Shown piece after piece: positions 1 through 64,000 of a stretch of 64,000 nucleotides of DNA (positions within the stretch are counted from its first letter, which is position 1; every line of letters begins with the position of its first letter). The notes below the pieces were generated by a model that ran no database searches, was not told the DNA's origin, and worked only from the letters and a program-made list of their open reading frames with translations. This DNA is from Cyclobacterium sp. SYSU L10401 (GTDB lineage: Bacteria > Bacteroidota > Bacteroidia > Cytophagales > Cyclobacteriaceae): contig NZ_WOFO01000001.1 in the NCBI RefSeq assembly GCF_010993705.1, positions 1-64,000 on the forward strand, read 5' to 3'. The translations under genes were made by a program, and so were the position numbers.

Positions 1-210
1 AACTGGCCACGGGACACCCTAGAAATCAATAAAATATTGCTCTATTTACAGGAAATGGCCATTTCCGAAAAAATCGTTTCGAATTGATGAAGTCAGGAAA
101 AACTAATTTTTCTGGTCACAGAGAACTCAAAAAAGACACAGAGGTCGCATAGGATTTTGTTGGGATACCATCCCTAAGTCCCTTATTTTTAATTGGGGTT
201 CAACCATTTT

Positions 211-310
211 GGTTAAGGATTAAAGAGGCTCGATCCCGGCGGGGGTATTCATGGTGGCTGTCTGGCAATTTCCCTGATATTGGGTTCACCCCTAGTGGTT
301 AAAGGTTAAG
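211..310 (+). repeat. Two units of GGTTAA(N)GGTTAA-type repeat
   Basis: GGTTAAGGATTAAA at 211-224 and GGTTAAAGGTTAAG at 297-310 are spaced 86 bp apart. Each is preceded by a 'gggTTCA(A/C)CC' phrase about 15-20 bp upstream. The same pairing recurs at 5107-5281 with 86 and 75 bp spacing, so these are members of one degenerate intergenic repeat family. No function is apparent. Confidence 0.55.
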
Positions 311-335
311 TGAGCTGTTCCTTTTCAGGTTGAAT

Positions 336-500
336 TTTAGTTTTCTACACTCCCTGCCCCTTCGTCTCGCCGTCTCTTCGTCCCTTAGTCTTCGATTCTC
401 TTTGTGTCTTCCGGGGTTCTTCATGTCCTCAGTGACTAAAATTCTCAGTACGCCTTCTCTCAGTCCCTAAGTCCCCTCACTCCCTTTTGACTCCTGTTTT
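336..500 (+). repeat. Degenerate copy of the pyrimidine-rich intergenic repeat
   Basis: The stretch is made of phrases such as cgtctcgccgtctcttcg, tcccttagtc, ctctcagtcc and ctaagtcccc. The same wording in the same orientation occurs at about 2700-2870, 4490-4640, 4950-5098 and 5530-5657. This copy is the most diverged. It stops 30 bp downstream of the LuxR-type regulator gene. Confidence 0.5.
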
Positions 501-530
501 TTACAGTATCATGATATCCTAAACCAAATA

Positions 531-1307
531 CTATAGAATCTTATTCACCAGAATGAAATGTATCAACTCAGCGGTATTTTTTAAATTGGCCTTGCCCAAT
601 ATGTTTTTTCTATGGGTCCTGGCTGTTTCATACCGGATATTCAGGGTTTCAGCGATTTTCCTGCTTGAAAAGCCCTTAACCAGCAACCTGACAATCTCCA
701 TCTCACGGTTAGAAAAGATCGATCTATAAGGCTTAAGCTCGAGATTATTTCTGTCCATATAAAATTGTTCATTTGAATATTTATTCAATAGAACAGCCTG
801 AGGAATATTGGTGGGATGTAAGTGAGATATGTCCGTAATGACATTGGCAAAAATATAGGGCAGTTTATTTTCATCGAAAACCAGGGGGATATTTTGGTTT
901 TGGATGGTGAGTACCCTGCCGTCTTTTCGGGAACAGCGGGTATAAAATACCATAAAAACGAAAGGTCTTTCTTCCATTTGGAGCCCATTCACATATAACA
1001 TGGCATTGTGGATGGCATTGTTGACAAACCCATAGTCCTCTTTGAAAATAAAATTGGCGACAAATTCCCTGTTGCCTGTTTTGATTTCATCATGGCTGTA
1101 TTGAATCACCCCCATGCTGTCTCCGGCCACATGTTCCAGTTCCCAGGTTCGGGTATTTGCAACAAAAGAAAACCAGTTGCCTACGGTCCAGAAGCCGTTT
1201 ACCAGGGGATTGTTTTTGACGAGCGCTAGATAATCATTCTTATAGACCACATAGTCCTGTTTCCCAAAGGCCTTCACCAAATCGATATAATCATTGACCC
1301 TTTCCAT
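531..1307 (-). CDS. LuxR-family transcriptional regulator with N-terminal sensor-like domain
   Basis: The predicted 258-residue regulator has a clear LuxR/GerE helix-turn-helix at about residues 198-255 (FSNREMEIVRLLVKG, then SSRKIAETLNI and ETARTHRKNIL). The N-terminal ~190 residues resemble the PAS-like ligand or sensor module common in Bacteroidota LuxR proteins, but no ligand can be named. There is no receiver domain and no phospho-Asp signature, so it is not a classical response regulator. I chose the ATG at 1307. The frame extends to a TTG at 1394, but that would leave only 3 bp to the divergent gene. The divergent lipoprotein at 1398 is a plausible neighbour or target, by position only. 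Confidence 0.8.
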   Translation of the reverse strand: MERVNDYIDLVKAFGKQDYVVYKNDYLALVKNNPLVNGFWTVGNWFSFVANTRTWELEHVAGDSMGVIQYSHDEIKTGNREFVANFIFKEDYGFVNNAIHNAMLYVNGLQMEERPFVFMVFYTRCSRKDGRVLTIQNQNIPLVFDENKLPYIFANVITDISHLHPTNIPQAVLLNKYSNEQFYMDRNNLELKPYRSIFSNREMEIVRLLVKGFSSRKIAETLNIRYETARTHRKNILGKANLKNTAELIHFILVNKIL

Positions 1308-1397
1308 GGGCGAAGCATCATTATGTACCTCATTTGAGGTATTGAGTTGGAGTTTTATTTCCCTCAATTTAGGGTTTAAATCAACTCCAATCAAATC

Positions 1398-2576
1398 ATG
1401 TGCAAAAATATGAGTATAAAAAGCATTTTAATGGTGCAAATCATTAGTCTTTGCCTGAGTTTGCACTCCTGCATTAAACCGGCAGATAGCGACCCCGGAC
1501 AGCAGGATTTGGATACAGATACCACCGGTGTGGACAATTCCACCCCGGATCTCAACGCTTTGAATAGCTGTCTGTACATCAGCAATGCTGTACTTAGCCC
1601 GGGAAAAGTCTCCGCGAATACCGGGCAGGTAGATTTTAAGATAGACAAAGACACTTTATTCCTCCGGCCTGGTTTTACTGACCGGATTCATTTACAGTCT
1701 GCTGATTGTTATGATGAGGGCATTTCTTCCGTTATGCTCCAGGTGGTAGGATCCGATGAGTATTTTACAATAAACCCAGATGAATGGGTAAGAGATGATT
1801 CTCTTTTTTGCTTTAAGACTACCCTTGGTTTTGAATTTTCCTTGTCTTGTGAGGATGAAAAACTTCCTGGAGCATTCGATATAGATATCCTGCCAATCAA
1901 CCCGAATGGGAATCCCATGGATAGAATCAGACGAAGGGTTATTATCCCAGATCCGGATAAGGAAACAGCTTGTACTCCAGGGCCTGAGGATACCTGGGTA
2001 TGGAAATGGACCGCTGTCAACGGGGTATTTCATTCCTCCCCCGGAGTGGCTGAATTATTTGAGTTTTCGGTCAATGGATGCTGCCTGGAGGGACATACCG
2101 TGGACTGTATAGCCAACGGAATTCCTGAGGAAGACTGGATCCCTCTGGCCTATGATCATCACCGCACTGTGAATATGGAATACCTGACCTTCCGCGAAGA
2201 CGGTAGTATGGAGGGTATACTTTCTTTGGTAATCCAAAATATCGATCCAACAAATTCCAATTTTTGTAACAATCAACCGGCCTATCGCTACAATGCTAAA
2301 AACCACCATTTTTGGGGTGAATATGCTTTTAATGCCAATACAAAGCGATTAAATTTCACCCAAATTGAAAGCAGGATGACAATGGTCGATTTGGGAGATT
2401 TGGGTACTTACCCTGAATACGATATGCATTACATCAGTACACAGGCAGCATACGAAATGATTGGCTGCAACATGTTGGTGGAAAAATCAAACATAGAAGG
2501 GCAACAAACCTTGCGGTATTTTGAAAGGCTCAAAGGAAACGATGAGGATATTTTCGATGAATTGTGGCATGACTAA
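1398..2576 (+). CDS. Hypothetical lipoprotein
   Basis: The 392-residue protein has a short hydrophobic signal and a lipobox ending LHSC near residue 26, so it should be lipid-anchored. The mature part is rich in Asp, Pro and Cys and carries several cysteines (for example CCLEGHTVDC near the middle), which suits an extracytoplasmic protein with disulfides. I recognise no family. An in-frame ATG at 1410 would give a cleaner signal peptide and is an alternative start. The gene is divergent from the LuxR-type regulator and is followed by a hairpin terminator. Confidence 0.7.
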   Translation: MCKNMSIKSILMVQIISLCLSLHSCIKPADSDPGQQDLDTDTTGVDNSTPDLNALNSCLYISNAVLSPGKVSANTGQVDFKIDKDTLFLRPGFTDRIHLQSADCYDEGISSVMLQVVGSDEYFTINPDEWVRDDSLFCFKTTLGFEFSLSCEDEKLPGAFDIDILPINPNGNPMDRIRRRVIIPDPDKETACTPGPEDTWVWKWTAVNGVFHSSPGVAELFEFSVNGCCLEGHTVDCIANGIPEEDWIPLAYDHHRTVNMEYLTFREDGSMEGILSLVIQNIDPTNSNFCNNQPAYRYNAKNHHFWGEYAFNANTKRLNFTQIESRMTMVDLGDLGTYPEYDMHYISTQAAYEMIGCNMLVEKSNIEGQQTLRYFERLKGNDEDIFDELWHD

Positions 2577-2585
2577 CCTGGTTTT

Positions 2586-2631
2586 AGATAAAGGTAATCC
2601 TGGGTAAACTTATAGCCCGGGACCTTTATCT
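2586..2631 (+). terminator. Hairpin terminator after the lipoprotein gene
   Basis: AGATAAAGG (2586-2594) pairs with CCTTTATCT (2623-2631), and TCCTGGG (2598-2604) pairs with CCCGGGA (2616-2622) with one G-U pair. The hairpin lies 10 bp past the stop codon. The following T-run is weak (tgccttttg), so termination efficiency is uncertain. Confidence 0.55.
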
Positions 2632-2649
2632 TGCCTTTTGAAACAAAGG

Positions 2650-2872
2650 ATTTAGCCACAGAGAACGCAAAGGAGGCACAGAGGTCGCTAAGTGTTTTTT
2701 TGGCTGCCATGCAGGTCCCATCTTTCTCCAAAAATTCCTCTGCGCCTTTCGTGTCTCCTCCGTATTCTCTGTGACAAAAAACCCCTACCTCCCCACGCCA
2801 GGCAATCGTCCTCAAATTTCCCTCTCCCCAAGTCTCACCGTCCCTCCGTCTCTTTGTATCCAAGTCCCATTC
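2650..2872 (+). repeat. Intergenic repeat copy with internal inverted arms
   Basis: The left arm (cacagagaacgcaaagg...cacagagg, about 2656-2686) is a degenerate reverse complement of the right arm (cctctgcgcctttcg...ttctctgtgac, about 2738-2775), so the single strand could fold back. The right arm continues into the pyrimidine-rich tail (cgtcctcaaatttccctc, gtctcaccgtccc) shared with the copies near 4.5, 5.0 and 5.6 kb. It fills the gap between the lipoprotein and HAD genes. Confidence 0.6.
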
Positions 2873-2891
2873 TGGAGAATAACCTGAAGGA

Positions 2892-3707
2892 TTAACGTAC
2901 TGGCACTAATTCCTGATCCATTATCTGTTCAAACCTGTCTGTGTCCAACAGGTCTTTAATACTTTGAATCACATGGTTAGGAGAATAGGCCAAATTTTCT
3001 ATTTCTTCCCTGCGAGTAGAACCCGTAAGGGTAAGGACGGTTTTAAAACCCATTTGTACGCCTCCCAGGATATCGGTTTCCATGGTATCTCCAATCATTA
3101 TGGTCTGTGCCGACCGGGTTCCCAGTTCTGATTTTGCAATCCGCATCATGACGGGGCTGGGTTTTCCGGCACTGAATGCCTTTTTTCCGGTGGCCATTTC
3201 GATCATTGATACAAAGGCACCACAGCCTGAGCGAATGGAGTTATTGGAGCTTGGGCAGTACGCATCCAGGTTGGTAGCGATCAATTTGGATCCGTTCATG
3301 ACCATATTGATAGCTTTGTCAACAGATTCAAGCATAATGGTTCTTCCTTCACCGATCACCACGTAATCGGGTTCATCATCCACGATGGAATAGCCGTTTT
3401 GGTGCAGTGCGGTGAGCAGTCCTCCCTCCCCGATTACGTAGGCTGTTCCGCCAGGTTTTTGGGAGGCCAGGTACCTTGCCGTGGCAATGGCGCAGGTAAA
3501 GATGTGTTTTTCCGCTACCTTAATGCCCATTCGGCTTAATTTGGCAACCACGTCCCGGCAGTTTCGCTGACTATTATTGGTTAAAAACAGAAAAGGGTAG
3601 TCTTCCCTTAATAGTTTATGTATGAATTCCTTCGCACCAGGGATCAATTCACCTCCGCGGTAAATTACCCCATCCATATCGATCAAAAATCCCAGGTCTT
3701 TTTTCAT
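2892..3707 (-). CDS. HAD superfamily (IIA, NagD-like) phosphatase
   Basis: The 271-residue protein has the full HAD motif set. Motif I is DMDGV with nucleophile D10 and D12, motif II is TNNS at 43-46, the motif III lysine lies in AGKPSP, and motif IV is GDTMETDI. The overall pattern (GAKEFIHKL, FLTNNS, ATNLDAYCP) matches the NagD/p-nitrophenyl phosphatase branch with a C2 cap. It probably dephosphorylates small sugar or nucleotide phosphates in the cytosol, and the substrate cannot be told from sequence. The start is ATG at 3707. The gene stands alone, facing away from the RNA gene region. Confidence 0.9.
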   Translation of the reverse strand: MKKDLGFLIDMDGVIYRGGELIPGAKEFIHKLLREDYPFLFLTNNSQRNCRDVVAKLSRMGIKVAEKHIFTCAIATARYLASQKPGGTAYVIGEGGLLTALHQNGYSIVDDEPDYVVIGEGRTIMLESVDKAINMVMNGSKLIATNLDAYCPSSNNSIRSGCGAFVSMIEMATGKKAFSAGKPSPVMMRIAKSELGTRSAQTIMIGDTMETDILGGVQMGFKTVLTLTGSTRREEIENLAYSPNHVIQSIKDLLDTDRFEQIMDQELVPVR

Positions 3708-4085
3708 AGTGTATGCTGTTAACTTGTCTGATACAAAAATACGGTATATTTAATAAAAACTAAAAAAAAATGATAGAAAAGTAATTTAAATTATCTCTAA
3801 TTAAAAATAATATAATAAAAATAATTAAATATTACTAAAATGAAAATACTAAAAGTCATGATTTTTCGGTTTTTAAAAACCATTTCCTATCCGTTTGAAA
3901 CGGAATGTTGCTGGTGCATTTGACCCTGAAAGCCTGGTCGACAAAACCCGTTGAGAATTCATTAATTTCCAGCTTATATCGAGCGGCTGATTTGCTAATA
4001 AATGCCTAAAAAAGGTTAAATATTAAATATAATGTAAAATTATATCATTTTTATTGCTGGGTTTTTAAATTAATGTTGCTTTTAT
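3708..4085. other. AT-rich gap without a gene
   Basis: This 378-bp stretch is strongly A+T-rich, especially 3735-3860, and contains no credible coding frame on either strand. It lies between the HAD gene start and the promoter-like box of the RNA gene and probably contains the upstream control region of the HAD gene. I see no repeats or stable hairpins in it. Confidence 0.5.
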
Positions 4086-4093
4086 TACCTTTG
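4086..4093 (+). promoter_or_regulatory. Putative -7 box TACCTTTG upstream of the RNA gene
   Basis: TACCTTTG matches the Bacteroidota -7 consensus TAnnTTTG exactly. No TTG -33 box is found at the usual 19-21 bp spacing. A start near 4100 would give a transcript containing the partial copy at 4137 and the tRNA-like gene at 4226, ending at the terminator near 4381. Confidence 0.4.
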
Positions 4094-4136
4094 ACATATC
4101 AAACAAAGACAAACGGTCTTAGAAATGTTGAAATCT

Positions 4137-4166
4137 TGTAGGGTGATGAAACCTGCCTTCGGCAGG
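4137..4166 (+). repeat. Partial copy of the tRNA 5' end joined to a hairpin
   Basis: TGTAGGGTGATGAAAC at 4137-4152 is identical to the first 16 nt of the tRNA-like gene at 4226-4241. Instead of continuing as a tRNA it runs into the 6-bp hairpin CCTGCC-ttc-GGCAGG (4152-4166). It looks like an aborted or recombined duplicate of the tRNA 5' half, 89 bp upstream of the complete gene. Confidence 0.6.
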
Positions 4167-4225
4167 CAAATAAAAAGTGATATTGCTTATTCATTTTCAT
4201 CTCTATACAAATTAAGATCACACAA

Positions 4226-4349
4226 TGTAGGGTGATGAAACTGGCAGACATGCCCCCCTGTCTCGGGGGTGGGGAGTACAGTATAAAGCAAATATCGAGC
4301 TCGTGTTTTGCCTAACTGCCCCGTGGAGGTTCGAATCCTTCTCCTACAG
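4226..4349 (+). tRNA. Atypical type II tRNA (or tRNA-like RNA), anticodon GUC, very long variable arm
   Basis: The sequence folds as a cloverleaf. Acceptor TGTAGGG (4226-4232) pairs with TCCTACA (4342-4348), one G-U, with discriminator G4349 and no encoded CCA. The D arm has a 3-bp stem ATG/CAT and GG at 4243-4244. The anticodon stem is CCCCC (4253-4257)/GGGGG (4265-4269) with loop CTGTCTC, placing T at 33 and GTC at 34-36. The T arm is GGAGG/CCTTC with loop TTCGAAT. The variable region (4270-4323) is over 50 nt and itself folds: GGGG/CCCC, AGT/ACT, then GCAAA...TTTGC. The D arm resembles tRNA-Leu, G73 is more like tRNA-Ser, yet the anticodon would read Asp codons. Normal tRNA-Asp has no long arm, and T at position 37 is unusual. 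It could be a functional allo-tRNA-like species, a regulatory RNA or a decayed tRNA. Confidence 0.6.
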
Positions 4350-4380
4350 CAGGTTATTTTGGGTTTATTGTTAATTGACT

Positions 4381-4412
4381 AAAGCTATGGAACAGTGTTT
4401 CATGGCTTTTTT
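4381..4412 (+). terminator. Rho-independent terminator of the tRNA-like gene
   Basis: AAAGCTATGGAA (4381-4392) pairs over 12 bp (two G-U) with TTTCATGGCTTT (4398-4409) around a CAGTG loop, and the T-run spans 4407-4412. It lies 32 nt after the tRNA 3' end with no other gene nearby, so it supports a discrete transcript for the RNA gene. Confidence 0.75.
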
Positions 4413-4489
4413 CTTGTACCGAAAAACTAATTTTTTGGTCAAATTATCACCACATTACCAAATCATCTCATCATCAAATCATCCCTCCG

Positions 4490-4640
4490 AGCCCTTCGTG
4501 CCCCCTCCGTTTCCTCTGTGACGAAAAACCTCTACTTCGCCACGCCAGACAACCGTTCTCAAATCCCCCTCTCCCTGCGTCTCACTGTCCCTTCGTCTGC
4601 AAGTCTCTCAGTCTCTTAGTCACCCAATCCCTCGCCCCTT
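4490..4640 (+). repeat. Copy of the pyrimidine-rich intergenic repeat
   Basis: The order of phrases gcccttcgtgcc, ctctgtgac(g/a)aaaaac, cgccacgccagacaac, cctcaaat-type, tctccctgcgtctcac, cccttcgtctgcaagtctctcagtc is shared with the copies at 2738-2872 and 4950-5098. The similarity spans roughly 150 bp with scattered substitutions. It has no coding potential. Confidence 0.6.
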
Positions 4641-4739
4641 CTTACTGTTTTGTGGATATGGATTCAGGTAATTTTCGTTCAAATTATTAGCCATAAAAAT
4701 GGAGGTAATCGCATCCTAAAAAGTTGGCCATGGACCCTG

Positions 4740-4910
4740 CATATTGATTGGCCGTTCTCTTTCTTTTTGTCTTGACACAAAAAGAAACAAAAAAAGTCAA
4801 GGCACAAAAATCCTTCACCCCGCAATCCTCCAGCACGGCCCGGTTTTGTGCCGGCCCCCTGCACTTTTCGTAAAAAATGGAGGACTTCGACTATTTTAAA
4901 TTTCATGGAT
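4740..4910. repeat. Hairpin-bearing intergenic element
   Basis: TTTCTTTTTGT (4760-4770) and ACAAAAAGAAA (4777-4787) form a perfect 11-bp stem around CTTGAC, followed by an A-run and 'gtcaaggcacaaaaatcc'. The stretch continues as a GC-richer section (cagcacggcccgg...gccggccccctgcac) and ends near 'aaatttcatgg'. An open frame of 75 codons on the minus strand is produced by this low-complexity hairpin and is not a gene. Elements with this wording are, from memory, common between genes in Bacteroidota. Confidence 0.5.
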
Positions 4911-4949
4911 AGAAAATCTGATTGCTCAAATCACTCCGTCATTTTTTCT

Positions 4950-5098
4950 CCACAAAACCCTCCGCGCCCTTCGTGCCTCCTCCGTGTCCTCTGTGACAAA
5001 AAACACCTATCTCCGCACACCCGGCAATCGTCCTCAAATCTCCCTCACCCTACGTCTCACGGTCCCTTCGTCTCCAAGTCTCTCAGTCACTAAGTCTA
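4950..5098 (+). repeat. Best-preserved copy of the pyrimidine-rich intergenic repeat
   Basis: It contains all phrases of the family in order: ccctccgcgcccttcgtgcc, tcctccgtgtcctctgtgac, aaaaaacacctatctccgca, cacccggcaatcgtcctcaa, atctccctcaccctacgtc, tcacggtcccttcgtctcc, aagtctctcagtcactaagt. Copies at 2738-2872, 4490-4640 and 5530-5657 match it with differences. It directly abuts the GGTTAA-type repeats. Confidence 0.65.
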
Positions 5099-5106
5099 AA
5101 TCTAAT

Positions 5107-5281
5107 GGTTAAGGGTTAAATGGCAGGTTGCTGGCCATGTTGTTCAGAGTGGCTGCCCGGCTGTCAGTTGTTACTCTGGATTCAACCGGGGTAGTTAAGG
5201 GTTAAACAATTGTACCTTCAGTTAACCAGTTATGGCAATAATCCTGAATTATGGATTCAGCCGGATTGGTTAATGGTTAAA
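5107..5281 (+). repeat. Three units of the GGTTAA(N)GGTTAA-type repeat
   Basis: GGTTAAGGGTTAAA (5107-5120), AGTTAAGGGTTAAA (5193-5206) and GGTTAATGGTTAAA (5268-5281) have 86 and 75 bp spacing. The second and third are preceded by 'ggattca(a/g)ccgg'. The same family is at 211-310, so two blocks of it flank the 5-kb left segment in direct orientation, each followed by the pyrimidine-rich repeat. Confidence 0.55.
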
Positions 5282-5289
5282 ATAGCGTT

Positions 5290-5500
5290 CCTGCCTTGCC
5301 TCCCCCTCCTGTTTTAGGACGGGCCCGGGGGGTGGTCCTAAAGGGCCCCGGCATTGGCGGAAAGCCGGCTTCACGGTTGAGCAGCTGGATAGCCAATGCA
5401 GGAAGGTTCAGTTCCCCTATCGCCGGGCTGCGCCTCCCTTGTCGGCTTACCAGGGGTTAGCATCTTTTCACCCTTTCAGGGTTTGGTTTAGTTGACTTTC
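5290..5500. repeat. GC-rich intergenic block with hairpins
   Basis: This is a local GC-rich island in an otherwise AT-rich intergenic region. TTAGGAC (5314-5320) and GTCCTAA (5335-5341) form a hairpin around a G-rich loop, and further G/C-rich complementary stretches (gggccccgg, ggaaagccggc) follow. The section 5415-5480 (ccgggctgcgcctccctt, ttcaccctttcagggtttgg) has no coding potential. It has the look of an intergenic repeat, but only one copy is in the window. Confidence 0.35.
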
Positions 5501-5529
5501 AATTAACCAGTTAACCAATTAAACCATCT

Positions 5530-5657
5530 CTCCGTATTCTTTACGACTCAAAACCCCTATCTCCGCATGCCAAAAATTCGTCCTCAAATCTCCTTCTCCC
5601 TAAGTCTCACCATCTCTAAGCCTCTTAGTCCCTTCGTCTCTACGTCTCTCAGTTCCC
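5530..5657 (+). repeat. Copy of the pyrimidine-rich intergenic repeat reaching the pectate lyase stop
   Basis: The wording 'tctccgtattctttacgactcaaaacccctatctcc', 'cgtcctcaaatctcc', 'ccctaagtctcacc', 'cgtctctcagttcccc' aligns with the copy at 4950-5098. Its right end runs into the 3' end of the pectate lyase gene, whose stop codon is at 5649-5651. Confidence 0.55.
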
Positions 5658-6746
5658 CATCCTCTTCTTCCACTCCGGATAGTCGCTTTCCAGCAGCTCT
5701 TTTGCATAGGGCCCCAGATAGCTATAGCCCACCCGTCTTTCGTGTTCTATTTCGTGTAAGGCATACCGTACCACACTGTCCCTGCCCACAAACATGGGAC
5801 GATTGGTGCCAATTTCGTAAAACCTGGCCCAAAGGGGTCCGGCATCCGCATCCGGAACCACAACGAGATCGTAACCTCTGGGCAAATCGGGCTTTTCTAC
5901 CCGGTCCAGTCGGATGTTTTCCAGCTTTACTTTCTGAAACCAACCTACGGCGCTTTCAATGGCTTCAATTACAGCCGCATCCGGTTGCTCCAGCTGCATC
6001 AGGTATTGGATGATTCCCACACTTTCCGATCCGCTAATGGAGGGCAGCTCGTAGGCCCGGGCCTGTACCGGACGCAGGTCTTCCCGGTCAATTTGCGCAC
6101 ACCAGGCGGTGAGTTGCTTGTTTACCTGAATCTGTGAGCCCAGAATTATTTCCAGGCCCTTATCAATGGCTTCCTGGGATTTTTTCCTCCTTGATTTGCC
6201 GGCAAAAGCATAAAGGGGTGCATAATTGGCTACCTCCCGGAGCAGGTTCATGGCTTGAATCATGGCCCCATCGTTAAAGGTAATATGAGAATAGTATCCC
6301 TCCCGAAGCGGATAATATTGCGGCCAGCCGCCATTTTCGTATTGGGCTTCCAGCAGGTAATCCAATCCGGCAAGGGCTGCGTTTTTATATCGGGGTGCTC
6401 CGGTCTCCCGGTACACCTTGGCCAGGTATTCCATTTGTATAAATCCCGCATCGTTGTCCAGGGTGGTACCCACGATGTTGGATTTTTCCGCTATCAGCCT
6501 TTCTTTTTCCGCATCCGTCAGACGCTTCGACATGTCTATATTCTTATACCAGCCGCCGTTTTCTTTCTGGTAAAGGAGAATGTTTTCGGCAATTTGATTA
6601 GCCTGGTCTGTCCCATACCAGGATGCCTTCTGATCCAAAATTTCTTTCCAGGAAATGCTACCTTGCGACAGGCTTTTAAAAGAGGAGGCATGAAGAAGCA
6701 GGGTGAAAAGGAAAAGGGTTTTTACAAATAGGCATTTTGGTAGCAT
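5649..6746 (-). CDS. pelA: Pectate lyase, PL10 family
   Basis: The 365-residue secreted enzyme is predicted to cleave polygalacturonate by beta-elimination. The signal peptide is MLPKCLFVKTLFLFTLLL...SFKSLSQG. PL10 hallmarks are visible: ASWYGTDQANQIAENILLYQ, QKENGGWYKNIDM, TTLDNDAGFIQMEYLAKVY, YENGGWPQYYPLR, ITFNDGAMIQAMNLL and the catalytic-arginine neighbourhood TAWCAQIDREDLRPVQARAYE. The length is typical for the catalytic domain alone; there is no carbohydrate-binding module. I chose the ATG at 6746; the frame extends to a TTG at 6776 with no better signal. It is isolated from other pectin genes in this window. Confidence 0.9.
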   Translation of the reverse strand: MLPKCLFVKTLFLFTLLLHASSFKSLSQGSISWKEILDQKASWYGTDQANQIAENILLYQKENGGWYKNIDMSKRLTDAEKERLIAEKSNIVGTTLDNDAGFIQMEYLAKVYRETGAPRYKNAALAGLDYLLEAQYENGGWPQYYPLREGYYSHITFNDGAMIQAMNLLREVANYAPLYAFAGKSRRKKSQEAIDKGLEIILGSQIQVNKQLTAWCAQIDREDLRPVQARAYELPSISGSESVGIIQYLMQLEQPDAAVIEAIESAVGWFQKVKLENIRLDRVEKPDLPRGYDLVVVPDADAGPLWARFYEIGTNRPMFVGRDSVVRYALHEIEHERRVGYSYLGPYAKELLESDYPEWKKRMGN

Positions 6747-6819
6747 GCTTTTGCTGGGTTTAACGTTAAGAATCAAGACACAAGTTACTAAAATCTTATC
6801 ATATCAGCAGGTGAACGAT

Positions 6820-7086
6820 ATGCTTGAATATATACGAAAAAAGTATGGATGCGCTAGTGGATCCAGTACAGGCTTAATCTTTATGGTTATTTTAGCCTGT
6901 TTTTGCTTTAAAGGCCGGGAAGCCGGAGCTCAAAATTTGTATGAACAGGGAGGGATTGTCCGTGGAGACACAAGTAAAAGGACCCTTAGCCTGGTATTTA
7001 CCGGGCATGAATTTGCCGAAGGTGGCGAATTCATCCGGAAGGAACTGATCTTTCTCATGTTTTTAGATGAGATTCCAAAGGCATAA
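6820..7086 (+). pseudogene. Truncated N-terminus of a secreted hydrolase (polysaccharide deacetylase-like)
   Basis: The 88-codon open frame begins with an N-terminal signal-like segment (LIFMVILACFCFKG...GAQ) followed by GGIVRGDTSKRTLSLVFTGHEFAEGG. From memory, that phrase matches the start of Bacteroidota polysaccharide-deacetylase/glycoside-hydrolase proteins, which continue for hundreds of residues. Here the similarity stops after EFIRKEL and the frame ends 13 codons later. I see no continuation in the other frames before the SDR gene at 7155. I read it as a gene remnant left after a deletion. A genuine small secreted protein is less likely. Confidence 0.45.
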
Positions 7087-7154
7087 TGTTTTGTAATAAC
7101 CTTAAATTTAGGACAGTAAATAAAAATCAGCATAGACCTTAAATTTTCTGAATC

Positions 7155-7919
7155 ATGATATTAAAAAATAAAGTAGCATTGATCACCGGTGGAGCAGGCG
7201 GAATTGGCCTGGCCACAGCAAAGCTCTTTTTAGAAGAGGGAGCCAAAGGGGTAGCCATAGTTGATTTTAGTGAAGAAAACCTGAAAATGGCTGAAGAAAC
7301 CCTGGGATCAGAGAAGGTGCTGTACATACAGGCCGACGTGAGCAAGGCAGAGGAGGTTAAAAACTATACCAACAAAGTAAAAGCCGAGTTGGGTAAGATA
7401 GATGTGTTATTTCTGAATGCAGGGATGGAAGGCGTGGTTAAGCCGATGGAGCATTATCCAGAGGAGACGTTTGATCAGGTGATGGCCGTAAATGTAAAAG
7501 GGGTTTGGCTGGGCATGAAGTATGCCTTTCCCATCATGAAATCGGACGGCGGGGGTTCCGTGGTCATAACTTCATCCGTGGCAGGATTGAGAGGTACGGC
7601 CCAGGTAAGTGCCTATGTGGGCAGCAAGCATGCGACCATCGGTTTGATGCGCGTAGGGGCATTGGAAGGGGCTTCGGATAAAATTCGGGTGAATTCTATA
7701 CATCCCTCACCAGTGGATAACCGAATGATGCGATCCCTGGAAGATGGATTTGCACCGGGTATGGGGGATACGGTAAAGGAAAACTTTACCAAAATGATTC
7801 CTTTGGGCAGGTATGCGGCTAATGAAGATATTGCCGACCTGGCCCTATTTCTGGCCTCAGACAAAAGCAAGTTCATCACCGGTGCTACCTATGTCATTGA
7901 CGGGGGATTTACCGTATGA
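7155..7919 (+). CDS. SDR family NAD(P)-dependent oxidoreductase
   Basis: This 254-residue classical short-chain dehydrogenase has the cofactor motif TGGAGGIG at 11-18, an LNAG in place of NNAG, and the active-site Ser near 140-141 with Y154 and K158 (YVGSK). The C-terminal region ends FITGATYVIDGGFTV, as in FabG-like SDRs. An Asp after the second beta strand (VAIVDFSEEN) suggests a preference for NAD over NADP, which is an inference. The substrate is unknown. The gene is monocistronic and is followed by a hairpin that overlaps the end of the convergent ion-channel gene. Confidence 0.9.
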   Translation: MILKNKVALITGGAGGIGLATAKLFLEEGAKGVAIVDFSEENLKMAEETLGSEKVLYIQADVSKAEEVKNYTNKVKAELGKIDVLFLNAGMEGVVKPMEHYPEETFDQVMAVNVKGVWLGMKYAFPIMKSDGGGSVVITSSVAGLRGTAQVSAYVGSKHATIGLMRVGALEGASDKIRVNSIHPSPVDNRMMRSLEDGFAPGMGDTVKENFTKMIPLGRYAANEDIADLALFLASDKSKFITGATYVIDGGFTV

Positions 7920-7928
7920 TAAAAGGCA

Positions 7929-7957
7929 CCCCTGGGTTTTTAGGAGTCCAGGGGGTT
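7929..7957. terminator. Shared hairpin between convergent SDR and channel genes
   Basis: CCCCTGG (7929-7935) pairs with CCAGGGG (7948-7954), followed by GTTT. The structure spans the stop codon of the minus-strand channel gene (7940-7942). The U-run is short on the plus strand. Confidence 0.5.
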
Positions 7958-8776
7958 TAATTTTGTTCCACATTTGTCACAAAATTCTGCGTCAGGACCA
8001 TGGTTTTGGCGCCCACATCCGGAACAAAAGCTAGTGCTGTTTTTTCTCGGTGTTTTTTGATCAAACCTGGCAGCCGTCATTTCAGAACTGACGATTCCTG
8101 TGGGAATGGCAATGATGGCATAGCCCAGAAGCATGATGAGTGCTGCCACAAATTGACCAAAGCTAGTGGTTGGGGCAATATCCCCGTAACCGACAGTGGT
8201 CAAGGTGACAATGGCCCAGTACATGGAGCGAGGGATGGAGGTGAAACCACTTTCTGGCCCTTCGATGATATACATAACGGAGCCCATGATCAGCACAATG
8301 GTAAGCACGGACCCTACAAAAATTTGAATTTTTGTCTGGCTGTTTTTTAGGGCACTTTTTAAGGCCGAGGCTTCGCGGATATAATGAGGAAGTTTTAAGA
8401 TCCGGAGAATTCGCAAAAAACGTAGGGCCCTGATGACCGTCAGGTATTGGGTTTGAAACAAAAATAAACTGAGATAAGAAGGCAAAATGGCCAATAGATC
8501 TACCAACCCATAAAATCCGAAGATATAACCGGGTTTATCATTACTAAGCCAGATTCTCAAAAAATATTCTAACGTAAATACCAGCGTAAAAAACCATTCG
8601 AGGCCATACAAAATAGTACCATAGTCGGAATGAATTTCTTCCACAGAGTCTAAAACTACCACTGAGACACTCAGCAGAATGAGAATCAACAGCACCAAAT
8701 CAAAGTTTTTAGATGCCCTGTCATCAGATTCATAAACTATATGGGCCAATCTTTTTTTTGTGGGGAGGAATGCCAT
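7940..8776 (-). CDS. Voltage-gated potassium channel-like protein with C-terminal zinc ribbon
   Basis: The 278-residue six-helix ion channel subunit has an S4-type segment IRALRFLRILRILKL and a K+ selectivity filter TLTTVGYGD near residues 191-199 between S5 and S6. After S6 the chain ends in a small zinc ribbon with Cys251, Cys254, Cys266 and Cys269 (CSGC...CDKC). It is inner-membrane and expected to form a tetramer conducting K+. The zinc ribbon suggests metal- or redox-dependent gating or assembly, which is inference. I placed the start at the ATG at 8776 (MAFLPTKKRL), because the further 21 codons begin with TTG. Confidence 0.88.
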   Translation of the reverse strand: MAFLPTKKRLAHIVYESDDRASKNFDLVLLILILLSVSVVVLDSVEEIHSDYGTILYGLEWFFTLVFTLEYFLRIWLSNDKPGYIFGFYGLVDLLAILPSYLSLFLFQTQYLTVIRALRFLRILRILKLPHYIREASALKSALKNSQTKIQIFVGSVLTIVLIMGSVMYIIEGPESGFTSIPRSMYWAIVTLTTVGYGDIAPTTSFGQFVAALIMLLGYAIIAIPTGIVSSEMTAARFDQKTPRKNSTSFCSGCGRQNHGPDAEFCDKCGTKLNPLDS

Positions 8777-8932
8777 CTGAAAATGAAAATTTGAAATATT
8801 TTTATTGCTGCTTTTAAAGTAAGCATACTTTTTGTTCAAAATGAATTGTAAAAAGACATTTAATTTTGTTAATTCTAACGAAAATTAAGTGTCACTTTAT
8901 TAATTAACTAGGTTAATTCATTTTAAATTGCA

Positions 8933-8940
8933 TATATTTG
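8933..8940 (+). promoter_or_regulatory. -7 promoter box TATATTTG ahead of the NRPS gene
   Basis: TATATTTG is an exact match to the Bacteroidota TAnnTTTG -7 element, 124 bp before the NRPS start, within an AT-rich 287-bp gap. A clear -33 TTG is missing at the expected spacing. The leader of about 115 nt holds no obvious hairpin. Confidence 0.4.
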
Positions 8941-9063
8941 TATTTCATATCCAAAAAAATGGATTATAAATATTCATGGTGGTGTGAAATTTATTAAACC
9001 TAATAAACTTTATCCTGGGTTTGTTTCTCCAATAGATGGGAAATTGCCGCAAATAAACTTGCA

Positions 9064-12000
9064 TTGATTTTGTCTGATGTGCTGAAACCAGAATTTATTC
9101 AATCCTCTTCCAAGGATCATTCCACCACCGTAATTGATTTATTTCAGCAGCAAGTGAAATTGAATCCAAGTAGGACGGCCGTGGTTGACGAAGAGCAATT
9201 GATTTCTTTTGAAGAGCTGGATGTTTTGTCCAGCCGGGTAGCTGCATTTTTACAAAAGGCAGTAGCAGGGAAGCAGCAAATTGTTCCTATTTGTATGGAA
9301 CCTACCCACCATTTGGTGGCTACCATTTTGGGGGTATTGAAATCTGGTCTGGCATTCGTTCCCCTTAATCCCGACTGGCCGGAAAAAAGAAAGGTTGACA
9401 TCGTGGAGCAGGTCGGTGCCCAATGGGTACTATCGGTTGATCCGAAGATGGATTTTGGTCAAAAACAACCTCACTTTTCGGTTTTATCCTGGGAACAATT
9501 TTCCTTACCTGCAGGAGGCAATATCCTACAGACTGGTCCCATACCGTCAGCGAACCTGGCCTACGTCATTTATACATCAGGGAGTACCGGTTCGCCGAAA
9601 GGAGTGATGGTTGGGCATTCCCAACTTTTCCAGGCTACACAAAATAGGTTGGCTCATTATGCCTGTAGCCCGGAGTTATTGTTGATACCGGCTCCCAGTT
9701 TTGATGCAGCACTGGCAGCCATATTCTGGCCTTTGTGTGCCGGAGGAAAGCTTGTCATGGCCGCAAAGACGTCCCTGCAGAATGTGGACCAATTACCTGA
9801 TTTACTACGGCACACAGATACCTTATTGTGTGTCCCTTCTTATTATCGGTTTTTATTGGAACAAGGCCTGCTGGATACCCTGAAAATAGAACGGGTGATT
9901 TTGGGAGGAGAAAAACTGACAAAAGACCTTGTTCAGACGCATTTTCACCATTATCCTCAATGCCTGCTTTACAATGAATATGGTCCGACAGAAACTACCA
10001 TTTGGGCTACGGTGGCAGCCATCCGGCCTGAGGATGAGCTGATTTCAATTGGAAAGCCCTTACCTGGCGTAAGTTGTCATGTCCTTGCTGAGGACGGGCA
10101 GGAAGTAGCAGCCGGGAGTGTTGGTGAACTTTTTATTGGGGGCAGGCAAGTGGCATTGGGGTATTGGAAAGACAAAAAGCTCACTGCTCAAAAATTTCTG
10201 CCGGATCCCTTTTCGGCAGCATCAGGAGCGACCCTTTATGGTACCGGAGATTTGGTCCGAAAATTGCCGGATGGAAACTATCTGTTTGAGGGAAGGAAAG
10301 ACCGGCAATTTAAATTTCAGGGTAACCGGGTTGATCCATCAGAAATTGAAAAGGTTTTATTGGAAGCAGGGGAATTAAAAGAAGTCCTGGTAAGTCCCCT
10401 CTTCGAAACTGAGGGGAGGCCGGATCAAATCCTGGCCTTCGTTATTCCAAAAGAGGCCACCCTGGATATGGACTCATTAAAGGCGAACCTGACACATAGG
10501 CTGCCGGCCTACATGCTTCCGTCCAGAATTATACCTATGGAAGCGTTTCCCCTGACAGAAAACGGTAAGGTCGATCAGCTTGCATTGGTGACAGCACTTG
10601 ATCAGCCTGACCCTGCTTCTACCCCGCTGGCTTTTGCGGATCCCATGGAGGAAGCCTTGCACAAAGCCTTCAGCCAGGCTTTGGGACATTCCAATTTTAA
10701 CATGTCCCAGAATTTTTTTGAGCTAGGGGGAAACTCTCTGGCTGCCATGCGGCTTTCCGCTATATTGAAAAGCAAACTGGGACTTGCGGTTGACTTGAAG
10801 GATATTTTTGATTGGCCTACTGTTTCGGGATTATATCAGCATATCCGCAATCAGGAGCTTGATACCAGTAGTGAGCCTGATGATTTTCAACCGGCATCTA
10901 TAGCGGATTTACCCCAGATATCTCCTGGCCAGCAATCCCTTTGGCTAATAGACCATCTGGAAGGTTCCACAGCCTATCACTTGCCGGCTGCCTACCTGCT
11001 TTCCGGAAAAATCAACCCTGAAATTTTGGAGAAAGCCATTCAATTGATTGTTAAGAAGCAACAAGTACTGAGGATGACTTTTCAGGGCATTGATCAGGTT
11101 TCCTTAAAGTCTGAGCAGGATTGGAATTTGAATGTTTTAAATGCGTCTGAAGAAACTTATACAGCAGCGGATTTTTCCAAACTATTTACTCCTTTGGTCA
11201 GCAAGCCTTTTGATCTTGCTGCTGATTTTATGCTTCGCGCCCAGTTAATCAGCTTTAAGGATCAGGTGCATGTGCTTGGCCTGGTTTTTCATCACATTGC
11301 TTTTGATGATTTATCCATGAAGCTTTTTCTTAGGGAACTTTCTGAAAATTACAAATTATTGGAGAAGGGAATGGATCCTGATTCTTCCTCAGTCAGTACG
11401 GAATTTACACGTTACGCTCAGTATCAGCAGGGTTTGTTGGAAAATAGCGCTTTTGATAAAGGCCTTGAATACTGGAAGCAAAAGTTGGCTGGACAGGAAA
11501 AGCTCCGCTTGCCTTATGACTTTCCTTTCAAATCTAGTACCAAACATGAGGCTGGCGTGCATCGCTTTTTTTGGAATAAAGAACTCCTGGAACCACTCAC
11601 TGAACTGGGAAGAGCCCATGGCTCCACCCTCTTTATGACCTTGCTGGCAGCATTTAAAGTGTTGCTCTACCGATATAGCCATCAGACAGATATCTGTGTA
11701 GGCACCACGGTGGTGGATAGAAATTTGCCTGGAACATCAGGAACGATGGGCTATTTTATCAATACCCTGCCGCTGAGGTCTGAATTGGATCCGATAGGCT
11801 CCTTCCAGACTTTTTTACAGTATGTCAGGAATGAGCTGCTCTATGCCTTGCGGCATGCAAATGTGCCCTTCCTAAAGCTTGCATCAGCTATTCCTTCTAC
11901 CCCGGCAAAAGACCATAAACCTTTTTTTGACCTGATGTTTGTCATGCATGAGGGTTCCAATGGTCCCAAAAAACCGGAAATTCCAGGAATAGCAGCACAA

Positions 12001-15000
12001 ATCCTGGAGACAGATCCGGTAAGTTCAAAATTTGCCATTACCCTCACACTGGTGGAGGAAAATGAGGGGTTGAGAGGGCATGTGGAGTTTGACAAAAGCT
12101 TGTTTTTGGAGGAGACCATTCATAGGATGACAAGCCATTTCCAAAAATTGCTCCTTGAACTCCCCAAAATGCCTCAAAAGCCCGTTAGAGAGATTAATTT
12201 ACTATCGGCAGCCGAAATCGAAAAGTTTTCGGGCAGGGACTCCTACCAGAAAGGAGTTGCCTTTTTGCCCTTTTTGGAGCGTTTTGCGCAACAGGTTCAT
12301 TCCTCCCCATATTCCAGGGCATTGCTCATTGAAACGGAAGAGATTACTTTCGAAAGCCTCAATCACAGGGCCCTGCAAATCGCCTGCCTGTTAAAAGAGA
12401 ATGGCATTGAGCAGGGAGCACTGGTAGCCTTATTGGTGGGAAGAGGAATGGATATGGTTGCTGGCATGATGGGAATCTGGAGAGCCGGGGCAGCTTATGT
12501 GCCGGTGGATCCAAAATATCCTCAGGAAAGGATCAATTATATTTTAGGCGATTGCGGTGCTAAATTTTTATTGACAGACAAGGCCTCTGAAAGCAAGTGT
12601 CCGGAGCGTGGGAATCATTTGATTATCAATCTGGATAATGAGGGTAAGTCAGGTGAGGTTACTGCCAGTACTTTTCCATCCATAGGGCCGAATCAATTGG
12701 CATATGTGATTTATACCTCTGGAAGTACAGGAAAACCGAAAGGGGTGGGCTTGACGCAAGCCAATCTGGCGGCCTTTCTGGATTGGTGTGGCAAGGAGTT
12801 TCCGTTGGATGACTTTGAGTCAGTGTATGCGGTCACCTCCATGTGTTTTGATTTATCAGTTTTTGAGTTGTTTTTTCCGCTGGCTTATGGGAAGCCTGTC
12901 AGGATACTTCCAGACGGGTTGCACATTCCGGAATATTTGGGAGGGGATAAAAATGTATTGATAAATACCGTTCCCAGTGTAGTTCAAAAACTGGTCGAAG
13001 CCAGGCTGGACTTTGGACCTGTGAGCTTACTGAACATGGCAGGAGAGCCGGTCCCAGCAGGGCTGATGGAGAAACTGGACCGTAAAGGTCTGGTGGTGAG
13101 AAATCTTTATGGTCCTACAGAAGATACCACCTATTCTACTTGCCAGGTGCTGCAAGCTGGTGAGCCTGTTTCGATTGGCAAACCCATTGCCGGATCTTAT
13201 GCCTATATTTTAAATCAGGACCTGATTCCCTGCCCCATTGGGGTACCGGGGGAGATTTATTTGGGCGGACAGGGGCTGGCTAATGGTTACCTTAACCAAC
13301 CAAAGTTTACTGCAGAGAAATTTATTCCTGATCCATTTGCTACAGCGGAAAGCAGTTTGATGTATAAAACCGGGGACCTTGGCCTCTGGACCAGAAAGGG
13401 GAAGATCAATTTTCTTGGTCGGCTGGATAATCAGATCAAACTAAATGGTCACCGGATCGAACTGGATGAAATTTCTTATGTGTTGCAATCCCAAAAGGGC
13501 GTAAAAAATGCGGTCGCAGTGTTACAAACTGCAAATACCGGAGAGCAACAGATAGTTGGTTTTGTGGTGGGCGAGAAAGAGGTGATTGAAAGAGAACTGT
13601 TTGAGGAGCTATCCAGGCAGCTGCCCCAATACATGGTACCTTCCAGCATACATTTTTTGGAAAAGATGCCCCTGACACCTAACGGTAAAATAGATCGCAA
13701 ATCGTTGGAAGAACTGAAACCACTTCCAGGCACCGGGGATCAGCAACAGGCTTTTGAAGCTCCTTCTACTGTGCTGGAAAGCAATTTACTGGATGTCTGG
13801 AGAAAGGTACTCCAATTGGAAGGCATGGGTGTGACGGATGATTTCTTTGATTGTGGCGGAAATTCTTTGTTGGGCATCAGGTTGATTGGCAGGATGAGGG
13901 AATCTTTAGGGCTTGCGGTCAGTGTCAGTGAACTATTTGGACATCCTACTGTGAGACAAATTGCCTCGCTTATGGAGCAAAAAGGGTTGAAGGAAGGGGA
14001 AGCAGAACGAATTCCATCTCAAAAACCAAGGCCCGAATTTATTCCCTTGTCTTTTGGGCAGGAGAGTCTCTGGTTGACGGATAAACTGGAAGGTTCCGTT
14101 CAATATCATATTCCCATTCTTTTAAAAATCAAAGGGGCAGTGAGTTCAGGTTTACTTTCAGATGCCATCCGATCCATCATGGAGCGCCATGAGGTTCTCA
14201 GAACGGTAATTAAAGAGCAGGATGAAGATACCTGGCAGGAAGTCATGCCGGTTTTGGGTTGGAAGTTAACTGTTGATCATCAGGCAGCAAGCCAGGCTAA
14301 ACTGGATTTGGAATTGGCCGAATTCTTAGACAGACCTTTTGATCTTGGAAGCGATTTTATGCTTCGTGCCGGGCAATTTGTAACAGGGGAAAATGAATGC
14401 CTTTTGATGGTGGTGGTCCATCACATTGCTTTCGACGGCTGGTCTATACCCTTATTTATCAAGGAACTTTTTGCCTTATTGAAAGCAGATTTGTCAGGAG
14501 AAAGCTTGCTTTTGCCTCACCTGAAAATTCAATATGCAGATTATGCACTTTGGCAAAGGAAGCGGCTTACAGCAACGGTCTTGGAAAAAAAGCTGGATTA
14601 CTGGAAAAAGCACTTGAAGGGGGTCAAACCGCTAAACCTTCAGGAGTCACCCGGTAATTTATTAAAAAGAAGCAATGAAGGGGAAACTTTTGACCTTCAA
14701 ATTGGCCCGGTTCAAAAGCGTAAAATGCTCGGATTAGGGAAGCAGTTGGGGCTTTCTCCATTCATGATATTGCTGGCTGTTTTTAAATCATTGCTGGAGA
14801 GAATAAGTGGTCAACAGGATATTTGTGTGGGAACGGCTTTAGGTGGCAGGAGACAGGCAGAAGTAGAGCCACTATTGGGGTATTTTGTAAACCCGCTGCC
14901 CATACGGTCTTTTTTAAACCCGGAAAGTACATTGACAGAAATTCTTCTGCAGGTGAAACAAAATACATTGGAGGCCTTTGAACATCAGGATGTTCCATTT

Positions 15001-17982
15001 GAAAAAATTGTTGCTGCCACGGCCCAGTCCCGGGAATTGGGTGTCAATCCGCTATTCCAGGTCATGTTTGTCATGGAGTATGGAAATGAAAACAAAAATT
15101 TTGCAGAGGGTTTGTCCATGGAGGTGGTCCCATTTCAACAGACTACCTCTAAATTTGACCTGACTTTTCTGGCAAATGAAGATAAAAATGGTATCCATAT
15201 AAGGGTTGAGTATGCGAAAGCCCTCTTTGAGCATAAATTTATAGAAAAAATCGCCCTGGAATATAAAAGTATTCTCGACAGCTTACTGGAAAATTCAAAC
15301 CTTAAGCTCAATGAAATTTTGTCTGAGCAGGCTGCCAAATCCATTGGGGAAATTAACTATCGGAAAGCTGGGGATGAAAGTGATTTTATTCCTGTTCATC
15401 AATTGATAGAGGAGACGGTTAAAAAGAACGAGAAGAGAACAGCGGTAGTTTTTGGTAAAGAGCAGTTGAGCTATGGGGAATTAAACGCCCAGGCCAATCA
15501 ATTGGCATTTTATTTAAGGGAAAGAGGTCTGAAAAGGGGAGACATTGTAGGGTTGTTGATGGATAGATCACCCAGGTTTTTCATTGGTGTCCTGGGGATT
15601 TTGAAGGCAGGCGGAGCTTATCTTCCTGTAGATAGAGATTATCCTGATTACAGAATCAGTTACATGTTGGAGGATTCTTGTAGATTTTTTCTATCGGAAA
15701 CCGGAATACATACTGCTTTGGAGACTGCTGTAGAAAGGATATTGTGGGATGATTTCCTTGAGGTCAGTACAACTTTCCCAAAGGAAAACCCCCAATTGAA
15801 AATAAATCCTGAGGATGCTGCCTATATCATTTATACTTCAGGTACCACAGGCAAACCAAAGGGAGTATGCCTGGACCATTTTAATGTTCACCATTTTATT
15901 TCTGTGGTGAAAGATCAACCTGGGCTTTCCCCGGAGGATAAGGTATTGGCTGTCAGTTCCGTTTCTTTTGATATTGCCATATTGGAAACATTGGTTACCC
16001 TGGTTTTTGGAGCACAAACCCATCTTTTAGGTCAGATGGAGCGGAAAGAGCCTGACATCATCTTGGATAAGTTGGTGAAAGAGGAAATTTCGCTCATGTT
16101 TGCTACCCCTTCCCATTGGAAAATGCTTCTGTTAAATGGTTGGGATCAAAAATTTGGACGACTGAAAATCATCAGTGGTGGGGAGCCATTGGAGAAAACA
16201 TTGGCAGACCGCTTGTTGCCGCTTTGCAAGGAGTTATGGAATGTGTATGGTCCGACCGAAACCACCGTTTATTCTACCATCAGGCAGGTTTTGCCATCAG
16301 ACAAAATAGTGACCGTTGGAAAACCAGTGGCCAACACCAGGATTCATATATTGGATGCTGAACGAAATCCGGTTCGTAAAGGGATCCGCGGGGAAATTTA
16401 CATTGAAGGATTCGGAGTGGGTAGAGGATACCTGAATAGTCCTGAGCTCACCAAAGAAAAATTTGTTGAAGTCAGGGGAGAAAATGGTCAAATCCTCAGG
16501 TTGTATAAAACCGGTGATTTGGGAAGTATTACTGCTGATGATGAGTTGATAATTGCTGGACGGATGGATCATCAGGTAAAGATCCGGGGCTATAGGCTGG
16601 AGCTGGGTGAAGTTGAAAATGTCATCCGTGGACTGAGTGGGATTAGCGATGCCATCGTACATGTAAAAAAAGACTTGAATGAAGTTCCATTTTTAGTTGC
16701 ATATATTATTTCGGATCCTGCCGACAGTTTATACGAGAAGCATCCAAAACTCAGTCAAAATGAGGTCCGGCAATGGAAAAATCAGCTCAGCCTTACCCTT
16801 GCTGACTATATGATTCCAACAGATTTTGTTTTGATGGACACGTTTCCATTGATGGAAAATGGAAAAGTAAACCGAAATGCCCTGCCTTATCCTGACAGGG
16901 TAGCCCATCCCTTGGTTTCGGTTGGTGAAGAAATGAGTCCGGAGGAACGTCTGGTGGCCGATATCTGGAAAAGAGCTTTGGGCCTAAGTGTCATCAACAA
17001 GAGAGACAATTTTTTCGAGATTGGGGGACATTCCCTTACAGCGGTTAGGGTTATGGTGCAATTGGAAAAGGTATATGGGATCAAGCTGCCTTTATCGGTA
17101 CTATTTCGGTACCCTACCGTGCAGAAACTATCTCAAGCCATCAGGAGTGGGGTTTTGGGGGATAGTGAATGGAAAAGCCTGGTCGCCATCAAAACAACAG
17201 GGACCAAACCTCCCCTTTATATCATTCATGGGGGTGGTTTGAATATTTTACCCTTTTATGCAGTAGCAAAAAAAATGGATCGGGATCAGCCGGTTTTCGG
17301 CATTCAGGCCAAAGGTTTGGATGGAATAGAACAGCCACTCAACACGGTGGAAGACATTGCTGCCCAGTATTTGACAGAAGTTTTGAAACAAAATCCGGAC
17401 GGGCCATACTTTTTGGCAGGATATTCGTTAGGAGGAATTATAGCATTTGAGATGGCTTCCCAGTTGATAAAAATGGGTAAGCAAGTTGAAAAATTGGTTT
17501 TATTTGATACGTATGCCTTTCAAAGTGATCACAAAAAGCCTTTCTGGAAGCGTACGATCAATAAAGTCAGGCATTTTATTGGAAAAAGGAAGTTTGATGT
17601 GGAGTTATTGATCCACCAACCTGCTATATTTAAAAGAATTAAAACCACATCGATAGAAAGGAAGATCAATAAGCTCAACAAATTGATTAGCCCAAAGCAA
17701 GAAAACCCGGAATCCTCCTTACTTAAAACCTACAAACGGGTAGAATACGTTTATAAGGAAGCTTGCAAGGAATATGAAATTAAAAAATACCCTGGGTCAG
17801 TGGACCTGATTAAAGCCAAAATAGCTGCCGGCTACCTGCCGGATAAGACCTGTTTCGGTTGGACACCATTTGTTGATCAATTAAGGGTGTGGGAAGCAGA
17901 AGGCGAGCACATTACCATGCTTTCTCCCCCTAATGATGCTTCATTTGCCAGGTTATTACAGCAGGTTATCGATAAAAAATAA
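9064..17982 (+). CDS. Trimodular nonribosomal peptide synthetase, A-T-C-A-T-C-A-T-TE
   Basis: The 2972-residue enzyme is predicted to assemble and release a tripeptide. Adenylation domains have YTSGSTG-type loops near residues 166, 1213 and 2253, GPTE motifs near 307, 1349 and 2395, TGDL near 394, 1436 and 2482, and NGK lysines near 500, 1540 and 2597. Carrier-domain serines (GGNS, GGNS, GGHS) lie near 558, 1601 and 2656. Condensation domains have HHIAFDD near 743 (last Gly of HHxxxDG replaced) and HHIAFDG near 1785. The C-terminal thioesterase has GYSLGG near 2786 and a late His in GEHITML. No epimerisation, methylation or reductase domain is seen. It starts directly with an A domain, as loading modules do. 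No ATG is available: TTG at 9064 is used, with GTG at 9079 as an alternative. No phosphopantetheinyl transferase, MbtH or exporter lies nearby. Confidence 0.95.
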   Translation: MILSDVLKPEFIQSSSKDHSTTVIDLFQQQVKLNPSRTAVVDEEQLISFEELDVLSSRVAAFLQKAVAGKQQIVPICMEPTHHLVATILGVLKSGLAFVPLNPDWPEKRKVDIVEQVGAQWVLSVDPKMDFGQKQPHFSVLSWEQFSLPAGGNILQTGPIPSANLAYVIYTSGSTGSPKGVMVGHSQLFQATQNRLAHYACSPELLLIPAPSFDAALAAIFWPLCAGGKLVMAAKTSLQNVDQLPDLLRHTDTLLCVPSYYRFLLEQGLLDTLKIERVILGGEKLTKDLVQTHFHHYPQCLLYNEYGPTETTIWATVAAIRPEDELISIGKPLPGVSCHVLAEDGQEVAAGSVGELFIGGRQVALGYWKDKKLTAQKFLPDPFSAASGATLYGTGDLVRKLPDGNYLFEGRKDRQFKFQGNRVDPSEIEKVLLEAGELKEVLVSPLFETEGRPDQILAFVIPKEATLDMDSLKANLTHRLPAYMLPSRIIPMEAFPLTENGKVDQLALVTALDQPDPASTPLAFADPMEEALHKAFSQALGHSNFNMSQNFFELGGNSLAAMRLSAILKSKLGLAVDLKDIFDWPTVSGLYQHIRNQELDTSSEPDDFQPASIADLPQISPGQQSLWLIDHLEGSTAYHLPAAYLLSGKINPEILEKAIQLIVKKQQVLRMTFQGIDQVSLKSEQDWNLNVLNASEETYTAADFSKLFTPLVSKPFDLAADFMLRAQLISFKDQVHVLGLVFHHIAFDDLSMKLFLRELSENYKLLEKGMDPDSSSVSTEFTRYAQYQQGLLENSAFDKGLEYWKQKLAGQEKLRLPYDFPFKSSTKHEAGVHRFFWNKELLEPLTELGRAHGSTLFMTLLAAFKVLLYRYSHQTDICVGTTVVDRNLPGTSGTMGYFINTLPLRSELDPIGSFQTFLQYVRNELLYALRHANVPFLKLASAIPSTPAKDHKPFFDLMFVMHEGSNGPKKPEIPGIAAQILETDPVSSKFAITLTLVEENEGLRGHVEFDKSLFLEETIHRMTSHFQKLLLELPKMPQKPVREINLLSAAEIEKFSGRDSYQKGVAFLPFLERFAQQVHSSPYSRALLIETEEITFESLNHRALQIACLLKENGIEQGALVALLVGRGMDMVAGMMGIWRAGAAYVPVDPKYPQERINYILGDCGAKFLLTDKASESKCPERGNHLIINLDNEGKSGEVTASTFPSIGPNQLAYVIYTSGSTGKPKGVGLTQANLAAFLDWCGKEFPLDDFESVYAVTSMCFDLSVFELFFPLAYGKPVRILPDGLHIPEYLGGDKNVLINTVPSVVQKLVEARLDFGPVSLLNMAGEPVPAGLMEKLDRKGLVVRNLYGPTEDTTYSTCQVLQAGEPVSIGKPIAGSYAYILNQDLIPCPIGVPGEIYLGGQGLANGYLNQPKFTAEKFIPDPFATAESSLMYKTGDLGLWTRKGKINFLGRLDNQIKLNGHRIELDEISYVLQSQKGVKNAVAVLQTANTGEQQIVGFVVGEKEVIERELFEELSRQLPQYMVPSSIHFLEKMPLTPNGKIDRKSLEELKPLPGTGDQQQAFEAPSTVLESNLLDVWRKVLQLEGMGVTDDFFDCGGNSLLGIRLIGRMRESLGLAVSVSELFGHPTVRQIASLMEQKGLKEGEAERIPSQKPRPEFIPLSFGQESLWLTDKLEGSVQYHIPILLKIKGAVSSGLLSDAIRSIMERHEVLRTVIKEQDEDTWQEVMPVLGWKLTVDHQAASQAKLDLELAEFLDRPFDLGSDFMLRAGQFVTGENECLLMVVVHHIAFDGWSIPLFIKELFALLKADLSGESLLLPHLKIQYADYALWQRKRLTATVLEKKLDYWKKHLKGVKPLNLQESPGNLLKRSNEGETFDLQIGPVQKRKMLGLGKQLGLSPFMILLAVFKSLLERISGQQDICVGTALGGRRQAEVEPLLGYFVNPLPIRSFLNPESTLTEILLQVKQNTLEAFEHQDVPFEKIVAATAQSRELGVNPLFQVMFVMEYGNENKNFAEGLSMEVVPFQQTTSKFDLTFLANEDKNGIHIRVEYAKALFEHKFIEKIALEYKSILDSLLENSNLKLNEILSEQAAKSIGEINYRKAGDESDFIPVHQLIEETVKKNEKRTAVVFGKEQLSYGELNAQANQLAFYLRERGLKRGDIVGLLMDRSPRFFIGVLGILKAGGAYLPVDRDYPDYRISYMLEDSCRFFLSETGIHTALETAVERILWDDFLEVSTTFPKENPQLKINPEDAAYIIYTSGTTGKPKGVCLDHFNVHHFISVVKDQPGLSPEDKVLAVSSVSFDIAILETLVTLVFGAQTHLLGQMERKEPDIILDKLVKEEISLMFATPSHWKMLLLNGWDQKFGRLKIISGGEPLEKTLADRLLPLCKELWNVYGPTETTVYSTIRQVLPSDKIVTVGKPVANTRIHILDAERNPVRKGIRGEIYIEGFGVGRGYLNSPELTKEKFVEVRGENGQILRLYKTGDLGSITADDELIIAGRMDHQVKIRGYRLELGEVENVIRGLSGISDAIVHVKKDLNEVPFLVAYIISDPADSLYEKHPKLSQNEVRQWKNQLSLTLADYMIPTDFVLMDTFPLMENGKVNRNALPYPDRVAHPLVSVGEEMSPEERLVADIWKRALGLSVINKRDNFFEIGGHSLTAVRVMVQLEKVYGIKLPLSVLFRYPTVQKLSQAIRSGVLGDSEWKSLVAIKTTGTKPPLYIIHGGGLNILPFYAVAKKMDRDQPVFGIQAKGLDGIEQPLNTVEDIAAQYLTEVLKQNPDGPYFLAGYSLGGIIAFEMASQLIKMGKQVEKLVLFDTYAFQSDHKKPFWKRTINKVRHFIGKRKFDVELLIHQPAIFKRIKTTSIERKINKLNKLISPKQENPESSLLKTYKRVEYVYKEACKEYEIKKYPGSVDLIKAKIAAGYLPDKTCFGWTPFVDQLRVWEAEGEHITMLSPPNDASFARLLQQVIDKK

Positions 17983-18019
17983 GAAAAGCAAAACATCAGT
18001 ATCTATTAATTAACTAAAA

Positions 18020-19036
18020 ATGAAAAAACTACTCGTTTACCCCCTATTTCTATTGTTGCTCATGGCAGCATGTACCGTGGATGAACCTAATCCACCTCAG
18101 GAACCGGAAGAGCCGGAAAATCCTGAAAACCCGACCCCAAGGGATCCGGATGTGGAAGTACCATTTATTGAGGGTACCAATATCATTTTTACCCCTCAGG
18201 AAGAAGCAGCCGAAAGGCTTGGTACCTCAGACAGCTATACCCAGGTGCTGAGCAAGTTTGATCTTGCATCCAGAACGCAAAATAGAGAAAGTACAGAAGA
18301 GGAGGATTACCTTACCTTCGCTTCTCTACAGGCTCAGGCTTGGACTGAGGAAGAAAAAGCGGTGTTGGAAGAACGAATTCTTGGAATCAAAGATAAAATT
18401 GATGCCATGGACCTTCAGTTGGAGTTTCCAGAAGAAATTTTACTGATCAAATCCAGTATGCTGGAAGAAGGCGGGGCTGTAAGCTATACCCGTGAAAATT
18501 ACATCGTGGTCAGGGGTTTGGTAAATGAAAGTTTTCTGATCCACGAACTGTTTCACATATTGACCCGCTTTAAGCCGGAGAAGAGAAATGCGCTCTTTGA
18601 AACCATTAATTTTACAGAAAGTAACCGGATAGAGTATCCGGAAGGCATCCGGGATTTTGTCATTACCAATCCTGATGCTCCTTTCCTTGAGCATACCATT
18701 ACCCTGGAAGTAGATGGGGAAAGCGAAGAGGTGGTATTCATCCTGATATCGGAGGAAGAATGGGATGGAGGATCCTTTTTTACCTACCTGAAACAAAGGT
18801 TAATGTTTGTGGAAGGGGCTGCTGACGAAAAGCAGGCTTCCCTGGTGGACAATATGCCAGTACTTAAAAACTTTGCTGCTGCTACCGATCTCAAACAGAA
18901 AATAGGAGATAATACCGACTATACCCTTCATCCCGAGGAAATTCTTGCGGAGCATTTTGTGATGCTGCTTCAGGAGCAGGAAGTACCTGAGCCTTCCTAC
19001 ATTGATGCCATGAAGACCGTATTACAACAGGATTAA
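18020..19036 (+). CDS. Lipoprotein with HExxH zinc-metallopeptidase motif
   Basis: The 338-residue protein has a signal peptide with lipobox LMAAC and a Pro/Glu-rich linker (residues ~22-50). A zinc-peptidase motif HELFH is at 175-179, and E307 or E311 (PEEILAEHF) is a candidate third ligand, as in gluzincin-type peptidases. No family name is recognised. It starts 37 bp after the NRPS stop on the same strand with no terminator between, and is followed by a strong terminator, so it is probably co-transcribed with the NRPS. A role in processing, resisting or exporting the peptide product is possible but rests only on position. It may instead be a stand-alone envelope peptidase. Confidence 0.75.
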   Translation: MKKLLVYPLFLLLLMAACTVDEPNPPQEPEEPENPENPTPRDPDVEVPFIEGTNIIFTPQEEAAERLGTSDSYTQVLSKFDLASRTQNRESTEEEDYLTFASLQAQAWTEEEKAVLEERILGIKDKIDAMDLQLEFPEEILLIKSSMLEEGGAVSYTRENYIVVRGLVNESFLIHELFHILTRFKPEKRNALFETINFTESNRIEYPEGIRDFVITNPDAPFLEHTITLEVDGESEEVVFILISEEEWDGGSFFTYLKQRLMFVEGAADEKQASLVDNMPVLKNFAAATDLKQKIGDNTDYTLHPEEILAEHFVMLLQEQEVPEPSYIDAMKTVLQQD

Positions 19037-19062
19037 TGAATTGAACCAAAAGTCACCAAAAA

Positions 19063-19094
19063 AAAGCCTCTGAGCAATTCTCTCAGGGGCTTTT
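19063..19094 (+). terminator. Rho-independent terminator ending the NRPS-lipoprotein unit
   Basis: AAAGCCTCTGAG (19063-19074) pairs with CTCAGGGGCTTT (19082-19093) with one G-U pair, around CAATTCT, followed by TTTTC. It also has an A-run before the stem, so it can serve the convergent DUF2207 gene ending at 19100. Confidence 0.8.
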
Positions 19095-19099
19095 CTATT

Positions 19100-21025
19100 T
19101 TACCAGCCGCCACCGCCGCCACCGCCGCCGCCGCCTCCGGAGCTACCACCGCCGCCACTACCGGATTTTGACCCGGGAGGACTGGCAGAATTGCTTAAGG
19201 CAGAACCAAAGGTTTTCCCAAGATTGGAAGAAAACCCTGCAAGTGAACCTGCAGCAAAGCCAGTTCCGGCATACCAGGAGGGATGGTAACGGCTACGGGA
19301 CCGGTTGTCTTCGGTAGAAAGAGAATCAATTTTATTTTCAAAAGCCTTACCCCATGCTTCCCCAACATCCAATGCAATGGCATAGGGTAGAAATTTCTCA
19401 AAAATTTCAGGTGTCAGACCTGGGGGATTGAATGATTCCAATAACGGCTTTTCAGCAGCATTCAGGTACATTCGGAACCCTTCAATTTCATCCATTACTT
19501 TTCTTCCTTTTTCAGTGGGGGCTTTTATCAGGAATGCGAAAACAACATTGATTAAGCCTAAAACCAGTGCCACCAATAGAAAGCCTACCGGAAACTGCGC
19601 ATCAAAGAAATAAAGGGCAATGATGGGGAAACCGAGGATAAATACCAGACTGAAAGCTTCACTGATCAGGGTACTCATTTTTACATGACCGTAATCCATG
19701 TAATGCATCACTGTAAGAAAAACCTTTCTCAAAAACATTAATAAAAAGAAACAAAAAAACAGTCCGATGATCAAAAAAACATTTTCTGATTCCAGGGAAA
19801 CATCCATGGTATATTTGACCCCTAAAACCAAACCTATAATGGATATCAATATACCAGGTACCAGCCAGGCATAATTGTTTTTAAAATGGGTACCATGAAA
19901 CCGGTCATTCAAATCCTTTTGGAGCCCTTTCATGGCCCCGCCTATTTTTTTGTGTTCTTTCTGGTCCAGACTAATGGTCTGGTTTCCGGCAGGAAACAGA
20001 TTAGACATGATGCGTTGGTAGCCGCTGTTACTGGTTTCGGGAAAATCGATTTTTTCCAGTACATACTTCTTTTTCTTTTCTTCAATAATTTTTAGCCAGC
20101 CATTGGTTGCCAATGCAACGATAGCTGAAACATAGGCTTTGGTATCAAATCCCATTTTATAAAGGTACCTGACCCCTGCTGCATCCAGGCCCTCCGGTAC
20201 CTCAAAAATGGGATATATTCCTCCTTTGTGTGGATCCTTACCCACCTTTGTCCAGGCAAAAAAGTAAAAAGCAAAAGCAAGAATTAATCCGATTACCAGG
20301 GCAAGGATTCCCGCATTATCACCTAAAAACTCCTTTGTCTTCGCTGCCGTACCAGGCGGTGCTATCAAGCCTTTCTGCCAGGAAACAGCTACGGTTAATG
20401 GTTCGCCTGCGTTTAACGGCTCTGTAACCTCGACAAACAAAACACGATCGGATTCCTTTTTGACATTACAGGGACAACGGTTGCTCCCGTATGGCCCAGC
20501 ATAGGCGGCATATTGTCCCATTATGCCACCTTCAGGGAGGATGACTCTGGCAGAAGCTTCCAGGATCCTGAAATCCCAGCTGTCCCCTATGGCATTCCAG
20601 TAAAGTTCATCGAAGGTTTCAAAGAAACCAATCTGCCTGTTGGTGCTGTATTCCAAAGTATAATCGTAAATGCCTGGATCAAGAAACGTATTTTCATCTC
20701 CAATCCGAACCACTTCATAGTCCCCCTGACGAATGATCTCGTAGGGTTCCTGCTCTCCATTTTTCCTGACTTCCAGGATATCAAATCCTACGCGTACCTG
20801 ATTGTTGAAGCGGTCCCTGTATCTCACGGGGAAACTTCGAAAAATGCCTCTTTTTATGGCATTTCCGGTACTTCTTACCTGTATCTCCTCCGTTACTTTT
20901 AAGGATCCATCCAGTTGGACTTCTATTTCACTGTGATAATTTAATATTTCTTCCTGGTCCTGAGCATACAGGAAAGACGGGCTTACGGAGCAAAAGAAGA
21001 ATAGACAAAGAATGATTGGACGCAT
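19100..21025 (-). CDS. DUF2207 domain membrane protein with glycine-rich tail
   Basis: The 641-residue protein has a signal peptide (cleaved near YAQ, residue ~21) and an N-terminal beta-rich DUF2207 region with the typical phrases ILNYHSEIEVQLDGSLKVTE, IKRGIFRSFPVRYRDR and DELYWNAIGDSWDF. A membrane helix lies near 236-258, followed by a cytosolic part and a cluster of further membrane segments. The last ~24 residues are almost entirely Gly and Ser before a final Trp, a tail type also seen in other envelope proteins of this class. The gene sits 1 bp after lemA on the same strand; LemA/DUF2207 pairs are a recurring arrangement. The molecular function is unknown. Confidence 0.88.
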   Translation of the reverse strand: MRPIILCLFFFCSVSPSFLYAQDQEEILNYHSEIEVQLDGSLKVTEEIQVRSTGNAIKRGIFRSFPVRYRDRFNNQVRVGFDILEVRKNGEQEPYEIIRQGDYEVVRIGDENTFLDPGIYDYTLEYSTNRQIGFFETFDELYWNAIGDSWDFRILEASARVILPEGGIMGQYAAYAGPYGSNRCPCNVKKESDRVLFVEVTEPLNAGEPLTVAVSWQKGLIAPPGTAAKTKEFLGDNAGILALVIGLILAFAFYFFAWTKVGKDPHKGGIYPIFEVPEGLDAAGVRYLYKMGFDTKAYVSAIVALATNGWLKIIEEKKKKYVLEKIDFPETSNSGYQRIMSNLFPAGNQTISLDQKEHKKIGGAMKGLQKDLNDRFHGTHFKNNYAWLVPGILISIIGLVLGVKYTMDVSLESENVFLIIGLFFCFFLLMFLRKVFLTVMHYMDYGHVKMSTLISEAFSLVFILGFPIIALYFFDAQFPVGFLLVALVLGLINVVFAFLIKAPTEKGRKVMDEIEGFRMYLNAAEKPLLESFNPPGLTPEIFEKFLPYAIALDVGEAWGKAFENKIDSLSTEDNRSRSRYHPSWYAGTGFAAGSLAGFSSNLGKTFGSALSNSASPPGSKSGSGGGGSSGGGGGGGGGGGW

Positions 21026-21026
21026 A

Positions 21027-21575
21027 TTAACTTAAATTGATTTCTGGTACCATCCTATCCGATTCATCGGTCAAGGCAAAGAAGTCAAACTTTTCAAAAC
21101 CAAAAAGCCGGGCAATGATATTGGAAGGAAAGGATTCTATTTTAATATTGAGTTCTCTGACGGTACCGTTATAATACCTTCTGGATTTTTGCAGGTAGTT
21201 TTCAATTTCTGAAAGCTGCTCCTGTAGCTTTAAAAAATTCTTATCTGCCTTCAGGTCGGGATAGGCTTCAGCAATTACCATCAGCCGCTTCAATGATCTA
21301 CCCAATTCCGATGCAGTTTTTGCCTGATCCGGAACTGTCTGTCCGGAAATGCTCTGATTCCGCAGGGAAGTAATTTCTTCCAAAAGCTGTTTTTCATGTG
21401 AAGCATAGCCCTTCACAGTGGTGACCAGATTGGGAACCAGGTCAGCCCTTCTTTTTAGCTGTACATCTATGCCGCTCCACCCTTCCCGGGCATTATTTCT
21501 CAAGCGAATAAGGCGATTGTAAATAAAAATAACCTGAAAAATCAGGAGACCCAGGATCAATAAGGTAATAATCAT
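21027..21575 (-). CDS. LemA family protein
   Basis: The 182-residue protein begins with one N-terminal membrane helix (IITLLILGLLIFQVIFIYNRL) followed by an all-helical domain with the LemA signature phrases NNAREGWSGIDVQLKRRADLVPNL and YNGTVRELN...FPSNIIA. The family function is not established; the topology predicts a helical bundle outside the cytoplasm. It is the first gene of a two-gene operon with the DUF2207 protein, with ATG at 21575 and a 1-bp gap between the genes. Confidence 0.92.
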   Translation of the reverse strand: MIITLLILGLLIFQVIFIYNRLIRLRNNAREGWSGIDVQLKRRADLVPNLVTTVKGYASHEKQLLEEITSLRNQSISGQTVPDQAKTASELGRSLKRLMVIAEAYPDLKADKNFLKLQEQLSEIENYLQKSRRYYNGTVRELNIKIESFPSNIIARLFGFEKFDFFALTDESDRMVPEINLS

Positions 21576-21989
21576 GACAAGAATCGAAATTAATTGTATA
21601 TAGAAACTACCAAAATAGCCATTTTATTTCAATATGACATTCATTGGAGCTTAATATATGCTTTTATGGGTTAATAATTGTTTCTTATTGGTCATAACTT
21701 GTCCCGCACCGAAGGTCGGGATGGCCTGTCCCTATCCTAAATTGGGAGAATCTTGCGGGTTTGATAATGACCCTTCCCTGGGTTGCCTTCGTCATGCTTA
21801 ATTACCTGTCCCTATAGTGGTACAGTTTAATAACCATTAAAGGCCATTTGGAAAGCTTTTTTTTAACACCATTTCATCCGGTCAAAGAATGACTGCCAAT
21901 CAGAGCTTTTCCGGATTAAACGTGGTATGGCAAATTATTTCTTAGTCAGGTAGATGAAGCGTGATTTTTTTTTAATTAATGGATCAATT
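21576..21989. other. Intergenic region between divergent operons
   Basis: About 410 bp without a credible coding frame. A moderately GC-rich part (21700-21800) reads like decayed sequence but has no recognisable remnant. The last part, adjoining 22057, carries direct repeats and a -7 box described separately. Confidence 0.5.
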
Positions 21990-22023
21990 ATACACAAGAT
22001 ATACACAAGAATGGTTAATTTTG
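21990..22023 (+). promoter_or_regulatory. Tandem 10-bp direct repeats upstream of a TAATTTTG -7 box
   Basis: ATACACAAGA occurs at 21990-21999 and again at 22001-22010, one helical turn (11 bp) apart. Six bases further lies TAATTTTG (22016-22023), a full match to TAnnTTTG, 34 bp before the first gene of the operon. The repeats occupy the -33 region and no TTG box is present there, which is what an activator-dependent promoter would look like. No bound factor can be named. Confidence 0.45.
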
Positions 22024-22056
22024 ACTAATTCAATATCACCTAAAACTTAGTTTCAA

Positions 22057-22404
22057 ATGGATTTTAAAATATTCGAAAGACTTAAGCAGAACTACAATAG
22101 ATTTATCCGTGAAGCGGAGGAGGCCATCAACAAAGAAACTGCGAGGGACCAAACCCGCTCGGTATGGTTTGACAGACATACCATAGAGAAATTGTTGGCA
22201 CAAACAGACCCCAAAACAGGAGGAGTAAAGATTTATCTGGGCATGTACGATAAGGAAACCCTGTCAGAAAGAGAAGATCAGGAGCGTGGGGAAGCGTATA
22301 TTGGCAAATTAACCCTGGTGCTGACGGCATCAAACGAAAATGAGGATCCCAACCAGGAAACCATGATCGTCAATGGGGGGAAGGTTTGTCCTCCGGATTG
22401 TTGA
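22057..22404 (+). CDS. Hypothetical protein
   Basis: The 115-residue soluble, charged protein has no signal peptide. The N-terminal half is helical and rich in Lys/Glu; the middle contains GGVKIYLGMYDKETL; the chain ends in NGGKVCPPDC with two cysteines four residues apart. I do not recognise the family. It is the first gene of an apparent four-gene unit with a membrane protein, histidine kinase and response regulator; the stop is 31 bp before the likely start of the next gene. A role as an accessory input protein is only a guess from position. Confidence 0.65.
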   Translation: MDFKIFERLKQNYNRFIREAEEAINKETARDQTRSVWFDRHTIEKLLAQTDPKTGGVKIYLGMYDKETLSEREDQERGEAYIGKLTLVLTASNENEDPNQETMIVNGGKVCPPDC

Positions 22405-22435
22405 TAGTACTTCAGAATATTTTCCTCTTTTTCCC

Positions 22436-23116
22436 ATGACTCCGCTTTTATACCTTTCCTTTATTGGTTTAGGGTTGTTGTTTTCATTGGCTTATTTCTA
22501 CTTAAACCGCAGGTATGGTCTGGAAGAGAAAAAAGCTCACCTGTTCATTTTTTTTATTATAGTATATGTAATGTCCTTTGAGTTGTATGCCTATTACCTG
22601 GTGATGCAAGGGCAGAAGAATGTGCTGGTTTACAACCTTTTTTTCGTGGTAGGGGAGACCCTATTGATTTTGGCTTACCTCCATTCTTTAATTGATCAGG
22701 TAAAGGTAAAAAAGCTGTTGTTGGTATTCATTGTTCTGTTTTTGATCTGGGCCATTACAAATTCCTTATTTTTCCAAAGCCCTACGGTGATGTTTCAGCA
22801 GTATACCCACCTACTGGGTAGTTTTGGTATCGTTGTAGTTTGTTGTTATTTATTGTTTCGGGTCTTTCTGGTGGAGGGTTATTGGGAGCAACCACTTTTG
22901 AGTGTGCCTCATTTTTGGAATATTGCGGCCATACTGCTGTTCTACTGCCCCAATTTCATTTATTTTGGTTCCATTAATATTTTATGGGATATCGATAAAT
23001 GGTATCTTACGGTTCTTGCTTCCATGAACAGGGTTTTCGCAGCCTTGCTTTATTTGATTTTTGGGCTATCATTTTATTCCACTTTGATTTTCATGAAGAG
23101 CCGGGATGGAAGATAG
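22436..23116 (+). CDS. Integral membrane protein, about seven helices
   Basis: The 226-residue, very hydrophobic protein has about seven predicted membrane helices (for example LLYLSFIGLGLLFSLAYFYL, FIFFIIVYVMSFELYAYYLV, LLLVFIVLFLIWAI, GIVVVCCYLLFRVFLV). No enzyme motif is seen. The ATG at 22436 leaves 31 bp after the upstream stop; an in-frame ATG at 22373 would overlap the previous gene by 32 bp. It overlaps the histidine kinase gene by 11 bp, so the two are translationally coupled. It could be a membrane sensor feeding the kinase, whose own membrane part is a single helix; this is inference. Confidence 0.75.
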   Translation: MTPLLYLSFIGLGLLFSLAYFYLNRRYGLEEKKAHLFIFFIIVYVMSFELYAYYLVMQGQKNVLVYNLFFVVGETLLILAYLHSLIDQVKVKKLLLVFIVLFLIWAITNSLFFQSPTVMFQQYTHLLGSFGIVVVCCYLLFRVFLVEGYWEQPLLSVPHFWNIAAILLFYCPNFIYFGSINILWDIDKWYLTVLASMNRVFAALLYLIFGLSFYSTLIFMKSRDGR

Positions 23117-23885
23117 TGCTTTAAATACTTTCCTTGCCATCCTCACTGGAGTAGTATTAATGGTGATCATGGCAGTATTTATAATTACTATCGTGGTCAT
23201 ACACAGGCAAAGGCAAATCAAAAACCGGCATAAAATCCAAATCCTTAAAGCAGATTATGAAAATACCATCCTGAATGCTGAAAAAGAGATTAGGGAGCAA
23301 ACCTTATACCATGTGAGTCAGGAGCTGCACGACAATATCGGGCAGTTGTTGTCTCTTGCAAAGTTGGTATTGAATAACCCGGATGGATCAGGGCTTAGCG
23401 AGGGAAAAAAGTTGATCAATCAAATCATTCGGGAAGTCAGGAGTCTTTCCAAATCTATCAATAGAGATTATATCAGGGAGGTGGAGTTTGAGCACTTTCT
23501 AATGGAGGAGTTAGGCAGGATTGAAAAAAGCGGCTATTGTGCCACCTCTTTCGAAAAATCCGGTAGTCCGGTCAACTTTATCCATGTGGACAAGAAGTTG
23601 GTTTTGATCCGAATGGTCCAGGAGTGCCTTAATAATGCCATCAAACATGCTTCTCCTGGCATGATTTCGATCAAACTTTCCCTGGACGAGGATCTTCTTT
23701 TATTGATCATTGAAGATGATGGAGTTGGGTTTGATACCTCGGAAGCTTCCAAGGGTCTGGGCATTAAAAACCTTAAATCCAGGATCCAAACGATAGAAGG
23801 AAGCGTAGAAGTAAACTCGGCCCACAACAAGGGCACTCAAATTAAAATAGCATTGGATAAAAAGAGCTTAAGTAATCATGGTTAA
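23106..23885 (+). CDS. Sensor histidine kinase, NarL-partner (HisKA_3) type
   Basis: The 259-residue kinase has one N-terminal membrane helix (about 8-32), then a coiled-coil linker and the dimerisation/phosphoacceptor motif QELHDNIGQLLS with H75. The ATPase domain has the N box ECLNNAIKHAS near 173, the G box DDGVGFD near 204, and KGLGIKNL. There is no periplasmic sensing domain, so signal input probably comes from the coupled membrane protein upstream. It overlaps the response regulator gene by 8 bp. Confidence 0.93.
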   Translation: MEDSALNTFLAILTGVVLMVIMAVFIITIVVIHRQRQIKNRHKIQILKADYENTILNAEKEIREQTLYHVSQELHDNIGQLLSLAKLVLNNPDGSGLSEGKKLINQIIREVRSLSKSINRDYIREVEFEHFLMEELGRIEKSGYCATSFEKSGSPVNFIHVDKKLVLIRMVQECLNNAIKHASPGMISIKLSLDEDLLLLIIEDDGVGFDTSEASKGLGIKNLKSRIQTIEGSVEVNSAHNKGTQIKIALDKKSLSNHG

Positions 23886-24522
23886 CAAAACCAGAATATT
23901 ATTGGCAGATGATCACAAATTGTTTGCGGCAGGTATAGAAAACCTGCTTTCAAGAGAAACAGATTTTGAAGTTGTAGGGGTTTTTCACAATGGTAAGGAG
24001 ACCCTGGATGCCCTGGAAAACGTTAAGGCCGACCTGCTCATTACGGATATGAACATGCCAGGTACCAATGGTTTGGCGATTCTTCAGCATATCAAAAGGA
24101 AAAGATGGAAAATCAAAACAATAGTTCTTTCCATGTACGATGATGAAGAAATTTTCAGCAAATGTATCAAACAGGGGGTAAATGCCTACATTCTCAAAAA
24201 TGCAGATCCTGATGAGTTGATTTTTACCATCAGAGAAGTGATGGAGGACAGGTACCTGGCCAATTTTGACCACGTACTAAAGCAAGCTGAAGATGATGAT
24301 TTTGAGCAATACGATCATTTTAAAACAGCCTTTAAGCTTTCCAAAAGAGAAATTGAAATTTTGAAATGGATTGCAAAAGGTAAAACCAGCAAGGAGATCG
24401 CAGATGAGCTGCACTTGAGTATTTTTACGGTTGAAACACACCGCAAGCACCTGCACCAGAAACTGGAAGTATCTTCCATGGCAGAATTGGTCAAAAAAGC
24501 TTTGGAAATGGGGCTGGGTTAG
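23878..24522 (+). CDS. LuxR-type (NarL/FixJ) response regulator
   Basis: The 214-residue protein has an N-terminal receiver domain with acidic pocket DDH near residue 11, phosphoacceptor D57 (LITDMNMPG) and K107, then a LuxR helix-turn-helix at about 147-205 (LSKREIEILKWIAKG, TSKEIADEL, TVETHRKHL). It is the cognate partner of the overlapping kinase. Autoregulation through the repeats at 21990-22010 is possible but untested. The gene ends 16 bp from the convergent psd gene without a visible terminator. Confidence 0.94.
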   Translation: MVNKTRILLADDHKLFAAGIENLLSRETDFEVVGVFHNGKETLDALENVKADLLITDMNMPGTNGLAILQHIKRKRWKIKTIVLSMYDDEEIFSKCIKQGVNAYILKNADPDELIFTIREVMEDRYLANFDHVLKQAEDDDFEQYDHFKTAFKLSKREIEILKWIAKGKTSKEIADELHLSIFTVETHRKHLHQKLEVSSMAELVKKALEMGLG

Positions 24523-24538
24523 GGAGGTTTTAGGTTCT

Positions 24539-25198
24539 CTATTTGAGCCGTGCCAGGGGGGTGATTCCTGCTCTGGTAGTTTGGTTGACATCCACCAAAA
24601 TTTCAGCGTCGGTTGGAATAAATACATCTACCCTTGAACCGAATTTAATGAATCCAAATTCATGACCCTGCACCATCGGGTCTCCCTTAGCTACGTACCA
24701 TTTGATTCTCCGGGCCACGGCACCTGCTATTTGACGTACCATTAACTGTATGCCATTGGGATGCTCTATGACCAGGGAAGTTCTCTCATTGTCTGAACTC
24801 GATTTTGGATGCCAGGCCACCAAAAACTTGCCCGGATGGTACTTGAAATACTTTAATATTCCTGTAATGGGGGACCTGTTGACATGAACATTGATTGGAG
24901 ACATAAAAATAGACACCTGCACCCTTTCTTCCTTCAGGTATTCATCCTCATGGTTGTTTTCTATCACCACCACCTTTCCATCAGCAGGGGCATAGATCAA
25001 TTGCGGGTCATCCGGAATGGGTATGGCCGGGTTGCGGAAGAATTGCAAAACAGCCAGGTAGAGCACAATGCTGCCCAGCAAAAAAACATTCAGTAACAAT
25101 TCCTTTTCAGGGAATAACTGGTGTAGTCCTATGTTGATAGCAGCCAGGACAATTAGTGTCCAAAACAAAAGCGATTTTCCTTCTTTATGAATGGTCAT
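24539..25198 (-). CDS. psd: Phosphatidylserine decarboxylase family protein
   Basis: The 219-residue enzyme of the short Psd/archaetidylserine-decarboxylase type is predicted to make phosphatidylethanolamine from phosphatidylserine at the inner membrane. Two N-terminal hydrophobic segments (LLFWTLIVLAAINIGLH, LLLNVFLLGSIVLYLAVLQF) precede the catalytic part with YAPADGKVV, SIFMSPINVHVNRSP and the self-cleavage site FGSR near residue 187, where the Ser becomes the pyruvoyl group. The start is ATG at 25198. It lies 113 bp downstream of cdsA on the same strand, which makes the substrate of the preceding step in the pathway. Confidence 0.92.
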   Translation of the reverse strand: MTIHKEGKSLLFWTLIVLAAINIGLHQLFPEKELLLNVFLLGSIVLYLAVLQFFRNPAIPIPDDPQLIYAPADGKVVVIENNHEDEYLKEERVQVSIFMSPINVHVNRSPITGILKYFKYHPGKFLVAWHPKSSSDNERTSLVIEHPNGIQLMVRQIAGAVARRIKWYVAKGDPMVQGHEFGFIKFGSRVDVFIPTDAEILVDVNQTTRAGITPLARLK

Positions 25199-25311
25199 GA
25201 TGATAAAATGTTAAATCAAAAACAGGTTAGGTTCCCTAATATACAATTAATCGGGAAAGCCTGTAAGCGGCACCTATCGCATTACAATATTAGCATTTTT
25301 TTAAGGAAATA

Positions 25312-26151
25312 TTAAAATATTTTCAAGAATGCTACGATAAAAGGGGTGGACAACAATAATCCATCAAAACGATCCATAAATCCTCCATGTCCGGGAAGGC
25401 CTTTTCCGGAATCTTTAATGGCAATACTCCTTTTGAAAAGAGACTCAATCAGGTCTCCATAGGTACCTGCAATGATAATGATGGTCATGATACAAAACCA
25501 TTGCCACTCGGGAAGAACAGTAAAATTTTTCGAAATGAAATACGTGACTACTATAGCTGTAAATGCACCACCAAGACTTCCTTCCCAGGATTTTTTTGGT
25601 GATACCCTTTCAAAAAGTTTGGTTTTGCCAAATTTGGTACCTGCAAAGAATGCTCCTGAGTCACTTGCCCAAAGGATAAAAAGTGATCCGATGATGATTT
25701 CATAATGAAAGGTTTTGTCTACAGAAAAAGCGGCCACAGTCAGTAGCGAAAAAGGTATGGCGACATAGAAAATTCCCAAAATGGTATAGGCTATCCCTGT
25801 AAAGGGTTTTTTGTCAGATTTCCGGTACAGCTTTATAAAAAAAATCATCGATACCAGTGGGAAGACCAGGAAATAATAAGCAATAGGTATGATTTTCATT
25901 TCTTCAAGAAAAGTGAATGCAAAAATCAAAAGCCCCACGAATGTTCCAAAGCTTTTCAGGGGCAGCATTCCGTCCAAACCTGAAAGTTTATAAAACTCCA
26001 TTTGAGTAAAACCAAGAATAATTGCAAAAACGATAAAATAAGACCACTCACTAAAAATGGCACTACTGATGATCACTATAGCGCCTATCAGTGCTGTGAT
26101 GACCCGCTGGGCCAAATTGCTGTAATTGCTGATACTAAAACGAGATCTCAT
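25312..26151 (-). CDS. cdsA: Phosphatidate cytidylyltransferase
   Basis: The 279-residue multi-helix membrane enzyme makes CDP-diacylglycerol from phosphatidate and CTP. The C-terminal CDS signature is intact: SPKKSWEGSLGG, GDLIESLFKR, then IKDSGKGLPGHGGFMDRFDGLL. The start is the ATG at 26151; a TTG two codons earlier is less likely. It overlaps the end of the upstream DUF2007 gene by 17 bp, so it is probably coupled with it. It forms a lipid-synthesis run with psd. Confidence 0.94.
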   Translation of the reverse strand: MRSRFSISNYSNLAQRVITALIGAIVIISSAIFSEWSYFIVFAIILGFTQMEFYKLSGLDGMLPLKSFGTFVGLLIFAFTFLEEMKIIPIAYYFLVFPLVSMIFFIKLYRKSDKKPFTGIAYTILGIFYVAIPFSLLTVAAFSVDKTFHYEIIIGSLFILWASDSGAFFAGTKFGKTKLFERVSPKKSWEGSLGGAFTAIVVTYFISKNFTVLPEWQWFCIMTIIIIAGTYGDLIESLFKRSIAIKDSGKGLPGHGGFMDRFDGLLLSTPFIVAFLKIF

Positions 26152-26341
26152 GATCAATAATTTTTATCGCACTGTCGGCATCTGCTGAAGAGACCATCAC
26201 TTGTATGGTTCCATGAATCCTGTAAACCGGGTCCTTTTTGTTCAAGATAACGGCTGCGATACCTTTCTCCTCCAAAACGCCTTTTACAATCTCCGCCCTG
26301 ATGGGCAAGTCAGTTTCAAAAATTTTATGCCACTTTCCCAT
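26135..26341 (-). CDS. DUF2007 domain protein
   Basis: The 68-residue soluble protein has the DUF2007 (putative signal-transducing) pattern: WHKIFETDLPIRAEIVKGVLEEKGI, then VILNKKD and a hydrophobic strand IQVMVSSADADSAIKII. The function is unknown. It overlaps cdsA by 17 bp downstream and the CPBP protease gene by 17 bp upstream, placing it in the middle of a tight operon. Confidence 0.85.
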   Translation of the reverse strand: MGKWHKIFETDLPIRAEIVKGVLEEKGIAAVILNKKDPVYRIHGTIQVMVSSADADSAIKIIDHEISF

Positions 26342-27272
26342 AGGTATTGGATTTCTGAAGTTTTAAAAACATTTTCCAGCTGATAAGAAAAACAATTAAT
26401 CCCAGGATGACATATTCCCAATACAGGTTTGTGGCATCTTCCATGTCAAATTCGATGAGGTTGAGTTTGTTAAAATAGACCAGAATCAAGGTAAAGGTAT
26501 TGTTTAGAATATGCGCCAGCATTGGATATATCAAGCTGCCTGAATAAAGGTAAAGGTAACCAAATAAAGCTCCTAACATGAGCCTGGGTAAAAAACCGTA
26601 AAACTGAAAATGAATCGCAGAAAAAATGAATGCCGTGATCCAAACCCCAAGATGGGCATTACCTGTGTAATGGTGCAGTTTGGGCTGCAAAATTCCCCTG
26701 AAAAGGTATTCTTCCCCAATGCCTGCCAATAAGCCAATGACCAATATTCCCATCAGTAATTCTGCAACGGAGTCAAAATCCGTAAGGAACTTTGTCAATT
26801 CCATCAATTGGTCTTCCTTTTCCCTTAACATGGCTTCCAGTTCGCTTAAGGCCTCAGGAAATTCCACATTCATATTTAAATATACCATGAGGGAATTGAA
26901 AAGGACAAAACCGAAAAGTAAGGGGAATACGATCCAGACGGTGTTGAGCTTTTCAGGGGACAGCTGTTGATTGAATCTTAAGGTCTTTTTATCTACCAGC
27001 CGGATAAACAACCAACCGCCAAGCAGGAAAGCCAGGCCCCCACCCAGGCCCTGTATAAACAAAAAGGCCATCCTGCTGTTGGGATGATCCAGGGTAGCAG
27101 AAAGTAGTCCAGGTAATTCGTCAAATGAAATGCCGAATAATACAGGGATCAACCCTATCGCAAGGGTTTGCAAAATGGCCAGGGTACCAAAGACGATTAA
27201 AACCAATACCGTAATAGAAAGTAACCAATGCTGGTTTACTCGTTGGCCTGGTCGGTGTTCGTATATTTCCAT
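26325..27272 (-). CDS. CPBP family intramembrane glutamic endopeptidase
   Basis: The 315-residue polytopic protein carries the CPBP/Abi motifs. These are EEYLFRGIL (EExxxR), the FSAIHFQFYG segment with the FxxxH motif, and HILNN near the C-terminus. The family cleaves or processes prenylated or other membrane proteins, and the substrate here is unknown. I chose the ATG at 27272 (MEIYEHRPG) over a GTG at 27308. The coding end overlaps the DUF2007 gene by 17 bp; CPBP-DUF2007-cdsA forms one run. Confidence 0.9.
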   Translation of the reverse strand: MEIYEHRPGQRVNQHWLLSITVLVLIVFGTLAILQTLAIGLIPVLFGISFDELPGLLSATLDHPNSRMAFLFIQGLGGGLAFLLGGWLFIRLVDKKTLRFNQQLSPEKLNTVWIVFPLLFGFVLFNSLMVYLNMNVEFPEALSELEAMLREKEDQLMELTKFLTDFDSVAELLMGILVIGLLAGIGEEYLFRGILQPKLHHYTGNAHLGVWITAFIFSAIHFQFYGFLPRLMLGALFGYLYLYSGSLIYPMLAHILNNTFTLILVYFNKLNLIEFDMEDATNLYWEYVILGLIVFLISWKMFLKLQKSNTYGKVA

Positions 27273-27374
27273 ATTCAGAGTAAATTTACATGAATTAGCG
27301 GGCACCACAAGGAGCTTTCTCTTTTAGGAACTAAATAAATTGACGTTTTTCTGACTAGAATCCCGGCAATGTTA

Positions 27375-27404
27375 TTGATATACAAGGAAAAACAGTCATT
27401 TTTG
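27375..27404 (+). promoter_or_regulatory. Promoter of dusB
   Basis: TTG at 27375-27377, a 19-bp spacer, then CATTTTTG at 27397-27404, one base off the TAnnTTTG consensus. The dusB GTG start follows 17 bp later, so the leader would be very short. Confidence 0.4.
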
Positions 27405-27420
27405 CAAAAAATTTCAAGGC

Positions 27421-28410
27421 GTGATTAAAATCGGAGATTTAAATCTGGGAGAATTTCCCCTGTTGCTGGCACCCATGGAAGATGTCAGTGATCCACCTTT
27501 CCGGGCTGTTTGCAAAAGCAACGGAGCAGACCTGATGTATACGGAGTTTATCAGCTCTGAGGGATTGATACGTGATGCAGCTAAATCGGTGCAAAAACTA
27601 GATGTTTACGATTATGAACGCCCAATAGGCATCCAGATATTCGGCAATGAGATAAGCTCCATGAGGGAAGCAGCAGCCATAGTGGAAGCAGCTGGCCCTG
27701 ACATCCTGGATATCAATTATGGTTGCCCCGTAAATAAAGTGGCCTGCAAAGGGGCAGGAGCAGGGATTTTGTTGGATATCGATAAAATGGTTTCCATGAC
27801 AGCGCAAATAGTTAAGGCGGTCAATATTCCCGTAACCGTCAAAACAAGGCTGGGTTGGGATGAAAATACGATCAGAATAGAGGAGGTTACAGAAAGGTTG
27901 CAGGATATTGGGATTCAGCCCATCAGTATCCATGCCCGAACCCGGAAGCAAATGTACAAAGGTGAAGCCAACTGGAAATACCTCGCCGATGTTAAAAACA
28001 ACCCCAGGATAAAAATACCTGTTTTTGGAAATGGGGACATTGATAGTCCCGAAAAAGCAAAGCTTTATAGGGACAAATATGGCGTGGATGGAATAATGAT
28101 AGGTAGGGCGGCGATTGGCTATCCCTGGATTTTCGATGAAATCAAACATTATTTTGCTACAGGAAATTTACTGGCAGGGCCAGACCTTGCAGAAAGGGTA
28201 GCCGTGGCCAAAAGACACCTGGATTTTTCAGTAGAATGGAAAGGAGAAAAACTGGGCTTGCTGGAAATGAGAAGGCATTACACCAATTATTTCAGAGGCC
28301 TGCCACACTTTAAACCTTACCGTACAGCCCTGGTCACTACCGAGGATTATGCTGCGGTGAGGCAGATTCTCGATGAAGTGTCCCGGGTATTTGAGGGAGT
28401 GGAATTCTAA
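27421..28410 (+). CDS. dusB: tRNA-dihydrouridine synthase
   Basis: The 329-residue flavoenzyme of the Dus family reduces uridines in the tRNA D loop. The N-terminal FMN-barrel begins LLLAPMEDVSDPPFR. The catalytic cysteine is C102 in NYGCPVNKVACKGAGAG, and phosphate-binding phrases FGNGDI and GIMIGRAAIG are present. The C-terminal helical RNA-binding domain is complete. The predicted start is GTG at 27421, as no ATG lies upstream in frame. It stands 56 bp before an EamA transporter gene on the same strand. Confidence 0.94.
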   Translation: MIKIGDLNLGEFPLLLAPMEDVSDPPFRAVCKSNGADLMYTEFISSEGLIRDAAKSVQKLDVYDYERPIGIQIFGNEISSMREAAAIVEAAGPDILDINYGCPVNKVACKGAGAGILLDIDKMVSMTAQIVKAVNIPVTVKTRLGWDENTIRIEEVTERLQDIGIQPISIHARTRKQMYKGEANWKYLADVKNNPRIKIPVFGNGDIDSPEKAKLYRDKYGVDGIMIGRAAIGYPWIFDEIKHYFATGNLLAGPDLAERVAVAKRHLDFSVEWKGEKLGLLEMRRHYTNYFRGLPHFKPYRTALVTTEDYAAVRQILDEVSRVFEGVEF

Positions 28411-28466
28411 AATATGGAACCTTTTATTTTTCTGACTTTCCGATAAAATGAAAAAATTCTCCGCCA

Positions 28467-29378
28467 ATGCCTGAAACCAATACCTATCAAGCACTCAAAA
28501 ATTGGGGGATGTTGGTTGTCCTGGCCTTGATATGGGGGAGTTCCTTCATTTTAATCAAAAAAGCACTGTTGGTTTTTTCTGCCGGAGAGGTGGGATCTTT
28601 AAGGATTGTCACGGCCGGAACGGTATTGCTTCCTTTGGCCATGCCAGTCCTAAAACATTTGAGCAGCCGCCAAATGGGATACCTGCTCGTAATAGGCTTT
28701 GTGGGAAGTTTCATACCTGCCTTTTTATTTGCTACCGCCCAAACCAACCTTTCCTCTTCCCTTGCAGGAGTGATCAATGCCTTGACGCCTTTAATGGTGG
28801 TCCTGGTAGGAGCCCTGTTTTTTCAAGCCAGGATTACCTGGAGGATAGTCCTTGGCTTAGCCATTGCTTTTCTGGGCGTAGGCATCCTGGTATTGGCAGG
28901 TGCTGACAGTGGGTTTTCTTTTTTTTCAGACTTTAACCTTTACGGCTTGTTTGTAGTAGCTGCCACCGTTTGTTATGGCTTGAATGTCAATATCATCAAA
29001 TATAGGGTACAGGAAATTAAACCAAGGACCATTACGGCCATTTCCTTGATGATGGTTTTACCACTGGCGGCCATCTATTTATTCGCATTTACGAACTTTT
29101 CATTTAAACTCCTTCATGTGGAAGGTGCCTGGGAAGCAGCCGGCTACGTTACGGCCCTGGGAATAATCGGTACGGCCGCTGCATTGGTGCTTTTTAACGC
29201 CATGGTAAAGTTGGTTTCACCTGTTTTTGCCAGCTCTGTAACCTATCTGGTGCCTCTGGTGGCCATTTTCTGGGGTGTTTGGGATGGAGAGAAATTGTTT
29301 CCGCTTCATTACCTGGGGATCTTTGCCGTCATCATTGGGGTCTGGGTAGGCAACCGGAAATCCAGGCTTTCAAAATAA
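28467..29378 (+). CDS. DMT superfamily (EamA) transporter
   Basis: The 303-residue protein has ten predicted membrane helices in two EamA repeats. The first has LALIWGSSFILIKKAL and AGVINALTPLMVVLVG; the second has the parallel GIIGTAAALVLFNAMVKLVSPVFASSVTYL region. These inner-membrane permeases export or exchange small metabolites; the substrate cannot be inferred. It follows dusB by 56 bp and could share its transcript. The next gene starts about 70 bp later. Confidence 0.9.
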   Translation: MPETNTYQALKNWGMLVVLALIWGSSFILIKKALLVFSAGEVGSLRIVTAGTVLLPLAMPVLKHLSSRQMGYLLVIGFVGSFIPAFLFATAQTNLSSSLAGVINALTPLMVVLVGALFFQARITWRIVLGLAIAFLGVGILVLAGADSGFSFFSDFNLYGLFVVAATVCYGLNVNIIKYRVQEIKPRTITAISLMMVLPLAAIYLFAFTNFSFKLLHVEGAWEAAGYVTALGIIGTAAALVLFNAMVKLVSPVFASSVTYLVPLVAIFWGVWDGEKLFPLHYLGIFAVIIGVWVGNRKSRLSK

Positions 29379-29450
29379 TTCTTTCCCGGGCATTGAATTA
29401 TTGGTATTTATTTGCCTAGTTTAAAGCTTGATTTTGATAGCGCCATTACC

Positions 29451-30368
29451 ATGTTTGACAACTTCCTAGATTTTGATATTGATGTTGCGTTGAGAAACAG
29501 GATATTACAGACGATCCTTATCATTTTTATCATGTGGCTGATCAACAAGATTTCCGTAAGGCTGATTTACAGGGGAGATGCAGTGGAGCTCAAACGCCAA
29601 TATCACTGGAGAAAGGTCATAGAATATACTTCTTTTATTGTGGGGATATTGATTATTGGTAACCTCTGGATCAATAACTTCCAATCCGTCACTACATTTT
29701 TTGGTTTGCTTTCGGCAGGCATAGCCATTGCCCTCAAGGATATTTTTGTCAACATCGCCGGATGGGCTTTTATCTACCTGAGAAAGCCATTTGATGTGGG
29801 TGACCGGATTCAAATCGGAGAAGTACAGGGGGATGTGATAGACCTCAGGCTTTTTCAGTTTTCTTTGCTGGAAATAGGAAACTGGGTGGATGCAGACCAA
29901 AGTACAGGTCGGGTTATCCATGTGCCCAATGGCAAAGTTTTTATGGATGCCCAGGCCAATTATTCTATTGGATTCAATTATATCTGGAACGAACAGAAGA
30001 TTTACATCACCCTCAGGAGTGATTTTAAAAAGGCCAAAGCCATTTTATTGGAAATACTCAATGAGCACCTGAAGGACGATTTAAAGCTGGCTGAAAGGGT
30101 GTTTAAAAAAGCCAAGCAGGACCATTTGATCGTATACAAACAATTTACCCCGATGATTTTCACTAAAATCACGGAAAGGGGCATTCAGCTTTCCATGCGT
30201 TACCTCTGTGACCCGAAAAAAAGAAGGATGTTTGAGCATGCCATTACGGAAAGCATTCTGGAACGTTTGGGCCCAGAGGACAATATCCGCATTGCCTACC
30301 CTACTTCCACCATACTGCTTCATCAGGATAAGGTGCATCCGGAAACCAATCCTTTGGAAAAGAAATGA
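29451..30368 (+). CDS. MscS family mechanosensitive channel
   Basis: The 305-residue small-conductance channel has N-terminal helices followed by the pore-lining MscS region (FFGLLSAGIAIALKDIFVNIAGW) and the beta domain (RKPFDVGDRIQIGEVQGDVIDL). The conserved pore glycine/alanine pattern is visible. I chose the ATG at 29451; the open frame continues upstream only to a TTG at 29412. It probably protects against osmotic downshock. A second, distinct MscS-type gene lies at 41252. Confidence 0.9.
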   Translation: MFDNFLDFDIDVALRNRILQTILIIFIMWLINKISVRLIYRGDAVELKRQYHWRKVIEYTSFIVGILIIGNLWINNFQSVTTFFGLLSAGIAIALKDIFVNIAGWAFIYLRKPFDVGDRIQIGEVQGDVIDLRLFQFSLLEIGNWVDADQSTGRVIHVPNGKVFMDAQANYSIGFNYIWNEQKIYITLRSDFKKAKAILLEILNEHLKDDLKLAERVFKKAKQDHLIVYKQFTPMIFTKITERGIQLSMRYLCDPKKRRMFEHAITESILERLGPEDNIRIAYPTSTILLHQDKVHPETNPLEKK

Positions 30369-30387
30369 GACACAGATGCTCTTTATA

Positions 30388-31377
30388 TCAGGAAATTACC
30401 GGATTTGGAGCAGATTTTTTCTTCACAATATCATCAATGATGGCCCGGGCATGAACGATGGTGTTTTCTATGAAAAATTCCCGCGTATTCAGGCCGCCGC
30501 AGACCACCCCTGCCAGATACAATCCCGGCACATTGGATTCCTGGCTGCTGTCGTCATAGCATGGCTGTCTTTTCTCATCCAGGCTTAGCTCTACCCCCAG
30601 CTGATCCAATAAGGCAAAATTGGGTTTGTATCCGGTCATGGCCAGTACAAAGTCATTCGCTATGCTCACTTCACCCTCCGGAGTGTTCAGAATTACCTCC
30701 TTCTCCCTGATTTCCTTGATCGTGGTGTTGAAGTAACCCTTGATTGATCCTTCTTTGATGCGGTTTTCAATATCAGGTAAGACCCAGTATTTGACCGTTT
30801 GGTCGATTTGTGGTTTCATGACTACCATGGTCACTTCTGCGCCTTTTCGCCAAGTCTCCAGGGCTACATCCACGGCAGAATTGCCGCCGCCTACCACTAC
30901 TATTTTCTGTCCGATATAAGGCCAGGGTTCTTTATAATAATGCGTTACTTTTGGTAGTTCCTCCCCAGGAACATTCATGGTATTGGGCAAATCATAAAAC
31001 CCTGTGGCCATGACCAGTTTTTCGGCCTGGTATTCACCTTTGGATGTTTTTACAGTAAAGCCAGCGTCATTTTTTTTCAACTGTAGAACTTCCTCATATA
31101 GGCTGATTTTCAACTGGTAATGTTTGACTATTCTTCGGTAATATTCCAGTGCTTCAGGGCGGGTAGGCTTATTGGAAATAGACATGAAGGGTATGTCCCC
31201 CATCTCCAGCTTTTCGGAAGTGGAAAAAAAAGTCATGTTGACCGGATAGTTGAAAATTGAATTGGTCAATACCCCCTTTTCCACAATCAGGTAGTCCAGA
31301 TTTTTCTTTTGGGCTTCTATGCCGCAGGCCAAGCCAATTGGGCCGGCGCCAATAATCAACAGTTCCAACTTTTTCAT
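30388..31377 (-). CDS. ypdA: YpdA family bacillithiol disulfide reductase
   Basis: The 329-residue flavoprotein has the FAD site GAGPIG at 10-15 and the NADPH site VVGGGNSAVDVALE near 158-171. The CxxC redox pair of thioredoxin reductases is absent. The phrases VNMTFFSTSEKLEMGDIPF and NTREFFIENTIVHA are typical of YpdA/Bdr, which reduces bacillithiol disulfide. This implies bacillithiol is the host thiol, as expected in Bacteroidota; no bsh genes lie in the window. It is convergent with the MscS gene and 42 bp downstream of the NRDE gene on the same strand. Confidence 0.9.
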   Translation of the reverse strand: MKKLELLIIGAGPIGLACGIEAQKKNLDYLIVEKGVLTNSIFNYPVNMTFFSTSEKLEMGDIPFMSISNKPTRPEALEYYRRIVKHYQLKISLYEEVLQLKKNDAGFTVKTSKGEYQAEKLVMATGFYDLPNTMNVPGEELPKVTHYYKEPWPYIGQKIVVVGGGNSAVDVALETWRKGAEVTMVVMKPQIDQTVKYWVLPDIENRIKEGSIKGYFNTTIKEIREKEVILNTPEGEVSIANDFVLAMTGYKPNFALLDQLGVELSLDEKRQPCYDDSSQESNVPGLYLAGVVCGGLNTREFFIENTIVHARAIIDDIVKKKSAPNPVIS

Positions 31378-31419
31378 AAGATTATAACATGATTATTCCA
31401 TCATAGTTCCTGCCTGAGG

Positions 31420-32172
31420 CTATTTTCCCGGAATGTTAAATTCGGTGATTTCCTGATGGGGAATGGTACGAACTTCTTTAATCTTCGCTTTACCTTCCTG
31501 GTGCCAAAGCACAGCGGTGGTGTTGACTGTGCCGTAGTAGTCATCTACACGGATAAATTGGGCAGAAACTGCTTTTTCAAGTTCTCCGGACAAGCCAGTG
31601 GCAGGCAGTTCTTTTTCCGGAGCGGACTCCCTGGATTGAAGCAACCCCAATAAGTCATCCAAATTCGGGGTTTTACTTGCCAGCAGGGATTTTAACTGCT
31701 CTTTTGCCAACTGTACCTTGGGCCAGGGTGTATCCATATAGGCATTCGATATGGCATGGATTCCCGGTTTAACGGCTTGAATACCTCCTCCGTAATTGGA
31801 TAAAACATACAGGTCTTCTCCGGCCCCTACCAGAAGGTTAAAGCCATTGTAATGCTCTTTTGATTCTTCGATTTGCCTTAAATAGGACTGCGGTGATTCG
31901 GTTCCGTTTAAAAATCCAGTTACCAGTTCCCCCCTTGATCTTTCGCGCGGCCTTTCATTGGGAATATCACGGAAATTGGTCAGCGCAGCAAAGCGTCCAT
32001 CTGGATGAAAACCCAACCAGGTACCTCCTTCTTTCAAATCCCTGCCAGCATATATTCCATTTTCCCAATGATGAAGCGACTGGGTAGGCCTTTGGAAGTA
32101 CTCATCCCGGTTGGCAGTCAATACCAATTTATAATCAGGATGCTGTCGCCAACTAAAAGTAATCAAACACAT
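31420..32172 (-). CDS. NRDE family protein
   Basis: The 250-residue protein begins MCLITFSW and contains TANRDE, the motif naming the family (also called TANGO2-like). The Cys at position 2 would become N-terminal after Met removal, as in Ntn hydrolases, and GGTWLGFHPDGRFAALTNFRD follows. The biochemical role in bacteria is unsettled. The start ATG at 32172 is favoured because it exposes this Cys; a TTG two codons earlier is not credible. Confidence 0.88.
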   Translation of the reverse strand: MCLITFSWRQHPDYKLVLTANRDEYFQRPTQSLHHWENGIYAGRDLKEGGTWLGFHPDGRFAALTNFRDIPNERPRERSRGELVTGFLNGTESPQSYLRQIEESKEHYNGFNLLVGAGEDLYVLSNYGGGIQAVKPGIHAISNAYMDTPWPKVQLAKEQLKSLLASKTPNLDDLLGLLQSRESAPEKELPATGLSGELEKAVSAQFIRVDDYYGTVNTTAVLWHQEGKAKIKEVRTIPHQEITEFNIPGK

Positions 32173-32237
32173 GCACAAATTAAGTGAGAAGCAGGCTACC
32201 GAAAAAACCTGTAGGGCAAATTTTTAACAAATTTTAA

Positions 32238-32253
32238 TACGATAAATATCGTA
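32238..32253. promoter_or_regulatory. BlaI-type dyad operator 1
   Basis: TACGATAAATATCGTA is a perfect inverted repeat TACGAT-N4-ATCGTA. It lies just upstream of the -33 box of the promoter described below. Confidence 0.7.
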
Positions 32254-32259
32254 TATCTC

Positions 32260-32290
32260 TTGTTAATACGATTTTCATCGTATATATTTG
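32260..32290 (+). promoter_or_regulatory. Promoter of the BlaI/M56 operon
   Basis: TTG at 32260-32262, a 20-bp spacer, and TATATTTG at 32283-32290 form a full Bacteroidota promoter. Dyad 2 fills the spacer and dyad 3 begins 1 bp after the -7 box, so bound repressor would block it. Confidence 0.65.
32267..32282. promoter_or_regulatory. BlaI-type dyad operator 2
   Basis: TACGATTTTCATCGTA has the same half-sites as operator 1 and lies exactly between the -33 and -7 boxes. Start-to-start distance from operator 1 is 29 bp. Confidence 0.7.
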
Positions 32291-32291
32291 G

Positions 32292-32307
32292 TACGAAATC
32301 AATCGTA
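32292..32307. promoter_or_regulatory. BlaI-type dyad operator 3
   Basis: TACGAAATCAATCGTA keeps the TACGA/TCGTA arms. It overlaps the expected transcription start and ends 7 bp before the blaI-like ATG. It lies 25 bp from operator 2. Confidence 0.65.
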
Positions 32308-32314
32308 TAACAAG

Positions 32315-32692
32315 ATGCAAGAAAAACCTACTGCGGCCGAACTGGAAGTTTTGGCCATTATCTGGGATTTGGGAGAGGCCAGTGTCCGTGAGGTACACGA
32401 AAAGTTAACACAGGAGAAAGAGACCGGATATACCACCACACTAAAGATCATGCAAAACATGTATGGTAAGGGATTACTCAGCCGAGATGATGGAAAAAGA
32501 AGGCATGTTTACCGTACTATGGTTAGTCAGAAGGATACCCAGCATTCTCTTGTAAAGAATTTTATCAGCAAGACATTTGGCGGATCAACAAAAAAGCTGG
32601 TCATGCAGGCTTTGGGACAAAGTGATCCATCCAGGGAGGAAATAGAAGAAATACGGGCGTTTTTAGACCAAATCGAAAACGAAAAGTCATGA
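32315..32692 (+). CDS. BlaI/MecI/CopY family transcriptional repressor
   Basis: The 125-residue winged-helix repressor has PTAAELEVLAIIWDLGEASVREVHEKL and TTTLKIMQNMYGKGLLSRD, the usual recognition region, plus a C-terminal dimerisation helix with the region cleaved in BlaI-type proteins. The ATG at 32315 is chosen over an upstream TTG at 32288, which lies inside operator 3 and the promoter. Three dyads upstream indicate autorepression. It overlaps the M56 peptidase gene by 4 bp, the usual sensor-repressor pair. Confidence 0.93.
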   Translation: MQEKPTAAELEVLAIIWDLGEASVREVHEKLTQEKETGYTTTLKIMQNMYGKGLLSRDDGKRRHVYRTMVSQKDTQHSLVKNFISKTFGGSTKKLVMQALGQSDPSREEIEEIRAFLDQIENEKS

Positions 32693-34404
32693 AAACGACA
32701 TGGTTTACAGGTGATTTACCCGAGGTGCTGGGCTGGTCCCTGCTGCACTCCCTGTGGCAATTTCTTTTGCTGGCTGCCATGTATGCTTTGATCTTGCGCG
32801 TGCGGATTTTTCAGATCCCTCAATACCGTTACCTGACAGGTTTATTTGCCCTTTTATTAATGTTCCTTTGTTTTATAGGTACCGCGTGGTATGAATACGG
32901 GCTGCTGCTTACTGAGACTACAAATCCCTCAACTTTAGCAGTCCATTTACCGGTCACCTCAGGAGAAGGGCCAATTGACGGGGAGAGCTTCTGGCGAATA
33001 AGCGCAGCGGCAGGAGCCTATTTTCACAAGTCCCTGCCCTACCTGGTAAATGTTTGGTTGATAGGCGTCGTTTTTTACATGCTACGTCTGCTGGGTAATT
33101 TTGTGAACTTGCAACAAATAAAGCGGAGGTCTTCAACAGATTTGCCCAAATGGATTTCGGACAAGGCAACAGCTTATCTTCAAAAAATGCAGGTTAACCT
33201 CCCTGTTGCTGTCCGGGAAAGTAAAGAAATTGAAGTGCCCATGGTTTTTGGCATACTAAAACCCATGGTACTGCTGCCGGCCGGATTGGTTTTTAACATG
33301 CCGCCCGAGCAATTGGAAGCCATACTTGCCCATGAGTTGGCCCATGTTCGCAGGCAGGATTTTGCCGTCAATTTAATTCAGTCCATTCTTGAAATGCTCT
33401 TTTTCTACCATCCGGCCTTTTGGTGGATAAATTTATCTGTCAGGGAATCCCGGGAACAAGCCACAGATGATTTGGCGATTGGAAGCGGAGCAAAACCTTC
33501 AGACCTGGCACATGCCCTGGCCCACATTGTAAACCGCACAGCCATGCAGGCTCCCGAACTAGCCATGGCTGCTCAAAAATCCGGTTTTCCAACCCTTCAT
33601 CGAATCCAGAGAATGATGGGTGTAAAACCTTCAAAATTAGCCAACTCACCATTAATTACTAAAACCATGATGATTACCTGCTTACTTAGCTTTATCCTGC
33701 TACTGGGTGCTGCCCGTCAGGAGAATCCGACTCCTGCACCATGGCTCGAAACCAGATCGATAGCGGAATCCGCCCATTATTCATTAAGCCCTTCCGATTT
33801 AAGCCTTTTGGACAGTCTTCCCAAAAAGGATATCTCCGATGAAAAAGAATCCATCGAGGTGGAGATTGTATTGGATTCTCAGGAAATAGAGGAAGTAGAT
33901 CTGGAATTGGACTCCATTCCATCGATGACATTCAGCCCGCCACCCATCATGGAATTTACTCCTCCATTTCCTGAAAATGTACCTACTCTTTCTAAAGTTC
34001 TGATAGAAGAACTGGGCGACAGTATCCGGGTTTATACTTCCAAAATTATCCGGTTTCACAGGGATACTACTCCCGAAGGGCTGGTCCAGAAAGAAAAATT
34101 TGAGGAAAAAATAAAAGTGATACAGAAAAAAATGGAGGAGACTCAAAATGATCTTGAGACCCGAATAAAGGCCTGGGAAGCCGAATTTAAACCCAAAATG
34201 GAAGCTTTTGAAGCAAAAATGGAGGCCTGGAGAAGAGAAAATGAACCTAAAATAAAAGATTTTGAAGCTAAAATGGAAGCCTGGAGCAAACAGCAGGAGG
34301 CCAAATTCAAGGCAATGGAAGAAAAGATGCGGGAAAGAGAAAAATCCATGGAAGCACTTCGGGAAAAGCGGGAAGAAAAACCTTCATCCGGACCAGAAAA
34401 GTAA
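32689..34404 (+). CDS. M56 (BlaR1-like) membrane metallopeptidase with coiled-coil tail
   Basis: The 571-residue protein has an N-terminal four-helix membrane domain with zinc motif HELAH (H215, E216, H219) and a downstream REQATDD segment near 255-260 supplying the third ligand. After a further helix (MMITCLLSFILLLGAA) the chain is extracytoplasmic. Where BlaR1 has a penicillin-binding domain, this protein has an acidic linker and a long coiled coil (about 470-560) of repeated KMEAW/FEAKME-type units. It probably cleaves the overlapping BlaI-type repressor on sensing a signal; the signal is unlikely to be beta-lactam binding by a PBP domain, as none is present. Confidence 0.9.
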   Translation: MKTTWFTGDLPEVLGWSLLHSLWQFLLLAAMYALILRVRIFQIPQYRYLTGLFALLLMFLCFIGTAWYEYGLLLTETTNPSTLAVHLPVTSGEGPIDGESFWRISAAAGAYFHKSLPYLVNVWLIGVVFYMLRLLGNFVNLQQIKRRSSTDLPKWISDKATAYLQKMQVNLPVAVRESKEIEVPMVFGILKPMVLLPAGLVFNMPPEQLEAILAHELAHVRRQDFAVNLIQSILEMLFFYHPAFWWINLSVRESREQATDDLAIGSGAKPSDLAHALAHIVNRTAMQAPELAMAAQKSGFPTLHRIQRMMGVKPSKLANSPLITKTMMITCLLSFILLLGAARQENPTPAPWLETRSIAESAHYSLSPSDLSLLDSLPKKDISDEKESIEVEIVLDSQEIEEVDLELDSIPSMTFSPPPIMEFTPPFPENVPTLSKVLIEELGDSIRVYTSKIIRFHRDTTPEGLVQKEKFEEKIKVIQKKMEETQNDLETRIKAWEAEFKPKMEAFEAKMEAWRRENEPKIKDFEAKMEAWSKQQEAKFKAMEEKMREREKSMEALREKREEKPSSGPEK

Positions 34405-34484
34405 GTGCTTGTTTGCTTTTCTGGTTTTCCGGGAGAAAATATCCTTGCTCCAGGCTTATTTTCTGGTTGGCTTCAGGATCAGGT

Positions 34485-34523
34485 CAAGTGCCACCGGAAT
34501 TAGCGAAAGGCCGGTGGCACTTG
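34485..34523. repeat. 13-bp perfect inverted repeat
   Basis: CAAGTGCCACCGG (34485-34497) and CCGGTGGCACTTG (34511-34523) flank a 13-nt loop, 80 bp after the M56 stop. No T-run follows, so it is not a classical terminator. It could act as an mRNA 3'-end stabiliser or protein site. Confidence 0.6.
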
Positions 34524-34586
34524 TTGAGCCCAGTTGCGGCCAATGCTAAAAAACACCCTTCTATACCACTTCGATTTCAGAATAAA

Positions 34587-34626
34587 AGAAAAAGGGCTGT
34601 TTCGTTTGTGAAACAACCCTTTTCTT
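34587..34626. terminator. Bidirectional terminator between M56 and ThuA genes
   Basis: AAGAAAAAGGG-C-TGTTTC (34587-34603) pairs with GAAACA-A-CCCTTTTCTT (34610-34626), with a single mismatch. A-rich and T-rich ends flank the stem, so it can stop both convergent transcripts. Confidence 0.7.
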
Positions 34627-34652
34627 GTCTGGTTACTTCAAGCGAGGCAAGC

Positions 34653-37600
34653 TTATTCGCTTTTCATTTCCATGGACATGATCGCCATATTGACCGATTC
34701 TTCATCGCTTAAGGCAGATGTCACAATGTAGAGATCCTGGTATCCCAGTTCTCCTTCATTTTCAAAAGACAGTTCAAATGGATGCCGGGCCCTTCCTTCT
34801 CCGGTTTTTTTTCTCAGGACGGCCTGACTGAGCAATTTCCCATCCGGGCTTCCGATCCTGGCTTCGATACGGTATCCAAAATCAAAAGGCTTTTGGGAGC
34901 CGGCCATAAAAGAAATGCCTGAAATGCCATTCAAATCAATATCTTTTAAAGTAAAATAACCCTCTGAATTCGGGGCCAGTAAAATTTGCTGTCCGTTAAC
35001 ATCATAGGTATTGAATCCTTCCGTTTCGTCCAGCTCAGCAAAATTGATTTGGCTATTTCTCAGGTATACCGCGGTAGAAGAACTAAGGGGTTTGATATTT
35101 TCTCCCCCTCTATCGGTAAAGCTGGCATTTAGGATCATTACTCCGTTGGCAGCCATTTCTTTTCCCTGTACGGGATCTATTTCTCCGGCTGCAGGAAGCG
35201 AGGGGGCCAGGTTTTCCAAGTCTCCCAGGGATAGTACCCAGGCCACAATTTTCCGGGCATCACCTTCCTTGAGATCCGGATTGGCCGGCATCATGGTTTC
35301 CCCCCATACTCCTGAACCTCCTTTGAGTATTTTATTGACCAGATGGTCTGCTGCTTCGGAATCACCTTCGTATTTCTTGGCCACTTCTGTATATGCCGGG
35401 CCTATGGATGTTTCATTTTCCTTATGGCATGTTTTACAGGTAAGCGATTCCATGATGCTTTTGCCTGCCATGGCTTCAGACATGATCTGGTGACCCATGG
35501 CTGCTTCGGCCTGGTCAAAACCCTCTATATAATCTGCCGAAACATACAAGGAAGATAGGTCATCTCCTGCTGACGAGTCGTCGGGGTCATTGACTGTCAC
35601 CTGGTAGCTTACTTTTTTTCCAGGAAAATAGAAGCTGCCATTTCCAATAAATTCAATTTTGATTTCCGGAGCCACATTACCTGCGTACACATTGATGGTA
35701 TTGCTTCGGGCGGTCTCATTGCCGGTATCGCTCACCTGAAGGGAAATATCGTAATCTCCTATGGTCTCATAGGTATACGTCAGTTCAGGTACATCTGTTG
35801 AAAGGGTCTCTCCATTACCCAAATCCCAGGAATAAGTCAATGGATCATTTTCCGGATCCCTGACATCTGCCTCTAGCTTTACTTCCAAAGGAAGGCTGCC
35901 GGAGGTTTTATCGGAAGAGATCCCAGCTATTACAGGAGCCCGGTTACCAGGATTATAATGGATGACTGACAGGGCGGCATCCGGGTTGGCACTGAACCAG
36001 CCATTGCCATATTCAAGCAGGTACAATTTTCCGTCCGGTCCTACTTCCAGGTCAATCAGAGCATTGTGTCGAACCCCTTCCATGAAAGGTTCCATTTTTA
36101 GATAATCTCCGTTTTCATCCATGGTTACCACCTTGATCCAACCCCTTATCCATTCATAAATGAAAAGTTTTCCGTCATAATAATCAGGAAGCCCACCACC
36201 ATTTGGGTAAAGGTCCGAATAGTATACAGGACCGGCCATGGCATTTCTTCCGCCGGTTCCAACCTGGGGGAACTCTTCCGATTGATCATAGGGATAGTAA
36301 ATGAAAGCCGGTTGGGCCGGTGGCAATTCTCTCAAACCCGTATTATTCTGGGATATGTTTACCGGAGAGAGGGGGTCAAACTGGATGCGTGGTTTGCCTG
36401 TATCAAAATTATAGGCACTGTAAGGGTAGTTGTCACCTACAAAGAAGGGCCAGCCAAAAAAGCCGGCCTTTTTGGCCTGATTGACCTCGTCGTATCCCTT
36501 TGGACCCCTTACGCCAAGGCTGTCTGCTCTTGCATCAGGGCCCACCTCTCCCCAGTACAGGAAGCCGGTTTTCTGATCCACGCTGATCCGGTATGGATTT
36601 CTGTTTCCCTGTACATATATTTCCGGTTTCGTACCTTCCATTCCCTCAGGGTACAGGTTACCCTCCGGAATGCTATAGCTGCCATCTTCATTAACCTTAA
36701 TGCGGAGAATTTTGCCCCTCAGGTCGTTGGTGTTGCCGGAAGACCTGGCCGCATCATATTGTTCAAAGCCGGGACGATCATCCAGGGGAGCATATCCCCT
36801 CAGGGTATGTGGCTGGTTGGGTTGGTTAAAGGGGGTTGAGTTGTCCCCTGCCGATACGTACAGTAAACCTTCGCTGTCAAAAGCAATGGAACCGCCGGTA
36901 TGGCAGCAAATATCCCGCTGGGAATAAAACTCAAGAATTACCTGTTCGGTATCCATTTTCCATTCATCCTCCTGAAATTTAAACCTGGAGAGCCGGTTGA
37001 CCGATTTGCCTGTAGGACTATAAAAGACATACACCCAATGGTTGTTTTCAAAATCAGGATCTGCTTTGATGCCCATGAGGCCTTCCTCCGCATTTACCCT
37101 GGGAGCGTCCGTTTTCCAGTATACATCCAGGCGGGTGATTTGATTGGCGGTGGAATCTCCTGCTTTATAAAGCAATATTTCTCCCCTTCTTTGCGCAATC
37201 AGGACATCCAGGTTTGGCAAAATGGCCATTTCAGTAGGTTCGGTAAATTCACCCCTTACCATGGTCACTTTTTCAAATCGATCTGCCTCGGGAACCCTTT
37301 TGCTGGTTGCAGTTGAATAGTCGAGTTTTTTATTTTCACCAATTGCATATTTGATTCCTTCCAGCAAATGCTGCAGGTATAAATCCTCTTCAAAGGAAGC
37401 CGATGTGTGTCCACCCCCGGTGTAGAAAGCCCTGCCCCCATCATATTCATGGTACCAGGCGATGGGATGCTCTCCCATATCTTCTCCTCCCTGATAACTA
37501 TCCTCATCCAATGTCATCAATACCTTTACACTTTCATTGAAATCTTTGTAACTGTACCATTCATCGGTTCTGGTCCATTGGTCCGGTAAGAAGGAAGTAC

Positions 37601-38087
37601 TGCTGTGTGACTTATCCACCACATCTATTACGCCTTCCTGCACATTGGGATGCGGGTCATTGATACCGGGATGATCAGAAAAATAACCTCCGGTCATTTT
37701 TCCATACCATGCCCAGTCATATTCGGTATCCGCAGCAGCATGAATACCTACAAAGCCTCCTCCGGCTTGTATGTACCTTTCAAAATCTGCTTCCTGATAA
37801 TGGTTCAAAACGTCGCCAGTTGTGCTCAGAAAAATAACGGCACTGTATTGTTCCAGGATTTCTTCCGTAAACAAGGCCGCATTGGTGGTCGTGTCCACAA
37901 GAAAACCATTTTCTTCTCCCAATTTATATATGGCTCGGATACCATCAGGAATGGATTCATGGTAAAAACCTGATGTTTTGGAGAAGACCAACACTTTTGG
38001 ATCTCCGGATCTGGTAGCACAGGCACCTATAAAAAGCCCTGCAAACAAAAGGGCCATAAAGCCCTTTATCATGCGATTGATATACAT
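34653..38087 (-). CDS. ThuA / PQQ-dependent sugar dehydrogenase / PKD / cytochrome c lipoprotein
   Basis: The 1144-residue lipoprotein has lipobox FIGAC. Its N-terminal ThuA-like trehalose-utilisation domain spans about 30-250 (VLVFSKTSGFYHESI, GGGFVGIHAAADTEYDW). A GDH-B/PQQ-type beta-propeller covers about 265-700 (RDICCHTGGSIAFDSEGLLY, QGNRNPYRISVDQ), a PKD domain about 725-800 (PLTYSWDLGNGE), a class I cytochrome c about 880-960 with CKTCH near 883-887, and a C-terminal jelly-roll, possibly carbohydrate-binding. The layout suggests surface or periplasmic oxidation of a sugar with electron transfer through its own haem. Similar multi-domain fusions occur in Bacteroidota. It is monocistronic. 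Confidence 0.9.
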   Translation of the reverse strand: MYINRMIKGFMALLFAGLFIGACATRSGDPKVLVFSKTSGFYHESIPDGIRAIYKLGEENGFLVDTTTNAALFTEEILEQYSAVIFLSTTGDVLNHYQEADFERYIQAGGGFVGIHAAADTEYDWAWYGKMTGGYFSDHPGINDPHPNVQEGVIDVVDKSHSSTSFLPDQWTRTDEWYSYKDFNESVKVLMTLDEDSYQGGEDMGEHPIAWYHEYDGGRAFYTGGGHTSASFEEDLYLQHLLEGIKYAIGENKKLDYSTATSKRVPEADRFEKVTMVRGEFTEPTEMAILPNLDVLIAQRRGEILLYKAGDSTANQITRLDVYWKTDAPRVNAEEGLMGIKADPDFENNHWVYVFYSPTGKSVNRLSRFKFQEDEWKMDTEQVILEFYSQRDICCHTGGSIAFDSEGLLYVSAGDNSTPFNQPNQPHTLRGYAPLDDRPGFEQYDAARSSGNTNDLRGKILRIKVNEDGSYSIPEGNLYPEGMEGTKPEIYVQGNRNPYRISVDQKTGFLYWGEVGPDARADSLGVRGPKGYDEVNQAKKAGFFGWPFFVGDNYPYSAYNFDTGKPRIQFDPLSPVNISQNNTGLRELPPAQPAFIYYPYDQSEEFPQVGTGGRNAMAGPVYYSDLYPNGGGLPDYYDGKLFIYEWIRGWIKVVTMDENGDYLKMEPFMEGVRHNALIDLEVGPDGKLYLLEYGNGWFSANPDAALSVIHYNPGNRAPVIAGISSDKTSGSLPLEVKLEADVRDPENDPLTYSWDLGNGETLSTDVPELTYTYETIGDYDISLQVSDTGNETARSNTINVYAGNVAPEIKIEFIGNGSFYFPGKKVSYQVTVNDPDDSSAGDDLSSLYVSADYIEGFDQAEAAMGHQIMSEAMAGKSIMESLTCKTCHKENETSIGPAYTEVAKKYEGDSEAADHLVNKILKGGSGVWGETMMPANPDLKEGDARKIVAWVLSLGDLENLAPSLPAAGEIDPVQGKEMAANGVMILNASFTDRGGENIKPLSSSTAVYLRNSQINFAELDETEGFNTYDVNGQQILLAPNSEGYFTLKDIDLNGISGISFMAGSQKPFDFGYRIEARIGSPDGKLLSQAVLRKKTGEGRARHPFELSFENEGELGYQDLYIVTSALSDEESVNMAIMSMEMKSE

Positions 38088-38455
38088 ACTTTGTTTAAAT
38101 TTTGCAGCAATATAAAGAATATCTTTCTTATGTGACTTCCGTTTATCAATATTTTAGTTTAAATGACTGTAATCCTCATTTTGTTGTCGCAATCGGTTGA
38201 TTCATCAAAAAATACAGATTGGAATTCTTTTTAAATTTCTTTTAAGCGGAGGATTGGCAGCACAATTTAATTTCTGGGATTCGATTATCAGTTATTTTTA
38301 CGGGCGGCGATTCTATGCCAAAGGAATGGGGCAATTCCCTGGTAACGGAATCCGGCAAGGTATTAACCCAAATTTCCTTTTTTTACAAATTCCTTTCGGA
38401 CTTTGAGAAAAAAGTTGGGCGCGTGTAGCAATCACAAACTTATTCATTGTAGTGT
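38088..38455. other. Intergenic region, no feature recognised
   Basis: This 368-bp stretch lies between the start of the ThuA-type gene and the end of the UbiA gene. No coding frame, hairpin terminator or repeat of note was seen. Its right part next to 38088 must contain the ThuA gene promoter, on the minus strand, which I could not place. Confidence 0.4.
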
Positions 38456-39328
38456 TTAGCCATGCAATGCCAGATAAATGAAAAACAGGTTCAAGGCGGT
38501 GGCAGATACTTTGTTCATCCACATGGCCATTTGGTGGCTGACATATTGTTCCGGATTTTTTTGGGCCACTAAAAACCAGAGAGAAAAATAACTCACTACC
38601 GGTAACAGGGCGAATAGAAATGCCCAAATGCCTGATTTAAAATCAATAATCAGAAAATATTGGATGAACGCAAGCCCCCCAAGCAGGAACCAGATGGCCG
38701 AAAATCCAAAAGTACCGGTAATACCGAGTTTGATACTGAGGGTGATGTCTCCTCTTTTGAGGTCTTCATCGTGTTGGTAGATTTGTGTCAATGGATAGGA
38801 GCCTAGCAGGAGAATGCTACTCAGTAAGGCGGGCATCCACACTTCTGTTTGTACCAATCCAACCAGACCAGGAGTCCCTGCGATGCCCACGTAACACATG
38901 CAGAAGGTAAAAGCTCCCTGAAAAAATCCGGCAGTAAGCCAACTTAAATACGGATATTTTTTGAGCCTGATGCCCGGATGGCTGTAAGCCATGGATACCA
39001 AGCCATAAACCAATACCATGATGAAAAATACTGCCCCCATAAAAACAGAACACACCAGCGCCACAAAAAAGAAAAGCTGGGAAAGGTAGTACAGGCCTTT
39101 GGTGACTTTTTTTGGGTTTTTCAGGCCACCAATGCTCTTTTCATCTTTATCAAAATAGCTGTTATAACCATTGCTGGAAGGGTAGAGCAACAGGTGAAGG
39201 ACTATCCAAACCCAAATGGCCCTGAAGGTATCTGCTTCAGGGACAGTTGCCAGCGCAAATAAAAATACGGGCATCAGGTAATAAGAAAAGGGAATCCTCA
39301 GGTGTTCCCAACTGGATTTTTCAAACAT
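38456..39328 (-). CDS. UbiA family prenyltransferase
   Basis: The 290-residue, nine-helix membrane enzyme has both Asp-rich motifs. The first is NGYNSYFDKDE near 53-63 and the second is YQHDEDLKRGD near 186-196, which bind the prenyl diphosphate through Mg2+. It lies divergent to, and 87 bp from, the type III PKS gene. In this setting the acceptor is probably the PKS-derived phenolic product rather than a menaquinone precursor; that is inference from context. The start is ATG at 39328. Confidence 0.88.
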   Translation of the reverse strand: MFEKSSWEHLRIPFSYYLMPVFLFALATVPEADTFRAIWVWIVLHLLLYPSSNGYNSYFDKDEKSIGGLKNPKKVTKGLYYLSQLFFFVALVCSVFMGAVFFIMVLVYGLVSMAYSHPGIRLKKYPYLSWLTAGFFQGAFTFCMCYVGIAGTPGLVGLVQTEVWMPALLSSILLLGSYPLTQIYQHDEDLKRGDITLSIKLGITGTFGFSAIWFLLGGLAFIQYFLIIDFKSGIWAFLFALLPVVSYFSLWFLVAQKNPEQYVSHQMAMWMNKVSATALNLFFIYLALHG

Positions 39329-39415
39329 AACTAGAAAGCTTGATAACTTTTCGCCAAGGCAACTGTTTTTTACTTATCTTGAAAATTACAATAAAAATCA
39401 GCTAAATAGAAATCC

Positions 39416-40495
39416 ATGCAAAGCCATATCGTAAGTATTGGACTGGCCAATCCCGGAAACCCCATACCTCAGGAAAATATCAGTCGTTTCATGCAAATGG
39501 CTCACGGCCTGGATAGCAGTGAAAGCAGAAAATTGGGTTTTGTTTACCGCAAGTCAGGTATCCGGCAGCGGTTCAGTGCTTTAAAGGATTTTAACCAGGA
39601 GGATCCGGGTAAATTTGCCTTTTTCCCAAACAACCATACTTTGGAGCCCTTTCCTGGTACGGCCAGTCGCATGCAGGTTTTTAGAAAGGAGGCACCGGTT
39701 TTGGCCAATCTGGCCATTCAGCGGTGTTTGGTGAAGGCGGATGTATTACCTGAAAAGGTCTCCCATTTGATTCTGGTTTCTTGTACAGGAATGTATGCAC
39801 CGGGGGTGGAAATGGACATTATTCAAGCCATGGGGTTCAGCAATAATATTGAAAGGTATGCCATTCATTTTATGGGATGCTATGCGGCATTTAATGCCAT
39901 AAAGTTAGCTGACAGGATTTGTCGAAGCGAGGCGGAGTCCAACGTATTGGTAGTAGGGGTGGAACTTTGTACCATCCATTTTCAAAAAGAATACAATGAG
40001 GACAATGTCATTGCCAACGCCCTGTTTGGGGATGGAGCTGCAGCAGTGCTGATAAAATCCTCCTCACTGGAGGGCCTGGCGATAAAGCAATACCAAAGCA
40101 ATATTTTGATAGAGGGGGAATCAGAAATGGCCTGGTCTATAGGTGATTTTGGCTTTGAAATGAAACTCAGTAAGTATATACCGGAGTTGTTAAGCAATGG
40201 AATTAGGGAGTTTAGAAAAAATTTGGAAACAAAGTTTGGGATTTCGCAGATCAGGCAGTTTGCGATTCATCCGGGCGGAAAACAAATTTTAAGAAAAATT
40301 GAAGCTGCATTCGGTATTGGAGAGGAGCAAAACTCCCACGCGCACCGGGTACTGGAGAAATTTGGAAACATGTCATCCGTCACCATATTGTTTGTTTTGG
40401 CTGCCATATTGGATGATCCGGGCATTCATGGAGATATTCTGGCCATGGGTTTTGGGCCTGGACTCACGTTGGAGACCTTATTGTTGGAAAAATGA
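39416..40495 (+). CDS. Type III polyketide synthase
   Basis: The 359-residue chalcone/stilbene-synthase-like enzyme has an intact catalytic triad: C155 (MGCYAAF), H285 (IHPGGK) and N318 (GNMSSVT). It condenses an acyl-CoA starter with malonyl-CoA units to a phenol, resorcinol or pyrone; the starter cannot be told. The product is probably methylated by the methyltransferase whose gene overlaps it by 4 bp, and perhaps prenylated by the divergent UbiA. The start is ATG at 39416. Length and motifs are normal for the family. Confidence 0.93.
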   Translation: MQSHIVSIGLANPGNPIPQENISRFMQMAHGLDSSESRKLGFVYRKSGIRQRFSALKDFNQEDPGKFAFFPNNHTLEPFPGTASRMQVFRKEAPVLANLAIQRCLVKADVLPEKVSHLILVSCTGMYAPGVEMDIIQAMGFSNNIERYAIHFMGCYAAFNAIKLADRICRSEAESNVLVVGVELCTIHFQKEYNEDNVIANALFGDGAAAVLIKSSSLEGLAIKQYQSNILIEGESEMAWSIGDFGFEMKLSKYIPELLSNGIREFRKNLETKFGISQIRQFAIHPGGKQILRKIEAAFGIGEEQNSHAHRVLEKFGNMSSVTILFVLAAILDDPGIHGDILAMGFGPGLTLETLLLEK

Positions 40496-41202
40496 TGAAT
40501 AAATTTTCACAGAGAAGTCAGGCCAAAGAATTAATGGACGACCTGCAAAGCAGCGGAAGTGAATTGGAACAGACGCTCCGTGAATTAAAAACCATCAACC
40601 TTTTGCTGGGAGGAAATACAGTCACTACTTCGGGATTGGAAATGCTGATCAGGGAAAAACCGCAGGAACTTTACACCATTGCCGACCTGGGTTGTGGAGG
40701 AGGGGATATGGCCATATTGATCAAAAGATGGGCCGAAGCCAAAGGGTACCGCAGTAAAGTAATGGGTATAGATGCCAATCCGCATATCATCAGCCTGGCA
40801 AAGGAAAATGGCAGCCTGGCAAAAGTTGACGTTGATTTCAGGTTGGGAAATGTCTTTGATCAGGAATTTTTGGAAGGGCAGGCAGACATTTTGACCTGTA
40901 CTTTGTTTACGCATCATTTTACCAATGAAGAACTCATCCAACTATTGACTAACCTGAAAACGATGGGTAGATTGGGGTTGGTAATCAATGACCTTCACCG
41001 GCATTTTTTGGCTTATTACAGCATAAAAGGCTTGACCGCATTATTTTCTCGTTCCAATATGGTCAAAAATGATGCTCCACTTTCCGTGTTGAGGGCTTTT
41101 TCCAGGAAGGACTGGGAGTTCATTTTACAGGCTGCCGGAGTGGAGAAATTTAAAATTTCCTGGCATTGGGCCTTCAGATGGCAGGTTATTTGCTGGTTTT
41201 GA
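40492..41202 (+). CDS. Class I SAM-dependent methyltransferase
   Basis: The 236-residue protein has the SAM-binding motif DLGCGGGDM at 65-73, an acidic second strand GIDANPH, and TCTLFTHHFTNEE after the third strand. The first 40 residues are helical. Starting within the stop of the type III PKS gene (ATGA overlap), it most likely O- or C-methylates the polyketide. In related loci an FAD oxidoreductase often follows, but here the next gene is an MscS channel, so the set is smaller. Confidence 0.88.
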   Translation: MMNKFSQRSQAKELMDDLQSSGSELEQTLRELKTINLLLGGNTVTTSGLEMLIREKPQELYTIADLGCGGGDMAILIKRWAEAKGYRSKVMGIDANPHIISLAKENGSLAKVDVDFRLGNVFDQEFLEGQADILTCTLFTHHFTNEELIQLLTNLKTMGRLGLVINDLHRHFLAYYSIKGLTALFSRSNMVKNDAPLSVLRAFSRKDWEFILQAAGVEKFKISWHWAFRWQVICWF

Positions 41203-41251
41203 AGAAATTTTCGTTTTATAAAAACATTTCAAACCACAATTACATAATACT

Positions 41252-42103
41252 ATGGACATGGATACCATTGATTTTGGAGGCATGATGGAAAATGCCCCAG
41301 AGTTTATTTTAGGAGCCCTCACAAAAATATTGATTGCCTTAGTTATTTATTTTATAGGTAAGTGGGTTATCAGTTTTGTCTTGACGGCTACGAATAAGAT
41401 TTTTATCAAGTATGATGTTGACCGTTCGCTTATATCCTTTCTGAACAGTTTTCTGAAAGGATTATTGTACGTGATATTGATTTTGATAGTCCTTTCCAAT
41501 CTGGGGGTTGAAGTTACCGCCTTTATTGCCATTTTGGGTGCTGCAGGTTTGGCCATTGGTCTGGCACTACAGGGCTCATTGGCCAATTTTGCAGGTGGGA
41601 TATTGATTCTGATCTTCAAGCCGTTTAAGGTAGGGGATACCATCGAAGCACAAGGAACCTTAGGCTCAGTAGAAAACATTGCCATTCTTTACACCACTGT
41701 TAGGAATTTTGATAACAAGGTGGTAACCATCCCAAACGGAGCATTGGCCAATAACAGCATCACCAATTTTTCTGTCAAGCCTACCCGGAGGGTAGAAATG
41801 GCTGTGGGTGTGGCTTATGGAACGGATTTGAAAAAAACCCGGCAGGTAATTCTGGACACCCTGAAAAAGGATGAAAGGATTCATGATGACCCTGCACCGG
41901 CAGTTTATTTCACCAATTTCGGCGACAATTCACTGGATTTGTCAGTAAGGTGCTGGTCTGACGCAGATAATTTATGGCCGGTATTCTGGGATAATATGGA
42001 AGCCATCAAAGAATCACTGGAAGCACATGACATTGAAGTGCCTTTTCCTCAACGCGATGTGCATCATTTCTTTCCTGAGGGAAAGCCTGAAATCAAGGGG
42101 TAA
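41252..42103 (+). CDS. MscS family mechanosensitive channel
   Basis: The 283-residue channel has the classic short MscS plan: three N-terminal helices, the pore helix AFIAILGAAGLAIGLALQGSLANFAGGILI with its Ala/Gly pattern, and the beta domain (FKPFKVGDTIEAQGTLGSVENI, VTIPNGALANNSITNFS). It is closer in length and sequence to E. coli MscS than the paralogue at 29451. The start is ATG at 41252, 50 bp after the methyltransferase. It is not functionally connected to the PKS in any evident way. Confidence 0.93.
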   Translation: MDMDTIDFGGMMENAPEFILGALTKILIALVIYFIGKWVISFVLTATNKIFIKYDVDRSLISFLNSFLKGLLYVILILIVLSNLGVEVTAFIAILGAAGLAIGLALQGSLANFAGGILILIFKPFKVGDTIEAQGTLGSVENIAILYTTVRNFDNKVVTIPNGALANNSITNFSVKPTRRVEMAVGVAYGTDLKKTRQVILDTLKKDERIHDDPAPAVYFTNFGDNSLDLSVRCWSDADNLWPVFWDNMEAIKESLEAHDIEVPFPQRDVHHFFPEGKPEIKG

Positions 42104-42128
42104 GATATTATCAAAAAGGGTAAAAAAG

Positions 42129-42166
42129 CCGGAGCCTCCAACACTACCAAGTTAAAGAGGCTCCGG
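42129..42166 (+). other. Strong hairpin after the MscS gene
   Basis: CCGGAGCCTC (42129-42138) pairs perfectly with GAGGCTCCGG (42157-42166) around an 18-nt loop, 26 bp past the stop. The sequence after it (gtaaacc) has no T-run, so it is a hairpin of uncertain use, perhaps a terminator relying on another factor. Confidence 0.5.
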
Positions 42167-42259
42167 GTAAACCCTACATTAAAAAATAACCAACTACCAA
42201 AACTCAACCAACTTCACTTCCAACTACACACGTAATTTGCTTTCAAAAAAATAAAATCT

Positions 42260-43063
42260 TCAATCTGGAAGGATTACACAACCTTCCGTGTCATAATTGA
42301 CCAATATTTTCTCATCCTTATCGTTTTTGAGTTGCAGGCTGCCCTCAGTAGGAGCAGGCACTCCTGATTGCATGCATTCCTGTCGATAAACGATTGATTT
42401 TAAAATTTCAAAGGATGTTTTGGAGAAATTGTCCGTTGACAATGTTCCGTATCCAGATAAATAAATCCGAAAACCTGTTTTTTCCGTTGATAATTGCAAA
42501 TCCCGGATATAAGCCTGATTTAAAATAAACCTTTGGCCTTCGGAATTTATTACCTGGAAATTGTTCGTTTCCGAAGCAAACCGTAAGCTTCTGCTAGCTA
42601 CCTGATATCCCAGGTTTTCCAGTTTTCGCTGGCCTTGCATTTGCTGTCCATTTAGGGAAAAATTTTCGAAGGTAATCGTCATTTTACTCCCCTTATATAG
42701 AAATTCATCTGAGTAGGAAATGGTTAACACACCTTTTTTTTCCAATCCCCTACTAGAGACACAGCCGTCGCCATAATCTACTTTTATCTTTTTGTTTTTG
42801 TCATCCCTGCTGATCCTTGTGCCGGGGCAGCTAGATTCATCCAGCAGCGGCATGATCTTCTGCTGTGTCAAATCCTGCTGCATGGCAGAAAGTGCCAGCA
42901 GATCTACTTCTTCAATCAAGCCCATCAGATCAGATATCTCTAAAGATGGTATGATCTCCATCCTCGGATTGAGATCCTGCTGCTCCGTCGGAATACAGGA
43001 AAAAAAGATAAAAGGGAAGATTGCTGCCAACCATTTAACCAAATATAATTTTGGATTTCCCAT
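42260..43063 (-). CDS. Hypothetical lipoprotein
   Basis: The 267-residue protein has signal peptide MGNPKLYLVKWLAAIFPFIF and lipobox FFSC. The mature part is beta-rich and carries two cysteine pairs (SSCPGTR, GDGCVSSRG, then RQECMQSG and TEGCVILP near the C-terminus). I recognise no family. The ATG at 43063 is chosen; the open frame runs 28 codons further upstream but would bury the signal peptide. Confidence 0.72.
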   Translation of the reverse strand: MGNPKLYLVKWLAAIFPFIFFSCIPTEQQDLNPRMEIIPSLEISDLMGLIEEVDLLALSAMQQDLTQQKIMPLLDESSCPGTRISRDDKNKKIKVDYGDGCVSSRGLEKKGVLTISYSDEFLYKGSKMTITFENFSLNGQQMQGQRKLENLGYQVASRSLRFASETNNFQVINSEGQRFILNQAYIRDLQLSTEKTGFRIYLSGYGTLSTDNFSKTSFEILKSIVYRQECMQSGVPAPTEGSLQLKNDKDEKILVNYDTEGCVILPD

Positions 43064-43538
43064 CGATTTTCTTGTGATAAAGTCAATGATCGTTTGTTTG
43101 TATTCGAAATGTAATATGGAATTAATTGTTAAACCAATAAAAAACAAATTATTTTATCTTAAAAATGAACAAAACATATATTTGATTTTAAAAAGCAAAA
43201 AAATAGATGTGCCTGAAAAAATCTACCAAAAAATGCGGTTGCCTGGATAAAAAATGCAACTTAAATGTGCTTATAATGAATTTTCAACAACAATGAGCTA
43301 GATTGAGCGGGTAATGTTAAAGTTTTTATTATTAAATTGATATTTTGGACTGCGTTTGACTTCCTCGGGCTCAAGACCCAATCATTGAAGAAAAACCATG
43401 AGCCTTAACTATCAAAGGGTTGAGGTGCAGATCAGAAAACCAAAAGCTTTACCTGATTCACTTACAGCTGGTGAAGGAATACTGTAAGCCGAAAATAAAT
43501 TTTATCTTTGGCCCCTGATCCATGAACCCACACCATCA
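43064..43538. other. AT-rich gap; promoter box of the MutS-like gene at its end
   Basis: About 475 bp without a credible gene. The left half is very A+T-rich. TATCTTTG at 43503-43510 matches the -7 consensus and precedes the MutS-like start by 28 bp; no -33 TTG is seen at the right distance. Confidence 0.5.
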
Positions 43539-45299
43539 ATGAATACTGATTTTGATCTTACGAACCCGGCAAAATCTTTGGAATTGGCCCGGAATAGAAT
43601 CCTTCTCCTTTCTATTGGCAGGTTGATTTTATTCTTTTTGATGGGAATCGTATTGGTGGTAGGGATTGCTGAAACCCATTGGGTTGTGTTGACTTTTATT
43701 CCCCTTAGCATTCTTTTTGTTTGGCTGATCCTCCAATTCAATCATCAAAAAGATGTAGAAGCTTTCTATCTGGCTGTGGACGAAATGGCTGGGGTGAGTC
43801 AGAAACGGAGGGAAAGAGACTTGTCGGAATTAGATAGCGGGTCTATTTTTGTTGATGCTTCTCATCCTTTCTCCAGTGACCTGGATTTATTTGGAGAGCA
43901 TTCTCTTTATCAGTTGATCAATCATACGGTAAGCAAAGGGGGAAGTAAAAAACTTGCCCAATGGATGCGTTATGCCCTGGCTCCGGAGCTGGCGGTGAAA
44001 AAGCAGGAGGCATTAATGGAATTGAGTAAGAAAGAAAAGTTCCTGGTTGTTTTCGAAGCGCTGGGCAAAGCTTTTTTAAAACAGGAAAAATCCAAAGACT
44101 TGTTTTATCAATGGCTAAATGGGTCGGTAAGCTGGAGGAACATTTATTTTTTGCCCATGGTTTTCGGACCCATCTCAGGATTAGTGGTATTGATTGGAGT
44201 ATTGTTTGGGTACATTCCTGCAGCCTACCTGAGTTTGTTTATACTGCTTGGACTGGGATTGTTAAGCATGGTGTTTAAGCCCCTGATGAAGGCCATGAAG
44301 GCGATGCCCAATGACAGTGATTTGAAAACATTTCAAGCCTGGGCAGGTCTGCTGGAGAAGGAAGACTTTGACCATCCCTTTCTTCAGGCGTATCAAAAAC
44401 CGGTCAAAAGCCATGGGTTTCTGGCTTCAAAAGCCTTGGAGCAGCTGGAAAGCCTGACCTTTTTGATCCAAAACAGGACCAATTTAATGTATCTGATATT
44501 CAATGTTTTTTTCTGGACTGATTTTTATGTGCTTTACCGTCTTGACAAGTGGAAAGTGCGGGTAGGAAAAAGTATGAAAGACTGGGAAGATAATTTCGAA
44601 AATTGGGAAGCCCTGGTTTCTTTGGCGGCTTTTATACAGGAGGAAGCATTATCCAATCCCGCCCAATGGTCCGGGGAGAAGGAGTTGGTCATGGAAGAGG
44701 TAAAGCATCCTTTGATCAGACCAGCAGAATGTATTGCCAACGATTTCTCCCTGAATGCTAAGGAGAAAGTAGTCCTGCTTACCGGATCCAACATGTCCGG
44801 TAAAACCACCTTTATGCGGACGGTGGGGATCAATCTGGTTTTGGCGGGGATGGGCATCCCTCCTTTTGCCAGGACCTTCGTGTGCGGTCCGTTCCAACTG
44901 TATACCAGCATGAGAAATACAGACAGCTTGGGCGAAAGCGTGAGTTCTTTTTATGCTGAACTGGCAAGGATCAAAGGACTGCTGGACCTCGCATCGGAGG
45001 GAAAGCCTATTTTTTACCTATTGGATGAAATTTTAAAGGGTACCAATACTGCGGATCGGATTACGGGTAGCGAGGCATTGATCCGTCAACTTGCACAAAG
45101 TACCTCAAAAGGAATCATTTCTACCCATGACATTGAATTGAGCGAATTGGAGAACCGCTTGCCCACCCTGGTCAATTATAGCTTTCATCATGATATTCAA
45201 CAGGATGAAATTGTGTTTGATTATACCATCAAACCAGGTCCTTGTCCCAATTTCAACGCTCAGAAACTCATGGAACTCATGGGGATAAAAATTAAGTAA
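43539..45299 (+). CDS. Membrane-anchored MutS-family ATPase
   Basis: The 586-residue protein has a MutS-type domain V at the C-terminus. Walker A is GSNMSGKTT at 416-424, YTSMRNTDSLGESVSSFYAEL is the signature segment, and Walker B is YLLDEILKGTN near 493-503, followed by STHD. The mismatch-recognition domains of MutS are missing. Instead there are two membrane hairpins, near 18-65 and 205-252. This membrane-bound MutS-like group is widespread in Bacteroidota but its role is unknown; a classical mismatch repair function is unlikely. The start is ATG at 43539. Confidence 0.88.
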   Translation: MNTDFDLTNPAKSLELARNRILLLSIGRLILFFLMGIVLVVGIAETHWVVLTFIPLSILFVWLILQFNHQKDVEAFYLAVDEMAGVSQKRRERDLSELDSGSIFVDASHPFSSDLDLFGEHSLYQLINHTVSKGGSKKLAQWMRYALAPELAVKKQEALMELSKKEKFLVVFEALGKAFLKQEKSKDLFYQWLNGSVSWRNIYFLPMVFGPISGLVVLIGVLFGYIPAAYLSLFILLGLGLLSMVFKPLMKAMKAMPNDSDLKTFQAWAGLLEKEDFDHPFLQAYQKPVKSHGFLASKALEQLESLTFLIQNRTNLMYLIFNVFFWTDFYVLYRLDKWKVRVGKSMKDWEDNFENWEALVSLAAFIQEEALSNPAQWSGEKELVMEEVKHPLIRPAECIANDFSLNAKEKVVLLTGSNMSGKTTFMRTVGINLVLAGMGIPPFARTFVCGPFQLYTSMRNTDSLGESVSSFYAELARIKGLLDLASEGKPIFYLLDEILKGTNTADRITGSEALIRQLAQSTSKGIISTHDIELSELENRLPTLVNYSFHHDIQQDEIVFDYTIKPGPCPNFNAQKLMELMGIKIK

Positions 45300-45389
45300 A
45301 TAATTGTAGAAAAGAAGGGATAAATTTTTTTGGCATCAATTTTGGTAATTTATATATATTATTTATAATTAAATTTAACCAACACCACT

Positions 45390-45542
45390 ATGAGTTCTTT
45401 ATTGTATTTAATTGCGATCATCCTTGTGATAGCATGGATTTTTGGAGCGTTTGTTTATAGCGTAGGTGGACTGATTCATATTTTATTGGTCTTAGCCGTT
45501 ATTGCGGTATTGTTTCGTCTTATTGGTGGAAGATCTGTATAG
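45390..45542 (+). CDS. lmo0937-family small membrane protein
   Basis: This 50-residue protein begins MSSLLYLIAIILVIAWIFG and ends LFRLIGGRSV. It has two hydrophobic helices joined by AFVYSVGGLIH, the compact pattern of the lmo0937 family. It lies 90 bp after the MutS-like gene and is followed at once by a terminator, so it is a separate or last gene of its transcript. The function is unknown; members are often stress-related. Confidence 0.75.
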   Translation: MSSLLYLIAIILVIAWIFGAFVYSVGGLIHILLVLAVIAVLFRLIGGRSV

Positions 45543-45562
45543 ACGAATGTATTATATTTGAT

Positions 45563-45592
45563 AAAAGGCCGCCCAATAGGGGGGCTTTTTTT
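45563..45592 (+). terminator. Rho-independent terminator after the small membrane protein
   Basis: AAAAGG(C)CGCCC pairs imperfectly with GGGGGGCTTTT around AATA, followed by a run of seven T (45586-45592). The T-run overlaps the -33 box of the purK promoter. Confidence 0.7.
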
Positions 45593-45622
45593 GTTTCCAT
45601 CCGTATAATATGCCTATTTTTG
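45591..45622 (+). promoter_or_regulatory. purK promoter
   Basis: TTG at 45591-45593, a 21-bp spacer, and TATTTTTG at 45615-45622 fit the Bacteroidota promoter pattern. The start codon is 31 bp downstream. No purine-riboswitch-like structure fits in the remaining leader. Confidence 0.5.
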
Positions 45623-45653
45623 CTTTTCGAAATTAAAGTAAACCAGCATAATC

Positions 45654-46793
45654 GTGCAGACAAATTACCAGCAACAGACTTTGGGTATTTTGGGAGGTGG
45701 GCAATTGGGCAGGATGCTCATTCAATCCGGAATCAATTACAACCTGAACATACATATTCTGGATCCCGATGCCAATGCACCGTGTAAACACCTTTGCAAC
45801 CATTTTGTGCAGGGTGATTTGAAAGACTTTGATACCGTTTATGAATTTGGAAAAGCCTGTGATGTGGTTTCCATAGAAATTGAACATGTCAATACCCAGG
45901 CCCTGTACCAATTGGAAAAGGAAGGTAAAAAGGTGTTTCCCCAGCCACATATCATCGAAATGATCCAGGACAAAAGGAAGCAAAAGCAGTTCTACCTGGA
46001 CAAGGGTATCCCTACCGCCCCTTTTTTGCTGACAAGTGACAAGGAAGCGGTCAAACAACAAGTGGATTTTTTACCTGCCGTTCATAAATTGGGGAAAGAA
46101 GGTTACGATGGCAGAGGGGTGCAGCTGCTTCGCAGCCCGGCCGACCTGGACAAAGCCTTTGAAGCCCCGGGGCTTCTGGAAAAATTCATTGATTTTGAAA
46201 GAGAGTTGGCGGTTATAGTTGCCAGAAATGAGCGGGGAGAGGTAAAAAGTTTTCCTTCTGTGGAATGTGCCTTTCATCCGGTACACAACCTGGTAGAATT
46301 TTTGTTTTGCCCAGCAGACATCGATACTGAAACTGACCAAAAAGCGCAGCAACTGGCATTGGAGGTCATTCAAAAATTGGAAATGACAGGACTTTTGGCG
46401 GTAGAAATGTTTGTGACCAGGGGGGGAGAAATCCTGGTCAACGAAATTGCCCCCCGCCCCCATAATAGTGGGCACCATACCATAGAAGCAAATTATACTT
46501 CCCAATTTGAGCAACATCTGCGGGCGGTTATGGGCATGCCGCTGGGGGATACCGGTCTCAGGAGTCCGGCAGCAATGGTGAATCTCCTGGGAGAGGATGG
46601 ATTTACCGGAGAGGCAATGGTAGAAGGACTGGATGAAGCCCTCCGGGAAAATGGCGTTTACCTGCACCTCTACGGAAAAAAACTAACCAAACCCTTCCGA
46701 AAAATGGGGCATGTTACCCTATTGGCAGCGGATATGGATAGCCTGAAAACCAAAGCACAAAGAATCAAGGAACTAATCAAAATCAAAGCATGA
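45654..46793 (+). CDS. purK: 5-(carboxyamino)imidazole ribonucleotide synthase
   Basis: The 379-residue ATP-grasp enzyme carboxylates AIR to N5-CAIR in purine synthesis. It begins with ILGGGQLGRML, has the ATP-grasp phrases HKLGKEGYDGRGVQLL and LLEKFIDFERELAVIVARN, and ends with the metal-binding VNEIAPRPHNSGHHT region. A GTG at 45654 is the start. It overlaps purE by 4 bp, so the two successive steps of the pathway are made together. Confidence 0.96.
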   Translation: MQTNYQQQTLGILGGGQLGRMLIQSGINYNLNIHILDPDANAPCKHLCNHFVQGDLKDFDTVYEFGKACDVVSIEIEHVNTQALYQLEKEGKKVFPQPHIIEMIQDKRKQKQFYLDKGIPTAPFLLTSDKEAVKQQVDFLPAVHKLGKEGYDGRGVQLLRSPADLDKAFEAPGLLEKFIDFERELAVIVARNERGEVKSFPSVECAFHPVHNLVEFLFCPADIDTETDQKAQQLALEVIQKLEMTGLLAVEMFVTRGGEILVNEIAPRPHNSGHHTIEANYTSQFEQHLRAVMGMPLGDTGLRSPAAMVNLLGEDGFTGEAMVEGLDEALRENGVYLHLYGKKLTKPFRKMGHVTLLAADMDSLKTKAQRIKELIKIKA

Positions 46794-47308
46794 GCGATAT
46801 CAAGGTAGGCATTATCATGGGTAGCCAGTCAGACCTTCCGGTCATGGCGGAAGCAGCTAAATTTTTAGAAGAGATCGGAGTTGGGTTTGAGCTAACGATC
46901 GTCTCTGCACACCGAACACCCCAGCGGATGATAGACTATGCCGGAAAAGCCAGTGAACGGGGCATAAAAGTAATCATCGCAGGTGCAGGCGGAGCGGCTC
47001 ATCTGCCGGGGATGGTAGCTTCCCTGACCACCCTGCCCGTCATTGGTGTTCCGGTAAAGTCCTCCAACTCCATTGATGGCTGGGACAGCATCCTGTCTAT
47101 TTTGCAAATGCCTTCCGGTATCCCAGTGGCTACAGTGGCCCTAAACGGTGCCAGAAATGCCGGTATCCTGTCCGCTTCTATGATAGGAGCTTTTGATGAA
47201 GAATTAGGCAGCCGACTGGCCGCTTTTAAGGAATCCCTGAAGGCAAAGGTAGAAAGCAGCGCAGAAGAAATTGAGCAAAAGGGATGGAGGGAAATTTTAG
47301 GGGAGTAG
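46790..47308 (+). CDS. purE: N5-carboxyaminoimidazole ribonucleotide mutase
   Basis: The 172-residue class I PurE converts N5-CAIR to CAIR. The diagnostic motif GIIMGSQSDLPVM is followed by SAHRTP, with the catalytic His, and AGAGGAAHLPGM. The start ATG sits inside the stop region of purK. No other purine gene follows; the next gene is convergent. Confidence 0.97.
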   Translation: MSDIKVGIIMGSQSDLPVMAEAAKFLEEIGVGFELTIVSAHRTPQRMIDYAGKASERGIKVIIAGAGGAAHLPGMVASLTTLPVIGVPVKSSNSIDGWDSILSILQMPSGIPVATVALNGARNAGILSASMIGAFDEELGSRLAAFKESLKAKVESSAEEIEQKGWREILGE

Positions 47309-47511
47309 TTGGTGTTTTTCCAATAACCTGAGTTGAATGAATTTATCAAGACCTTTATGGGGTTAAAAAATTGAACAAAAGCAAAAGACCTTCCTGATAA
47401 ATATTCCATTCCACTTCTGAAATCCCCTTCCTGGGCAATTATAATGCTGATAATTTTCAGGTGCTTGTTTTCATTACCGCCAGTCAATTTTGAAAGCTTA
47501 TTCGGGTATAG

Positions 47512-48471
47512 TCACAGTTTTTTACTTCCCTTTTCAATGATTATTTCCTTGTTTTCAACAATCATTGCATGGTCCTCAGGATGGAGTTTTGGACCATAAT
47601 TTTCAGCATAAACCCGTGTAAATGCTGCCCCATAAAACAAAATCAAACAGGAGTAGGACACCCACAATAAGACCAATACTACTGACCCTGCCGCTCCATA
47701 GGTAGATCCGGGTTCGGCAATTCCAAAATATAGGCTCAACAGTATTTTTCCCAGGTTAAATAAAAATGCCGTAATAAAACCTCCCAGCCAAACCGAATGC
47801 CAACGGACCTTCATGTCTGGCATAAATTTGAAAATCAAAACGAATAAACCGCCCAAAACTACTGTGGAGAAAACAAATTCCAGCACATAGGCAATGGCCA
47901 CATAGCCGGGTTCCCACAGACGGGCCAGGTGACTACTTACCAATGTCAATGCGGTGGAGACCACAAAACTAATGATCAATAAAAATGCAATGGCCATCAC
48001 AAATGCCAGGCTCAAAGCCCGGTCTTTGATGATTTTCCAAAATCCCGCCTTGGGGTCTGTTTTTACCCCCCAGATTTCATTCATTGAGATCTGCAGCTGA
48101 TAAAAAACACCCGTAGCCCCAAATATCAACACCGCAATGCCAAGAATGGTAGCAAATAGGGTCCTGCCATCCTTTTGGGTATTTTCTACGATGGCAATCA
48201 CTGCCTGGGCTGCATCTGCTCCTAAGGCTTCTGAAATTTCAGCTGTAATCTGCCCTTCTACAATCTCCTTTCCCCAGAAAGCCCCCACGGTATTGATAAT
48301 GATGATTAGTAATCCCGGAAGAGACAATACAGCATAGTAGGCCACCACAGCCCCCAGTCTCCAGGGATTGTTGTCATTCCAGATTTTGGCCGCTTTCCAA
48401 AAAAGCCCGGGTAAATGCGCGATTCTAAATTTCCCCTTCCTCCTCACGGACACACTTTTCTTTCGTATCAT
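47512..48471 (-). CDS. YihY/BrkB family inner-membrane protein
   Basis: The 319-residue protein has six predicted helices and the YihY pattern WNDNNPWRLGAVVAYYAVLSLPGLL, LIFGATGVFYQLQISMNEIW and YGAAGSVVLVLLWVSYSCLILFYGAAF. The family was once thought to be RNase BN but is now considered a transporter-like membrane protein of unknown substrate. It is monocistronic and convergent with purE. Confidence 0.9.
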   Translation of the reverse strand: MIRKKSVSVRRKGKFRIAHLPGLFWKAAKIWNDNNPWRLGAVVAYYAVLSLPGLLIIIINTVGAFWGKEIVEGQITAEISEALGADAAQAVIAIVENTQKDGRTLFATILGIAVLIFGATGVFYQLQISMNEIWGVKTDPKAGFWKIIKDRALSLAFVMAIAFLLIISFVVSTALTLVSSHLARLWEPGYVAIAYVLEFVFSTVVLGGLFVLIFKFMPDMKVRWHSVWLGGFITAFLFNLGKILLSLYFGIAEPGSTYGAAGSVVLVLLWVSYSCLILFYGAAFTRVYAENYGPKLHPEDHAMIVENKEIIIEKGSKKL

Positions 48472-48920
48472 TTCAATAAAAATTAACTTTTATCCGGCCA
48501 TCAGATAATCAATCCGTACAGCATTAACCATGCCCTTATTATGGTTGGAATTTCTAGTTAAGCTTTTGGATGCGAAACCAGCATTAATGTAACTAATTAA
48601 ATTACAGCCAGCTAAAAAATTTGTCGGGGAAATAATTCAATCCATTACCTATTCTTTTCATTATTCGACTGATTCCAACGATACAGAAATTTTCAGGCAG
48701 CGTCAACCTGATCGGTGTTGGTTAAATATTAAAATTAAACCAATAATAAACATTATATATGTTTAATAGTTGATCTTTAAAATACATTATCTTTTTATCC
48801 ATGAAAGGTTGAATTCGAAATGGAACACACTTTATTTTCTAATTTAAAAAGTTGTTGGAGGTAGAGGGGCATAAAACGGTATTTACCGATTTTATGGAAA
48901 TCAGAAACGGCAGATCTACT
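48472..48920. other. Intergenic region between divergent genes
   Basis: About 450 bp between yihY and the outer-membrane protein gene. It is AT-rich around 48720-48790. An open extension of the following gene from 48852 starts with TTG and is not credible. No terminator or strong promoter match was found. Confidence 0.45.
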
Positions 48921-49577
48921 ATGAAAAAAATCTTACTAATTTCTTTTTTGATAGGGCTTAGCCAGATCGGGTTCAGCCAGGAAATACGGTTGAATACCTA
49001 TGGAGGGTATGTATTCAAAGACCGGGTAGACTCCTATTATTCTCGTACTTCTTATTTTGAAGGTCAGATACAGGATGGGGGCCGATGGGGAGGAGGCATA
49101 GAATACCTTATCCCTGATCGGGGCGGATTGGAAATAAAGTACCTCCGGCAAAACACCAATGCACCAACGGTATACCAGGATGGCACCAATTCAGGGGGAC
49201 AGGTTCAGCAAACTGATTTTGATTTGAGGCTGAATTGGTTGATGGTAGATGGTACCCGTTATTTCCCGGTGAACCAACTTATTGAACCTTTCGCCGGACT
49301 TGGAGTAGGAATGGGGATTTTCTCTTTGACCAATCCGGATACGAATAACCAACGATCTACTACCAAACTGGCCTTGAGTGTAAGGGGAGGAATCAATTTA
49401 TGGCTGGTGGATAACCTGGCTTTTCGGGCCCAAGCCTCCTTAATGTCCGCCGTGCAATCCATCGGAGGAGGCTTTTTTTTCGGGACGGGTGGCTCAAGTG
49501 CCGGATTGAGTACTTATTCCAGCATGTACCAATTTGGATTCGATGGTGGTTTGGTATTCCGAATACCTCAAAATTAA
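48921..49577 (+). CDS. Outer-membrane beta-barrel protein
   Basis: The 218-residue protein has signal peptide MKKILLISFLIGLSQIGFSQ and alternating beta strands (YGGYVFKDRV, GGGIEYLIPDRGGLEIKYL, FRAQASLMSAVQSI). It has a Gly-rich, aromatic pattern of small Bacteroidota outer-membrane barrels. The ATG at 48921 gives a clean signal peptide. The following small secreted protein gene begins 60 bp later on the same strand. Confidence 0.75.
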   Translation: MKKILLISFLIGLSQIGFSQEIRLNTYGGYVFKDRVDSYYSRTSYFEGQIQDGGRWGGGIEYLIPDRGGLEIKYLRQNTNAPTVYQDGTNSGGQVQQTDFDLRLNWLMVDGTRYFPVNQLIEPFAGLGVGMGIFSLTNPDTNNQRSTTKLALSVRGGINLWLVDNLAFRAQASLMSAVQSIGGGFFFGTGGSSAGLSTYSSMYQFGFDGGLVFRIPQN

Positions 49578-49637
49578 AGTCCTAAAAAGTTAAAATAATT
49601 TACATTAACCTACTGATTTAAATAAAACCTCAACATC

Positions 49638-50105
49638 ATGAAAAAATTCATCCTGTTCTTTCTAATCACCATTTCATGTGGCCAACTGTGCTTTGCCCAA
49701 GACATCAATGATGAAATCACCCTTATCCAGGCTGAATTTGGAATGGGTAAAAAACAAGTGGTAGAGGCGATTATGGACCTCCCTGAATCGTTGACTTCAG
49801 GATTTTGGATGGTTTACCAACAGTACGAAGGAGAAAGGCGATTGCTTTCAAGGGAACGTATTTTATTGATCAATGAATACCTCAACAAATACGATGAAAT
49901 CGACAATGAAACGGCAGACCATCTTTCCAAAAGCCTGTTAAAAAATTCCACTTCCCGGGCCAAATTACACCAGAAGTATTACAAAAGATTCAAAAAGGCC
50001 ACCACCCCAAGGTACGCAGCAAAATTTTTCCAGCTTGACACCTATATCCACAGTACTATCCGAAATTTGACGCTACAGGAACTCCCCTTTATTGATGAAA
50101 TATAA
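49638..50105 (+). CDS. Secreted small helical protein of unknown function
   Basis: The 155-residue protein has signal peptide MKKFILFFLITISCGQLCFA followed by a strongly helical, charged mature part (ERRLLSRERILLINEYLNKYD, STSRAKLHQKYYKRFKKATT). The pattern is reminiscent of periplasmic Spy/CpxP-like helical proteins, but without their LTxxQ motif, so I do not assign it. It lies 60 bp after the outer-membrane protein gene and 18 bp before a broken lipoprotein gene. Confidence 0.68.
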   Translation: MKKFILFFLITISCGQLCFAQDINDEITLIQAEFGMGKKQVVEAIMDLPESLTSGFWMVYQQYEGERRLLSRERILLINEYLNKYDEIDNETADHLSKSLLKNSTSRAKLHQKYYKRFKKATTPRYAAKFFQLDTYIHSTIRNLTLQELPFIDEI

Positions 50106-50123
50106 GGGACAATCCAATGAATC

Positions 50124-50718
50124 ATGAATAAAATCATCCGAGTACTGTCATTTTGCCTACTCCTGGCATGTTTACAATGTGCCAGGAGTCTGGTTTTGGT
50201 AGATTCGGATAGGTATGGAACCTTTGACTTAAGTAAGTACCAAACCTTTGATTTTGTCCAAATTGATGCCGATAAAACCGGATCCCCAGCGTTTGAACAA
50301 AACATCCGGTACCTGCCACAAGCCATCGCCTAAAAAAATCGAGCAGAATGGACTGCGCCAGTCTTCCACCAGTCCGGTTCTCCAGCTAAACTTTGGTACA
50401 GTCATATAGGATAAAGTTCAAACCCGGGACACCAACCGGGCAACAGAGATCTTTATGAATATTGGTCAGGGTACTTATATCTGGAAACTAAAGGAAGTTC
50501 CCATGGTCACCTACAAGGAAGGCAGCCTTAGGTTTCACCTGATCGAAAATCAGTCCAATGAGGCCGTATGGACGGGGACCATTCGTAGGACCTTGCCTAA
50601 AAAAACGGAAAATGCGCCGGAAACGATCGGCCATGTCGTAGAAAAACGGTTTAAAGGAATGACCAAAAAATTACTTTTCGGCCCGTGCATATATCTTATT
50701 GATTGCCGTGGAAGGTAA
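50124..50718 (+). pseudogene. Broken DUF4136-type lipoprotein gene
   Basis: The first frame (50124-50333) codes a lipoprotein start (lipobox-like LACLQC, then KYQTFDFVQIDADKTGS). It stops at TAA 50331 next to a run of seven A. Shifting by one base, the frame continues with QLNFGTVI, meets TAG at 50407, then reads DKVQTRDTN...TYIWKLKEVPMVTYKEGSLRFHLIE, which are the ordered DUF4136 phrases. At least one frameshift and one nonsense change (plausibly GAG to TAG) separate the pieces. The C-terminus also looks replaced after KRFKGM. It is not expected to be functional. Confidence 0.72.
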
Positions 50719-51017
50719 GGCTGGCATAGGCGACGTCCTCCTGAAAGGGTTTTTCAAAATTGGACACAAAAAAGCCCATTCCGGTGATTTCATTTTCGGC
50801 AGTGTGGTTTGCGCGCGGGTTTTCTTTAGGTGATTTTGAAGATATAAGCTTCTCAATAGGATCAGTGGAATTAGCTGGGGCTATCGGTTTTGCCTATAGG
50901 TCTTACTTTTTTCCCCCTTGACCTTGTCCCGCTGCACAAAACTGGTGGGGAGTAATACCATAACCCTGGAGCATACAGGCCAACAGGGCCCAATTACCCA
51001 TCACCATTCTTTAAGGG
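50719..51017. other. Gene debris without an intact frame
   Basis: On the minus strand a frame without a start, ending at 50696, reads IEKLISSKSPKENPR... and ends DVAYASLTFHGNQ, which looks more protein-like than chance but cannot be assigned. Together with the neighbouring DUF4136 pseudogene it marks a decaying spot. The remainder, 50890-51017, shows nothing. Confidence 0.35.
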
Positions 51018-52412
51018 TTAGAAATGAACGGTTTTCATTATTTTCTCTGCTTTTTTTACCTCCAAGGTAAAAGTCTGTGCATTCCTGTCCTTATAGTCAC
51101 CTAGTGGGGTAAATTTTACCTGATACATGCCAGGGTTTAATAGAAATTCCTTTCCTCGATCATAGGTACGGCCTCCGGCTACGTTTTTGCCAGAGGACTC
51201 TTCTGTTAAGGTAACCATACTGTCAATGGATCTGTCCGCTACCCGTGCGTCAATATGTACAGTCCCTGTTTGGAAATCAAACATAACAGGAGTAGTTCCG
51301 CCTGCCTTAATGGTAATATTTTCAATTTCCGCATAGGTGTCCATACCCTTCATGGCGAGTGCCTGAATGGTGATTTTATACGTACCTGGGTTTACCTCTA
51401 CTTCTTTGGGTGCATTATAGGATCGAAGAGAAGCAACCACATTTTCATTTTGGTCAATCACTTTTACCATCGCATCCCAAAAGTCCCCATTATTTAAGAT
51501 CGAAATCCCGAACTTCCCGCCGTCAAAACTAATCTCCTGATGCACCAGGCTGTCTTCCCAACTTTCTATGTCGGTAACAGTGACCATTTTCACATCACTG
51601 CCTTCGAGCGGGCTTGCTTCAAAATTGTATGTGCTAGGTGGCAAATAAAAAAAGGCCGTGTCCCGGTAAGTGCGTACACTTATTGGCTCTCTTTTTCCAA
51701 CGACATCATAAGCCTTAACCATGGCATCAATGGGCTTCCCGTTCTTTACGGCATATACCGAAGCGTTGCTTTTGGGTTTGTCTATGGTAGCCGTAGTAAC
51801 TTCATTCAGGACCGCTCCCAGGTCCAGGGCATCTTTTGCGGGGAAGTACCGACCCTCACCGGCCATCGCAGCGCATTTTAATGGCTCGGTATCTTCATCG
51901 ACTAAGCCAAAACCGATGATGTGCAAGCGAAAATCAATTCCTTCTTTTTTGGCTTTCCTCACTACCTCACATATGTTTCCGTCGCAGGACTCAATCCCAT
52001 CGGTTACCAAAATGATGGTTGCCTTGGCTTCTGATTTGCTTAAACGATCTATCACTAGCGCAGCGGCATAGGCAAGCGGGGTCATGCCCAGGGGTTTGAT
52101 TGCGTGCAATTCGGAAATGAACTCCGGTTTCGTTCCCTCGCTGACATCCACCAAAAATTCAACATCTCTGCAATCACCTTTATTCCGGTGGCCATAAGCG
52201 ACCAATCCGATTTGTTGATTATCCGGAAGGCCGTTGACCGAGTTGGTCAACACCTCAGCCGCAATTTCCATTTTGGTTCTCCCGTCTATTTGTCCCCACA
52301 TGGAACCGCTGGCATCATAAATAAAGATAATGGGGGTGTCGTTTTCAACATTTGGAGCCATTCCTGAGTAAGCCGGGAAAAAGGCCAGAATTAGGAGGAC
52401 TATAATTTTCAT
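51018..52412 (-). CDS. Secreted VWA domain protein
   Basis: The 464-residue protein has a signal peptide (MKIIVLLILAFFPAYS) and an N-terminal von Willebrand A domain with MIDAS motif DASGS at 33-37, GMTPLAY and VTDGIESCDG. The C-terminal half contains repeated beta modules of the type PGTYKITI, DARVADRSIDSMVTL, PGMYQVKFTP. The MIDAS is complete, so metal-dependent ligand binding at the periplasm or surface is likely. The ATG at 52412 is chosen; a 9-codon upstream extension is less convincing. No clear partner lies nearby. Confidence 0.85.
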   Translation of the reverse strand: MKIIVLLILAFFPAYSGMAPNVENDTPIIFIYDASGSMWGQIDGRTKMEIAAEVLTNSVNGLPDNQQIGLVAYGHRNKGDCRDVEFLVDVSEGTKPEFISELHAIKPLGMTPLAYAAALVIDRLSKSEAKATIILVTDGIESCDGNICEVVRKAKKEGIDFRLHIIGFGLVDEDTEPLKCAAMAGEGRYFPAKDALDLGAVLNEVTTATIDKPKSNASVYAVKNGKPIDAMVKAYDVVGKREPISVRTYRDTAFFYLPPSTYNFEASPLEGSDVKMVTVTDIESWEDSLVHQEISFDGGKFGISILNNGDFWDAMVKVIDQNENVVASLRSYNAPKEVEVNPGTYKITIQALAMKGMDTYAEIENITIKAGGTTPVMFDFQTGTVHIDARVADRSIDSMVTLTEESSGKNVAGGRTYDRGKEFLLNPGMYQVKFTPLGDYKDRNAQTFTLEVKKAEKIMKTVHF

Positions 52413-52724
52413 AGCTATCAGAAGATGAGGAGGATACAATAAATATAATCAAAAAAATCAGATTTATTGCCTTCATTCTTTCATTCCTTTTTTGCAACCG
52501 GTAAATAGCCTCACCAAGAAGAGCTTCTGTAGGTTCGAAAGCAAAACCCAATCTTTTCTATCTTTGCTGTCCACTTTTGTTCCCCGAAGAATCCTGTCTT
52601 CCGGATCAGCCTACGTCAAAAAAAATTAGACCGGATTATGTATTAGCTTTCGTTATGAAGGCTGAAATTGCAAGAAAATCAGGTAGTTCAAAGTCCTCAT
52701 CATTTCTTTTTATTTCCGGACTTG
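52413..52724. other. Intergenic region
   Basis: About 310 bp between the VWA and DUF481 genes, both on the minus strand. A TATCTTTG at 52559-52566 matches the -7 consensus on the plus strand but no gene follows it in that direction. Otherwise nothing is seen. Confidence 0.4.
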
Positions 52725-53744
52725 TTACCAGCTCCAGCCAAAAGTGGTTTGCAGGATATAATCCAAGGGGCGGCTGGATCGGAATGGTTGGTTATCATAA
52801 TTTATCGTCATTCCGGTCTTAATATAAAAATCCTTGGGTAATCTATAGGTAAGATCCAATCTGAAATCAGTTCGTATCCTGTCCTTCTCGGTAATGCTTG
52901 GATAAACAAAGATGTTGGAAAGCAGCCCCAGGTTGCCCATATCAAATATGTTTAATTCGGAGGCAATCCAAGCTTCAGCGCTTTTTCTGTCCGTTGGTTC
53001 CCCTATGAAATTTTCGTTGTTAAATGCGGCTCCGCCAAAAACCCTCCAGTATAAAGCATTTGATTTAAAAAAATCCCTACCTCCTCCGACCAGGGTGTTG
53101 GTCCGCAAATTAAGAGATTGTTCCGTATTGTATAGGTATTCTATTCTGGCCAGGGCAAACCAACTTTTTCGGGGAAAATGTACGGCAGTGATGTTGCCAT
53201 CTCCACGACTGATATTTTCTACTTCATCTTGTGCCGTTACCAATTTATTAAAAGCAGCATCAAAAGACCACCTTTGGGTAATGTAACCTATATGGCTGCG
53301 GGCAGAAAATTGCCGTTGATTCCTTGCCCTGGTGATGGTAAAACCGAAATCAATACTGGCACTTATGCGGTCAAGAAAACCTTTATCTACTGATTTGATG
53401 TATAAAACCGCATCTAACGGAAGGGTAAGTTCTTCCCCTTGGACGGGACTGATTTTTAGAAAACCCGTTTCGGGGCTGCTGATTTTTCCGTACATTCTGC
53501 TCGTGGACCTGGTAGAGGTGATAAAGAGAGATTCGGAAAAGATAGCCTTTATTTCACTCCATTTAACTTTGAAATCGGATTTGCTATAAGGGGTTGCGAT
53601 AGTTAAAACACCTCTCTCCATCGATTTGATCTCCCCAAGCAGGAAATGATCGCTTTTTACGACCACTGAATCACTTTGGGCATGGACGACACCAATTTGC
53701 GAGGTTAATGTTACTATAATAATAATGGAGAACAGGTATTTCAT
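52725..53744 (-). CDS. DUF481 family outer-membrane protein
   Basis: The 339-residue protein has a signal peptide (MKYLFSIIIIVTLTSQIGVVHA), an N-terminal region with repeated short strands (HFLLGEIKSMERGVLTIATPY, SRMYGKISSPETGFLKISP), and a C-terminal DUF481 beta-barrel (ASIDFGFTITRARNQRQFSARSHIGY, ending LQTTFGWSW with a terminal aromatic residue). It probably sits in the outer membrane. The function is unknown. Confidence 0.85.
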   Translation of the reverse strand: MKYLFSIIIIVTLTSQIGVVHAQSDSVVVKSDHFLLGEIKSMERGVLTIATPYSKSDFKVKWSEIKAIFSESLFITSTRSTSRMYGKISSPETGFLKISPVQGEELTLPLDAVLYIKSVDKGFLDRISASIDFGFTITRARNQRQFSARSHIGYITQRWSFDAAFNKLVTAQDEVENISRGDGNITAVHFPRKSWFALARIEYLYNTEQSLNLRTNTLVGGGRDFFKSNALYWRVFGGAAFNNENFIGEPTDRKSAEAWIASELNIFDMGNLGLLSNIFVYPSITEKDRIRTDFRLDLTYRLPKDFYIKTGMTINYDNQPFRSSRPLDYILQTTFGWSW

Positions 53745-54000
53745 AGATTATTCAAAAAATCACGGGCGAAAGCCAAAAAAAATGGCAAGCCAAATTTTTC
53801 GCTCCAGTGATCTTCATCTTTTTTTGTCCGGTGTGTGGTAACATTGGATCTCTGAATTGAAAACCACAAAAATAATTTGCCAAGCCGGAAAGGATCCTGG
53901 AGAATTCGGTTTTACCTACAATTGAAGCGGGTGTAGCCCCTTAAATTCGGACCTGCCTTGGCCATGCTATCCTATAATCCTTCCGGCTCTTAAAATCAGA

Positions 54001-54369
54001 TCAAAAGGGCAAAATATCTCCCTCGCTGTCATCAGAGAAGGTAGTCACATCGGGCTGGTCCTGCTTTTGGTTTCCGGAAGCAGCTCCACCCCCTCCGTTG
54101 CTGTTGTCCTGGCTGTTTACCCGCCAGACTTTCACATCTGTATACCAGCGGCCATTGTATTCCCTGCTTTCTACTTCTATACTTGCGGTAATGTCACTGC
54201 CTTCCTGTATATTAAACTGGTCGATTTTATCTCCCCATACGGTGAGGCAGACTTTCTTGGGATACTGGCCGGGGGTTTCCATGATATAGTCCCTTTTTCG
54301 CCAGGTACCATTTCTGCCGTTACCTGATTGTTCTTCCAGTACCTGAATGATTTTTCCTGAGATTTCCAT
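54001..54369 (-). CDS. DUF3127 protein with SSB-like acidic C-terminus
   Basis: The 122-residue OB-fold-like protein has DUF3127 phrases (EISGKIIQVLEEQSG, WRKRDYIMETPGQYPKKVCLTVWGDKI, YNGRWYTDVKVWRV). After a Gly/Asn/Gln-rich linker it ends DDSEGDILPF, very like the protein-binding tip of single-stranded DNA-binding proteins. Binding of single-stranded DNA and recruitment of SSB partners is inferred from these features, not shown. The start is ATG at 54369. Confidence 0.85.
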   Translation of the reverse strand: MEISGKIIQVLEEQSGNGRNGTWRKRDYIMETPGQYPKKVCLTVWGDKIDQFNIQEGSDITASIEVESREYNGRWYTDVKVWRVNSQDNSNGGGGAASGNQKQDQPDVTTFSDDSEGDILPF

Positions 54370-54485
54370 GATTGGTGTTGATGATTGAAAAAACGAAGGT
54401 ACTCAAAAGCGATCGGATTTTAAAGCCTTCTGCCGTTTGAATAACATCGATTTGCCTTCCATTAGTTGAGGGCTTGCACCCGACT

Positions 54486-56186
54486 TTACCCCAGGTTTTT
54501 CACCGCATGGTCCACCGCCCGTGCCGCAAAGGCCATATAGGTCAGTGAGGGATTTTGTGTACTGGTAGAGGTCATACAGGCCCCATCGGTGACATACACG
54601 TTGGGGCAGCTGTGGATCTGATTCCATTCATTCAGTACGGAGGTCTTGGGATCCTTGCCCATTCTTGCACCACCCATTTCATGGATGTCCAATCCCGGTG
54701 CCCGCTTGTCGTCGCGGGTGCGGATATTGGTAAACCCTGCAGCCTCAAACATTTCGCTCATTTGTTCCAGGTAATCCTTGATCATGGCTTCGTCATTGGC
54801 ATCATAATCCATGGAGATTTTCAATTGTGGAATGCCCCAGGCATCTTTCTGATCCGGATCCAGACTTACCTGGCTTTCTTCCTTGGGAATGGTTTCACCC
54901 ATCATATGAGATCCTACCCGCCAGGGTCCGTATGTTTCCCTGCTCATGGCTTTTTCCAGTTCGTCTCCGATACCGGAGTAGTCATTGATCATGCTGCGGT
55001 TGGCACTGAAGCCTGCAGCATAACCCCTGAGGAAGTCTGTTTCCTGCTTGTATACATTTCTGAAGCGGGGAAAATAACCGGATGTAGGCCTTCTGCCTTC
55101 GGTAGTATATTCTTTCAGCCCATCATACTCTCCCGAAATGCCGGCCCGGTAATTATGGAACGCCACATATTTGCCCAGCACGCCGCTGTCATTTCCCAGG
55201 CCATTGGGAAAACGATTGGAGGTGGAGTTGAGTAGGATCAGGTTGGTATTCAGGGCACTGGCATTGACAAAGATGACATTGGCATAATATTCGGTAGTCT
55301 CTTTGGTTTGGGCATCTATCACCCGAACCCCGGTGGCTTTCCCTTTTTCTGCATCGTAGATGATGGAATGTACTACCGCATGATGCTGCATGGATAGGTT
55401 GCCGGTATTGGCTGCCCAGGGCAGGGTGGAGGAATTGCTGCTGAAATAGCCTCCAAATGGACAGCCCCGCTGACAAAGCGTTCGGTTCTGGCAAAGTGCC
55501 CTGCCTTGTTTGGCATAAAATTTCCGGTTGCCGGTAATGTGGGCGCACCTGGCTACTATGATTTCTCTTTCAGGATAGTTCTTTCGCAAAAAATCCTTGA
55601 AGTACAATTCTCCCGCAGTGAGTTCAAAGGGAGGCAAAAACTCACCGTCTGGCAAATTGGGTTTGCCGTCCCTGTTACCGGAAACGCCGATAAATTTCTC
55701 CACATGGCTGTACCAGGGAGCTATATCCTTGTACCGGATGGGCCAGTCCACAGCAAAGCCATCTCGGGCAGGCCCTTCAAAGTCAAAATCACTCCAGCGC
55801 TGCACCTGCCGGGCCCAAAGCAGGGACTTGCCACCGGTTTGGTAGCCACGGATCCAGTCAAAGGGTTTTTCCTGAACATAGGGATGCTCGGTGTCCTTTA
55901 CAAAAAAATGCTGGGCATCTTCCCGGAAAGCGTAACATCGGCTGACGACCGGGTTTTCTTTTTTGACCGCTTCAGGTATATTTCCCCGGTGCTCAAATTC
56001 CCAGGGCATCATATTGGTGGTGGGATAATCCTGTACATGTTTTACCTCCCTACCCCTTTCCAGTACCAGGGTCTTCAATCCTTTTTCGCACAGTTCTTTG
56101 GCAGCCCATCCGCCACTCATCCCTGAGCCGATGACTATGGCATCAAAGGTGTTTTCTTTTTTACTTTTTATATTCAGATTCGCCAT
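54486..56186 (-). CDS. GMC family FAD-dependent oxidoreductase
   Basis: The 566-residue protein has the dinucleotide fold IGSGMSGGWAAKEL near residue 20 and the GMC pattern FDWIRGYQTGGKSLLWARQ, CGHPFGGY-like region (CQRGCPFGGYF), and C-terminal EMGGARMGKDP and STQNPSLTYMAFAARAVDH. It is likely a sugar or polyol dehydrogenase whose electrons leave through the small subunit encoded just upstream (14-bp gap). No cytochrome subunit is found next to it, so the acceptor is uncertain. Confidence 0.92.
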   Translation of the reverse strand: MANLNIKSKKENTFDAIVIGSGMSGGWAAKELCEKGLKTLVLERGREVKHVQDYPTTNMMPWEFEHRGNIPEAVKKENPVVSRCYAFREDAQHFFVKDTEHPYVQEKPFDWIRGYQTGGKSLLWARQVQRWSDFDFEGPARDGFAVDWPIRYKDIAPWYSHVEKFIGVSGNRDGKPNLPDGEFLPPFELTAGELYFKDFLRKNYPEREIIVARCAHITGNRKFYAKQGRALCQNRTLCQRGCPFGGYFSSNSSTLPWAANTGNLSMQHHAVVHSIIYDAEKGKATGVRVIDAQTKETTEYYANVIFVNASALNTNLILLNSTSNRFPNGLGNDSGVLGKYVAFHNYRAGISGEYDGLKEYTTEGRRPTSGYFPRFRNVYKQETDFLRGYAAGFSANRSMINDYSGIGDELEKAMSRETYGPWRVGSHMMGETIPKEESQVSLDPDQKDAWGIPQLKISMDYDANDEAMIKDYLEQMSEMFEAAGFTNIRTRDDKRAPGLDIHEMGGARMGKDPKTSVLNEWNQIHSCPNVYVTDGACMTSTSTQNPSLTYMAFAARAVDHAVKNLG

Positions 56187-56200
56187 GGCGTATGTTTCTT

Positions 56201-56743
56201 TTATGCGTTTTCAATCTTTTTACTTCCGAAAAAGCGGGCTGGAACCAGTTCATAGGGTTTGATCTCAGTCATGAAGTATTCGGAATTCAGGTAACCCTGT
56301 AGTGCAAATTGTTTGGTAATGGCCAAAAATCTACCCATCTCAGTGGTTTTGCTCCCAGGCTCGGCTTCCATCGCCATGGTCTGCCTGATGGCATCTGCTG
56401 CCGTTGCCTGATCCATTTTTGAGAAGGCTTTGCCAAAATTTTGTTGGGAGAATTCATCCCACTGCTTGAGGCCATTGACAAAGCTTTGCTGTTGATTTTC
56501 CTGGAGGCAGTCGTTGCACATCACAAGTACGAAGTCCTGGAGCTGAAGGTCTTCCGCTTTTTTCAAGGTAGTTCCTGGAAAAATGGTATTGGTGATGCGT
56601 GTCAACAGCGCTTTTTGAGAGGCGGTGATGTTTAGGTTTTGATAGGCTTGCAAAATGGCTTCCTCACTGAAATCGCAGGCCGGTATGGTGATGATACCTC
56701 CTGTGAGGATCGCCAATTGCTTCATGGCTGATCTTCTATCCAT
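56201..56743 (-). CDS. Gluconate 2-dehydrogenase subunit 3 family protein
   Basis: The 180-residue small subunit has a twin-arginine-like start (MDRRSAMKQLAILTGG...IPAC) and the helical pattern LTRITNTIFPGTTLKKAEDLQLQDFVLVMCNDCL. It partners the adjacent GMC flavoprotein and would carry it across the inner membrane by the Tat pathway. The start is ATG at 56741-56743. Confidence 0.9.
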   Translation of the reverse strand: MDRRSAMKQLAILTGGIITIPACDFSEEAILQAYQNLNITASQKALLTRITNTIFPGTTLKKAEDLQLQDFVLVMCNDCLQENQQQSFVNGLKQWDEFSQQNFGKAFSKMDQATAADAIRQTMAMEAEPGSKTTEMGRFLAITKQFALQGYLNSEYFMTEIKPYELVPARFFGSKKIENA

Positions 56744-56845
56744 AGTTATTGGCAGATTAATTGAAATTGCAGGGACAAGTTATTGATTTTTTGATTAAGC
56801 ATCACAGGTTTTTTTTATCGGTGGTGGATTAAAGCGAAAATGAAG

Positions 56846-56853
56846 TAATTTTG
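56846..56853 (+). promoter_or_regulatory. -7 box TAATTTTG of the TonB receptor unit
   Basis: TAATTTTG matches the TAnnTTTG consensus 36 bp before the receptor ATG at 56889. A -33 TTG is not evident at proper spacing. No Fur-like dyad was found nearby. Confidence 0.45.
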
Positions 56854-56888
56854 GAGTTCTATAGAATTAATCATAAAACCAAACCTTG

Positions 56889-59141
56889 ATGTCTCGTATT
56901 GTAATCATTCTACTCTTATTTTTATTTCCATGGGCTATTCAGGCCCAAACTACGATAAGTATTGTGGATGCCCAAACCCAGGAGCCGGTCCCCTATGTAT
57001 CCCTTAAAGGGAATAACCAGCAAACCTACGTGGCTGACCAGGATGGGAAGTTAAGTTTGACGCTGGATACTCCTACGGAGATGCAACTGAGCCACGTGGC
57101 TTTTGAGAGCCGGCAGGTACTGCTTCCCATTTCCGGTCAGTTGACCATTTCTTTGCAGCGGGCAGAGAATTCCCTGACGGAGGTGGTAGTGAGTTCATTT
57201 GATTCAGAAAGGCCGCTTTTAGAGCAGGCAGCAGGTATTGTCAGGGTTGCTGAGTCGGACTTGTTTCGATTCAATGAAACCTCATTGGTCCATGCCTTCA
57301 ATACCAAACCAGGTATCCGGGTGGAGGAAAGGGCTCCTGCCAGTTACAGGATATCCATTCGGGGCAGCTCGCTGCGGGCACCATTTGGTGTGAGGAATGT
57401 TAAGGTTTATTGGAATGGTATGCCTTTTACGGCAGCGGATGGTACCACTCCCCTCAACATGCTGGATCTCTCCAACATCCAGAATACGGAGATTATCAAA
57501 GGGCCTGCGGGGAGCATATATGGTGCAGGCAATGGAGGAGTGATCAGCTTTAATAGTGATCAGGAGGTTAGCACAAATAAAATAAGCACCGACCTTTCGT
57601 TTGGCGATTTTGGAATGGTTCGCTACCGCATAGGAGTTGACCAGCAAATGGAAGAAGGAGGCCTCAAAGTGGCCTATGTCAATCAAAAATCGGATGGCTA
57701 CCGGGACCACACCGCCATGGACAGGGAAGTGCTCCAATTGTCAGGTCATTTCAAGCCCTCTGACAAGCAGAGGCTCACCACACAATTGCTGTATGCAGAC
57801 CTTTATTACGAATTGCCAGGTGCGCTGAACGCTGCCCAATTGGAGGAAAATCCCCGTCAGGCCAGACCCGGATCGGCCGCCCAGAATGCATCCATCGACC
57901 AACAGTCCATGTATGGAATTGTGTCCCACGACTATCAATTCAATCCTGATTTCAGCAACAAAACTTCCCTGTATATCAATACAGTGGATTTTGAAAACCC
58001 TTTCAACCTGGATTACAAAAAAGAGACCCAGTTCAGCTATGGTGGCAGGACCAGTTTTACCTATGATGGAAACTGGGGATCCATTCCGGTAAGGCTGATT
58101 GGTGGAGGAGAATACCAGTTTTCCAAAACTGCAGCCCAGAATTTTGGCAATCGGGGAGGACAGGCAGATACGGTCCGTTTTAGTGATGAATTGCTGACAA
58201 CAACCGCATTTCTTTTTCAGCAGTTGGAAGCGGAATTATCAAGCATGTTTTTGATGACCATTGGACTGAGTGAGAATTTTTCCAGCTTTGATATAGCCAG
58301 AAATATTGATGCCATCAACAGGATGCCTTCCACAGCCAGGCGAACATTTGACCCGGTGATCATTCCCAGAATTGCTTTATCGGCAAAATTAAACCCAACA
58401 GCTGCGCTGCACGCCAGCATCAGTTCCGGATTTTCTCCGCCTACCATAGATGAGGTCAGGACCAATGAAGGAACGATTAACCTGAATCTGGAAGCGGAAA
58501 AAGGAATCAATTATGAAGTCGGCTACCGGTCCAGCTTCAATCAGGGTAGGGTTAATGTGGACGCTTCTTTATTTTATTTCAACCTGGATGAAACAATCAC
58601 CACTTTTACCAATGAGCAAGGCGTGGTGTTGTTTCGCAATGCCGGCGCTACCGATCAGAAAGGAGTAGAGGTATTGGTAGATTATGCGTTGATCCGGAAC
58701 CAGCTTTCCTTTGTACAAGAATTGAAACTCACCCATACTTTTGCCGGGCATTATTTTACTTTTGCAGACTTCGTTCAGGGAGAAAACGACTACTCCGGAA
58801 ATGACCTGACAGGAGTGGCTCCCCATACGGTAGTCAATCAGTTGGATATTCGGACCAGACCTGGTTTTTACCTCAATTTCACCCATCAATTTGTGGATGA
58901 TATCCCCCTGAATGATGCCAACACGGTTTATCAGGAGGCCTATCACCTGATGAATGCCAGGACCGGATGGAGGGGCAGTGCAAGCACCAAATTAGATTTG
59001 GAAGTTTTTGCAGGCGTGGAAAACCTGTTGAATGCCAGTTATAGCCTGGGCAATGACCTGAATCCTTTTGGTGGCAGGTATTTTCAGCCTGCGGCGACAA
59101 GAAACTTTTATGGAGGAATAAAGGTTGGTTTAAAGTATTAG
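56889..59141 (+). CDS. TonB-dependent receptor
   Basis: The 750-residue outer-membrane receptor has signal peptide ...LFLFPWAIQAQ and an N-terminal carboxypeptidase-like domain (VDAQTQEPVPYVSL...QDGKLSLTL). A plug domain follows (LVHAFNTKPGIRVEERAPASYR, RISIRGSSLRAPFGVRNVKVY, IEIIKGPAGSIYGAGNGG-like), then a beta-barrel ending in FYGGIKVGLKY. The ligand is unknown; the plug type is common for iron-siderophore and similar receptors. The ATG at 56889 is used; a TTG one codon earlier is not preferred. It leads a tight same-strand run with nitroreductase and gldD. Confidence 0.92.
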   Translation: MSRIVIILLLFLFPWAIQAQTTISIVDAQTQEPVPYVSLKGNNQQTYVADQDGKLSLTLDTPTEMQLSHVAFESRQVLLPISGQLTISLQRAENSLTEVVVSSFDSERPLLEQAAGIVRVAESDLFRFNETSLVHAFNTKPGIRVEERAPASYRISIRGSSLRAPFGVRNVKVYWNGMPFTAADGTTPLNMLDLSNIQNTEIIKGPAGSIYGAGNGGVISFNSDQEVSTNKISTDLSFGDFGMVRYRIGVDQQMEEGGLKVAYVNQKSDGYRDHTAMDREVLQLSGHFKPSDKQRLTTQLLYADLYYELPGALNAAQLEENPRQARPGSAAQNASIDQQSMYGIVSHDYQFNPDFSNKTSLYINTVDFENPFNLDYKKETQFSYGGRTSFTYDGNWGSIPVRLIGGGEYQFSKTAAQNFGNRGGQADTVRFSDELLTTTAFLFQQLEAELSSMFLMTIGLSENFSSFDIARNIDAINRMPSTARRTFDPVIIPRIALSAKLNPTAALHASISSGFSPPTIDEVRTNEGTINLNLEAEKGINYEVGYRSSFNQGRVNVDASLFYFNLDETITTFTNEQGVVLFRNAGATDQKGVEVLVDYALIRNQLSFVQELKLTHTFAGHYFTFADFVQGENDYSGNDLTGVAPHTVVNQLDIRTRPGFYLNFTHQFVDDIPLNDANTVYQEAYHLMNARTGWRGSASTKLDLEVFAGVENLLNASYSLGNDLNPFGGRYFQPAATRNFYGGIKVGLKY

Positions 59142-59149
59142 CATTTAGA

Positions 59150-59767
59150 ATGATTATGAATAACAGACCCATATTTAATATAGAAGAAGTCAATAAAATC
59201 ATCAGGAACAGGAGGTCACAGTTTGTGGCCCAGTTTAAGGAAAATGATCCTGTTGATGACCACATCATTTTGGAAATGTTGGAAAATGCCAATTGGGCCC
59301 CTACCCATAAATTGACCGAACCCTGGCGGTTTGTGGTTTTTTCCGGTGATGGCTTGCAGAAACTTGCTGAATTTCAAGCGAATCTGTACAGGGAAAGAAG
59401 TGAGAAATCTGGAAAATTCATAGAAGCAACCTATAATAAGTTCAGAGAAAACCCACTGAAAGCTTCCCATATCATTGCTATAGGCATGAAAAAGGACTTG
59501 CGGGCCAACCTTCCGGAAATGGAAGAAGTGGCAGCGGTAGCCATGGCGGTACAGAACATGTACCTGACTGCCAGTGCCCATGGATTGGCGGCTTATTGGG
59601 GTACCGGCGGACCAACTTTTTGGCCTGAAGCCAAATCCTTTTTTGGTTTGGAGGAAGAAGACATGTTGATGGGCTTCTTTTATGTGGCCAAGCCTGCTTC
59701 CGACCGCTGGCCTGAAGGAAGACGTAATCCGATTTCTGAAAAAGTAACCTGGGTAAAGGAAAAATGA
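59150..59767 (+). CDS. Nitroreductase family protein
   Basis: The 205-residue FMN enzyme has IIRNRRSQF near the N-terminus (phosphate-binding Arg pair), ENANWAPTHKLTEPWRFVVF and the C-terminal GLAAYWGTGG, GFFYVAKPASDRWPEGRR. It likely reduces nitro, quinone or flavin substrates with NAD(P)H. A second ATG is two codons in, at 59156. It begins 8 bp after the TonB receptor and overlaps gldD by 4 bp. Confidence 0.9.
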   Translation: MIMNNRPIFNIEEVNKIIRNRRSQFVAQFKENDPVDDHIILEMLENANWAPTHKLTEPWRFVVFSGDGLQKLAEFQANLYRERSEKSGKFIEATYNKFRENPLKASHIIAIGMKKDLRANLPEMEEVAAVAMAVQNMYLTASAHGLAAYWGTGGPTFWPEAKSFFGLEEEDMLMGFFYVAKPASDRWPEGRRNPISEKVTWVKEK

Positions 59768-60369
59768 GCATTTGGAAAAGAAATGCGCCCAATCCGGCAA
59801 GTTGTTTTTGCTGGGTAATCTTGGCCGGCATGCTGCTGACTGCCTGTGGAGAAGATTTTATCCCCAAACCCAAAGGATACAACAGGATCGATTTACCAGA
59901 TAGGGAATTTGAGTCATTGGATATGGATCTGCCTTATTCCTTTGAGCATTCCAGGCACCTGCAAATCGAGCCGGACTCTTTCAACATGGCAGAAAAAAAC
60001 TGGATTAACCTGCACTATACTTCTCTGGATGCCCGGATTCACCTTACTTATAAGACCATCGAAGGGAAAAGGGAAAATCTCAAGGCCTATCTGGATGATG
60101 CCCTAAACCTCACTTTCAAGCATCAGGTGAAGGCTTATGGCATAGATGAAGGTCTGGTAAAGACCCCTGCAGGCTATACGGGTTTGGTGGCGGAACTGAG
60201 TGGTGAAGTGCCTACGCAATTTCAGTTTTTTGTGACCGACTCTACCCAGCACTTTTTGCGGGGAGCTTTGTATTTCAGGACAGCCGTAAAAAATGATTCC
60301 CTGGCTCCTATCATCGAATACATCAAAAAAGATATGATGCATTTGATCAATACTGTTGAATTTGATTGA
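59764..60369 (+). CDS. gldD: Gliding motility lipoprotein GldD
   Basis: The 201-residue lipoprotein has lipobox LLTAC (Cys28). The mature part matches GldD: PKPKGYNRIDLPDREFESLD, LPYSFEHSRHLQI, NWINLHYTSLDARIHLTYK and QFFVTDSTQHFLRGALYF. GldD is needed for type IX secretion and gliding in Flavobacterium, and homologues occur in Bacteroidota that do not glide. It overlaps the nitroreductase gene by 4 bp, an arrangement that probably co-transcribes the two. Confidence 0.93.
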   Translation: MSIWKRNAPNPASCFCWVILAGMLLTACGEDFIPKPKGYNRIDLPDREFESLDMDLPYSFEHSRHLQIEPDSFNMAEKNWINLHYTSLDARIHLTYKTIEGKRENLKAYLDDALNLTFKHQVKAYGIDEGLVKTPAGYTGLVAELSGEVPTQFQFFVTDSTQHFLRGALYFRTAVKNDSLAPIIEYIKKDMMHLINTVEFD

Positions 60370-60504
60370 TAATGCCAGTTTAAATGTCTACCTTACAACG
60401 GAATGTGGCTAAATACCTGTTGATGGTTTCCCTCCTTCACCCAGCCCCACCTCAATACTTTCCATACACTTACAATTACCCGATTACAATTTAAATAACG
60501 ATAT

Positions 60505-61572
60505 ATGGCAACGCCAAAATTTTCCAAGTCTACCATTTCCTTTCATCAGGACCTGAAGAAAAGGGTGGCAGATTATTTTACAGAAAAAAACCTACCCCGA
60601 TCTGGTAACGGACCGCTTTATTTTAAAGCGGGGCTCATGGTTTTGTCTTTTATTCTACTATATGTTCACCTGGTTTTCTTTACTCCTCATTGGGCTATTG
60701 CCTTGGTGGAATGTTTGGTCTTGGGAGCCCTGACGGCTTTTATTGGGTTCAACGTCATGCATGACGGGGCCCATGGTAGCTTCAGTGACAAGCCCTGGAT
60801 CAATAAGTTGGCTGGGATGTCCATCAATTTTCTCGGGGCAAATGTGTTCATGTGGAAAACCAAACACAATGTAGTACACCATTCTTATACCAATGTGGAC
60901 GGGGTAGATGACGACCTGAATGCCAGGCCATTTTTAAGGCTTTCCCCAAGTCAGAAAAAATTCAGGATTCACCGTTTTCAGCATTATTATTTCATGCTCA
61001 CCTACTCCTTGCTGTACCTGTATTGGGTATTTTTTACGGACTATAAAAAATATGTGACCAAAAAAGTAGGCATGGTCCCGATTCAGAAAATGAAATTATC
61101 CGACCATATCAGCTTCTGGGGTTTTAAGGCAATCCATTTGGTGTTGTTTGTAGGTATTCCGGTTTACATGATGGGATGGAGTCAGTGGTTGGTGGGATTC
61201 CTGGTGTACAGTCTGTTTGCCGGGCTTTTACTGACCATGGTTTTTCAATTGGCACATAGTCTGGAAGAAACGGCCTTTCCTGTACCTTCCCCGGTTACCA
61301 ATAGCCTGGAGGACGAATGGATGATTCACCAAATCCGTACCACAGCCAATTTTGCCACGGGATACAAGTTGCTGACCTGGTTTTTAGGGGGCTTGAATTA
61401 TCAGGTAGAACACCATCTTTTTCCAAAAATTTCACACATCCATTATCCGGCAATTAGCAAGATCATCAAACAAGCCTGTAAGGATTATAACATCACCTAT
61501 CTGGAACACGAAAAACTTCGCCTGGCCTTTTTGTCCCATTTCCGACACTTGCGGGTTCTTGGTACAGCCTAA
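60505..61572 (+). CDS. Membrane fatty acid desaturase
   Basis: The 355-residue enzyme of the delta-6/linoleoyl-CoA desaturase type has three His boxes: HDGAH (86-90), HNVVHH (121-126) and QVEHH (300-304), the last with Gln in place of the first His, typical of front-end desaturases. Four membrane helices surround them. No fused cytochrome b5 domain is present. It probably adjusts membrane fluidity, and may act on fatty acyl chains in lipids or acyl-CoA. It is monocistronic. Confidence 0.93.
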   Translation: MATPKFSKSTISFHQDLKKRVADYFTEKNLPRSGNGPLYFKAGLMVLSFILLYVHLVFFTPHWAIALVECLVLGALTAFIGFNVMHDGAHGSFSDKPWINKLAGMSINFLGANVFMWKTKHNVVHHSYTNVDGVDDDLNARPFLRLSPSQKKFRIHRFQHYYFMLTYSLLYLYWVFFTDYKKYVTKKVGMVPIQKMKLSDHISFWGFKAIHLVLFVGIPVYMMGWSQWLVGFLVYSLFAGLLLTMVFQLAHSLEETAFPVPSPVTNSLEDEWMIHQIRTTANFATGYKLLTWFLGGLNYQVEHHLFPKISHIHYPAISKIIKQACKDYNITYLEHEKLRLAFLSHFRHLRVLGTA

Positions 61573-61624
61573 ATTTCTGGCAGGCTTGCCAAATCCATTA
61601 ATACCACTTACATTTGTCACAAGA

Positions 61625-61704
61625 TCATTAGGGGTGCCCCAATATAACGGGCTGAGATCATACCCATATTACCTGATCCGGGTAGTGCCGGCGAAGGGAA
61701 ATGA
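61625..61704 (+). ncRNA. TPP (thiamin pyrophosphate) riboswitch
   Basis: The THI-box is complete. The outer stem is TCATT (61625-61629)/AATGA (61700-61704). It contains AGGGGTGCC, GGGCTGAGA, CCTGATCCGGGTA, and TGCCGGCGAAGGGAA, the conserved aptamer segments in order. It lies 95 bp before the TonB receptor start and should lower receptor expression when TPP is plentiful. Confidence 0.93.
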
Positions 61705-61750
61705 GAAATAGCTAATCGTACGTAATGCTATTGGGTAAACAATTAACGAA

Positions 61751-61768
61751 GGAATACCCCTTTATTCC
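61751..61768 (+). promoter_or_regulatory. Small hairpin in the riboswitch expression platform
   Basis: GGAATA (61751-61756) pairs with TATTCC (61763-61768) just before an in-frame ATG at 61773. It is too short for a terminator, so translation control is the likelier mode of the riboswitch. Confidence 0.4.
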
Positions 61769-61799
61769 TTTCATGTTTAACCGAAGTAAAAGAAATATT

Positions 61800-64000
61800 A
61801 TGATTCGCATGTATGTGGCAGCAATTTTTTTGTTGCTAAGTCAATGGGCCCTCGCCCAAAACCGCATAGAGGGGGAGATAAAGGATGCCGACAATGGCAT
61901 GTCACTACCTGGCGCCAATGTCTTTATAGAAGAAGTGGAAAAAGGGACGGTCTCTGACCGGGAAGGTAAGTTTATTCTGGACGGCCTGGATCGGGATAAT
62001 TTTACGCTAAGGATCACTTTTGTGGGTTACCAAACCCTCAGGCTTACGGTCCCTGCTCCTACCAATGAACCACTCATCGTCCAGTTAGAACCTGCTACGC
62101 TGAGCACGGAGGAGTTTATCGTGACTGGTACAAGGGCATCAGCGACTACCCCAACTACCTTCCAACTGATTGACAAAACAGCACTAGCTAAGGACAACCT
62201 CGGTCAGGATTTACCAATGTTGCTCAATTATACTCCATCTATGGTTACGCACTCAGATGCCGGCGCAGGGGTAGGCTATACAGGTCTCCGTATCCGTGGT
62301 ACCGACCAGACCCGGATCAATGTGACGGTAAATGGTATTCCCTTAAATGATGCCGAGTCCCATGGAGTGTTCTGGGTCAATATGCCTGATTTTGCCTCTT
62401 CTGTAGAAAACATACAGATTCAAAGAGGCGTCGGCACCTCTACCAATGGGGCGGCCACTTTTGGTGCCAGCCTCAATATCCAAACCGATAATAAAAGAGA
62501 AGAAGCTTATGCAGAAACGGACCATTCCTTTGGTTCTTTTAATACCAGGAAGCATACCGTCAAGGCCGGTTCTGGTCTGATCAATGACAAATGGGCAGTG
62601 GATGCCAGGCTTTCCAGAATTTCTTCCGATGGATACATCGACAGGGCATTCTCTGATTTGAAGTCTTATTTTGTCTCCGGAGGCTATTTTGGGGAGGATC
62701 ATGTATTTAAGGTCAATGTTTTCTCCGGATCCGAACAAACCTATCAGGCCTGGAATGGGGTACCCGAAAACCTGCTGGAAAGCAACCGTACCTACAATGG
62801 GTATACCTATGAAAATGAAACCGATAATTACCAGCAGGACCATTACCAGTTTATTTATGCTGGAAATTGGGGGAGCCATTTAAAAGCCAACTTTGCCCTG
62901 CATTACACCCAGGGTCAAGGCTATTACGAGCAGTTCAGACCAGATGATAACCTGCCGGACAATTATGGAATTGCTCCCATTTCCATTGGCAATGAACTGA
63001 TCAATAGCACGGATATCATTCGCAGGAGATGGCTGGACAATGACTTTTACGGAGCCGTTTTTTCCCTGCAGTACGTCTCCGATGATGGAAAGCTGGATGC
63101 CATTCTGGGTGGAGGAGCCAATAGGTACGACGGTGACCATTTTGGAGAAATCATCTGGATGGGAATAGCCGGTGATACCGATATCAGGGACAGGTATTAT
63201 GACAATGTAGCCATAAAAGATGACCGAAACCTGTATCTGAAAGCCACCTATGAAGTACGGGATAGGTTGTATTTGTTTGGAGACCTTCAATGGAGAAATA
63301 TCCACTACCGCTTTGATGGTATCAATAATGATCTCAGGGATATTTCCGGAAGTCAGGATTATGGCTTCTTTAATCCAAAACTGGGCCTGTCTTATGAAAC
63401 CGGAGCGGGCAAAACCCTTTATGCTTCCTATGCTGTCGCTAACCGAGAACCTGTACGCAGGGATTTTACTGATTCACCCCTTACTGAAATTCCCAGACCG
63501 GAAAAATTGAATAACCTGGAGGCAGGACTTAGGGTAAACCGCTCCGCTTATCAGTACAGTGCCAACCTTTATTATATGGGTTACCAGGACCAACTGGTAC
63601 TTACAGGACAATTGAATGATGTGGGAGCCTATATCCGCGAAAATGTGGGCAGCAGCTACAGGGTTGGAATAGAGCTGGATGCTGCAGTGAAGCTGGCGCC
63701 ACGCTGGACACTTGGAGGAAATATTGCCCTCAGTAGAAACAAGATCGATTCCTTTACGGAATACAATGATGTGTACGATGAAAATTGGGGATTTGCCGGT
63801 CAGGAGAGCACGACCTTTTCGGATACCGATATCGCTTTCTCCCCTGGCCTGGTGGGTAGTGCCATTTTGGATTTTCGCCCGCTTAAAAATATGGAAATCA
63901 GTTTGCTGAATAAATATGTGGGTCGCCAATACCTGGACAATACCCAAAAGGAAGACAGAAGCCTTGACCCATTCTGGACCACTGACCTCAGGATGTCCTA
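61800..64000 (+). CDS. Thiamin-regulated TonB-dependent receptor, 3' end outside window
   Basis: At least 733 codons are visible and the gene runs off the right edge. Signal peptide MIRMYVAAIFLLLSQWALAQ precedes an N-terminal carboxypeptidase-like domain (EGEIKDADNGMSLPGANVFIEE) and a plug with TGLRIRGTDQTRINVTVNGIPLND and NIQIQRGVGTSTNGAATFGASLN, then barrel strands. Position behind a TPP riboswitch points to uptake of thiamin or a precursor; such receptors were predicted in Bacteroidota (the omr1 type). The ATG at 61800 has an A-rich upstream region; 61773, in frame, is an alternative. Confidence 0.9.
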   Translation, partial: MIRMYVAAIFLLLSQWALAQNRIEGEIKDADNGMSLPGANVFIEEVEKGTVSDREGKFILDGLDRDNFTLRITFVGYQTLRLTVPAPTNEPLIVQLEPATLSTEEFIVTGTRASATTPTTFQLIDKTALAKDNLGQDLPMLLNYTPSMVTHSDAGAGVGYTGLRIRGTDQTRINVTVNGIPLNDAESHGVFWVNMPDFASSVENIQIQRGVGTSTNGAATFGASLNIQTDNKREEAYAETDHSFGSFNTRKHTVKAGSGLINDKWAVDARLSRISSDGYIDRAFSDLKSYFVSGGYFGEDHVFKVNVFSGSEQTYQAWNGVPENLLESNRTYNGYTYENETDNYQQDHYQFIYAGNWGSHLKANFALHYTQGQGYYEQFRPDDNLPDNYGIAPISIGNELINSTDIIRRRWLDNDFYGAVFSLQYVSDDGKLDAILGGGANRYDGDHFGEIIWMGIAGDTDIRDRYYDNVAIKDDRNLYLKATYEVRDRLYLFGDLQWRNIHYRFDGINNDLRDISGSQDYGFFNPKLGLSYETGAGKTLYASYAVANREPVRRDFTDSPLTEIPRPEKLNNLEAGLRVNRSAYQYSANLYYMGYQDQLVLTGQLNDVGAYIRENVGSSYRVGIELDAAVKLAPRWTLGGNIALSRNKIDSFTEYNDVYDENWGFAGQESTTFSDTDIAFSPGLVGSAILDFRPLKNMEISLLNKYVGRQYLDNTQKEDRSLDPFWTTDLRMS

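Follow-up and report, generated by a model that had tools for sequence, protein, structure and literature searches.

The window (the whole analyzed stretch of DNA, 64,000 nt) carries a stand-alone gene for a tRNA-like RNA of 124 nt with GUC in the anticodon position, preceded by a promoter-type box and followed by a short tail and a Rho-independent terminator (Table 1). Direct reading of the sequence confirmed the cloverleaf pairing in all arms, the length, and the long variable arm that the original prediction had described, and its stand-alone position, anticodon, and Leu-type D arm with a 3-bp stem were likewise borne out. The features of a canonical cloverleaf found here are the 7-bp acceptor, the 5-bp anticodon and T stems, and the TTCNANN T loop. 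The anticodon loop differs by one base, A37 to U37, from the tRNA-Asp loop of the window's own genome (CTGTCAC). The window copy scores 150 bits with the covariance model described below.

Table 1. Features of the tRNA-like RNA locus and its surroundings in the window.
Feature	Position	Strand	Description	Basis
Promoter -7 box	4086..4093	+	TACCTTTG, TAnnTTTG type	sequence read, upstream-box counts
Partial upstream copy	4137..4212	+	TTGTAGGGTGATGAAAC (repeats the start of the tRNA-like RNA), then CTGCC-TTCG-GCAGG hairpin and degenerate 3' half	sequence, fold, blastn
tRNA-like RNA	4226..4349	+	7-bp acceptor with U1-A72, G2-C71, and G73; 3-bp Leu-type D stem; 5-bp anticodon stem; T arm	sequence read directly
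Acceptor helix	4226..4232/4342..4348	+	TGTAGGG/TCCTACA, seven pairs, one of them G-U	sequence
D stem	4235..4237/4249..4251	+	3 bp	sequence
Anticodon stem	4253..4257/4265..4269	+	5 bp, plus G26-U44	sequence
Anticodon loop	4258..4264	+	CTGTCTC (C32 U33 G34 U35 C36 U37 C38)	sequence
Extended variable arm	4271..4322	+	52 nt; GGGG/CCCC base, conserved ATAAA/CTAAC internal loop, variable distal hairpin (here GAGCTC)	comparison; base helix covaries
T stem	4325..4329/4337..4341	+	5 bp, loop TTCGAAT	sequence
Discriminator	4349	+	G73	sequence
Encoded C after G73	4350..4350	+	as in ordinary tRNA genes of the window's genome	sequence
Near-invariant tail	4352..4380	+	29 nt, GGTTATTTTGGGTTTATTGTTAATTGACT, putative seed of a small RNA that may be released	comparison among 99 genomes
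Rho-independent terminator	4381..4413	+	13-bp hairpin (4381..4409) and T run	sequence, fold
Possible target site	6744..6769	-	leader TTAACGTTAAACCCA...ATG of neighbouring gene	partial complementarity to the tail, predicted -17.3 kcal/mol

The upstream box is of the TAnnTTTG type, which we take to be the Bacteroidota-type promoter -7 consensus. In the 140 nt before the RNA, this motif is present for 49 of the 63 copies with a tail and for 154 of the 258 distinct full copies, where 0.09 occurrences would be expected in a stretch of that length; only copies ending in ACAGC were taken into these counts. The predicted terminator is present, and its hairpin starts 31 nt after the tRNA-like RNA instead of 32 nt. 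The tail and terminator together fold with z = -3.41, the tail being weakly paired. The partial upstream copy is shared by G000:C19, G003, G004, and G005 (blastn matches starting at query position 1, 22, or 38) and is probably a broken unit of a tandem array. At 9064-17982 of the window, 4.7 kb from the tRNA-like RNA, lies a frame of 2972 residues that by eye reads like a non-ribosomal peptide synthetase.

Standard searches did not report this RNA. No tRNA was called by ARAGORN anywhere in the window, and none of the family copies was called among 28 loci; no Rfam match, the tRNA family included, was found at 3000-6000 up to E = 1. The RNA is also absent from the 35 tRNA-model matches in the window's genome (150 of 340 candidates scored). 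Literature searches, covering titles and the starts of abstracts with most subscription papers outside their coverage, returned no description of it, and the family is apparently undescribed. Taken alone, the sequence of the window copy shows no folding advantage over shuffled versions of itself (z = -0.33, with 68 of 200 equally good), so one copy cannot prove the structure, which is decided by the relatives.

Homologues conserving the fold, named beforehand in the original prediction as a point on which it would stand or fall, were found. A blastn search with 4100-4415 gave a match in 77 of 99 genomes, the window's own included, a count of any match, some of them to the 3' part only. A covariance model built from 59 copies was run on 395 genomes of the class, again including the window's own. 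At 1e-4 it matched 230 of them, most of the weaker listed matches being 76-87 nt long and of ordinary-tRNA appearance; class-wide members, counted by hand at no less than 63 bits and 107-185 nt, were found in 67 genomes from 19 families. One further match (G318, 57.9 bits, 135 nt) is also member-like. In a phylum sample that overlaps the class sample, 31 of 296 genomes match at 1e-13, and two genomes of another class have three nearby copies each. The matches listed from a pattern scan of named genomes include Algoriphagus, Echinicola, Belliella, Indibacter, Cyclobacterium, Chitinophaga, Niabella, Flavihumibacter, Neolewinella, and others, spanning Cytophagales, Chitinophagales, and Saprospirales (lineages checked for three names). 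The RNA at this locus is a true member of a multi-copy family found in many Bacteroidota. No match to the window copy was found in the phage and plasmid records searched with it.

Copies of the family are single, 1.5-4 kb apart, or arranged in tandem arrays of units of about 175 nt; in the arrays inspected, a terminator follows the last unit only. Within the genus, the copies concentrate around the HAD-phosphatase, ddl, rluB, and potassium-channel genes; no consistent neighbour gene emerged from the neighbour clusters. These gene names, like trmB and suf below, are tentative assignments made from the sequences. Palindromes like CCCGATAGCTATCGGG are inserted in, or replace, the D/anticodon strand of some array units (L047:1740-1871 and 1920-2051; L086:4171-4338). 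In 51 of 80 loci (L304-L383), a clustered open frame lies over or beside the tRNA-like RNA; these frames are probably spurious and could be annotated as proteins.

The structure of the tRNA-like RNA is under selection. In 114 distinct rows, 99.4% of cells pair, and both-side changes were found at 14 of 25 pairs, the compensatory changes that the original prediction had looked for. Shuffled controls gave a mean of 7.0, with none of 500 as high as 14, and slid partners gave 2-4; the alignment was fitted to the model and leans toward the structure, a bias that the slid control addresses in part. Acceptor variants include TGTAGGG, TGTAAGG, TGTGAGG, TGCAAGG, and TGTTGGG, each with a matching 3' strand, and the anticodon stem occurs as CCCTC, CCCGC, CCGCC, and CCTCC. 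The outer half of the variable arm, between the conserved ATAAA and CTAAC, is free in length and sequence, and whole copies range from 114 to 166 nt. A distal variable arm with a shared GGGTTGACCAC motif, where the window copy has GAGCTC, was observed in several bacterial families and in viruses (L283, L290, L292, L297, L298, L302, L423, L424, L426, L428, and L429).

Base frequencies were taken from 144 distinct copies found with the covariance model in a search that set no sequence requirement for the loop or the ends; their places came from blastn and the model, so very diverged copies are under-represented. G73 and the C following it were found in all 144 copies, U1-A72 in 143, and G2-C71 in 141. 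The single exception to U1-A72 has A1 facing A72 and is located in the window's own genome (G000:C19:191-314). Among 142 seven-base loops, with two 11-base-loop copies from L047 left out, U35 is invariant, and G34, C36, and C38 were found in 135, 141, and 139 loops, respectively. Copies found with the loop pattern, in the scans of named genomes and of IMG/VR contigs, contain GTCTCG by construction. The C after G73 was also found in all 82 distinct model-source copies, which were cut with an expression demanding TGTA..G and ..ACAG ends, five non-fitting copies being dropped. It is shared with 28 of 29 ordinary tRNA genes of the window's genome, which mostly have no encoded CCA. A3 was aligned to the model.

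The strong aspartate determinants are G73, G34, U35, C36, and C38, with G2-C71 as a minor one; A73 is a leucine determinant, and G73 is an antideterminant for LeuRS (available part of PMC9976931). All of the strong determinants are present in the family, and the near-invariant bases correspond to aspartate identity elements, not to those of Ser or Leu. The charging with Ser or Leu proposed in the original prediction is rejected because G73, constant in all copies, acts against LeuRS and U1-A72 departs from bacterial tRNA-Ser. The covariation and the near-invariant bases also rule out simple decay, against which the original prediction had already argued.

Canonical tRNAs keep U33 and a purine at position 37. 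In the family, position 33 is U in 108 loops, G in 24, A in 6, and C in 4, and position 37 is U in 130, C in 8, G in 3, and A in 1. The window copy has U33 and U37, and the abnormality noted for its U37 holds for the family at large, with a pyrimidine in 138 of 142 loops. Judged by these alignments, the bases read by AspRS are kept and the features required for decoding are lost. Mistranslation or recoding, as had been suggested, is unlikely because positions 33 and 37 are not kept.

Several points count against an AspRS reading. The family has neither the short variable loop of tRNA-Asp nor its G1-C72 pair, and this pair is strictly conserved in bacterial tRNA-Asp (available part of PMC9976931), which disfavors easy aspartylation of an RNA with U1-A72. 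The 52-nt arm and U1-A72 could hinder AspRS, C38 is missing in three loops and G34 in seven, and the constancy of G73 and the loop bases could have another cause. U1-A72 is the pair that confers amidation of Asp-tRNA-Asn (same source and part). In the window's genome, gatB and asnS were found over the cut-off and glnS was not, which makes a GatCAB recognizing U1-A72 probable in this host.

The 29-nt tail was found at 107 places in 25 of the 99 genomes, 98 of them without mismatch, and a reversed control gave none. Among 258 distinct full copies, all ending in ACAGC and drawn from loci enriched for the family, the tail is exact in 59, has one mismatch in 4, has 4 or 5 mismatches in 2, and shows at least 13 differences in 193. 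Related tails, TTTTTGGGTTTATGTTGTTTATT for example, occur in some other genera; in many genera the tail is absent or different. A peptide encoded in the tail is ruled out because hardly any base varies, even at what would be wobble positions.

Minimal tRNA-likes, reduced to an acceptor helix and a T arm with little else, also precede this tail. Of 27 regions upstream of the tail, 3 were full copies past the filter, 19 had a helix of 7-8 bp, and 5 had none, as judged by a crude helix test in which at least three of the chosen helices (L155, L164, and L331) are plainly not an acceptor. Fast-evolving mini tRNA-likes before the tail were observed in L077, L094-L098, L112, L113, L121, and L132-L145, some of them adjoining a full copy with its own terminator. 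The tail was also observed without a tRNA-like RNA upstream in L128, L129, and L131 (1-3 mismatches), and in L130 (3 mismatches) directly after the stop codon of an open frame. Because the tail also follows mini tRNA-likes and an open frame, what the tails share appears to be a 3' end that is freed from a preceding element, in most cases the acceptor and T arm of a tRNA-like RNA.

Possible targets of the tail were searched for with its complement, TTAACAATAAACCCAAAAT, at up to 3 mismatches in seven whole genomes. The 60 sites fetched are from three of these: G000 (all 19), G002 (all 29), and G058 (12, from at least 14 non-self rows; 21 by tally); G004, G010, G042, and G054 contribute none to this count. 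Eighteen of the 60 non-self sites are located in sense orientation just before the ATG of a frame of at least 80 codons, and three in antisense; two shuffled patterns, run on G002 only, gave 1 of 31 in each orientation. A Pfam match was found in 14 of the 18 putative target genes, which include three TonB-dependent receptors (L205, L208, and L228), a sulfatase, a rhamnosidase, and assorted enzymes. In a set of 406 non-redundant leaders, drawn from loci collected for other purposes, AAACCCA took the first and AACCCAA the second rank of 35 permutations; first ranks also went to unrelated 7-mers of the tail complement, AAATAAC on the sense strand, and ACCCAAA and CAAAATA on the antisense strand. 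Duplex energies of the complete tail with these leaders are not significant: 89 leaders are at or below -12, and 14 of 60 shuffled tails are as good or better. The search by complement matches for a long conserved target site gave no firm result, and the candidate site by the neighbouring gene was not seen in the apparent homologue in L065. Against the rRNA operon, the tail reaches -25.3 kcal/mol, slightly better than all 15 shuffles (best -24.4). Exact complements in this operon are one 9-mer for the tail and two 8-mers for the GGGTTGACCAC arm, and no 8- or 9-mer was found there for the anticodon loop or GAGCTC. As a whole, the leader data are suggestive of binding of the tail before start codons.

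The locus can be described as a two-module small-RNA gene, whose first module, a conserved and structured class II tRNA-like RNA, is established by comparison. For the whole we favor, at somewhat less than even probability, the reading that a non-decoding tRNA-like RNA recognized by AspRS is joined to a tail that 3' processing frees as a small RNA. Transcription would start from the TAnnTTTG box. RNase P and a tRNA 3' nuclease would mature the tRNA-like RNA by cuts at 4225/4226 and near 4349, followed by CCA addition; the encoded C74, as in the real tRNAs of this genome, points to such tRNA-style maturation. AspRS would bind the product, and probably charge it, because G73, G34, U35, C36, C38, and G2-C71 are kept. 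Since U33 and the purine at 37 are not, the RNA is presumably non-decoding in the normal case and, instead of working on the ribosome, would serve as a ligand of AspRS or carry aspartate. The U1-A72 pair, used by tRNA amidotransferases, might also allow amidation to asparagine. In Cyclobacteriaceae, the same transcript would continue into the 29-nt tail and the terminator; a cut after the tRNA-like RNA would free the tail as an antisense RNA of roughly 60 nt, which may pair with AACCCA-type sequences before start codons. The suggestion of a regulatory RNA in the original prediction is partly supported by the near-invariant tail, which had no place in it.

Four other explanations were considered. 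In the first, which we regard as unlikely, the fold exists only for cutting by RNase P and RNase Z, stabilizing or releasing attached RNAs (the tail or sequences of the variable arm), and the RNA is never charged. The mini tRNA-likes, which retain before the same tail only the acceptor and T arm, fit this explanation, as does the wide variation of the distal variable arm in sequence and length. However, the GUCUC loop, U1-A72, and G73 stay near-invariant where the tail is missing, and likewise in a phage copy that was detected by BLAST and not with the loop pattern, which exceeds what a scaffold for cutting needs.

This phage copy belongs to a set of viral relatives. Ten IMG/VR contigs carry diverged copies with model scores of 91-110 bits, and no tail was found in the stretch examined for each of these ten. 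At least one tRNA gene was called by ARAGORN in eight of the ten stretches (in L423 a single one, 0.7 kb away) and none in L424 and L426; these two encode a phage-type DNA polymerase (PHROG 1252, E about 1e-140). In five viral stretches, tRNA-Ser(GCT) precedes the RNA by a few bases. A BLAST search with a viral copy found a 73.6% identical one, with the loop CUGUCUC, in the 636-kb phage record LR756504.1, where its surroundings contain eight named tRNAs and one tRNA call of undetermined type. A second tRNA-like family was also observed in viral contigs. It has an exact tRNA-Leu-like frame (CAGGTGGCGRAATTGGTAGACG ... TACAGGTTCGAATCCTGTCCTGAC) with the middle replaced by unrelated sequence (for example, L425:7683-7830, L427:4907-5049, and L430:5270-5412). 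Its pattern is matched by 115 viral stretches, with 82 distinct centres of 36-97 nt from 106 loci; an anticodon arm was not evident in the few copies checked by eye, and several copies lie in one viral array.

The presence of diverged copies on the ten contigs and in the large phage, with an ordinary tRNA gene nearby in eight of the ten and in the phage, agrees with a decoy or sensor in phage-host conflict, whose GUC loop baits anticodon-loop nucleases or a tRNA-sensing defence and which viruses carry for the same reason. Conservation of the loop despite variation at U33 and position 37 also fits such a role. Against it, the bacterial copies lie at housekeeping loci, next to rluB, ddl, HAD, trmB, and suf genes, and no recurring defence gene was recognized in the neighbour clusters on inspection by eye. 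We give this explanation still less weight than the scaffold.

A decoding tRNA for Asp codons, allo-tRNA-like and inserting aspartate or another amino acid, is very unlikely. It accords with the seven-base GUC loop, with U33 in 108 of the 142 loops, and with the four loops that combine U33 with a purine at 37 (CTGTCGC in three, CTGTCAC in one); yet 34 loops have no U33, position 37 is almost always a pyrimidine, and an ordinary tRNA-Asp(GUC) gene exists. Least probable is a mobile or repeat element, a recombination site, or a decayed tRNA-Leu spread by duplication, for which the multiple copies, tandem arrays, and palindromic inserts in some array units could be cited but which is disfavored by the compensatory changes, the promoter boxes, the depth across the phylum, and the near-invariance of specific bases; plain duplication or mobile spread is rejected.

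The reading with an AspRS-recognized, non-decoding RNA may extend beyond this locus. In a wider and distinctly more speculative form, it would describe phylum-deep tRNAs of aspartate identity, charged but withdrawn from decoding, that serve as aspartate carriers (possibly amidated to asparagine by GatCAB via U1-A72) or as AspRS regulators, have entered the tRNA arrays of large phages, and in one bacterial family are fused to a released small RNA. If so, a single tRNA-maturation event would produce a regulator along with the tRNA-like carrier. A tRNA-like RNA that is conserved, multi-copy, and non-decoding would, in Bacteroidota that can be cultured, represent a new participant where translation meets regulation; the tRNA and RNA-family searches used here failed to detect it. 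One transcript poses the questions of charging by AspRS, amidation by GatCAB, release of the tail, and why large phages keep copies among their tRNA genes. In a bacterial order for which the literature searched contained no small-RNA study, the tail gives access to post-transcriptional control.

The family resembles both known tRNA-like RNAs and multi-copy small RNAs, and it lacks a defining feature of each kind of tRNA tested. With bacterial tRNA-Asp (GUC) it shares G34, U35, C36, C38, G73, and G2-C71, but it has U1-A72 in place of G1-C72, a class II body with the 52-nt arm, and a Leu-type D arm, and it does not keep U33 and R37. Compared with tRNA-Leu, it has no A73, and compared with bacterial tRNA-Ser, which combines G1-C72 and G2-C71 with a Ser-type arm, it has U1-A72 instead of G1-C72. 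Allo-tRNAs have 8/4 or 9/3 acceptor/T-stem domains and Ser-type identity; the present family, in contrast, has the normal 7/5 domain and Asp-type identity. What it has in common with allo-tRNAs and selC* tRNA-Cys is being a non-standard tRNA with a long variable arm, while those RNAs share the lengthened acceptor and anticodon stems of tRNA-Sec (available part of PMC7609411). tmRNA, another bacterial RNA with a tRNA-like domain, has no lower cloverleaf half, is charged with alanine, and contains a reading frame for a tag (available part of PMC3929946); the full anticodon arm of this family rules out that identity.

Among regulatory RNAs, there is a close likeness to FopS and GibS of Bacteroides, multi-copy RNAs with a seed and a terminator that act on start-codon regions in this phylum (available part of PMC11697453). 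A multi-copy family, a conserved single-stranded seed, a promoter, and a terminator are common to both, and one FopS member is derived from a 3' UTR, as the tail in L130 seems to be (same source and part). The present family includes a tRNA-like module, for which the available part of their description has no counterpart (PMC11697453), and the Rfam search of 3000-6000 gave no match up to E = 1 at its locus. FopS-type RNAs are marked by RbpB binding and repression of translation; for the tail, what was observed in this respect is complementarity close to start codons. Finally, 3'ETS-leuZ of Escherichia coli, a small RNA from the 3' end of a tRNA precursor that acts as a sponge, demonstrates that trailers can regulate (via PMC8383071, available part). 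Its source is an ordinary pre-tRNA, whereas here a multi-copy tail, a candidate for release, follows non-decoding tRNA-like RNAs.
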